From Dehalococcoidia bacterium (GTDB lineage: Bacteria; Chloroflexota; Dehalococcoidia; DSTF01; JACRBR01), in the NCBI GenBank assembly GCA_021731085.1, contig JAKFYB010000009.1, positions 1-34,142 on the forward strand: a stretch of 34,142 nucleotides of DNA, read 5' to 3'. Under the pieces are notes generated by a model that was given only the letters and a program-made list of their open reading frames with translations, was not told the DNA's origin and did no database searches. Each line of letters opens with the position of its first letter. Position 1 is the stretch's first letter. The translations under genes were made by a program, and so were the position numbers. Below are positions 1 to 34,142 of the stretch, piece after piece.

Positions 1-1206
1 CGGGAAGAGGACGGGGACGGAGCGGGGGCCGCGCACCTGACCGCCGGCCCATGTCACTTCGATCGTTTCATCGAGACGGAACTCCGGTATGCGCGCGAGC
101 CACTCAGTCAGCGCGACCCGCATCTCCATGCGTGCGAGGTTTGAGCCTACGCAGCGATGGATGCCGACGCCGAACGCGATGTGCGGGTTCTTCGCGCGAT
201 CGATAATCACCTGGTCGGCATCCTCGAACTTCGCGGGGTCGCGATTCGCGGCAGGGAACGACATCAGGACACGGTCGCCCGCACGCATGGCATGACCCTG
301 GTAGTCAACGTCCTCGCGGACGACCCTGGCCATCGTCACGGGCGAGTACGCGCGCAGCAACTCTTCCACCGCCGTCGGCATGAGTTCCGGCTCGCGCACC
401 AGGCGCTCGCGGTCGGCAGGGTGCGTCGCGAGATGCAGCATCGCGGAGCCGATTGAGCTCCACGTCGTATCGATGCCCGCGACCAGCAGGAGAGCCGTCA
501 TGCCCAGCACGATGTTCTCCGGCACGCGCTTGCCATCGACCTCGGCATGCACCAGATAGCTGATCAGGTCGTCGCGGGGATGTTCACGCCGATCGTTCAT
601 GCAACTCTGGAGGTACGTGAAGACCTCGACGCGTGCCTGCACCGCACGTGCCGGATCCTTGATGGCGAACTCGAGGGCGCTGCGCACCCAGTCGACGAAC
701 TGGTCCGACATCTCCTCGGGTACGCCGAGCATGTCAGCGATCACGCGAGGCGGGATCTGCTGCGCGTATTCCGATGCTGCGTCGGCCCGGCCGGTTTCGA
801 TGAAGCCATCGATCAACGAACGGCACAGGTCGCGCGTAGGCGACTCGTAGCGCTCGATGGCGGAGAGGGTGAACCGCGGCAACAGCAACGCGCGCGTCCA
901 CGTATGTTCAGGCGGGTCGGATGCGATCGGGGCGATGCGCACGTCGTTGTAGACCGGCGCGCCTCCAGGATCGACGGATGCGACGCCAATGTCGAGCGAC
1001 GAGAAGTGTTCGACGTCCTTGGCGATGCTGAACAGATCCTCGTAGCGTGTGGGCATCCACGAACCACCCCAGCGGGAGGTGTGCGCGACCGGACAACGCT
1101 GTTGCAGGTCGTCCCAGACCTTGTACGGCGCGGCAATATACGACGGATCGAAGATGTCGTAGTCGCTAGCCCAGTCTTCAACGTGTTCCTGGTGTTCTTG
1201 AGTCAT
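1..1206 (-). CDS. Cytochrome P450, 3' end cut by the window
   Basis: Haem-thiolate monooxygenase, soluble bacterial type. The minus frame is open for 402 codons from the ATG at 1206 to base 1 with no stop, so the last residues lie outside the window. The haem-binding loop FGVGIHRCVG is visible with the cysteine ligand near residue 352, and the oxygen-activating I helix reads AGIDTT, which has the usual acid-alcohol pair. ERY and TAVEELLR-type segments fit the K-helix region. The ATG overlaps the stop of the upstream tetR gene (ATGA, 1203-1206), so the two are translationally coupled and this is probably the gene that the TetR protein controls. The substrate cannot be read from the sequence. 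No ferredoxin or reductase gene lies nearby. Confidence 0.93.
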   Translation of the reverse strand, partial: MTQEHQEHVEDWASDYDIFDPSYIAAPYKVWDDLQQRCPVAHTSRWGGSWMPTRYEDLFSIAKDVEHFSSLDIGVASVDPGGAPVYNDVRIAPIASDPPEHTWTRALLLPRFTLSAIERYESPTRDLCRSLIDGFIETGRADAASEYAQQIPPRVIADMLGVPEEMSDQFVDWVRSALEFAIKDPARAVQARVEVFTYLQSCMNDRREHPRDDLISYLVHAEVDGKRVPENIVLGMTALLLVAGIDTTWSSIGSAMLHLATHPADRERLVREPELMPTAVEELLRAYSPVTMARVVREDVDYQGHAMRAGDRVLMSFPAANRDPAKFEDADQVIIDRAKNPHIAFGVGIHRCVGSNLARMEMRVALTEWLARIPEFRLDETIEVTWAGGQVRGPRSVPVLFP

Positions 1207-1901
1207 CGCTTCATCTCCGATGGTCCTGACGTGCCCTTGCGCGCGTTGTGGGTGACGGCTGGTGGGTCCAGCAGTAGGCGCACCATGAACCGTCGCCAGA
1301 ACCGCTTCTGCTGATCGAGCGCTTCTCGACTCGCGGCGTCGCGTGCCAGGAGTTGGGACGACAGCGACATGCTGGCAAAGTGGCCCAGCGAGAGCTGTAG
1401 GAGGCTGAGCGTCATGAGCGGCAGTTCATCGCGCTCCCAATCGGTGCGGATCGCGCCGAGGATGCGCACGGCGATGTCGAACAGCGGCTTGAGGGCGGGA
1501 GCCAGCAACAGACCGTGTCCCTCGTCGGCGTCGAGGCTGGCTCGAAGGACCAGCCTCGCGAGTTGCGGATGCTGTTCGAGGTAGTCGACTGTACGGTCCA
1601 CGACGCCGGTGAGGTCGGCTTCGGTCAGGCGCTGTTTCGGTCTGGCTTCGACCTGTTCGGCCAAGCGCTGGAGAGGCGGCACGAGCGCGTCGACTGCTTG
1701 CGAGACGACGGCCTCATACAGCGCCTGCTTGGTCGGGTAGTAGTGGTACAGGGTGGCCTGGTTGAGCCCGACATCCGCCGCGATCGCGCGCGTCGATGCG
1801 CCGTCGAATCCGCGAGCGGCGAAGTGGCGCTCACCCGCGGCCAGGATGGTTTCCCGGCGGGCACCGTCGGAGCTTTCGGTGGGGGTCGGTGTTTGATTCA
1901 T
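1203..1901 (-). CDS. TetR/AcrR family transcriptional regulator
   Basis: One-component repressor of about 232 residues. The N-terminal helix-turn-helix is clear: an AAxxxFAxxGFDGAST helix pair is followed by AADVGLNQATLYHYYPTK, the classic TetR recognition segment, at about residues 22-57. The rest is the variable ligand-binding and dimerisation domain. I chose the ATG at 1901 because the longer frame from 1952 would translate through the promoter and palindromic operator just upstream. It shares an ATGA overlap with the P450 gene downstream and diverges from the carboxymuconolactone decarboxylase-like gene. The ligand is unknown and may be the P450 substrate. Autoregulation through the 1912-1925 palindrome is likely. 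Confidence 0.92.
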   Translation of the reverse strand: MNQTPTPTESSDGARRETILAAGERHFAARGFDGASTRAIAADVGLNQATLYHYYPTKQALYEAVVSQAVDALVPPLQRLAEQVEARPKQRLTEADLTGVVDRTVDYLEQHPQLARLVLRASLDADEGHGLLLAPALKPLFDIAVRILGAIRTDWERDELPLMTLSLLQLSLGHFASMSLSSQLLARDAASREALDQQKRFWRRFMVRLLLDPPAVTHNARKGTSGPSEMKR

Positions 1902-1911
1902 CTCTTGCCCA

Positions 1912-1925
1912 ATCAATCGATTGAT
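1912..1925. promoter_or_regulatory. Perfect 14-bp palindrome, probable TetR operator
   Basis: ATCAATCGATTGAT is exactly self-complementary. It lies 10 bases upstream of the tetR start codon and overlaps the end of that gene's -10 box and its expected transcription start. It is the only such palindrome in the divergent gap. Binding by the adjacent TetR protein is inferred from position. Confidence 0.7.
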
Positions 1926-1952
1926 AATACGATGCTTGTGGAGCGACCGCAA
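1924..1952 (-). promoter_or_regulatory. Predicted sigma-70 type promoter of tetR-P450
   Basis: On the minus strand TTGCGG (1952-1947) is followed by exactly 17 bases and then TATTAT (1929-1924). Transcription should begin near 1917, inside the palindrome, which gives a short leader before the ATG at 1901. Confidence 0.65.
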
Positions 1953-1981
1953 GGGTCGCCGAGATGGATAGGAGCCGGAAG

Positions 1982-2560
1982 ATGCAACTCGCCGAACCGC
2001 GAATCACGCCCGTGGAGCCGGAGCAGTGGCCCGAGGACGTCAAAGAACTGCTGCTCTCTATCCGGGAGCTCATCGGCTATGACATGAACCTCTTCTCGAC
2101 GCTGGCGCGGCATCCGAAGCTGTACAAGCGCTTCGCCGTGTTCGGGAATCACGTGCGCATGAAATCGTCACTGCGCTCCAGGGATCGCGAGTTGCTCATC
2201 CTGCGCACGTGTTGGCTGAGCGACTGCGCCTACGACTTCACGCACCACATCACGGTTGGGCGAGCGCTCGGCATCGAAGGCGAACAGATCGAGCGCATCA
2301 AGCAAGGCCCCGACGCCGACGGATGGACCGAATTCGACGCGGCGCTGTTGCGCTCCGCCGACGAACTGCACGCCGACGGGTTCATCTCCGATGCGACGTG
2401 GGCCACGCTCGCCGAGCGCTACTCGACTGAACAACTGATGGACGTCGTGTTTTGCGTCGGTCAGTACGTGCTGGTCTCCATGGCGGTGAAGTCCTTCGGT
2501 GTCCAACTCGAGGACTGGGCGCACGATCACGAGGTCGCCCGCTCGCTTCCTCCACGATGA
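1982..2560 (+). CDS. Carboxymuconolactone decarboxylase (AhpD-like) family protein
   Basis: An all-helical CMD-family protein of 192 residues. The family includes gamma-carboxymuconolactone decarboxylase and AhpD-like peroxidase partners. The family core is visible as LRSRDRELLILRTCWLSDC followed by YDFTHHITVGR, the position where members carry the conserved acid and His-His cluster. Two cysteines (TCWLSDC) are separated by four residues, not the two of the AhpD CxxC pair, so peroxidase activity is uncertain. I start at the ATG at 1982, which has AGGAG seven bases upstream; the ATG at 1964 has no such site. The gene is divergent from tetR-P450 and probably shares its operator. A role in degrading an aromatic or hydrophobic compound with the P450 is an inference. 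Confidence 0.82.
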   Translation: MQLAEPRITPVEPEQWPEDVKELLLSIRELIGYDMNLFSTLARHPKLYKRFAVFGNHVRMKSSLRSRDRELLILRTCWLSDCAYDFTHHITVGRALGIEGEQIERIKQGPDADGWTEFDAALLRSADELHADGFISDATWATLAERYSTEQLMDVVFCVGQYVLVSMAVKSFGVQLEDWAHDHEVARSLPPR

Positions 2561-2628
2561 CGAGCGCGCGTCCCCTTTGCACGTACGGTTCGGACGGCGA
2601 TCATCGGGTGCTCGCGACAGACGTCGCG

Positions 2629-2634
2629 TATCAT
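2629..2634 (+). promoter_or_regulatory. -10 box for a probable leaderless transcript
   Basis: TATCAT ends seven bases before the ATG at 2642, so transcription should begin almost at the start codon. No convincing -35 box and no ribosome binding site are seen. Confidence 0.45.
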
Positions 2635-2641
2635 GCGGCCG

Positions 2642-3481
2642 ATGACGGATCACGAGGGCGATGCTGTGGAACCGATTGCGGCGCGACACGCGGCGGTGAT
2701 CGAGCGGCTGGCGGAGGCGGCGCGTGCGGATGCGCGGGTGGTGGCTGCGTGGCTGCAGGGGAGCCGGTCGGACGGTTCGGACGACGCGTTTTCGGACATC
2801 GACTTTTACGTGGCGGTTGAGGACGAGGCACACGGCTCGTTCGACAAGCTCGCGTTGATCGGCCAGGCGGCTCCAGTGCTCGTACACGCGGAGTTGCTCG
2901 GCGGGTACGGTGTTGTGTGCCTGCTGGAAGGGCCGGTCAAGCTGGACTTCATCGCCGAGAAGGCGTCCGCGTCGCCGCACATACCGCGTCCGGCCGTGAA
3001 GGTGCTCGTCGACAAGGCGGGCATCGACTTCAAGACGGGGTGGGAACCCTCGCGCGAGGAGGTCGCCCGCCAGGTGGACTCGACGATCCGGACGACGCTG
3101 CAGGGGGCGAGCTGGCCAGTGAGGTTGCTGCGGCGGGGGCAGTGGATGACGCATGCGTACTCGGAACTGACGCTCATTCACAACGTCATCGTGCCGCTGA
3201 TGCTTGTCCAGCACGACGCGCGGGCGTTCCACCGCAATCCGATGACACGCGAGCGCTTGCTCACCGACGCGGAACGCGCGGCTGTTGACTCGCTCGCGCA
3301 GGAGGTGTTGACGGTGCTGGCCGCTCGCTCGCCACAGGCCAGCCTCGATGCGCACCTGCGTATCGCCGACGCGATCGGGCGGGCGGGGAGAGGCGCCTGT
3401 GCCGCGTACGGACTCGAGTTCCCCGAAGCTGCGGAAGCGGAGGCGCGCAGCTTCTATGAGCGCGAGTGGCCGGGGCTGTAA
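2642..3481 (+). CDS. Minimal nucleotidyltransferase, aminoglycoside adenylyltransferase-like
   Basis: A 279-residue member of the DNA polymerase beta-like nucleotidyltransferase superfamily. The signature GS followed by DxD is present: GSRSDGSDDAFSDIDF at about residues 40-55, with D52 and D54 as metal ligands, and a third acidic residue in VKLDF near 102. The C-terminal half is helical and unassigned. These proteins transfer a nucleotide to a small molecule or partner, and relatives include antibiotic adenylyltransferases. Resistance is not shown here, and the fold is shared by proteins of other function. Start choice: the ATG at 2642 sits seven bases after a TATCAT box; an in-frame ATG lies at 2633 but would overlap that box. 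No Shine-Dalgarno sequence is visible. Confidence 0.8.
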   Translation: MTDHEGDAVEPIAARHAAVIERLAEAARADARVVAAWLQGSRSDGSDDAFSDIDFYVAVEDEAHGSFDKLALIGQAAPVLVHAELLGGYGVVCLLEGPVKLDFIAEKASASPHIPRPAVKVLVDKAGIDFKTGWEPSREEVARQVDSTIRTTLQGASWPVRLLRRGQWMTHAYSELTLIHNVIVPLMLVQHDARAFHRNPMTRERLLTDAERAAVDSLAQEVLTVLAARSPQASLDAHLRIADAIGRAGRGACAAYGLEFPEAAEAEARSFYEREWPGL

Positions 3482-3545
3482 TCAGCTGGTCGCCGCTTCC
3501 CCACGCAGTTTGCAACGGAGCTACAATTGCGTCAGGGAGACTCGA

Positions 3546-4379
3546 ATGCCGCTGTTTATGGACATCCACAGGAGCGCCCAGGGCGTGACGGTCGACGACG
3601 TCGTGAACGCCCACCTGGCTGACCTCGAGGCGCAGACGAAGCACGACACGCGGTACGTGACGTACTGGTTCAACCAGGACGCGGGCAGGATCTTCTGCCT
3701 GGTTGACGCGCCGTCGAAGGAACACGCCATCGCCGTGCACGAAGAGGCGCACGGGCTTCTCCCGGACGAGATCATCGAAGTACAGCCCGAGTTCGTCGAC
3801 GCGATGATGGGGCTGCGGCAGGAGCAGCTTCCGAACGGACAGACGTTTCCGGATACGGGCAAGCCTGACGGCGGCTTCCGGACCGTGATGTTTACGGATC
3901 TCGAAGGTTCGACAGAACGGAACGAGGCCGTGGGCGACCGGGCGATGGTGGCGCTCATCGCGCGGCACAACTCGATCATCCGCGAGTGTCTGCATGTACA
4001 CGCCGGACGCGCTGTGAAGCACACGGGCGACGGGATGATGGCGTCGTTCGTATCTGTGTCGCAGGCGGTCGAGTGCGCGATAGCCATTCAGCAGGCGTTC
4101 GACACGCACAACAGCAACGATCCTGACGGCGCGATGTACGTGCGCATCGGGTTAAACGCTGGCGAGCCGATCGAGAACGACAACGACCTGTTCGGGTCGA
4201 CCGTGAATCTCGCGAAACGCGTGTGCGATGCCGGCGAACCCGGCAAGATCCTGACGACGAACGTCGTGCGGGAGTTGTGTCTCGGCAAGACGTACACGTT
4301 CGAGCCGATTGGCGTGCGGGACATGAAGGGCTTCTCGAAGCCGATCCCCGTGTTCGCCGTGCTGTGGTTGCCCTCGTAG
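3546..4379 (+). CDS. DUF4242 domain fused to class III adenylate cyclase
   Basis: A 277-residue cytoplasmic protein with two parts. Residues 1-80 match the DUF4242 family (compact alpha/beta, related to nickel-binding SCO4226), with conserved histidines H8, H65 and H69. Residues 110-277 are a class III nucleotide cyclase catalytic domain. The two metal-binding aspartates are D118 (VMFTDLEGST) and D162 (HTGDG), the adenine-contacting lysine and aspartate are K158 and D214, and the transition-state pair is N221 and R225 in NLAKR. All catalytic positions are intact, so cAMP formation is expected. I start at the ATG at 3546, which has AGGGAG six bases upstream and a TACAAT -10 box at 3522-3527. 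The DUF4242 part may sense a metal or small ligand; this is inference. Confidence 0.88.
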   Translation: MPLFMDIHRSAQGVTVDDVVNAHLADLEAQTKHDTRYVTYWFNQDAGRIFCLVDAPSKEHAIAVHEEAHGLLPDEIIEVQPEFVDAMMGLRQEQLPNGQTFPDTGKPDGGFRTVMFTDLEGSTERNEAVGDRAMVALIARHNSIIRECLHVHAGRAVKHTGDGMMASFVSVSQAVECAIAIQQAFDTHNSNDPDGAMYVRIGLNAGEPIENDNDLFGSTVNLAKRVCDAGEPGKILTTNVVRELCLGKTYTFEPIGVRDMKGFSKPIPVFAVLWLPS

Positions 4380-4418
4380 CTCAGGGAGCGATCGCCCGGC
4401 GCGGTGATTGAGGGCTTC

Positions 4419-4793
4419 ATGAACGGCTACCGCGAGTTCTGGAACCAGATCTATTTTGGGTCGAAGGACGGATTCGCCGGGACGTACGACGTCACCGAGT
4501 ACTGGCTGCGGTTCGCGCTGGTCGTCGCCGTGTGCTTGCTGATCGGCGTGGCTTCCGTTCGGTTTTCTCGCGCGCCTGTGATTGCGACAGCAGTACTTGT
4601 TGGATTGTGGGTGATTTCCGTTGGGCCGTTTCTGTTGTGGGCGGCGGCATGCCCTGGGTGTGGTTCGGCCTCGAGCTACGACAGCGCGCGGTCGTATGAG
4701 GCGATGATCATCAATCAGGCGTGGGGCGGGTTGCTTGCGACGGGCATCGCCGCTGCGTGGATCGGGGCGCTCGCGGTGAAGCGCGTGCGTTGA
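4419..4793 (+). CDS. Small membrane protein of unknown function
   Basis: A 124-residue protein with three hydrophobic stretches: WLRFALVVAVCLLIGVA, a central segment rich in V, L and I, and LLATGIAAAWIGALAV. A short loop after the second stretch carries a CPGC pair (AACPGCGSAS). I do not recognise the family. The ATG at 4419 has GAGGG five bases upstream; a GTG at 4404 is in frame but poorly placed. The gene follows the cyclase by 39 bases and may be cotranscribed with it. Confidence 0.65.
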   Translation: MNGYREFWNQIYFGSKDGFAGTYDVTEYWLRFALVVAVCLLIGVASVRFSRAPVIATAVLVGLWVISVGPFLLWAAACPGCGSASSYDSARSYEAMIINQAWGGLLATGIAAAWIGALAVKRVR

Positions 4794-4897
4794 ATCAACA
4801 GGCCTGCTTTCGACATGCAATTGTTGCGTGAGGTGTGCTGCCGTGGAGGCTCGATTCATGCTCAGGAGCGCATAGTTGTCGGCGAAAGGAGGTTGCT

Positions 4898-5044
4898 ATG
4901 GAACGCGACCCGGTTTGCGGAATGGAAGTGGACAAGCAGACAGCCAAGGCGACGTCGACGCGTGAAGGCAAGACGTTCTACTTCTGTTCCGAAGCCTGCA
5001 AGAAGGCCTTCGATCAGAACCCGACGCAGTTCGCCGCGGCGTGA
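4898..5044 (+). CDS. YHS domain protein, 48-residue metal-binding mini-protein
   Basis: A stand-alone YHS domain, the small metal-binding fold often found at the ends of copper ATPases and multi-component monooxygenases. DPVCGMEV at the N-terminus is followed by TFYFCSEACKKAF, giving cysteine ligands at residues 7, 30 and 34. The domain fills the whole protein, with no membrane segment. AAAGGAGG seven bases before the ATG is the strongest ribosome binding site in the region, which suggests high expression. No copper ATPase or metal regulator is adjacent. A role in handling a soft metal ion is family knowledge; the metal is unknown. Confidence 0.9.
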   Translation: MERDPVCGMEVDKQTAKATSTREGKTFYFCSEACKKAFDQNPTQFAAA

Positions 5045-5066
5045 CGGCAAAGTCGAATGACGCGAA

Positions 5067-5097
5067 AAGAGACCCTCACCGAAAGCGAGGGTCTCTT
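5067..5097 (-). terminator. Intrinsic terminator of tRNA-Ala
   Basis: A perfect 11-bp stem (5067-5077 with 5087-5097) with a 9-base loop. On the minus strand it is followed by a run of T (complement of the A run at 5065-5068, partly within the stem), so it ends the tRNA-Ala transcript. It has no T run on the plus strand, though it could also protect the 3' end of the YHS mRNA. Confidence 0.8.
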
Positions 5098-5106
5098 GAT
5101 GTTGCT

Positions 5107-5182
5107 TGGTGGAGATAAGGGGACTCGAACCCCTAACCTCTGCATTGCGAACGCAGCGCTCTCCCAATTGAGCTATATCCCC
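5107..5182 (-). tRNA. tRNA-Ala, anticodon CGC
   Basis: A 76-base cloverleaf with encoded CCA. The anticodon loop is TTCGCAA between CTGCG and TGCAG, giving CGC, which reads GCG. The acceptor stem contains the G3-U70 wobble pair, the main identity element of alanine tRNA. The T arm has the standard TTCGAGT loop. Confidence 0.95.
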
Positions 5183-5192
5183 GGGTCGCAGC

Positions 5193-5198
5193 AGTATA
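5193..5198 (-). promoter_or_regulatory. -10 box of tRNA-Ala
   Basis: TATACT on the minus strand ends 10 bases before the first base of the tRNA. No good -35 hexamer is seen at the expected distance. Confidence 0.5.
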
Positions 5199-5218
5199 TC
5201 AAAGGCTTGTGGGGCGAG

Positions 5219-5242
5219 GTTGGATGTTCGTTGTTGGATGTT
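5219..5242 (+). repeat. Two direct copies of GTTGGATGTT
   Basis: The 10-base unit occurs at 5219-5228 and 5233-5242 with a 4-base spacer, in the gap between the sigma factor stop and tRNA-Ala. Confidence 0.6.
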
Positions 5243-5246
5243 GGAG

Positions 5247-6497
5247 CTACGAGGTGACTTCGTTCAGGCGACGCTGGAGGTAGGTGCGTTCGACTTCGTT
5301 GGTGCAGAGATCGAGGGCGCGGCGGTACGCGATGGAGGCGGCCTCTGGTTGGTTCGCGCGGCGATGGAGGTCGGCGCGGGCGGCGTGGAGCAGGTGGTAG
5401 TCGGCGAGATCGCCGGTTGCGTCGATGGCGTCGATGAGGCGGAGGCCGGCGAGTGGGCCATCGGCCATGGCGATCGCGACGGCGCGGTTGAGCTCGATGA
5501 TGGGCGACGGCTGCACTTCCGCGAGGCGGGCGTAGAGTGCGGCGATCTGCGGCCAGTCGGTGGCGTCGGGTGTGGGCGCCTGGGCGTGGATGGCGGCGAT
5601 GGCGGCCTGCTGTTGGTACGGGCCAAGGCCGTGCGAAGTCATGTCTTCGTTGATGATGGCGGCGCCTTCTTCGATCTCGGCGTGGTGCCAGCGGGTGCGA
5701 TCCTGCTCTTCGAGCACGATGAGTTCGCCGGTCGGGCCGGTGCGCGCGTCGCGGCGGGAGTGCTGGAGGATGAGGAGCGCGAGCAGGCCGGCGGCCTCGG
5801 GTTCGTCGGGCATGAGGTTCGCGACGAGACGGGCCAGCCGGATGGCTTCCGAGCAGAGGTCGCGGCGGATGAGGGCGTCGCCGGATGATGCGGAGTAGCC
5901 CTCGTTGAAGATGAGGTAGATGACGGCGAGGACGGCGTCGACGCGTGCGGGGAGGTCTTCGGGAGCGGGGACGGTGTAGGGGATGGCGGCGTCGCGGATC
6001 TTGCGCTTCACGCGGACGAGCCGCTGGGCCATCGTCGGTTCTGGCACGAGGAAGGCGCGCGCGATCTCGGGCGTTGTGAGGCCACCGAGGGTTCGGAGTG
6101 TGAGCGCCACCTGCGCTTCTGGTGCGAGCGCGGGGTGGCAGCACGTGAAGATGAGGCGCAGACGGTCGTCGATAAGTTGCATGGGTGCCTCGTCATCAAG
6201 ATCGGCAGCGGACACGTCCTCCGGGCGATCGAGGGCGGCGATCAGCTCCTGCTTTTCGGCGAGCGTACGTTCGCGGCGGATGCGGTCAATGGCCTTGTGG
6301 CGTGCCGTCGTCGTGATCCAGGCGCCCGGGTTGTCGGGGATGCCGTCGCGCGGCCAGCGGTCGAGGGCGACGGCGAACGCGTCCTGCATCGCTTCCTCGG
6401 CGAGGTCGAAGTCACCGCAGGCGCGAATGAGCGATGCGAGGATGCGTCCGGACTCCTCGCGGAAGGTGTGCTCGATCGCGGCTTGCGGTTCGACCAT
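5247..6497 (-). CDS. ECF42-group RNA polymerase sigma factor with C-terminal helical-repeat extension
   Basis: A 416-residue extracytoplasmic-function sigma factor. Region 2 is visible at about residues 20-80 (AEEAMQDAFAVALDRWP, then NPGAWITTTARHKAIDRIRRE) and region 4 at about 135-170 (LTLRTLGGLTTPEIARAFLVP and the following recognition helix). An extension of more than 200 residues follows, ending in TPR-like helices (LHAARADLHRRANQPEAASIAYRRAL). This architecture, together with two adjacent DGPF genes, is diagnostic of the ECF42 group, where the extension controls activity and no anti-sigma factor is needed. The start lies six bases after the stop of the upstream DGPF gene, without a clear ribosome binding site, which suggests coupled translation. 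It probably drives its own operon from the promoter at 7392-7418. Confidence 0.92.
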   Translation of the reverse strand: MVEPQAAIEHTFREESGRILASLIRACGDFDLAEEAMQDAFAVALDRWPRDGIPDNPGAWITTTARHKAIDRIRRERTLAEKQELIAALDRPEDVSAADLDDEAPMQLIDDRLRLIFTCCHPALAPEAQVALTLRTLGGLTTPEIARAFLVPEPTMAQRLVRVKRKIRDAAIPYTVPAPEDLPARVDAVLAVIYLIFNEGYSASSGDALIRRDLCSEAIRLARLVANLMPDEPEAAGLLALLILQHSRRDARTGPTGELIVLEEQDRTRWHHAEIEEGAAIINEDMTSHGLGPYQQQAAIAAIHAQAPTPDATDWPQIAALYARLAEVQPSPIIELNRAVAIAMADGPLAGLRLIDAIDATGDLADYHLLHAARADLHRRANQPEAASIAYRRALDLCTNEVERTYLQRRLNEVTS

Positions 6498-6503
6498 GCG
6501 GCG

Positions 6504-6905
6504 TCAGCCCGCGCGCGCCGGTAGCTTGCCCACGCGGCTGCGAATCTCGGCGACGGCATCATCCCAGCCGGGGATCGTGGCGATGCGGCGGATCTCGATC
6601 GTGCCGTGCGGTGGGTGCGGGATCTCGGCCGCGAGCGCGACTGCTTCATCGTCGGAGGCGCAGTCGACGACGTAGAAGCCGCCCAGCACCTCCTTGAGTT
6701 CGGTGAATGGACCGTCGGTGCGGTTGACGGCGCCGTCCTTCACGTTGATACGGATGGCGCGTGCGGTAGGTTCGAGCGCATCGCAGCCGACGTAGGCGCC
6801 GCCCGCGATCGCCTTCTCTGTGACGGCGAGGTGGCGATCGATGACGCCGGGGTCGTCTTTCATCATGTCGGCTTCGGTGACGTAGATGAGGAGCATGTAC
6901 TTCAT
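6504..6905 (-). CDS. DGPF (YCII-related) domain protein, second copy
   Basis: A 133-residue protein of the YCII-related dimeric alpha/beta fold. MKYMLLIY opens the first strand, and the family-defining RTDGPFTELKE motif lies in the centre, followed by GGFYVVDC. GGAGA sits well placed before the ATG at 6905, so I use that start and not the longer in-frame extension. It is about 22 residues longer at the C-terminus than its upstream paralogue. DGPF proteins are the standard targets of ECF42 sigma factors. Their biochemical role is not established. Confidence 0.9.
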   Translation of the reverse strand: MKYMLLIYVTEADMMKDDPGVIDRHLAVTEKAIAGGAYVGCDALEPTARAIRINVKDGAVNRTDGPFTELKEVLGGFYVVDCASDDEAVALAAEIPHPPHGTIEIRRIATIPGWDDAVAEIRSRVGKLPARAG

Positions 6906-6999
6906 TGCGGGTTCTCCTTTCGTCGTGGGTTGTTGGTGATACGACCTTGATCTCGTTCGACCACCGGCCGACACGCAGGTTGGCCGCTACACGGCGACG

Positions 7000-7335
7000 C
7001 TACATCTCGAAGACGGGGCGGACTTCGACGGAGCCGAACTTGGCTGATGGAACCTTGGCGGCGTACGAAAGCGCTTCGTCGAGGTCTTTGCATTCGAAGA
7101 TGAAGTAGCCGCCGAGCTGTTCCTTCGTCTCTGCGAAGGGGCCGTCGGTGGTCTGCGTCGCGCCGTTACGGACGCGGACGGTGGTGGCGGCATCGGTCGC
7201 GTGGAGGCGGTTGCCGTCGCGAATCACGCCCTTCTCGTTGGCGAGCTGGGAGAACGCGCCGTACTCCTCCATGACCGCGGGCGCGCCGTTGTTCTGGTTC
7301 TTCTCTTCGTCGTAGATGAGGAACATGTACTTCAT
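7000..7335 (-). CDS. DGPF (YCII-related) domain protein, first copy
   Basis: A 111-residue paralogue of the next gene, with the same opening (MKYMFLIYDEE) and the motif TTDGPFAETKEQLGGYF. It is the first gene of the DGPF-DGPF-ECF42 operon. AAGGAGA lies upstream of the ATG. A 94-base gap separates it from the second copy, with no gene. The predicted ECF42 promoter lies about 57 to 83 bases upstream of its start. Confidence 0.9.
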   Translation of the reverse strand: MKYMFLIYDEEKNQNNGAPAVMEEYGAFSQLANEKGVIRDGNRLHATDAATTVRVRNGATQTTDGPFAETKEQLGGYFIFECKDLDEALSYAAKVPSAKFGSVEVRPVFEM

Positions 7336-7391
7336 GGTGTGCGGTCTCCTTCGTGTGCAACGCGCGGCCTTCGCCTCGCGTCCACTGTAAC

Positions 7392-7418
7392 GACGGGCGG
7401 CGATGGGCGGAATCGACA
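7392..7418 (-). promoter_or_regulatory. Predicted ECF42-type promoter
   Basis: On the minus strand TGTCGA (7418-7413) is followed by 17 bases and then CGTC (7395-7392). TGTCGA at -35 with a CGTC or CGAC core at -10 is the signature I recall for ECF42 promoters. It lies upstream of the first gene of the DGPF-ECF42 operon, giving a leader of about 50 bases. Confidence 0.65.
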
Positions 7419-7458
7419 GCGTTTGCCGTCAAGTCGCGGAATAAGTCGAAGGCGAGTG

Positions 7459-8382
7459 TCAGCGCCAGTCGGGTGGGTCGACGGTCATGCGCTTGGCGGC
7501 GATGTCTATCTCGAGGACGACGTCGGGCATGGCGGCGAGCAGTAGGTCGGGCTTGTCAGGCGCAGCGACGCGATATACGTCGGTGGCGCCGGTCTCGATG
7601 ATCTCGGCAACCTCGCCGAGCGCGCCGCCTTCGCGGTCGAAGACCTTCAGGCCGATGAGCTGGAAGCGGTAGTATTCGCCCTCTTCGAGTTTCGGGAGCT
7701 CAGATTCGGGCACCTGGAGCAACGTGTTGCGGAACTTCTCGACCGAGGTGCGGTCGTTAAAGCCCTTGATGGTGAGATATACGAAGCCGCTCGCTTCGCG
7801 CACGCCGGTCACGGTGATCTGCTGCTGTCCGGCCCACAGTTTGGCTTTGGGGGCGAAGCGGTCGGGATTTTCGGTGAGGGAGGTGACTTTGACTTCGCCG
7901 TGAAGGCCGTGCGGTGCATGGACGCGGCCGACGGCAACGTAGCCCGCTTCTGGCTCAGTCTGGTCTGTGGGCTGAGGCTTCGCCGGCGGCCGCTTTGGGC
8001 CGCGCATGGTGGTCGATGTCGTTTTGCTGCTCGGCGCGGATGTTGGCGCGGTGGTCTTCGCCGGCGGCGTGACTTGAGCATCTAGCGGGCCGGGTGGTGG
8101 GCCTTGCTGCGCTGTCGCGTCGATGCCTTTGGCGGCGGCGAGGCGCTCCTGACGAGACATGACCTTCGGTTGGTTGCGCGCGGGGTCTGTCGCGGCAGCT
8201 GTGGGGCGCGACGTCGGCGAGCGATGTGTGTTCGTTGTGGACTGCGACTGTGACGAACGGCGACGGGTCTTCTTCACGCGGGCGGCGAACGAGGAGCGGC
8301 CGGGGAGGGGGGCCTCTGGCTTGGCAGCGGCGGGGACGCTGACTTGCGGGCCTTTGGTCTTCTTCTTGTTGGTGCGGATCAT
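7459..8382 (-). CDS. rimM: Ribosome maturation factor RimM with long N-terminal extension
   Basis: RimM binds ribosomal protein S19 and helps mature the 30S head. The conserved domain begins near residue 147 (YVAVGRVHAPHGLHGEVKV) and continues through the PRC-barrel domain (EGEYYRFQLIGLKVF) to the end. The first 146 residues are a low-complexity tail rich in Pro, Thr, Ser, Lys and Arg, with no fold I recognise; typical RimM is about 170 residues in total. The ATG at 8382 has only a weak site (GAGAA) before it. An internal ATG at 8160 (MSRQERLAAAK) follows GAAGG closely and could be the true start, leaving a shorter tail. It closes the ffh-rpsP-khpA-rimM block; the usual trmD does not follow. 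Confidence 0.88.
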   Translation of the reverse strand: MIRTNKKKTKGPQVSVPAAAKPEAPLPGRSSFAARVKKTRRRSSQSQSTTNTHRSPTSRPTAAATDPARNQPKVMSRQERLAAAKGIDATAQQGPPPGPLDAQVTPPAKTTAPTSAPSSKTTSTTMRGPKRPPAKPQPTDQTEPEAGYVAVGRVHAPHGLHGEVKVTSLTENPDRFAPKAKLWAGQQQITVTGVREASGFVYLTIKGFNDRTSVEKFRNTLLQVPESELPKLEEGEYYRFQLIGLKVFDREGGALGEVAEIIETGATDVYRVAAPDKPDLLLAAMPDVVLEIDIAAKRMTVDPPDWR

Positions 8383-8455
8383 TTGGTTCTCGAGCTGTCG
8401 TCGATCATCGGCGACTGCGGTGGAACTGAAGCTCCGCTAGTACAGCCGCTCGGCG

Positions 8456-8686
8456 TCACTCGCCGATTTCGAGGGATGCGTACTCGCGGTGGCGGACGGC
8501 GCTGACTTTGAGGAGGGCGCGCATCGACTGGGCGATGCGGCCGTTGCGCCCGATGACGCGGCCGTAGTCGTCGGCGCCGACTTCGAGGTGGATGACGGTG
8601 CGCCCCCGCTGCTTGTCTTCGGTGACCTTTACGTCATCGGGCGCGTCGACGAGATTCTTGGCGATGTATTCGATCAGTTCTTGCAC
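8456..8686 (-). CDS. khpA: KH-domain RNA-binding protein KhpA
   Basis: A 76-residue single KH domain. The GxxG loop that clamps RNA reads GRNGR in the segment GRVIGRNGRIAQSMRALLK. In other bacteria KhpA pairs with KhpB and affects cell shape and small-RNA behaviour. The gene starts with GTG at 8686, with GAGG four bases upstream. It lies between rpsP and rimM, the position it holds in many Gram-positive and Chloroflexota genomes. A 73-base gap before rimM contains no gene. Confidence 0.92.
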   Translation of the reverse strand: MQELIEYIAKNLVDAPDDVKVTEDKQRGRTVIHLEVGADDYGRVIGRNGRIAQSMRALLKVSAVRHREYASLEIGE

Positions 8687-8730
8687 GGTTCCTCACAACA
8701 GACAACAAACAGCAAGTGGGCGTCGGGCCA

Positions 8731-9120
8731 CTACTCGGCGGCTGGCTCCTCGGCGGGAGCTTCCTCTGCCGGCGCTTCTTCGGCGGCCGGTGACGCTGCG
8801 GGAGCGGCGGCTGCAGGCGCTGCAGCGGCCGCTGGCTCTTCGACCTTCTTCTTCTCGCGCTTCGGCAGCGTCGGCGCGTCGATCACGCCCTGGCTGGCGA
8901 GAATGAGGCGGGCCCGGTCGGAGGGCTGTGCGCCCTTCGAGATCCACTCCTTGGCGCGCTCTGCGTTTATGACGATGGTCGCGGGCTCCGTCAGCGGGTT
9001 GTACGTCCCGAGAGTCTCGATAAAGGCGCCGTCACGCGGGGCGCGGGAGTCGGCGACGACGAGTCGGTAGTTTGGCTGCTTCTTCTTGCCCACGCGGCGC
9101 AGGCGGATGCGGACTGGCAC
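8731..9120 (-). CDS. rpsP: 30S ribosomal protein S16 with acidic alanine-rich tail
   Basis: S16 is a structural protein of the small ribosomal subunit. The conserved part spans residues 1 to about 85: [20 protein letters not shown], then [15 protein letters not shown], then [14 protein letters not shown] further 40 or so residues form a tail of Ala, Pro and Glu repeats ([16 protein letters not shown]), while S16 normally ends at 80-95 residues. The start is a GTG at 9120 that shares its first G with the ffh TAG stop (TAGTG), with GGAGG six bases upstream inside ffh, so translation is coupled to ffh. Confidence 0.95.
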
Positions 9121-10451
9121 TATCTTCCTCCAAACAGGCTGCCGAGTACCGAGCGGTTGTTGGCGAACTGCTGCATGATCTTCTTCGCCTCCTTCCACTG
9201 GTTCAGCAATTGATTCACTTCTTGCGGCGTTGTGCCGCTACCACGGGCGATCCGCTTGCGGCGGCTCCCGTTGATAATCTCAGGGTGCTTACGCTCCTCC
9301 GGTGTCATGGAGTATACGACAGCTTCAGCCTTATTCCAGAATGAGTCGTCGAAGGTCTCGACTTTCATCTGTTTCTTGATTTGACCCATGCCGGGGAGCA
9401 TGTCAAGAAGCTGGTTCATGGGGCCCATCTTCTTGATGCGCTGGAACTGGCCGATGAAGTCCTCCAGATCCAGCTGCTTGTTCTTCATCTTCTTTTCGAG
9501 GTTCTGGACGTCGTCCTCGGAGATGGTCTCCTTCGCCTTCTCGATCAGGCCGACGACATCACCCATGCCGAGGATGCGGCCGGCGAATCGGTCGGGCATG
9601 AAGGGCTCGAGCGCATCCGACTTCTCGCCGACGCCGAGGAACTTCACAGGGATGCCGCTGACGGCGCGGATCGAGAGCACGGCGCCACCACGCGCGTCGC
9701 CGTCCATCTTGGAGACGATGATGCCCGTCACGCCGAGCTGATCGTGGAACTCCTGCGCAACGTTGACGGCTTCCTGTCCCGTCATCGCGTCGAGGACGAG
9801 AATGACCTCGTTCGGATCGAGCGCCTTGCGGGCGTCCGTGATCTCGGTCATGAGGTCGGTGTCGATTGTGGAGCGGCCGGCGGTGTCGACGATGACGATG
9901 TTCGCGCCCTGGCGGGTCGCTTCCTGCAGTGATGCGCCGCAGAGTTCCGCAACGCTCTGGCCTTCCTCGGGAAGCATGACGGAGAGATTGAGTTGCTTGC
10001 CGAGCGACTTGAGCTGGTCCGTCGCCGCCATGCGGTATGGGTCGGCAGCGACGAGCATCGGCTTCTGGCCCTGCTTGCGGAAGTGGAGCGCGAGCTTGGC
10101 GGCTGTCGTCGTCTTACCGGCGCCCTTGAGGCCGACGAGCATGATCACGGTCGGCGGCTTCGACGCCATCGAGATGGTCGACGGCGCGCCGCCGAGGATG
10201 TTGATCAACTCCTCGTTGACGATGCCGATGACCATCTGCGGACCGGAAATCGACTGCACGACGTCCTGGCCGAGCGCGCGCTCGCGGACCGTGGCGATGA
10301 ACTGACGTACGACCTTGAAGTTGACGTCCGCCTCAAGCAGGGCGATGCGGACTTCGCGCATGGCCTCGTCGAGATCCTTCTCGGTGATGGTGCCTTTGGA
10401 GCCCATCTTGGAGAAGACGCCGGTCAGTTTGTCGGTTAGAGCTTCGAGCAT
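9120..10451 (-). CDS. ffh: Signal recognition particle protein Ffh
   Basis: The SRP GTPase that binds 4.5S RNA and signal sequences and delivers ribosomes to FtsY. Length is 443 residues, normal for the family. The NG domain shows the GTP-binding loop [10 protein letters not shown] at 107-116, DTAGR near 190 and [10 protein letters not shown] in the G4 region. The methionine-rich M domain follows from about residue 320, with [14 protein letters not shown] and the RNA-binding segment [11 protein letters not shown]. It heads the block with rpsP, khpA and rimM. A TAGACT box on the minus strand at 10522-10517 is a possible -10. No clear Shine-Dalgarno sequence precedes the ATG. Confidence 0.97.
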
Positions 10452-10564
10452 GTGGGAGCGGGTAGGCCTGTCAGCTAGTCGTGGTCGGCGAGCCTGGCGG
10501 CCCGAATCTGGGGTTCAGTCTACCAAAGCTGGGCTTGTGGCTGCGATTCTCGTGTGTGCGGGAG

Positions 10565-10570
10565 TAGAAT
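10565..10570 (+). promoter_or_regulatory. -10 box for a probable leaderless P450 transcript
   Basis: TAGAAT ends seven bases before the ATG at 10578. A GGAG lies 13 bases upstream of the ATG, inside the promoter and too far to serve translation. Confidence 0.5.
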
Positions 10571-10577
10571 ATCGGGC

Positions 10578-11804
10578 ATGACTGAAGCTACAGATGCGAC
10601 GACCAAGGTACCCACGGGCATCGAACTGACGGCGCTGGACGCGACGTTTCGCGAGGATCCTTACCCGGTGCTGCAGCGGCTACACGAAGCGGAGCCCATT
10701 CACTACGACTCCATCGTAAAGCGCTGGGTGCTGTCGAATCACGACGACATCGAGGCCGTGCTCAAGAACAAGGCGTTGTGGGGCGCGGACGCTCGCAAGG
10801 CACTGCCGGGCACGTACATGGCGCTCTTCGCTCCGCGCGATGGCCGCGACCCGAGCATCCTGATGCTCGACGACCCGGACCACGGACGCTTGCGCGGACT
10901 GGTGAACAAGGCGTTCACGCCGCGCGCGGTGGAACGGCTGGCGCCGCGCATCCAGGAGATCGTCGATGGTCTGCTCGATGCGGTTGCGGGCCGCGAAGGG
11001 TTCGACGTCATCGGCGAGTTCTCAGGCCCGCTGCCGACGATCGTGATCGCGGAGATGCTCGGGATCGATCCGGCGGACCAGGCGGACTTCAAGCGCTGGT
11101 CGGATGCGCTCGGCGCTGCGTTCGATCCCGCGCCAACACCCGAGGTCACGGCGAAGCTCGGAGCGGCGAGCGAGGCCTTGGCTGAGTACCTGCAGCGAAC
11201 GATCGAAGAGCGGCGCGCCGACCCGCGCGACGACCTGATCAGCGCGATGATCGCCGCCGAAGACGATGGTGTTCGGATGACGACGGAAGAGATCGCCATC
11301 ATGTGCGGACTGTTGCTGACAGCCGGCAATCTCACGACGACCGACCTCATCGGCAACGGTGTGCTGGCGCTGATCGAACATCCAGATCAGATGTCAATGC
11401 TGCGCGAAGATCCTTCGCTGGTGAAAAACGCGGTCGAAGAAATGCTGCGCTACGACAGCCCCGTCGTCGAGACGGCGCGGATTGCGGAGGCCGACACAGA
11501 GATCGGCGGCTGTCCGATAAAGAAAGGCGAGTCCGCGCTGATCTTTCTCGCCACGGCGAACCGTGATGCGGAGAAATACGACCGGCCGAATGAGTTCGAC
11601 ATCACGCGCGAGGACGTGCATCACCACTCGTTCGGTGGCGGCGTGCACTTCTGTCTCGGTGCTCCGCTCGCGCGGCTGGAGGCGCAGATCGCGATCGCGA
11701 CGCTCGTACGGCGGTTCCCGTCGCTGCGGCGCGCGCCGGGTGATCTGGAGTATCGGGGGTTGCCGGCGTTTCGCGGTCTCGCTCGTCTGGATGTCCTGAT
11801 CTAG
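10578..11804 (+). CDS. Cytochrome P450
   Basis: A complete 408-residue soluble P450. The haem loop is FGGGVHFCLG with the cysteine ligand at residue 359, followed by APLARLEAQIA. The K-helix ExxR is in EEMLRYDSP. The I helix reads AGNLTTTD at 249-256, so leucine replaces the usual acidic residue before the conserved threonine. The in-frame GTG at 10554 is rejected because the ATG at 10578 directly follows a good -10 box. It is divergent from ffh and convergent with the GT-C/DUF2298 gene, so it stands alone. It shares the general class with the P450 at the left edge but is clearly a different enzyme. No redox partner is nearby; the substrate is unknown. Confidence 0.94.
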   Translation: MTEATDATTKVPTGIELTALDATFREDPYPVLQRLHEAEPIHYDSIVKRWVLSNHDDIEAVLKNKALWGADARKALPGTYMALFAPRDGRDPSILMLDDPDHGRLRGLVNKAFTPRAVERLAPRIQEIVDGLLDAVAGREGFDVIGEFSGPLPTIVIAEMLGIDPADQADFKRWSDALGAAFDPAPTPEVTAKLGAASEALAEYLQRTIEERRADPRDDLISAMIAAEDDGVRMTTEEIAIMCGLLLTAGNLTTTDLIGNGVLALIEHPDQMSMLREDPSLVKNAVEEMLRYDSPVVETARIAEADTEIGGCPIKKGESALIFLATANRDAEKYDRPNEFDITREDVHHHSFGGGVHFCLGAPLARLEAQIAIATLVRRFPSLRRAPGDLEYRGLPAFRGLARLDVLI

Positions 11805-11827
11805 GTCACGAGGAGTAGTGACACACG

Positions 11828-11849
11828 GCGCGGGCTGAATGCCGGCGCG
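11828..11849 (+). repeat. Degenerate copy of the GC-rich palindromic element
   Basis: Twelve bases, GCGCGGGCTGAA, match the element at 21061-21080 in the same orientation, followed by a diverged right arm. It lies between two convergent genes. Confidence 0.5.
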
Positions 11850-11862
11850 TCGGCTCGAGTCG

Positions 11863-14800
11863 CTAGGGCGTTTCGCTGTCGGACGACGTGATGATCTCCG
11901 TGCCGCGGACTTCTTCCGGGATCACGCGCCAGATCTGATTCGAGGGGTTTTCATACAACAGTTCCATCGCGCCACCGAGGCCGTCCTCGAACTTCTCCAT
12001 GCCCGTGTCGCCGTAGTTGAATCCCTCTTCGTCACCGACGATCACGATGCCGACCTCGTACTTGTCGAGGATCTCTCGCGCCCGGCCGAGGTCTGTCGTC
12101 GTGTAGAACTCGTCGACATCGGCCTGGCGTAGTTGGAGCGCCTGTGCGAACTTCACGCGCTGTTGCGACTGGTGGAAGCCCCAGCCGTGCACCGTCGGCA
12201 GGCCTGTGTTGATCGCGAAGCGGCTGCCGAGGCTGCGATACGAGGGGCCGATGGCCTCGATGATCGTCGGCGTACCGTCGATGTTTTGCCGCGCCCAGTT
12301 GATGGCGTCGAGCGTGTACTTCATCTCGTGCTCGCCGCGAATGCCGGTCGCGTCGTACTCGGTGATGTACATGTTGCCTTCGCCGCCCTCGCGGATGTTC
12401 TCGGAGTTCATCCAGGCGAGGCCGTCGTTGCCGGTGCCGAGGCCGGGGTCGAAGCGCTCGTGGATGCGCGCCCGGGTGCCGAAGTACGGGTAGACGAGCG
12501 TGCCGACCATGAGCAGCACGACGATGGTCACAAATGCGTAGCGCGGGATAAGCACGGCCATGCGGTTGGCCTCGCTTCCGCGATTGAAGAACACCTCCTG
12601 CGGACGCATGACACCGAGGATGTACCAGAGTCCGAAGGCGGAGACGACGCCCCACATCATCCAGACGTGCAGGTAGAACTTGAACACCGTGTTCATGCGG
12701 CCGACATCGCCCTCGAGCGTGACCATCTCGACGCCGCCAACAAGGCCGAAGCCGAGCCCGATCATCGCGTAGACGAAGAGCATGATGGGCGCAGTCGGCG
12801 TGTGGCTCTTGATCTCATGGAGCGCGACTAGAAGTAGGGTTATTAGCCCGACGAAGGCGACGCCCGTGACGCCCCAGCGTGGGACGGTGAACAGCGTGAT
12901 GATCAGCCAGCCGGCCAGGATGAGAGCGAGCATGACAGGCAGCGTGCGGACGGCACTGCGGCGGCGCTGATTGCCAGCTACGAGCCAGCGCACTTCCTGT
13001 GTGCGCGTGATCGCGCGGTTGAGCTGGAACAACAGGAAGCCCGTGATGATGACGAGGAAGACGCCAAAGTGACTGAGGAAGTCCGTCAGGTCTGTCGTCT
13101 GGTCGGCCTGGTTGATACTGCTGTACGACTGGCTGTAGTTCTTCGCGACGACGGAGTACAGCACGAACGACAGGATGCCCATCACGCCGGCTTTGACGAC
13201 GCCCATCGTCAGCGCACGTAGCGTCCAGCGGCCTTCCTTCGCGCGCTCGCCGAGGATCAGGCCGGCTGCGGCGATGAGCATGAACGGCGGGTAGTCCCAC
13301 GAGTTGATCCAGCGAAGCGAACCGACGACCACGCCAAGCACGAGCACGATGCCCCATGACACCCACTCTCGCGAGCGGCGCTTGCTTTCGTCGGTCGCGG
13401 GATTGAGGCGCGTGAAGTTGAAGACGACGCCGAGTGCGACGCCGGTGACCGTCATCGAGAACGGTATCGCCATCAGGTGCGCGTGCAGGTCGGCGAAGAG
13501 GTACGTCCAGAACGGGAACTCCGTGATCGGTGTAACCGTGTTCTCCTGGCCGGGGATGATCGTGAGCGCGCGACTCGGCGCCCACCAGTCGTAGCCGTAC
13601 ACAAGGTCGCGGAACGAAGCGTCGCCGAATGCTGATTCGTAGAGCCCGCCGAAGATGACGACGACGGATCCGATGATGGGGATGTCCGGATTCCATGGGC
13701 TAACGCTCGCGAAGTTGTCTTCCAGCACGCCGATCGCCTTGAGGTTGCCCGCGACCATCACGAAGAAGATGGCAAGCAGGCCAGCGAGGATGGGGCCCGC
13801 GGGACTGATCGGCAAGCCGCCGGGGCGGCGGCGCATGAGCTGTCGTGTGCCCTCGCTCAAGTTGTAGGCGACGGAGAACGTCGCGGCGGCGGAGAGCGCG
13901 AAGAACATCGGCACAACGAGGTTGTAGGCGACTTCCGGCACGATGCCGAGGAGCTTCACGGGTGTGGCGCCGATGAAGAAGCCCCACCAGTAGTAGTTGA
14001 GATATCCGCCCGCATACCACGGATCAACAGGGCCCTGCGTGAGGTCAGTCGTGCGAAGGACGCCGTTGAAGTACGTGAAGTCCATCGGCTTTTCGCCGCC
14101 GGTGAACGGGTGGTAGAGATCGGGGTTCTGGAGGCGGATCCAGTATGAGAACAGGAACGCAGCCAGGAAGATCGCCTCGCAGGCGAGCGCGAAGCGCCAG
14201 TGCTCGCGGAACCATGCGATCAGTTCGTCGCGCCAGCGGAACGCGGCGAGGACGCCGGCCAGCACCATGAGGGCGAGAATGCCGGCAATGCTGCCGCGCG
14301 TAAAGTCGAAGACGCCGAAGCCCGCGGGCGCGTACACGAGGTACGCGAGGCCGATGATGCCGAGCGGCTTGCTCAGCAGGTACCCGCGGTCAGGAAGCCC
14401 GCGGAACAGGATCAGCGTCAACGGCAGCACGGCGAACGCCGCGATCTGCATCGTGAGCACGAAAAAGAGTGCCGGGAAGCGGTTCGTCGGCGAGCCCGCG
14501 TCGAAGATGTCCGACCAGGTGCCGCCCGCCTTCTGTGCCGCGAGGATCTCGGGCTCGTACATGATGCAGTTCTGGCCCGCGTCCTTCGGCTGCGCAGCAC
14601 AGGCGGCGATGAAGGCGTCAGCGTCGAGCGCCTTACGCGTCGCCTCGGCGCTGTAGTCCTCCGTCTTTTCGTAGACGACGACGGTCGGGTGGTCGTACAC
14701 GGAGAACGACTCTTCTGCGCCCGTGTCGTTGAATTCTCTTCCGAAGATGCTGGGGTACGAGTTGAACTCGGCGATCTTCTTGAAGCCTATGGACTCCGGG

Positions 14801-16818
14801 TTCGTCGCGAGTGTGTCGTAGAATCGTGCCGTGACCGGATAGACGGCGGGTACGCGCGAGATCGTGCCGGACAGGCGCGCGCTCGCGGGTGCGAAGTAGT
14901 CCACGGAGTTGATGTCGGCGAGCAGTTGCTCGACCTTCTCCGGCGTGTCGTTGCCGAAGTTCGCAAACTCGACGTGCTCGTACGTGCCGCCGGCGCACCC
15001 AGGCTGGCCGTACGGGACAGTGTCGTCCCAGTGCTCGTGGCCGATGACGCTACCCTGCGGCAGATTCTCGAACATCCAGCACGACGCCTCCGCGCGCGTA
15101 ACGGGCGAGCGGTAGATGTTGTAGAACGCGAGACCGGCGATCACGGTGAACACGACGACAATGACGACGCCCGACTTCACAAGCACGGGGATCGCGGGCT
15201 TGATCGGCGATATGCGCTCACCGAACTTCCCGAGAGCAGCAAGTGGTTCGCCGGATGACGCCCAGCGCCATGCGTGATACAGCAGGAACGCCGCGAACAC
15301 GCAGAGGGCCGGGTACAGCGGCAAGAAGTACCGCATGTAGAGCGAGAACTGCATGCCCATGAAACCGAAGTACCCGACGACCCACGCCAGCGGGATGAGC
15401 CACGCGGCTTGCTTCTGCTTGAAGGCGTAGATTGCTGCGAACACGACGCCGAGCCAGGCCGTGATGCCGAGCGCGGGGCCCATGCCCCAGCTGATCATCT
15501 GCTGTAGCGGCCAGAGCCAGCGCGAACGTCCGATCCACTGGACGTTGGGCGGGAAGGATCCGCCGCTGAGTAGTTCTTCCTGGTTCTGGATGTCGTCGAG
15601 CCAGTGCTGGTTCATGACGTCGGGGTAGACGAACGGCAGCGGGCCGATCGAACCGAACTTCCATGACGTCAGGTCGGCAAGGCTCGGCGTGTTGAATGCA
15701 TACGGCATTGTCAGGCGGTAGGCGATGAAGGCCGCCAGCAAACCGGCAAGCGTGCCGAGCACGAGGACCATCGCCGACCGATCGAGTTTGTGGCCATCGC
15801 GGCGAGCGGCGTACTCAGGCTTGTCGCCTGCCCAGAGCGGCGCGACGAACGGCGCGATGCCACCCCACGCGTAGATGCCGACGGAAAGCACGACAACCGG
15901 TAATAGCGCGAGCGCCGTTGTCTTCGACGCCATCGCGAGTCCGGCCGACGCGCCTCCCAGCATGAAGTTGTGGTAGCCGCCGTGCTTCGCGCCCTTTACG
16001 GCGAAGTACAGCGTCATCGTTGCGAAGAGCGTCACGTGTGGGTCGACGATGAAATAGTGCGAGTTCTGCAGCGCGAATGGCGTGAACGCGTAGAGCGCGG
16101 CAGCGAGCAAGCCGACGTTCCGATTCGCGAGTTGCCGACCGAGTAAGAAGATGAAGACGATGGCGAGCAGGTCGATCATCGCCGAGACCCAACGGCCCGA
16201 GAGGTTGTAGCGGTCGTAGGTCGTGAAGTCGTCCTCCGGCAGCCCGACGCGACCACCGGTAAGCGTTGACAGGGCGGAGTTCACGGGGTCGCCCATGTTG
16301 ATGATTTCGAGGGCGTCGTACGGAAGGGTCGCGTTTGCGGCGACGGCTTTGTTAAGGAACAACGGCAGCGTGCCATAGACGTAGGTCGTCTGGGTGCTGC
16401 CGTCGGGCCGCGTGATGTTGTACGGGTTGAGAGGTGACTCGTCGGTGTCGAAGTACGTCGTTATCTTGTCGAAGATATTGCCCGTCGGCGCCGTCGTGTC
16501 GACGCTGATCTGGGTCAGAAACCGCTCGTCCGGGTGGAGGTGGCCGCTCGTCGTTGGCGGCTGGCCTTCTGCCCCGATCGCGCGGTCCCAGTTGCCGTAG
16601 GTCAGGCGCAGGAAGCCCCCGACGATGATGATGGCCGCCATCACCCCAAACGCCACGAGCAGGGCCCCATCGCGGGTGAGGCCGCTGAGATTGACCTTCG
16701 GGAGGCGCACGGATGGCGCAGAGACGCGCGCCTCTTGCTGCTGACCGTCGTCCGGAGCGTCAAGCGGGGCATCCATGGCGGACGACGGGTCGTGTAGCGG
16801 TGAGGTTTGTTCGCTCAT
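11863..16818 (-). CDS. Giant membrane protein: GT-C glycosyltransferase fused to DUF2298
   Basis: A 1651-residue polytopic membrane protein. After a soluble acidic N-terminus and a first membrane helix near residues 51-70, the loop HLHPDERF at 93-100 carries the acidic pair typical of GT-C enzymes (ArnT/PMT-like), and DPHVT lies near 258. Many hydrophobic helices and an extracytoplasmic segment follow up to about 775. From about 780 the DUF2298 (Chlor_Arch_YYY) family begins: PDLYHPF and EKPMDF near 900, DPWYAGGYLNYYWWG near 936, and EFPFWTYLFADLHAHLMAIPF near 1103, ending in a soluble C-terminal part from about 1500. GT-C enzymes use lipid-linked sugars. DUF2298 function is unknown but is associated with Chloroflexota and archaea. 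No ribosome binding site is obvious. It is likely involved in envelope glycan or glycolipid assembly, by inference. Confidence 0.9.
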   Translation of the reverse strand: MSEQTSPLHDPSSAMDAPLDAPDDGQQQEARVSAPSVRLPKVNLSGLTRDGALLVAFGVMAAIIIVGGFLRLTYGNWDRAIGAEGQPPTTSGHLHPDERFLTQISVDTTAPTGNIFDKITTYFDTDESPLNPYNITRPDGSTQTTYVYGTLPLFLNKAVAANATLPYDALEIINMGDPVNSALSTLTGGRVGLPEDDFTTYDRYNLSGRWVSAMIDLLAIVFIFLLGRQLANRNVGLLAAALYAFTPFALQNSHYFIVDPHVTLFATMTLYFAVKGAKHGGYHNFMLGGASAGLAMASKTTALALLPVVVLSVGIYAWGGIAPFVAPLWAGDKPEYAARRDGHKLDRSAMVLVLGTLAGLLAAFIAYRLTMPYAFNTPSLADLTSWKFGSIGPLPFVYPDVMNQHWLDDIQNQEELLSGGSFPPNVQWIGRSRWLWPLQQMISWGMGPALGITAWLGVVFAAIYAFKQKQAAWLIPLAWVVGYFGFMGMQFSLYMRYFLPLYPALCVFAAFLLYHAWRWASSGEPLAALGKFGERISPIKPAIPVLVKSGVVIVVVFTVIAGLAFYNIYRSPVTRAEASCWMFENLPQGSVIGHEHWDDTVPYGQPGCAGGTYEHVEFANFGNDTPEKVEQLLADINSVDYFAPASARLSGTISRVPAVYPVTARFYDTLATNPESIGFKKIAEFNSYPSIFGREFNDTGAEESFSVYDHPTVVVYEKTEDYSAEATRKALDADAFIAACAAQPKDAGQNCIMYEPEILAAQKAGGTWSDIFDAGSPTNRFPALFFVLTMQIAAFAVLPLTLILFRGLPDRGYLLSKPLGIIGLAYLVYAPAGFGVFDFTRGSIAGILALMVLAGVLAAFRWRDELIAWFREHWRFALACEAIFLAAFLFSYWIRLQNPDLYHPFTGGEKPMDFTYFNGVLRTTDLTQGPVDPWYAGGYLNYYWWGFFIGATPVKLLGIVPEVAYNLVVPMFFALSAAATFSVAYNLSEGTRQLMRRRPGGLPISPAGPILAGLLAIFFVMVAGNLKAIGVLEDNFASVSPWNPDIPIIGSVVVIFGGLYESAFGDASFRDLVYGYDWWAPSRALTIIPGQENTVTPITEFPFWTYLFADLHAHLMAIPFSMTVTGVALGVVFNFTRLNPATDESKRRSREWVSWGIVLVLGVVVGSLRWINSWDYPPFMLIAAAGLILGERAKEGRWTLRALTMGVVKAGVMGILSFVLYSVVAKNYSQSYSSINQADQTTDLTDFLSHFGVFLVIITGFLLFQLNRAITRTQEVRWLVAGNQRRRSAVRTLPVMLALILAGWLIITLFTVPRWGVTGVAFVGLITLLLVALHEIKSHTPTAPIMLFVYAMIGLGFGLVGGVEMVTLEGDVGRMNTVFKFYLHVWMMWGVVSAFGLWYILGVMRPQEVFFNRGSEANRMAVLIPRYAFVTIVVLLMVGTLVYPYFGTRARIHERFDPGLGTGNDGLAWMNSENIREGGEGNMYITEYDATGIRGEHEMKYTLDAINWARQNIDGTPTIIEAIGPSYRSLGSRFAINTGLPTVHGWGFHQSQQRVKFAQALQLRQADVDEFYTTTDLGRAREILDKYEVGIVIVGDEEGFNYGDTGMEKFEDGLGGAMELLYENPSNQIWRVIPEEVRGTEIITSSDSETP

Positions 16819-16865
16819 GCCTCTAAGGTTCGTCTGGAAGGCGAATTTGGATTCGGCGGAACGGT

Positions 16866-16888
16866 GGGCATGATATCAGAGCATGCCC
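16866..16888. repeat. 7-bp inverted repeat, 9-base loop
   Basis: GGGCATG (16866-16872) pairs with CATGCCC (16882-16888). It overlaps TATCAT on the minus strand (16875-16870), a possible -10 of the GT-C/DUF2298 gene, so it could be an operator. Confidence 0.45.
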
Positions 16889-16912
16889 CGTGCTTGACGA
16901 TTGTCGGCAAGC

Positions 16913-16942
16913 TATGGCAAGGCCGCAATCGGCATTGCCATA
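16913..16942. repeat. Imperfect 30-base inverted repeat
   Basis: TATGGCAA (16913-16920) pairs with TTGCCATA (16935-16942). Inside, GCCG pairs with CGGC around a CAAT loop, with one G-A mismatch between the two stems. No T run follows, so it is more like an operator than a terminator. Confidence 0.5.
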
Positions 16943-17113
16943 CATGATCAAACGCTCGTCATGCACGCGCTGTTCCAGCTTCAGCAGCCAAACCGCCCGC
17001 GAAACGTCGGGGATTCACCTAAAGCCGAATCTGGGTGCGTGAACGTAGACTCTGTGAGCGTTTCTCGTAGTTTAGGCGCTTCGTGCGATCGACGAATTCG
17101 GACGCCTGGTGCC

Positions 17114-17122
17114 TGCTAAGAT
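17114..17122 (+). promoter_or_regulatory. Extended -10 promoter of the peptide transporter operon
   Basis: TGC followed by TAAGAT forms an extended -10 element, which needs no strong -35. A leader of about 45 bases to the ATG at 17176 would follow. Confidence 0.45.
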
Positions 17123-17175
17123 CGGGCGTTCAAGGATGACAACAGAGCAACCACAAGGGTGCAAGGAATTGATTC

Positions 17176-18837
17176 ATGAATAACAGGCTTCAACTGGGCC
17201 TCATCGGGGCTGCCGCAGCGCTCATTCTGGTCATTGCGGGCGTCCTCCTCTTCTCGGTAGGCGGTGGCGGCGACAAGGACGATTCCGCGTCCGGCGACGA
17301 GACGCCGTCCGCTTCCGAAACCGAAAGCGCCGACATCGAGAGCGGCGGCGAGGGCGAACTCGTCATTCGTGGCGAGGATCCGCTGTTCCTCGACCCAGCC
17401 GTCGTACAGGACTCCGGCTCCGCGTCGTACCTGGTCGAGATCTTCTCCGGGCTCGTGCGGCTCGACAAGGATCTGGCCATCCAGCCGGACCTAGCCGAGA
17501 GCTACGAAGTCAGCGCCGACGGCACGGTGTTCACGTTCAAACTGCGCCGGAACGCAACCTTCCACGACGGGCGGCCCGTGCTGCCGGAAGACGTGAAGTA
17601 CTCGATCGAGCGCGCGCTCGCGCCTGAGACAGCGTCCGTAGTGGCGGAGAACTTCCTAGGCGACATCGTCGGCGCGAAGGACATGGCGCGCGGCCGTGCG
17701 GACTCCGTCAGTGGCGTGAAGATCGTCGACGACAGCACGATCGAAATTACGATCGATGCTCCGAAGCCATACTTCCTCTATAAGATGACGTACCCGACCG
17801 CCTACGTGGTCGACCAGCGCCAGATTGAAGGCAATCCGCGCCGCTGGACGCAGCAGCCGAACGGCACCGGCCCCTACAAGCTGGCGGAGTGGCGTCTTGG
17901 CGAGCAGATCATCCTCGAGGCGTACGAGAACTTCTACCTCGGCCCCCCGACGCTTAAGACCGTGCGCTTCGAGCTTTCCGGTGGATCGGGGCTCGTCGCG
18001 TACGAGGACGGCGACATCGACATCACCGGCGTCGGGCTCGATGACCTCGAGCGCATTCAGGATCCGGCCGACGTACTGAACCCTGAGTACTCGCAGGTCA
18101 CACGGCAGTCGCTCGACTACATCGGCTTTAACACCAACGTGCCGCCCTTCGACGACCCGCTTGTGCGGCAGGCGTTCGCCCTTTCCGTCGACCGCGCGAA
18201 GATCGCGGAAGTGATCCTGAAAGACGCGATTCCGGTCGCCAACGGCATCCTTATGCCGGGCGTCCCGGGCTACACCGAAGTGCAGAAGACGTACCCGTAC
18301 GATCCGGAAGAAGCGAAGCGCCTGCTCGAACAGTCGAAGTACGCCGACGACATGCCGGAGATCACGCTCGCCGAGAGTGGCGCCGGCGGTACCGTGGGCC
18401 CGACCACTGAGGCCATCGTCCAGTACTGGTCGGACAACCTCGGGATCGACGTGAAGATCCAGCAGGCGGAGTCCGGCACGTTCTTCAGCGACATCGACCA
18501 GGGCCGGTACCAGATGTTCCACCTCGGTTGGATCATGGACTACCCGGATCCGGAGGACATTCTCGACATCCTATTCCACTCGACAAGCCGCCAGAACAAC
18601 ACGCGTTACTCGAACCCCGAGATCGACGCGCTGCTCGAGTCGGCGCGCGTGAACCAGGACGCCGAGGCGCGCCTCCAGACGTACCAGGAGGTAGAGGACA
18701 AGCTGGTAAAAGACGCCGTCTGGATCCCGATGTTCTACGACGTCGCGCACGTGCTCGTGAAGCCGTACGTGACGAACTTCGAGCTGCCGGCGATGATCAT
18801 CGAGCGCTACCGCGAGGTCGAAGTAGACCGACCGTAG
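17176..18837 (+). CDS. Oligopeptide/dipeptide ABC transporter substrate-binding protein (SBP family 5)
   Basis: A 553-residue extracytoplasmic binding protein. One hydrophobic N-terminal segment (residues 8-29) is followed by an acidic Gly/Ser/Glu linker to about residue 60. There is no lipobox cysteine, so it is anchored by an uncleaved helix or is secreted. The mature part shows family-5 landmarks: LAESYEVSADGTVFTFKLRRNATFHDGRP, NGTGPYKLAEW, and ALSVDRAKIAEVIL. AAGGA lies eight bases before the ATG. Two permease genes follow after 162 bases, but no ATPase gene. The ligand is likely a peptide or similar small molecule. Confidence 0.94.
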   Translation: MNNRLQLGLIGAAAALILVIAGVLLFSVGGGGDKDDSASGDETPSASETESADIESGGEGELVIRGEDPLFLDPAVVQDSGSASYLVEIFSGLVRLDKDLAIQPDLAESYEVSADGTVFTFKLRRNATFHDGRPVLPEDVKYSIERALAPETASVVAENFLGDIVGAKDMARGRADSVSGVKIVDDSTIEITIDAPKPYFLYKMTYPTAYVVDQRQIEGNPRRWTQQPNGTGPYKLAEWRLGEQIILEAYENFYLGPPTLKTVRFELSGGSGLVAYEDGDIDITGVGLDDLERIQDPADVLNPEYSQVTRQSLDYIGFNTNVPPFDDPLVRQAFALSVDRAKIAEVILKDAIPVANGILMPGVPGYTEVQKTYPYDPEEAKRLLEQSKYADDMPEITLAESGAGGTVGPTTEAIVQYWSDNLGIDVKIQQAESGTFFSDIDQGRYQMFHLGWIMDYPDPEDILDILFHSTSRQNNTRYSNPEIDALLESARVNQDAEARLQTYQEVEDKLVKDAVWIPMFYDVAHVLVKPYVTNFELPAMIIERYREVEVDRP

Positions 18838-18856
18838 GCGAGTGATGCCGCATGTA

Positions 18857-18877
18857 GCGCGGGCCTTCAGCCCGCGC
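18857..18877 (-). repeat. GC-rich palindromic element
   Basis: An 8-bp stem GCGCGGGC/GCCCGCGC around the loop CTTCA. The reverse complement matches the element at 21061-21080 exactly over 20 bases. It sits 19 bases after the binding-protein stop. Confidence 0.75.
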
Positions 18878-18900
18878 GGTGAGCGAGCACAGAGAATTGA

Positions 18901-18929
18901 TAGGGGACGGTCGTTAGGGCCGTCCCCTA
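18901..18929. repeat. 10-bp inverted repeat, 9-base loop
   Basis: TAGGGGACGG (18901-18910) pairs perfectly with CCGTCCCCTA (18920-18929). No T run follows. It lies just after the palindromic element, in the gap before the permease genes, and may partly attenuate transcription or protect the upstream mRNA. Confidence 0.65.
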
Positions 18930-18999
18930 CGGCTATCCAGCGAATCTCCAATATGCTGATGACGCACGCGCGTCGATACGAACGTCGGAGGCGTTGACC

Positions 19000-19959
19000 A
19001 TGGATGGTCTGTCCGGGCACATCATTCGGCGCTTGCTGTTCCTGCCGCTGACGTTGCTCATCGTGTCGTTCGCGATGTTCTACATCACGCGCTGGGGCCC
19101 CGGCGATCCGATCAGCATCTACTCCGGCCAGTACCGCGACGAAGAAGCCTTCGACCGCGTGCGCGAGCAGTACGGCCTCGATCTGCCCATCTACCAGCAG
19201 TACAGGATCTGGCTCAGCGATATCGTGTTGCACGGCGACTTCGGGCCGAGCTTTCAGTACCGCGACCGTGACATTCCGGACATCATCTTCCCGAAGATGT
19301 GGGTGTCGTTTCGCATCGCATTGTTCGCGTTCATTCTGACCTTCTTCATCGGGATTCCGCTGGGCATCTACGCCGCCGTTAAGCGCGGATCCTGGATCGA
19401 TCCGGCATTAATCGGGACGTTTCTGTTCTTCAGATCGATCCCGGTGCTTGTGTTGGTGCCGATCCTCGTCTTGTTCCTATCGGATAGATGGGGACTTGTG
19501 CCGCCCGGGGGCTTCGACGGCATGTTCACGGCCTCTATGGTGATCCCGACCATCGCCCTGACCGTGCCGGGCATAGCGGGCGTCGCTCGCCTTGCCCGAA
19601 CATCGACGCTCCTCGCGATGGACGATGACTTTGTGCGGACGGCGCGAGCCAAAGGACTGAGCGAGTACGTCGTCATCACACGCCACGTTGTGCGCGTGTC
19701 GGTGCTTCCGATCATGACGACCGCGATTGGTCTCGACCTCGTGAGCCTGATCGAAGGCGCGCTGTTTATTGAGATTCTGCTTGGCATACCGGGCATTGGA
19801 AGGTTCGTGTTCGAGTCGGTGGGCGCCCAGGACTACAACGTGATCCTCGCGATCGTGATGATCGGCACCGCCGCGTTCGTGATCGCAAACCTTGCCGTTG
19901 ACCTCATGCTCATCGTCATCGACCCGCGCATCCGCGCCGGCCAGCGAGGGCTGAACTGA
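19000..19959 (+). CDS. Peptide ABC transporter permease, DppB-like
   Basis: A 319-residue inner-membrane permease of the DppB/OppB class. An N-terminal helix (IIRRLLFLPLTLLIVSFAMFY) and the loop ending in YGLDLPIYQQYRIWL are typical. The cytoplasmic coupling helix that contacts the ATPase reads DDDFVRTARAKGLSEYVVITRHV, and EGALFIEILLGIPGIGRFVFESV is the conserved C-terminal part. The ATG at 19000 has GGAGG eight bases upstream; the TTG at 18994 is too close to it. Its TGA overlaps the next ATG by one base. Confidence 0.95.
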   Translation: MDGLSGHIIRRLLFLPLTLLIVSFAMFYITRWGPGDPISIYSGQYRDEEAFDRVREQYGLDLPIYQQYRIWLSDIVLHGDFGPSFQYRDRDIPDIIFPKMWVSFRIALFAFILTFFIGIPLGIYAAVKRGSWIDPALIGTFLFFRSIPVLVLVPILVLFLSDRWGLVPPGGFDGMFTASMVIPTIALTVPGIAGVARLARTSTLLAMDDDFVRTARAKGLSEYVVITRHVVRVSVLPIMTTAIGLDLVSLIEGALFIEILLGIPGIGRFVFESVGAQDYNVILAIVMIGTAAFVIANLAVDLMLIVIDPRIRAGQRGLN

Positions 19960-20930
19960 TGGCGTACATCGACACGAGTTCGATGACGGAGTACGTCGCA
20001 GAGCAACCGGCAACGAGTCCAGCGTTTCGCTCAGTGCGGCGGCTCATGCGGCGCAAGCTCGCGGTCGTGTGTCTCATCATCATTTTGGCGCTGTACTTGA
20101 TTGGGATCTTCGCGCCCTGGATCGCGCCGTACGGATATGCGGAGCAGAATCTCGACGCCTCATTTCAGGGGCCATCGTGGGAGCACCCGTTCGGGACGGA
20201 TCGCAACGGCCGCGACATCCTCAGCCGTTGCATCTTCGCCATGCAGACGACGGTGGCGATCACGCTCGCGACCGTCGCGACTGGTGGCATCATGCTGCCA
20301 CTGACGCTGGGGATGCTGGCGGGATACCGCCGCGGCTGGACGGACTCGATCATCATGCGCACAGGCGAAATCCTGTCGGCGCTGCCGGGGCTGCCGATGC
20401 TCATCCTGATCACGGTGACCTTGCGTCCTCGGTTCGTAGGCTGGGTGGAGAACCTCGAGGACAAGATCGGGACGAATTGGTTTACCGACACGGGGTTCGC
20501 GGACTTCTTCCTCATCTTCTTCGTGTTGTCCCTGTTCGGTTGGGTCGGCGGCGCGCGGCTGATCCGGACGCAGGTGTTCACGTTGCGCGGCGCCGACTAC
20601 GTGACGGCGGCGGAGTCGTTCGGCGCTTCGACACCGCGGATCCTCTTCCGCCACCTGATGCCGGGCGTGATGCCGCTGATCGTCGTCGGGCTGTCGGCAG
20701 CGTTGGGCGCGATCGCGCTCGCGGAGATCGGGCTGACGTTCATCGGCGTCGGCATCCAGCCGCCGCACCCGAGCTTCGGCGCGCTGATCGCCGATGGCTC
20801 GCCGCGCTCCGTGTTCGAGAACCACCCACAGTTGTTGCTGATACCTGGTGGCGTCGTGTGTCTGCTGATCCTGTCGTTCAATCTGCTCGGCGACGCTCTG
20901 AACGACGTGCTGACGTCTCGAAATCGGTAG
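19959..20930 (+). CDS. Peptide ABC transporter permease, DppC-like
   Basis: A 323-residue partner permease of the DppC/OppC class. It has an N-terminal cytoplasmic tail, a first helix LAVVCLIIILALYLIGIFAPWIAPY, the family loop HPFGTDRNGRDILSR, and the coupling helix GADYVTAAESFGASTPRILFRHLMP. The segment from about residue 145 to 185 is a longer periplasmic insertion (FVGWVENLEDKIGTNWF) before the last helices. The ATG shares a base with the upstream stop (TGATG), so the permeases are translationally coupled. No DppD or DppF ATPase follows; the next gene is tig. The ATPases must be elsewhere in the genome. Confidence 0.95.
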   Translation: MAYIDTSSMTEYVAEQPATSPAFRSVRRLMRRKLAVVCLIIILALYLIGIFAPWIAPYGYAEQNLDASFQGPSWEHPFGTDRNGRDILSRCIFAMQTTVAITLATVATGGIMLPLTLGMLAGYRRGWTDSIIMRTGEILSALPGLPMLILITVTLRPRFVGWVENLEDKIGTNWFTDTGFADFFLIFFVLSLFGWVGGARLIRTQVFTLRGADYVTAAESFGASTPRILFRHLMPGVMPLIVVGLSAALGAIALAEIGLTFIGVGIQPPHPSFGALIADGSPRSVFENHPQLLLIPGGVVCLLILSFNLLGDALNDVLTSRNR

Positions 20931-20974
20931 CGACATAAGCACGCTTCAAGCACCGGCTCGGTCGTGGAGCACCC

Positions 20975-20983
20975 TGCTATACT
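20975..20983 (+). promoter_or_regulatory. Extended -10 promoter of tig
   Basis: TGC followed by TATACT. Transcription from here gives a leader of about 130 bases that contains the 21012-21034 hairpin and the palindromic element at 21061-21080. Confidence 0.55.
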
Positions 20984-21011
20984 CACAGATACACATGGAC
21001 TTCCGACGCTG

Positions 21012-21034
21012 GACGGTCGCTCAGAGCGGCCGTC
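21012..21034 (+). other. Hairpin in the tig leader
   Basis: GACGGTCGCT (21012-21021) pairs with AGCGGCCGTC (21025-21034), ten pairs with one T-G wobble, around a 3-base loop. No T run follows, so it is not a standard terminator. Confidence 0.55.
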
Positions 21035-21060
21035 TGTAGTGTCCGAGGCACCCTGACGAC

Positions 21061-21080
21061 CGCGGGCTGAAGGCCCGCGC
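21061..21080 (+). repeat. GC-rich palindromic element
   Basis: CGCGGGC, loop TGAAG, GCCCGCG and one more C. It is the same 20 bases as the element at 18857-18877 in the opposite orientation. It lies about 40 bases upstream of the tig start codon. Confidence 0.75.
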
Positions 21081-21122
21081 GACAGGGAATCCCCCACACG
21101 GCAGATTCGAGGTTGGCGCAGC

Positions 21123-22532
21123 GTGAAAGTAACGACGGAACGAATCCCCGACGCCCAGGTCGAGATGACCATTGAGATCGATGCCGAGCAGCTTGACGCG
21201 GCGCGCGCGAAGGCTGTCAAGAAGCTCGCCCCCAAGGCGAAGGTGCCTGGCTTCCGTCCCGGCAAGGCCCCGGCGAACCTCGTGCGGCAGTATTTCGGCG
21301 AGGAGCGCGTGCTCGACGAAGCGATCGATATCGTCGTGCCGGACGCGTACAAGGCGGCGATGGAGGCTGACGAGAGCATCGAGCCCGTCGCCCGCCCGCG
21401 GCTGGTGATCGAGACGACCGACCCGCTCGTGGTGAAGGCGACCATCCCGGTACGCCCGATCGTCGAGCTTGGCGACTACAACGCTGTCCGCATCGAGACC
21501 GAGGACGTCGTCGTCGACCCGGAGCGCGTCGAGAGCACGATCCAGACGTTGCGGCAGCGTGCCGCCACACACGAACCACACACGAACCCGATCGCCTGGC
21601 GTGACATCATCACGATGGACGTGAAGGCAGAAGTCGCTCCTGCCCTCACCGACCTCACGGCGACCGGCCCGGAGCAGATGATCGACCAGCAGGACATCGA
21701 GGTGCAGTTCGATGAGAGCCGCGACGTCCTCTTCCCCAACTTTGAGGAGGCCATCATCGGCGCGACGAAGGGCGAAGAGGTCGAGTTCGACCTGACCGTG
21801 CCCGAGGATCTCGGCGACCCGAAGTTTGCTGGCAAGACGGCTCACTTCGTCGTACGCATCAAGGAAACGAAGTCCGAAGTGCTGCCGGAACTCGACGAAG
21901 AGTTCCTCAAGACAGTGGGCGAGGGCTTTGAGTCCGAGGACGCGCTTCGGGAGCGGATTCTCGCTGACATCACGAAGGGCGAGGAAGAGCAGCGGGACAA
22001 CCGTTATCACGATGCCGTGCTCACGAAGATCATCGAAGCATCGAAGATCGAGTTTCCGCCCGTAATGCTCGATTCCGAGATCGACCGCGTGTTCCACGAC
22101 CGCGTCGGGCATTTCGACAAGCCTGAGGACCTCGAGCGCTACCTGGCAGCGACGGGCCAGACGGCCGACCAGATCCGCGAGGAGATACGCCCGGTCGCGG
22201 ATCTTCGCCTAAGGCGTTCGCTGGTGCTGGGCGAAGTCTCGGAAGCCGAAAAGGTAGAGGCGACCGAGGACGAGATCACCGAAGAGATCGAGACGATGAC
22301 GAGCGCGGCCGGCCCCCAGGGCGACCAGTTGCGCCAGATCTTCGATACAGAGAATGGCCGCGAGACCATCCGCCGCAACCTGATCACGCGAAAGACGCTC
22401 GCGAAGCTGGTCGAGATTGCTACGCAGGACGGAGGCGCCAAGCCCGCTGCCACGAAGGAAGACAAGCCGAAGCGCAAGAAGAAGGAAAAGGCCGAGGCAG
22501 AACCAGAAGCAACGACAGCCGACGAAGGCTAG
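21123..22532 (+). CDS. tig: Trigger factor, ribosome-associated chaperone
   Basis: The ATP-independent chaperone and prolyl isomerase that meets nascent chains at the ribosome exit tunnel. It has 469 residues. The ribosome-binding signature GFRPGKAP is at 43-50. The FKBP-type isomerase domain spans about 150-245 ([29 protein letters not shown]), followed by the helical chaperone domain. The last 30 residues are a charged Lys/Glu/Ala tail ([18 protein letters not shown]), longer than usual. The start is GTG at 21123, with GAGG ten bases upstream. It is followed by clpP after 29 bases and then clpX, the common tig-clpP-clpX order, linking folding to degradation. Confidence 0.97.
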
Positions 22533-22561
22533 AGACCAGAGAGCCAGAAGGAACCCCCCAC

Positions 22562-23194
22562 ATGGATATGCACAAGGTGATGCAGAGCGAACCCGTCCGT
22601 AACATGATCATTCCGTCTGTGATCGAGACGTCCGCACGCGGCGAGCGTGCGTTCGACATCTTCTCGCTGCTCCTGCGCGAACGCATCATCTTCCTCGGAA
22701 CGGGCATCGACGACCAGATCGCGAACCTGATCATCGCCCAGCTCCTCTACCTCGAGCGAGAGGACCCGGAGAAGGACGTCAACCTCTACATCCACTCGCC
22801 GGGCGGCCAGATCACGGCCGGCCTCGCCATCTACGACACGATGCAGCTCATCCGCCCCGACGTCGCGACGTACGCGGTCGGCATGACGGCGAGCATGGGC
22901 ACGATCCTGATGTGCTCCGGCGCGCCCGGCAAGCGCTACTGCATGCCGAACAGCACGATCCACATGCACCAGGCCCTCGGTGGCGCGCGCGGTCAGGCTT
23001 CGGACATCGAGATCCAGGCGCGCGAAATCCTGCGCGAGAACGACATCATCCGCGGCATCCTCGTGAAGCACACTGGCCAGACGGACGAGAAGATTCGCAA
23101 GGACTTCGACCGCGACTTCTACATGAATCCCGAGCAGGCCAAAGCGTACGGCATGATCGACGAGATCCTGACCAAGCGCATCCCGAATCCTTAA
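22562..23194 (+). CDS. clpP: ATP-dependent Clp protease proteolytic subunit
   Basis: A serine peptidase that forms the double-heptamer chamber fed by ClpX. It has 210 residues. The catalytic triad is visible: S111 in TASMG, H136 in IHMHQ and D185 in DFDRDFYM. The oligomerisation and substrate-strand segment [20 protein letters not shown] is intact. The N-terminus is slightly long, with the axial-loop region starting near residue 12. It lies 29 bases after tig, probably on the same transcript. The clpX gene follows after 275 bases with its own promoter. Confidence 0.97.
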
Positions 23195-23383
23195 GGGTTG
23201 TAAGGGTGCGGCGAAACCGCGTCGTGGGTGACTGACGAAGTAGATTCGCGTCAAACGGGGGATAGCCCTTGGTCGTGGGCCTTCAGACAGCTACGTGAAT
23301 TCCCGACAATTCGATACGGCCGCCGCGCATACCCAGTGCCTGGGACGCAGCGGCCTCGTCGTCAAGCCGGCAGCGTTGGGTAG

Positions 23384-23412
23384 CTGACAAAACCGGCGGA
23401 CTGGCGTAGAAT
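23384..23412 (+). promoter_or_regulatory. Predicted sigma-70 type promoter of clpX
   Basis: CTGACA (23384-23389), exactly 17 bases, then TAGAAT (23407-23412). It gives a leader of about 50 bases before the ATG at 23470, so clpX can be transcribed separately from clpP. The rest of the 275-base clpP-clpX gap shows no gene. Confidence 0.75.
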
Positions 23413-23469
23413 CGAACACTAGCGCGAGCGTCAGGCGGCCACGAAGCTGCCACAGGGGGACTCAACAGG

Positions 23470-24798
<1,329 letters not shown>

Positions 24799-24801
24799 GC
24801 C

Positions 24802-24827
24802 TCTCAGCGGATTCGCTATCGCTGAGA
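24802..24827 (+). other. Hairpin after clpX
   Basis: TCTCAGCG (24802-24809) pairs with CGCTGAGA (24820-24827), with a 10-base loop. There is no T run, so it may stabilise the clpX mRNA end or act as a weak terminator. Confidence 0.5.
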
Positions 24828-24892
24828 CTGACACACGAGCTATGGTCTATTCGACCCATGCACATGGCTGTGTTCGGCTTTAGAATTCATTC

Positions 24893-25492
24893 GTGCTCTC
24901 GTCGACTCGTGTTGTTGCACTGTTCGCCTCCGCTGCGCTGGTTTGTGCGACTGCCGGAGCTATCGTGTTCGGTCAGAACGACAATCATCGTGCGCTCTAC
25001 TCAATTGGTGGGGCCACTGTATGGGCCCTCCCTGTCGTGCTCTTGTTCGTCCTAATGCTCCTATCGCTGACGCGCAGTCCTCTGACCATCGGCCCTCCTC
25101 TGGGAACGAGGATCTTGTTGGGCACGGTGGCGGCTGCCATGTTTGGGTTGGCACTTGTCTTTGCGATTCATACGGAAGCCGGTCTGTATTACACCGTCCT
25201 CGCTGCGAGTGGACTTCTGACCTCGCTCGTCGCAGCCGCCGCCGGACGTAAGGCCGCACTCTTGCTCGTACTGGCAGCAGCACTACTCATCGTTGCCTAT
25301 GCTGCCTTTGTAGTTGCCATATATCCAGATCCGGATCTCTGTTGGAATTGCGCCACCGAGGACTTCACAGTTGGCGAGCTATGGTCGGTGAGAGCGATGC
25401 TGATGGGATCGTTTGTCTGTACGATCCTCGCCGGAATGATCGCGCCGTGGTTCGTTCGTGCGCTGAGACCGCACCGGCAACAACATGGATAA
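24893..25492 (+). CDS. Membrane protein of unknown function
   Basis: A 199-residue protein with about six hydrophobic segments, beginning with VVALFASAALVCATAGAIV and ending with MLMGSFVCTILAGMIAPWFV. The loop before the last segment carries a C-W-N-C pair (DLCWNCATED) on one side of the membrane, which could form a disulfide or bind a metal. The start is a GTG without a clear ribosome binding site. It overlaps the ybaK-like gene by eight bases. Its base composition looks less GC-rich than the neighbouring clpX. I do not recognise the family. Confidence 0.7.
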   Translation: MLSSTRVVALFASAALVCATAGAIVFGQNDNHRALYSIGGATVWALPVVLLFVLMLLSLTRSPLTIGPPLGTRILLGTVAAAMFGLALVFAIHTEAGLYYTVLAASGLLTSLVAAAAGRKAALLLVLAAALLIVAYAAFVVAIYPDPDLCWNCATEDFTVGELWSVRAMLMGSFVCTILAGMIAPWFVRALRPHRQQHG

Positions 25493-25982
25493 GACCCACG
25501 CGATGCGCGTCCTCGACGCAAAGAAGATCGCCTACACAGCGAAGGTCTACGACATCTCCGGCGAGTTCCACGCCGGCACCGAAGCAGCAGCCCTGATCGG
25601 CGCCGATGCCGCGACGGTGTACAAAACGCTCGTCGTGCTGCGCGAAGGCGACCCGCGCGCGAAGCCGATGCTCGTGATGGTGCCGGTTGCGGCGGAGGTC
25701 GACCTCAAGACGCTGGCGGCGAGCGTCGGCGCAAAGAAGCTGCGCATGGCGAAACAGCGCGAGGCGGAAGACCTCACCGGCATGCAAGTCGGCGGCATCT
25801 CAGCCCTAGGCCTCAAACAGCCCGCGCGCTTCGAGATCCTGCTCGACGAATCAGCGCGCACCCTCGACCGCATCCACATCAGCGCCGGCGCCCGCGGCGT
25901 CGATCTCGACCTTGCGGTAACTGATCTCATATCCGCATCAAGTGCTCGGTTCGTGCGGGCAGCGGAGGACATCAGTGTTTGA
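25485..25982 (+). CDS. ybaK: Cys-tRNA(Pro) deacylase, YbaK/EbsC family
   Basis: An editing enzyme that hydrolyses cysteine wrongly attached to tRNA-Pro. It has 165 residues, the normal length. The family lysine is K47 in ATVYKTLVV, and the conserved GGISALG loop near residue 105 matches the GGISPLG of YbaK. The start ATG overlaps the upstream membrane gene by eight bases, and the stop overlaps the downstream gene by eight bases, so the three genes form a tightly coupled operon. Confidence 0.93.
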   Translation: MDKTHAMRVLDAKKIAYTAKVYDISGEFHAGTEAAALIGADAATVYKTLVVLREGDPRAKPMLVMVPVAAEVDLKTLAASVGAKKLRMAKQREAEDLTGMQVGGISALGLKQPARFEILLDESARTLDRIHISAGARGVDLDLAVTDLISASSARFVRAAEDISV

Positions 25983-26445
25983 GAAATCAGATTTCATCGA
26001 AAGGACCGGCCCCAACACTTACGTGGACAAGCGTTTCAGTGAGGACCGTGCGCTCGAACTCGTCCAGCGGTTGCCCGAGCCGTTCTTGGACTCGTTCTAC
26101 GTCTCCTTACTCGTTCAACTGACGGTTCTTGGGCGCGGGGTCATCCACGAGGAGCAGCTCGACTTTGGGGCCCGTCTTACTTCCATGGATTGGCTTAACG
26201 AGATCATGCACCTTGTGGCAGGACAGATCGGCCGCCCTGCAGACAAACGCTACCCGCCCGATGTCTTTGTCCGCTCAGCGTTTGAACGTGCGCGAAAAGG
26301 GGGCTTGGAGGTTAGCCTCGAACGCTGTTTCTCGAGGCCGCTGTGGTCGGCGTTCTCGAAGTGCGGTTTGGTGAACGACGATATCGATAGCGGTCAAGAC
26401 GCGCCGACCCAAGAACCAGCGTCTGACGACCGGCGACCAAACTAA
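25975..26445 (+). CDS. Protein of unknown function downstream of ybaK
   Basis: A 156-residue soluble protein starting MFEKSDFIERTGPNTYVDK. I choose the GTG at 25975 because GGAGG lies six bases upstream, inside ybaK; a longer frame from 25942 lacks a site. The middle (RLPEPFLDSFYVSLLVQLTVLG) is a hydrophobic helix pair but not clearly a membrane segment. The C-terminus is charged and probably disordered. No family is recognised. It belongs to the ybaK operon by its 8-base overlap. Confidence 0.7.
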   Translation: MFEKSDFIERTGPNTYVDKRFSEDRALELVQRLPEPFLDSFYVSLLVQLTVLGRGVIHEEQLDFGARLTSMDWLNEIMHLVAGQIGRPADKRYPPDVFVRSAFERARKGGLEVSLERCFSRPLWSAFSKCGLVNDDIDSGQDAPTQEPASDDRRPN

Positions 26446-26447
26446 CC

Positions 26448-26453
26448 TATAAT
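26448..26453 (+). promoter_or_regulatory. Consensus -10 box before the STAND regulator
   Basis: A perfect TATAAT ends nine bases before the ATG at 26463. Transcription would begin 0 to 3 bases from the start codon, giving a leaderless mRNA. The -35 region is poor. Confidence 0.6.
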
Positions 26454-26462
26454 CCCCACCAT

Positions 26463-29400
26463 ATGGAGGGCAGCGGCAGGCCGCGCAACATCGAGGGCGT
26501 TGCGACGTCGAAGTTCGCTGTGCCCCGGCGGCGGCCCGATGTCGTGCGTCGGCCGCGGCTGAACGCCCTGCTCGATATGGCCGTCGGCGTAGAGGGCACG
26601 CTCATCGCAGCACCCGCCGGCTACGGCAAGACCACCCTCTGCGTCGACTGGCTCGAAACGACGGACTTCGCGCCCGTCTGGGTGGCCCTCGACTCCTGGG
26701 ACGCCGAACTCCCCGCCTTCGCGCGTGCCGTCGCTTCCGCGTTGCGCCTGCGGTTCGATACGGACGTCGAACTCGGCGACGAGCGGTTCTGGCAGCCGCG
26801 CACCGTCTCCGCCGTCATCGTAAATACGATCGCGCAGCAGGACGACTACGTCGTGCTCGTGCTCGACGACGTGCACCTGCTCGAGTCCGACGCCGCGATC
26901 ATGGAGACGCTCGGCTACGTCCTTGAGCGCGCGCCCGAGAACCTGCACGTTGTGATGACCTCGCGGACGCGACCCCCAGTGCCATCGCTCGCGCGCCTCA
27001 TCGCCCGCCGCGAAGTGACGACGCTGGGTGCGGCAGACATCGCGTTCACGCCACGCGAAGTACGAGAGCTGCTCGGCACGCTCGGGCGCGCCGTCTCTGA
27101 GGACGAAGCGGAGACGTTGTTCGAACGCACCGAAGGCTGGGCCGCAGCTATCATCCTCGGCGCTGGGGCGACGGACTCGATGCCACGGCGTGCGGAAGTA
27201 GACGGCGAGGGTGCCGCAGGCGGCGTAGGCAGCATCGCCGGGCCCAACGTCGGGCTATCGCTGGCCGACTACGCGACGGGTGAGGCGCTCGTCACGGTGC
27301 CCGAAGATTTGCGCGTATTCTTGCGGCAGATCTCGCTGCTGCCGGTGTGGACGCCCGCGCTCTGCAACGACGTGACGAACCGCCGTGACAGCGAAAAGCT
27401 GCTGCGCGAAGCGGCGGCGCAGGTGCTGTTCGTGACGCAGCATGCCGACGATCCGCCGATGTACCGCTGCCACCCGTTGCTGCGCGCGCTGCTCATGCAG
27501 CAGTTCCGCTCTGACGAGCCCGCTGCGTTCGCAACGGCAGGGCGCGAATCCGCCGACAAGCTGTCGCGCTTCGGGATGTTGAACGAAGCCGTCGAGCTGC
27601 TGTTCGAGCTCGAGGAATGGACACAGGCCGCCGTCGTGCTCGACGAGATCGCACCGCGGCTGATCCAGCAGGGACAGGCGCGCGCCCTCGCCGAATGGAT
27701 CGACCGCCTGCCACACGACGCAGCCGCCGGCCGGCCGACGCTGCTCGTCTGGCGTGCGCGGGCGTCGATGAAGCTCGAAGAGTTCGACGAAGCGCTACGG
27801 CTCGTCGAAGAGTCGCTGCGCATCCTGCGCAACATCGAGGACGTGCCCGGCATCGTCGAGGCGCTGTTCGTGCGCGGCGAGACGCAGCGGTTCAAGGGCT
27901 ATCACGACGAGGCACTGGCGACGTTCAACGAAGCGCGCGGGCTTGTCGAGAATGAGACCGCATCCGACGACGCGATGCTGGCGGACGCGCTGCGCAACAT
28001 CGGCGTGACCCACGCGCTCGCCGGCGGTTTCGACGCGGCGATCGTCGAGCTGGAGGAAGCGCGGCGGCTGTTCGAGCAGGTGGGCGACCTACGCGGCATA
28101 GGCAACACGTGCGGGACGCTGGCGCAGTGCTACAGCGCGCGCGGCGAGTCGATGCAGGCCCTGGGTGCTTTGCAACGAGCACAGTCGGCTTTCGAACGTG
28201 CGGGCAACACCTTCGACCTGGGACTGACGCTGAACAATACCGGCATGGTGTATTACGAGATCGGCGAATTCGACCAGGCGTTGCAGGTCTACGAACGCGG
28301 CCTGCGTCTCGTACGCGGCGCAGGCAATACGTTCGCCGAAGCGGCCATTCTCGCCGGCATGGCGGAGACGTATCGCTCGACCGGGCGCTTCGAAGAGAGC
28401 CTCGCAGCGTATGAGGAAGTGCGCCCGCTCGTCGAAGGCCTGCAGATCCCATATCTCACTACTGAGGTCTCTGAGGGTCTGGCGCTGACGCAGCTAGGGC
28501 TCGGGCAGGGCGGCGAAGCGCTGCGGCTACTCAAGCAGACCGCGCCAAAGCCCGGCGAGCCCGCATCACGCGTGGCACAGCACCAACTCGCCGAATCGCA
28601 ACTCGCTCTCGCCCGCGGCGATACGTCCGGCGCGATCAAGTCACTCGACGCGGCATGGAAGCACTACGAGACCGCGGACAACAAGCACCAGATGGCGATC
28701 ACCGCCGTCCTCCGTGCTCGAGCGCTGTTCGCCGCGCACCAGCCACGACGATCGATGGCGGAGGTCGAACGTGCGTCGCAGATCAGCGATGAGCTCGGGT
28801 ACCGCGCCTTCTTGCGGCCGTTCATCACCGGCGCGCAGGAGATGGTCGAGTACGCGCTCGTCCGCCACATCGCGGAGGCGTTCATCACATCGATCACCGA
28901 CGAGCAAGCGCGGCCGAAGGCCACATCGCGCAAGACAGAGCCCAACGCCGGCCTCGTGCCCAACGTGCGCGCGTTCGCGTTCGGGCGCGGCAGCGTGCTC
29001 GTCGGCGAGCGACAGGTATCGGACCTCGAATGGCGCAGCGAGAAGAGCAAGGAGATGTTCTTCTACCTTCTTCATCGCGGCGAGTCCGTCCGCAAGGAGG
29101 AGATCTTCGGCGCACTCTGGCCGGATCTTCCGGAGTCGAAATGCAACAGCAACTTTCATTCGAGCCTGTACCGCCTCCGGCGCGCGCTGTTCCATGAGTG
29201 CGTCGTTCGCGACGCGAACGGCGGATACGCGCTCAATGACAAGGGTGTGTTCACGTCCGACATCGACGCCTTCAACCGAGCCATGCTTGAAGCCGATGTC
29301 GCGAAGGACGATGACGCGCGCGCTGCGAAGCTCGAAGAAGCGGTCGCCTTGTACAAGGGCGGGTTTCTCTCGTCGACGTACAGCGAGTGGACGGAGCAGA

Positions 29401-29693
29401 TCCGGCGCGAGTTGGAAGACCGCTACATAGAGGGACTCAACGAGCTGGGGTCACGCCGCCAGCGTGAGGGGCGGTTCGAGGAGGCGCTGCAGCTGTTCAA
29501 GGCGTTGGAGACGGTGGACACGTACAGCGAGGCGGCGGCCCACGGCATCATGCGCGCGCACATGGGACAGAACGACGGCGGGTCGGCCGTGCGCCACTAC
29601 CGGCGCTTCAAGCAGCTGCTACTGGACGATCTGGAGGAAGAGCCGTCGGATCGGCTGACGGCCCTCTATCGAGAGGCATCGGGAAGTGCATAG
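26463..29693 (+). CDS. STAND ATPase, TPR and BTAD-type transcriptional regulator
   Basis: A 1076-residue MalT-like signalling protein. The ATPase module has Walker A APAGYGKTT at 50-58, Walker B VLVLDDVHLL at 131-140, a TSRTRPP sensor near 166 and the MalT-family TEGWAAAI at 223-230. Residues from about 400 to 800 are tetratricopeptide repeats (for example GNTFDLGLTLNNTGMVYYEIGEF). The C-terminus, from about 840, is a winged helix of the OmpR type (LEWRSEKSKEMFFYLLHRG, then SSLYRLRRAL) followed by a bacterial activation domain to the end. A LuxR-type helix-turn-helix, usual in MalT, is absent. Ligand-driven oligomerisation and DNA binding are family knowledge; the inducer and targets are unknown. 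No Shine-Dalgarno sequence is seen. Confidence 0.93.
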   Translation: MEGSGRPRNIEGVATSKFAVPRRRPDVVRRPRLNALLDMAVGVEGTLIAAPAGYGKTTLCVDWLETTDFAPVWVALDSWDAELPAFARAVASALRLRFDTDVELGDERFWQPRTVSAVIVNTIAQQDDYVVLVLDDVHLLESDAAIMETLGYVLERAPENLHVVMTSRTRPPVPSLARLIARREVTTLGAADIAFTPREVRELLGTLGRAVSEDEAETLFERTEGWAAAIILGAGATDSMPRRAEVDGEGAAGGVGSIAGPNVGLSLADYATGEALVTVPEDLRVFLRQISLLPVWTPALCNDVTNRRDSEKLLREAAAQVLFVTQHADDPPMYRCHPLLRALLMQQFRSDEPAAFATAGRESADKLSRFGMLNEAVELLFELEEWTQAAVVLDEIAPRLIQQGQARALAEWIDRLPHDAAAGRPTLLVWRARASMKLEEFDEALRLVEESLRILRNIEDVPGIVEALFVRGETQRFKGYHDEALATFNEARGLVENETASDDAMLADALRNIGVTHALAGGFDAAIVELEEARRLFEQVGDLRGIGNTCGTLAQCYSARGESMQALGALQRAQSAFERAGNTFDLGLTLNNTGMVYYEIGEFDQALQVYERGLRLVRGAGNTFAEAAILAGMAETYRSTGRFEESLAAYEEVRPLVEGLQIPYLTTEVSEGLALTQLGLGQGGEALRLLKQTAPKPGEPASRVAQHQLAESQLALARGDTSGAIKSLDAAWKHYETADNKHQMAITAVLRARALFAAHQPRRSMAEVERASQISDELGYRAFLRPFITGAQEMVEYALVRHIAEAFITSITDEQARPKATSRKTEPNAGLVPNVRAFAFGRGSVLVGERQVSDLEWRSEKSKEMFFYLLHRGESVRKEEIFGALWPDLPESKCNSNFHSSLYRLRRALFHECVVRDANGGYALNDKGVFTSDIDAFNRAMLEADVAKDDDARAAKLEEAVALYKGGFLSSTYSEWTEQIRRELEDRYIEGLNELGSRRQREGRFEEALQLFKALETVDTYSEAAAHGIMRAHMGQNDGGSAVRHYRRFKQLLLDDLEEEPSDRLTALYREASGSA

Positions 29694-29708
29694 CGTCACG
29701 GCTAGCGG

Positions 29709-30179
29709 TCAGGACGCCTTTGACGTGATGACCTTCGGCGAGTTCGACATCTTGGGGCCTGCGAGCCCCTTCTGGCGCCGCTGCTTCTCGAGGTCGACGT
29801 CCGGGAAGTCGATGTGCAGCCCGGCGCTATAAATGCGCGCGGACGCGATTTTACCGTCCTTGCCGAGGTTCATCATCCATACGTCGCGAAGAACGCGGGG
29901 CAGGTCGTCTGCGGGAACCTTCCAGGACACTTCGTATTCGAGCGTAGCAGCCTTCGCGGAGGTCGTCTCAGTGGAGAACGTCACGGTGTTCGGGCCAGCG
30001 CCCGGCGTGAACCACACTTCGAGAATCTTGGCGATCGTGGCCGGATCCTCGGCCACCCAGCGTCCTGAGGGCGTCCAAGCCTGGAAGTCCGTCTTGTTAG
30101 CGAACAGCTTGCTCAGGGCAGGGAACTTGCGGCCCTTGATCGCTGTCAGGACCTTGCTCGGAACGGTTTCGGTGGCCAT
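29709..30179 (-). CDS. SnoaL/NTF2-like fold protein, function unknown
   Basis: A 156-residue protein convergent with the STAND regulator gene. The pattern of an N-terminal helix, WVAEDPATIAKILEVWF, then strands ending in LRDVWMMNLGKDGKIASARIYS resembles small NTF2-like proteins, in which a cone-shaped pocket binds a small molecule. No catalytic residues can be named. The last 25 residues are lysine-rich and probably disordered. A TACAAT box at 30246-30241 on the minus strand is a possible -10, with a leader of about 55 bases. The fold call is tentative. Confidence 0.68.
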   Translation of the reverse strand: MATETVPSKVLTAIKGRKFPALSKLFANKTDFQAWTPSGRWVAEDPATIAKILEVWFTPGAGPNTVTFSTETTSAKAATLEYEVSWKVPADDLPRVLRDVWMMNLGKDGKIASARIYSAGLHIDFPDVDLEKQRRQKGLAGPKMSNSPKVITSKAS

Positions 30180-30314
30180 ATGCGCTGCCTCGGCGGTAGA
30201 TATTCCCGGACGAACACGGGGATTTGACGAGATTTAGCAGATTGTACCGCAAGCGAGCCGGAGGGGCGACCGTCCTAAATCTACATAACGGCTGCGAATC
30301 CAGCAGAAATTGGC

Positions 30315-30698
30315 CTACGAAAGGTACTGGAGTCGCTTGAAGAGACGGGTCCGTGCATCCTCCTGCGCTTCGAAGACGGAATCGGGCGACCCGGCTGGGG
30401 CCGCCAGCACCTTCGCCAGCGCATCGTTGAGCGCTGCGAGCTGGACCGGCGTCATCTTGACCGTGCGCTTCCCGTCGAAGTCGCGCACCGCCAGCATCGG
30501 CAACCCGGCGATATACGCCTGGTACTTGCCGTGAAGCCGCTTGTAGGTCTGCCATAGCTCTGGCGGCAGCTTCACGCCCACGATCCCGGGTGGGCCGAGA
30601 AGTACGCGCTTGCCCTGGAGAGGTTCAAAGTCCATCAGGGTGAGCTTAGGGCTTTGCACCCGGTCGGGCAATTTGAGCAATGCATCGGAACTCGACAT
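30315..30698 (-). CDS. Conserved-looking protein of unknown function
   Basis: A 127-residue soluble protein. I use the ATG at 30698 because GGAGG lies nine bases upstream; the frame stays open to 30800, but that part overlaps the divergent gene start. It contains a proline- and glycine-rich centre (LLGPPGIVGVKLPPELWQTYKR) and an amphipathic C-terminal helical region (VQLAALNDALAKVLAA). I recognise no family. It runs on the same strand as the NTF2-like gene, 135 bases upstream of it, and may be cotranscribed. Confidence 0.65.
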   Translation of the reverse strand: MSSSDALLKLPDRVQSPKLTLMDFEPLQGKRVLLGPPGIVGVKLPPELWQTYKRLHGKYQAYIAGLPMLAVRDFDGKRTVKMTPVQLAALNDALAKVLAAPAGSPDSVFEAQEDARTRLFKRLQYLS

Positions 30699-30755
30699 AA
30701 CCGCGCTCCTCCACATCTCTTGCGGCATCCCGAAGCCGCCGACAATTCCACAGAT

Positions 30756-31208
30756 ATGGAACAGATGTGGATTCTGATCGATGAGCGTACGGGCCTGCAT
30801 GTGGCCTGGTACTTCTGGCTCCGCGTCCTCGATGAGGTCAACCGGTCGACGCGCTACGGAACGCCCTTCGCCCTCCTCCTGCTGGAAGGGGAAATCGCGG
30901 AGCCGACAGGGCGCTCACGCCAGCTCGACGACTCAGCCGCGACGGTGCCACAGGCGATCCGGAGCACGGACCTTGGCGGCACGATCGCGCCCGGCAGGGT
31001 GGCCGTGCTGCTCACGAACCAGGACGAAGACTCGGCCGAGCTGGCCAGAGACCGCATCATCGAGCGCATGGAGGCCGCCGGCCTGCAGGGCGTGCGCTGG
31101 GTCACGCGCCTGTTGACGCATCCCTCCGACGCAGGCCAGATCTCGCACCTGCTGACGACCGGATGGGAAGAGCCGGCGGACGAACGAGCGTCCAGGCGAC
31201 CGGCGTGA
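30756..31208 (+). CDS. Degenerate GGDEF-like domain protein
   Basis: A 150-residue protein that follows the GGDEF (diguanylate cyclase) pattern: DERTGLHVAWYFWLRVLDE at 9-27 corresponds to the opening helix, EVNRSTRYGTPFALLLLEG at 27-45 to the first strand, IRSTDLGG at 68-75 to the segment before the active loop, and RVAVLLTNQDEDSAELARDRI to the end. Where GG(D/E)EF should be, the sequence reads IAPGRVAVLL, and the metal aspartate of the first strand is replaced. It cannot be an active cyclase. It may be a c-di-GMP- or nucleotide-sensing relic or a protein-binding domain. The ATG at 30756 is the probable start; the longer frame overlaps the divergent gene. Confidence 0.7.
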   Translation: MEQMWILIDERTGLHVAWYFWLRVLDEVNRSTRYGTPFALLLLEGEIAEPTGRSRQLDDSAATVPQAIRSTDLGGTIAPGRVAVLLTNQDEDSAELARDRIIERMEAAGLQGVRWVTRLLTHPSDAGQISHLLTTGWEEPADERASRRPA

Positions 31209-31290
31209 GCACCCTATGGACCCGACCAGCCGCACTCCAACGATCCCGCCGTTCGTGCCGATGATGATCCTTGAAGGGTAGGGGTGGCCT

Positions 31291-31722
31291 GTGGCCGAGG
31301 ACTGGAAAGCCCGGATTCTGCACGCACGCCAAACGTACGAGACGCGCAGAGGCGCGATCGGCGTCCGTACGCCCATGGCGCAGGTCTTCCGCCGCATGAT
31401 CCAGACCGTGATCCAACCAGCCTTCGCCGAGGTCGCGGACTTCGCCAAAGAGCAGGACATCGTCTGCACCGTCGAGTGCGAGCTGGGCGGCGTCCAGCCG
31501 CGGGCGATGTTCTGTATCCGGCCGTCCGGCCGCTCCATACGCTACGAGCTGGATGCCAGCGGGATCGCCGTGCGGGAGGTCGAGGGCGTATACCACCGGC
31601 CGCTCGGCCAACGCCGCCTGTGGACAAACGTTGACGACCTGCAGAAGCAGCTTACAGAGGGCTACGCGAAGGCGGCCGCTGCGGCCATCGTGCAGGACCA
31701 CTTCCGCACCGCGACGCGGTAG
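31291..31722 (+). CDS. Protein of unknown function
   Basis: A 143-residue soluble protein starting with GTG, with GGGGTGG just upstream. The N-terminal half is helical ([25 protein letters not shown]), followed by an alternating strand region ([21 protein letters not shown], then [16 protein letters not shown]) and a C-terminal helix. It lies 82 bases after the GGDEF-like gene on the same strand and may share its transcript. No family is recognised. Confidence 0.68.
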
Positions 31723-31738
31723 CAGGCTCGACATCGGA

Positions 31739-31761
31739 GCACCGGCTTTCAGCCCGCCTCG
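31739..31761 (-). repeat. Degenerate copy of the GC-rich palindromic element
   Basis: GCACCGGCTTTCAGCCCGCCTCG matches the 18857-18879 sequence at 17 of 23 positions, with the core TTCAGCCCGC kept. It lies 17 bases after the upstream stop. Nothing else is seen in the 193-base gap except the ribosome binding site of the next gene. Confidence 0.4.
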
Positions 31762-31915
31762 TCGGTCGTGGCGAGTGTTTGTAGATAGATCTCTCCTGCC
31801 GGAACGTAGAAGCTGTGACTCGATGCGGCTTACGCTTGAAGGTCAGGCGCCGTCCGAACCATTCGGGGAACCACCTACTGTGGGACGCTAACGCCCTGCT
31901 CGATAAAGGGAATGT

Positions 31916-33022
31916 ATGGAACACTCAGAGCGTCGCCGTGGCCCGCGCCACCTGCCGCGTGTTGTCACCGTTGGTTCGTATCGTGACCCCATCGGACTCG
32001 CGACGGACGGGCTTCTGTCTGCCCTTCGTGGCGTGGCCGATGTGCGTCACCTGCAAGCCTCCGGCGCGCCATGGTCGGCGCCGTCCACGCTGCTCCGAAC
32101 CCTCCGGCTGACCGAAGAACACGACGCCGAACTCGTGCATGTGCTCGATGCTCGGTACGCCGCCGTCGGTCGCTGGATCCGCAAGCGGCGTGGCTTGGCA
32201 GCCACATTGTCGCTTTCGTCCATGGACGTCGGCATCCGCAACGGTTGGCCTTCCGTGCGCGGGGCGTTGGGTCGGTTTGATGCAGCATTCGTAACAGATG
32301 CGTCCGTCCGCTCGGCCCTTCGCCAGCACGACCAGTGCCTCGATGTATATACCGTGCCTCCCGTAGCGCGCGCCCTGCCGTGGCCCGACCAGCGCCGCAT
32401 GTCCACAATGACGCGATTGCTCCGCGACGTGCGCCCGGGACGACTCGTGATGGGCGTGCCGTGGCCGGCGGATCGCAAAGAACTGCGTTGGTTTCGCGAC
32501 GAGATCGTCCCGCTGCTCGAAGGCGGCCCGATGTGCCTCATCGTCGGCGCCCCAAGCCGCCGCTATGCGCGCTTGATGTTTGGTGCGCAGGGCCTGCAGC
32601 ACGACTTTCGCGTGCATGTCGGGCCGATGGATGTCCACACGGTCGCGGCCGCGGCGCGATGCGTCGACATGTTCGCCGTGCCATCCGGATGTTCGGGACT
32701 CGCATCCCAGGCGGAGACGGATCTCGCGCTCGCATTGGCGATGGGTGGCGTACCCGTCGTGACATTCGGCGAGCACGATGCGCGTGTGCTGGCGCACGAG
32801 CAGAACGCGTTCGTCGTCGAGCCGGACGAGCGGGCGTTCGTGCACACACTGAACCAGGTGCTGTCGCTTCCAGCCGTACAGCGTCATGCCCTGGGCGAGG
32901 AATTCGCGCGCTTCACGCTTCGAAGCTGGCCCTGGTCGCCCGCGGCGGAAGTCTACGGCGACAGGTTCGCAGCGCTCGTCGGCAGGCCGCAGATCCCGCT
33001 CGACTTCCGCGCCGCAGCCTGA
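31916..33022 (+). CDS. Glycosyltransferase, GT-B fold (GT4-like)
   Basis: A 368-residue protein with two Rossmann-like halves. The first half includes VVTVGSYRDPIGLATDGL, with a glycine-rich opening loop, and HVLDARYAAVGRWIRKRRG. The second half has RLVMGVPWPADRKELRWF, then LIVGAPSRRY, and the donor-binding region FAVPSGCSGLASQAETDLALALAMGGVPVVTF, the GT4-like acidic motif followed by the G-PVV turn. The last 40 residues contain WSPAAEVYGDRFAALV, typical of the C-terminal crossover helix. AAAGGG lies five bases before the ATG. Nucleotide-sugar donor and acceptor are unknown. It is convergent with the tRNA operon. Confidence 0.82.
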   Translation: MEHSERRRGPRHLPRVVTVGSYRDPIGLATDGLLSALRGVADVRHLQASGAPWSAPSTLLRTLRLTEEHDAELVHVLDARYAAVGRWIRKRRGLAATLSLSSMDVGIRNGWPSVRGALGRFDAAFVTDASVRSALRQHDQCLDVYTVPPVARALPWPDQRRMSTMTRLLRDVRPGRLVMGVPWPADRKELRWFRDEIVPLLEGGPMCLIVGAPSRRYARLMFGAQGLQHDFRVHVGPMDVHTVAAAARCVDMFAVPSGCSGLASQAETDLALALAMGGVPVVTFGEHDARVLAHEQNAFVVEPDERAFVHTLNQVLSLPAVQRHALGEEFARFTLRSWPWSPAAEVYGDRFAALVGRPQIPLDFRAAA

Positions 33023-33030
33023 TCCAACGC

Positions 33031-33053
33031 AAAAAGCGGCCGACAAGGCCGCT
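33031..33053 (-). terminator. Intrinsic terminator of the tRNA operon
   Basis: A 7-bp stem AGCGGCC/GGCCGCT with a 5-base loop. On the minus strand it is followed by five T (complement of AAAAA at 33031-33035), so it ends the Val-Leu-Arg-Met transcript, nine bases beyond the convergent glycosyltransferase stop. Confidence 0.85.
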
Positions 33054-33077
33054 CTGACTTCCCCGATTTGACTGTGT

Positions 33078-33153
33078 TGGTAGCAGCGGTTGGAATCGAA
33101 CCAACGACCTACCGATTATGAGCCGGTTGCTCTAACCTCTGAGCTACGCTGCC
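33078..33153 (-). tRNA. tRNA-Met (elongator type), anticodon CAT
   Basis: A 76-base cloverleaf with encoded CCA. The anticodon loop is CTCATAA between ACCGG and TCGGT. It lacks the three G-C pairs of initiator tRNA. A lysidine-modified tRNA-Ile with the same anticodon cannot be excluded by sequence alone. The terminal acceptor pair is a G1-U72 wobble. Confidence 0.85.
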
Positions 33154-33190
33154 CCGAACGTCCGTCCCGCGGGATTGTGAGTTGGGGAAA

Positions 33191-33266
33191 TGGCGCGCTT
33201 GGCGGGACTCGAACCCACGGCCTCTACCTCCGCAGGGTAGCGCTCTATCCACTGAGCTACAAGCGC
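33191..33266 (-). tRNA. tRNA-Arg, anticodon GCG
   Basis: A 76-base cloverleaf with encoded CCA. The anticodon loop is CTGCGGA between the perfect stem CTACC/GGTAG, giving GCG, which reads CGC and CGU. The D loop sequence GTGGATAGAGC keeps the A20 that marks arginine tRNA. Discriminator base is G73. Confidence 0.9.
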
Positions 33267-33318
33267 GTGTGCGCGTCGCGTGTGCGCGCTTGCGGCGCGC
33301 GATCTATGCGGTTGTGAA

Positions 33319-33404
33319 TGGTGCCGAGAGCGGGATTCGAACCCGCACGCCCTTGCGGACACTACGCCCTGAACGTAGCGCGTCTGCCGTTCCGCCACCT
33401 CGGC
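33319..33404 (-). tRNA. tRNA-Leu, anticodon CAG
   Basis: An 86-base tRNA with a long variable arm (TGTCCGCAAGGGCGT) and encoded CCA, both typical of leucine. The anticodon loop is TTCAGGG between CTACG and CGTAG, giving CAG, which reads CTG. Confidence 0.94.
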
Positions 33405-33502
33405 ATCCGAATAGCGCGCGAACGCCGGAATTGTATCAGCAGGCAGCAGTTTCAGCCAATCGCAGGCACTGATTGAAGGGCATCATGTGGGAGCGGTAAG
33501 GA

Positions 33503-33578
33503 TGGTGGGCGGTACAGGACTCGAACCTGTGACCTCGTCCGTGTGAAGGACGCGCTCTACCAACTGAGCCAACCGCCC
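33503..33578 (-). tRNA. tRNA-Val, anticodon CAC
   Basis: A 76-base cloverleaf with encoded CCA. The anticodon loop is TTCACAC between CGTCC and GGACG, giving CAC, which reads GTG. It is the first tRNA of the four-gene minus-strand operon. Confidence 0.95.
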
Positions 33579-33604
33579 GCGCTAAGTCGACCGCGCGCCC
33601 AGCC

Positions 33605-33633
33605 AGTCTAACCGCCGTCCGCATGCCCCTCAA
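33605..33633 (-). promoter_or_regulatory. Sigma-70 type promoter of the tRNA operon
   Basis: On the minus strand TTGAGG (33633-33628), exactly 17 bases, then TAGACT (33610-33605). Transcription should begin near 33598, about 20 bases before tRNA-Val. Confidence 0.78.
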
Positions 33634-33660
33634 GCACGGTTAATCGCGTTGTCACGCTGG

Positions 33661-33666
33661 TAGAAT
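33661..33666 (+). promoter_or_regulatory. -10 box for a probable leaderless lipoprotein transcript
   Basis: TAGAAT ends five bases before the ATG at 33672, which places the transcription start at or next to the start codon. A GAGG lies between them, too close to the ATG to be a normal ribosome binding site. Confidence 0.5.
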
Positions 33667-33671
33667 GAGGC

Positions 33672-34142
33672 ATGATCAAGACAATCGCGCTCACTGCCCT
33701 CGCCGTTCTTGTGCTCACCGCCGTTGGCTGCAGCGGAGGTGGCGATGATGATGACGACGCCGGATCGGTGACGCCCGTCGCGACCAGCGATGGCACCGCA
33801 ATAGCAACACCACCGCCGGCCCAACCTACTCCGTCCGTCGACATCCGGGAGGTCGACATCGCCGCCATGGCCGATGTGCAGACGGTGCTCACGGCCAACG
33901 GTGGCACGATTGTCCAGGCGGATGTCGTGTACGCGGACGTCACGAATGACGGCTTCGATGAGGCGATCGTGCCGGTCTCTTCGGGCGGGACGCTCGGACA
34001 TCTAGGGTTCTTCGTTATCACCCCTGACGGCGATACTGCGCGCATCCTGATGCAGGAGTTTCCCACCGAATCGACAGGACTGACGGTGACCGTTGTCGCG
34101 GACAAGATCGAGCTGTTGCAGCCCGCCCCCGGCCCCGACGAC
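33672..34142 (+). CDS. Lipoprotein of unknown function, cut by the right edge
   Basis: The first 157 residues of a secreted lipoprotein. The signal peptide is MIKTIALTALAVLVLTAVGC, with the lipobox AVGC and lipidated cysteine at residue 20. A Gly/Asp-rich and then Thr/Pro-rich linker follows to about residue 55 (SGGGDDDDDAG). The start of a globular domain reads VYADVTNDGFDEAIVPVSSGGTLGHLGFFVI, a pattern found in several lipoproteins that report on dissolved or repeat-like domains; the family is not settled. It is divergent from the tRNA operon. No stop codon occurs before the window ends. Confidence 0.8.
   Translation, partial: MIKTIALTALAVLVLTAVGCSGGGDDDDDAGSVTPVATSDGTAIATPPPAQPTPSVDIREVDIAAMADVQTVLTANGGTIVQADVVYADVTNDGFDEAIVPVSSGGTLGHLGFFVITPDGDTARILMQEFPTESTGLTVTVVADKIELLQPAPGPDD

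Follow-up and report, generated by a model that had tools for sequence, protein, structure and literature searches.

The window, that is, the whole 34,142-nucleotide stretch of Dehalococcoidia DNA analyzed here, carries on its minus strand a complete fusion gene (11863–16818; all features of this gene given below are on that strand). It reads as one unbroken frame of 1651 aa (residues 1–1651) from the ATG at 16818 to the stop at 11863–11865, and stops are present in the matching stretch of the plus strand read in frame. The original prediction of a single 1651-residue frame, which had left the strand unstated, was confirmed. The gene product is one membrane protein that joins a GT-C glycosyltransferase to a DUF2298/TIGR03662 domain. 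A cytochrome P450 gene (10554–11804) occupies the convergent flank and a peptide-transporter gene set starts at 17176 on the divergent flank; genes for SRP54, RimM, trigger factor, ClpP and ClpX lie farther away. None of the genes adjoining the fused gene in the source genome, on the flanks within the window, is a glycan gene. The window also encodes, at 26463–29693, a protein of 1076 aa that has TPR repeats and, near its C-terminus, a BTAD (bacterial transcriptional activator) domain.

Seven further records contain the fusion in an open frame (L042–L046, L048 and, in part, L047), and long open frames bearing the N-terminal half were seen again throughout Chloroflexota. Because other records carry the fusion in an open frame, it reflects neither chance nor an assembly error; the latter, or a frame error, found no supporting evidence and is ruled out for practical purposes by the fusion's presence in these records and in most genomes of the phylum. 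The partial copy in L047 sits on a contig labeled Myxococcales and is Chloroflexota-like, pointing to contamination or transfer.

The N-terminal half and its relation to GT-C enzymes

The N-terminal module (residues 1–780, 14479–16818) is supported by an AlphaFold2 model and its fold matches in VIA. In Pfam, residues 206–310 (15889–16203) match PMT_2 (PF13231) with an E-value of 1e-13 and 52.2 bits against a cut-off of 26.1, and the half also passes the cut-off for PMT (PF02366; E 3.2e-9). As originally predicted, it contains a GT-C loop of the HPDERF type (residues 95–100), whose HPDER motif (residues 95–99, 16522–16536) is assigned to the first external loop. P96, D97 and E98 are invariant in all 30 aligned N-terminal halves, a count made without L047, L065 and duplicates, as are R71, W77, R209, D216, Q251, H254 and R496. 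An essential acidic motif just after TM1 is described as a hallmark of GT-C enzymes in PMC6801728, and D97–E98 corresponds to the DxD/DD/DE-type motif soon after TM1 by which that text defines them.

The AlphaFold2 model of residues 1–780, built from 8 sequences, reached a pLDDT of 67.9 and a pTM of 0.72. VIA aligned it with yeast Stt3 (8age; Z 27.0, 477 residues, rmsd 6.8), followed by AglB (Z 25.8), Pmt2 (6p25; Z 24.0) and ArnT (5f15; Z 21.9). The best structural matches, Stt3 and AglB, cover residues 46–720 and include the first soluble domain (residues about 570–780, 14479–15111), where E595, W597 and D598 are conserved. We assign the first half to the GT-C enzymes with good confidence and predict that it transfers a glycosyl group from a polyprenyl-linked donor. 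It resembles PMT_2/PMT enzymes in the family cut-offs passed, in the predicted GT-C fold and in the acids of the first loop; unlike them, the window protein has another full membrane module in the same polypeptide. With 19 PMT_2 matches, the source genome is rich in GT-C-like proteins for its size of 3.6 Mb.

The coverage of Stt3 and AglB over residues 46–720, soluble domain included, would also be expected if the N-terminal half were an oligosaccharyltransferase moving a finished glycan, with DUF2298 finishing or presenting that glycan. A conserved E-x-W-D-D follows the first strand of the N-terminal soluble domain, presumably at roughly the position of the WWDYG motif in AglB. Against this reading, which we regard as improbable, PF02516 (STT3) has no match in the 1651-aa protein at E ≤ 1 in Pfam, the N-terminal half scores 19.7 against the NCBIfam cut-off of 450 for TIGR04154 (STT3), and Pmt and ArnT follow closely behind Stt3 in the fold scores. 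The window protein thus differs from Stt3/AglB in having no sequence-family membership, although it shares their predicted fold in the N-terminal half and, on a poor model, in the C-terminal half and its soluble domain. The single, borderline match of the STT3 profile in the source genome is in another frame (948 aa).

The preferred assignment, a GT-C enzyme of the PMT/STT3-like kind, was compared with Agl23 of Haloarcula hispanica, represented by TIGR03663. The N-terminal half is weakly similar to this family and is not a member of it (19.1 bits against the NCBIfam cut-off of 126.25). Profile comparison with Agl23-like families gave Prob 99.0 and 97.5, whereas a flippase-like family used as a control gave Prob 0.4 with the N-terminal half and 0.2 with DUF2298.

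The DUF2298 half

The second half (residues 781–1651) bears the DUF2298 landmarks that had been predicted for it. Residues 825–1389 (12652–14346) match PF10060 in Pfam (E 5.9e-96, 322.8 bits against a cut-off of 27.8), and residues 784–1631 match nearly the full domain of TIGR03662 (Chlor_Arch_YYY) in NCBIfam, above the curated cut-off (452.8 bits against 300.25). This family here forms the second half of a fusion; the curators' note on TIGR03662 reportedly already describes members extended at the N-terminus and members in which the domain is doubled. The family presumably owes its name to a YYYxG motif, which in the window protein is the Y-to-W variant YYWWG (residues 942–946) and in most homologs is YYYFG or YYYYG.

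Conservation was assessed on 61 DUF2298 domains, a set that omits the same-record duplicates L076, L080, L082 and L087 and the partial or edge copies L043, L047, L049, L050 and L051. E909, which follows the first core helix, is present in 60 of the 61. In a 59-row count that omits L077 (cut by a contig end, E909 present) and L069 1274-3466 (without E909 in the alignment), R895, E909, N966, N1025, R1083, E1100, H1112, H1114, R1374, N1376 and R1564 are invariant in all 32 fused-type and all 27 standalone domains. Three stretches stand out: EKPMD (residues 909–913, 14080–14094), the probable acidic first external loop of DUF2298; the conserved stretch from E1100 to H1114 (EFPFWTYLFADLHAH; 13477–13521); and RMNTVFK (residues 1374–1380, 12679–12699), an Arg/Lys motif before the last helices, in which R1374 is kept in 59 of 59 rows and K1380 in 58, the placement of R1374 within the fold being uncertain. 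The acids of DUF2298 are spaced as ExxxD/E, compared with the usual DxD or DD of GT-C enzymes.

Sequence searches revealed no relationship to GT-C enzymes of solved structure. The whole protein had no match in the PDB at E ≤ 1, and the DUF2298 profile found no GT-C chain among PDB sequences up to E 10, a method that misses remote kin; its 24 PDB matches, mostly to triosephosphate isomerase, were discarded as chance-level. Profile comparison revealed no similarity between DUF2298 and two Agl23-like GT-C families (local Prob 0.5 and 0.9) and a weak one to the N-terminal half (local Prob 72.6) across the last helices and the soluble domain.

The model of residues 781–1651, built from 12 sequences, was poor (pLDDT 51.9, pTM 0.47). 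Helix prediction places the end of the final helix around residue 1438–1450 and leaves a soluble tail beyond it, in agreement with the soluble C-terminus originally described, and within this tail a domain (residues about 1496–1633, 11920–12333) resembles the C-terminal globular domain of AglB in VIA. That globular domain (3vu0_A; Z 12.3, 119 residues, 2.6 Å) is the first-ranked VIA match of the half, and ranks 2–19 among the best 50 matches listed are all full-length GT-C enzymes, namely Stt3, AglB, DPY19 and AftA, with Z between 9.7 and 11.8, although values of 9–12 on a helical model can reflect a common arrangement. In Foldseek the first two ranks went to DPY19 (E 0.0036 and 0.0041), and the third to the globular domain of AglB (prob 1.00, E 0.12). 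Since the matches to full-length enzymes mostly start at model residues 82–98, the helix at residues 876–894 (14137–14193) would be TM1 of a second GT-C core and E909 would lie in its first external loop; three helices (residues about 781–862, 14233–14478), within the TIGR03662 domain, precede this probable core. A GT-C fold for the DUF2298 half is likely, and no more than likely because model confidence is low. Structure prediction of both halves, suggested as a check on the original prediction, yielded a GT-C fold for the N-terminal half and a low-confidence model for DUF2298.

Many hydrophobic helices, the lack of a close sequence relative in the PDB and the poor model would also suit an unrelated transporter fused by chance. 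Transporter was dropped as the leading reading of DUF2298, and we consider it very improbable, because GT-C enzymes rather than transporter folds lead the structure search; moreover, the C-terminal domain is AglB-like and DUF2298 co-occurs with glycan genes (see below). An unrelated transporter fold devoid of an acidic loop, named at the outset as the outcome that would overturn the proposal, is not what we obtained, given the retention of E909 and the GT-C enzymes at the top of the structure search.

Distribution of the fusion across Chloroflexota

DUF2298 is present in 204 of 301 Chloroflexota genomes and in all 18 genomes of the source genome's order. Taking as strong a best E-value of ≤ 1e-30, read by hand from the match listings, strong DUF2298 occurs in 196 of the 301 and the N-terminal half, at E ≤ 1e-40, in 190. 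The two occur together in 188, the N-terminal half alone in 2 and strong DUF2298 alone in 8; P values for such co-occurrence overstate independence because the genomes are related. Among the 150 N-terminal-half frames listed from the 190 matching genomes, 130 are at least 1300 aa long, 21 of these at least 2100 aa; five measure 900–1299 aa and 15 fall under 900 aa, and these five and several of the short ones may have been cut by contig ends. One member of 2498 aa (L052:7097–14593) combines the N-terminal module with two DUF2298 domains and TPR repeats. The fusion is therefore the norm in Chloroflexota and no local oddity, and the original view of two families occurring separately in many genomes is misleading where this phylum is concerned.

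A tree of the 61 domains, obtained by a short search with no bootstrap, places fused-type and standalone DUF2298 on opposite sides apart from two domains, one of which is truncated at a contig end. This separation points to an old fusion that has been passed on mostly by inheritance. A split form occurs in family f37, represented by six short-frame loci (L094–L099). In five of them (L094, L095, L096, L097 and L099), an N-terminal half of about 600–620 aa adjoins a DUF2298 gene, which in the four placed on the tree (all but L095) is of the standalone type; L098 contains genes for the N-terminal half and an Agl23-like protein only. This lineage has kept the N-terminal half and no longer has the fused copy of DUF2298, which shows that the two halves can be separated. 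The claim that the two families act together gains from their shared phylogenetic profile, a check that had been proposed and that bore out joint occurrence; however, because the N-terminal half survives in this lineage without fused DUF2298, acting together may mean membership of one pathway rather than an obligate pair.

Beyond the phylum, DUF2298 matched two archaeal control genomes, Haloferax volcanii and Methanosarcina acetivorans. The archaeal plasmid comparison comprised two records, one of them a Halarchaeum remnant with no annotated gene at the match. On a Clostridia plasmid from a rumen Pseudobutyrivibrio (L092:7608–9863), a DUF2298 gene lies inside a polysaccharide locus, surrounded by glycosyltransferase, O-antigen-ligase and sugar-epimerase genes.

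Partner genes and a proposed role for DUF2298

Genes related to Agl23 neighbor DUF2298 across Chloroflexota. In 14 of 18 fused loci, drawn from 20 regions hand-picked from the phylum matches rather than at random, a standalone DUF2298 is part of the stretch retrieved, and Agl23-like and flippase-like genes often come next. Near several of these loci there are also a flippase-like protein and two additional GT-C proteins of the PMT_2-like kind; one of the latter, where scanned, bears an NHL β-propeller. The source genome's order is arranged differently: none of the 10 fused loci examined there has a standalone DUF2298 alongside, and all nine standalone-type loci examined, including that of the source genome (L011), continue with a protein like the propeller-bearing GT-C, the propeller itself being confirmed by Pfam in L011 and L054 only. 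In L011, the standalone DUF2298 is directly followed by a TIGR03663 protein (195.8 bits against the cut-off of 126.25) and then by a TIGR00374 flippase-like protein; in another genome, the shorter GT-C reaches 110 for TIGR03663, just under the cut-off. Phylum-wide, strong Agl23 was found in 190 of the 301 genomes, together with strong DUF2298 in 187; DUF2298 stands alone in 9 and Agl23 in 3. The full gene order at L011:2965–15221 is smc, ftsY, DUF2298, Agl23-like with NHL propeller, flippase-like. For the fused gene, ffh is found at a distance of a few kilobases, and this association of glycan and signal-recognition genes may be due to chance.

We found no paper in the open literature searched that gives DUF2298 a function, and the model names likewise yielded none. 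Two papers in that literature name DUF2298, one of them as an entry in a gene table, and the accessible portions of PMC9943897, PMC10384203 and PMC7801869 contain nothing bearing on it; Agl23 is absent from the main text of PMC8993221.

GT-C enzymes with an odd number of helices end outside the membrane, where their soluble domain lies. We consider it probable that the fused protein is a two-module, outward-facing GT-C enzyme of a lipid-linked envelope-glycan pathway, its substrates and the catalysis by DUF2298 being the parts we infer. A PMT/STT3-like enzyme (residues 1–780) and the DUF2298 module (residues 781–1651) would act in series, both of GT-C type. The three extra helices before the second core would return the chain to the cytoplasmic side, which would put the two acidic first loops and the two soluble domains on the outer face. 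For each module, the donor of the sugar would be a polyprenyl-phosphate-sugar or a lipid-linked oligosaccharide, and the acceptor an envelope glycan, glycolipid or glycoprotein under assembly. The putative partners, encoded elsewhere in the source genome, would be the standalone DUF2298, Agl23-like GT-C proteins and the flippase-like protein. For the DUF2298 half itself, transfer, flipping or presentation of the sugar may each apply.

PMC11182771 reports that purified Haloarcula Agl23 translocates lipid-linked oligosaccharide in liposomes. As Agl23 itself has reported flippase activity, its company is no proof of transferase activity. That activity, together with the Agl23-like and TIGR00374 flippase-like neighbors of DUF2298 and its unusual acid spacing, would fit an arrangement in which only the N-terminal half transfers sugar and DUF2298 is a lipid-linked-sugar flippase or a scaffold that hands over the donor. 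We judge this unlikely: E909 and the further polar residues do not vary among the fused and standalone domains counted, a pattern that looks like a conserved active site, and a scaffold need not keep them.

The two-module enzyme could tentatively be extended further, into a reading that is possible but falls short of an even chance, in which DUF2298 would be a new catalytic GT-C family and the fused protein a two-site, outward-facing assembly line building an undescribed lipid-linked envelope glycan. The fused GT-C–DUF2298 protein, standalone DUF2298, Agl23-like GT-C proteins with or without the β-propeller and the flippase-like protein would then make up a phylum-wide pathway, perhaps the bacterial counterpart of haloarchaeal Agl23 glycosylation. 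The original hint at envelope glycan or glycolipid synthesis draws partial support from the Agl23-like and flippase-like neighbors and from the polysaccharide locus.

DUF2298 reaches across most of the sampled Chloroflexota, two archaeal control genomes and a Clostridia plasmid. Together, the fusion, the joint presence of Agl23-like proteins across the phylum and the conservation within the loops give this uncharacterized family a testable predicted role, the outward-facing transfer of sugar from a lipid carrier. The cell envelope of Chloroflexota is poorly understood, and such a role, if true, would point to an uncharacterized glycan pathway in a major phylum.
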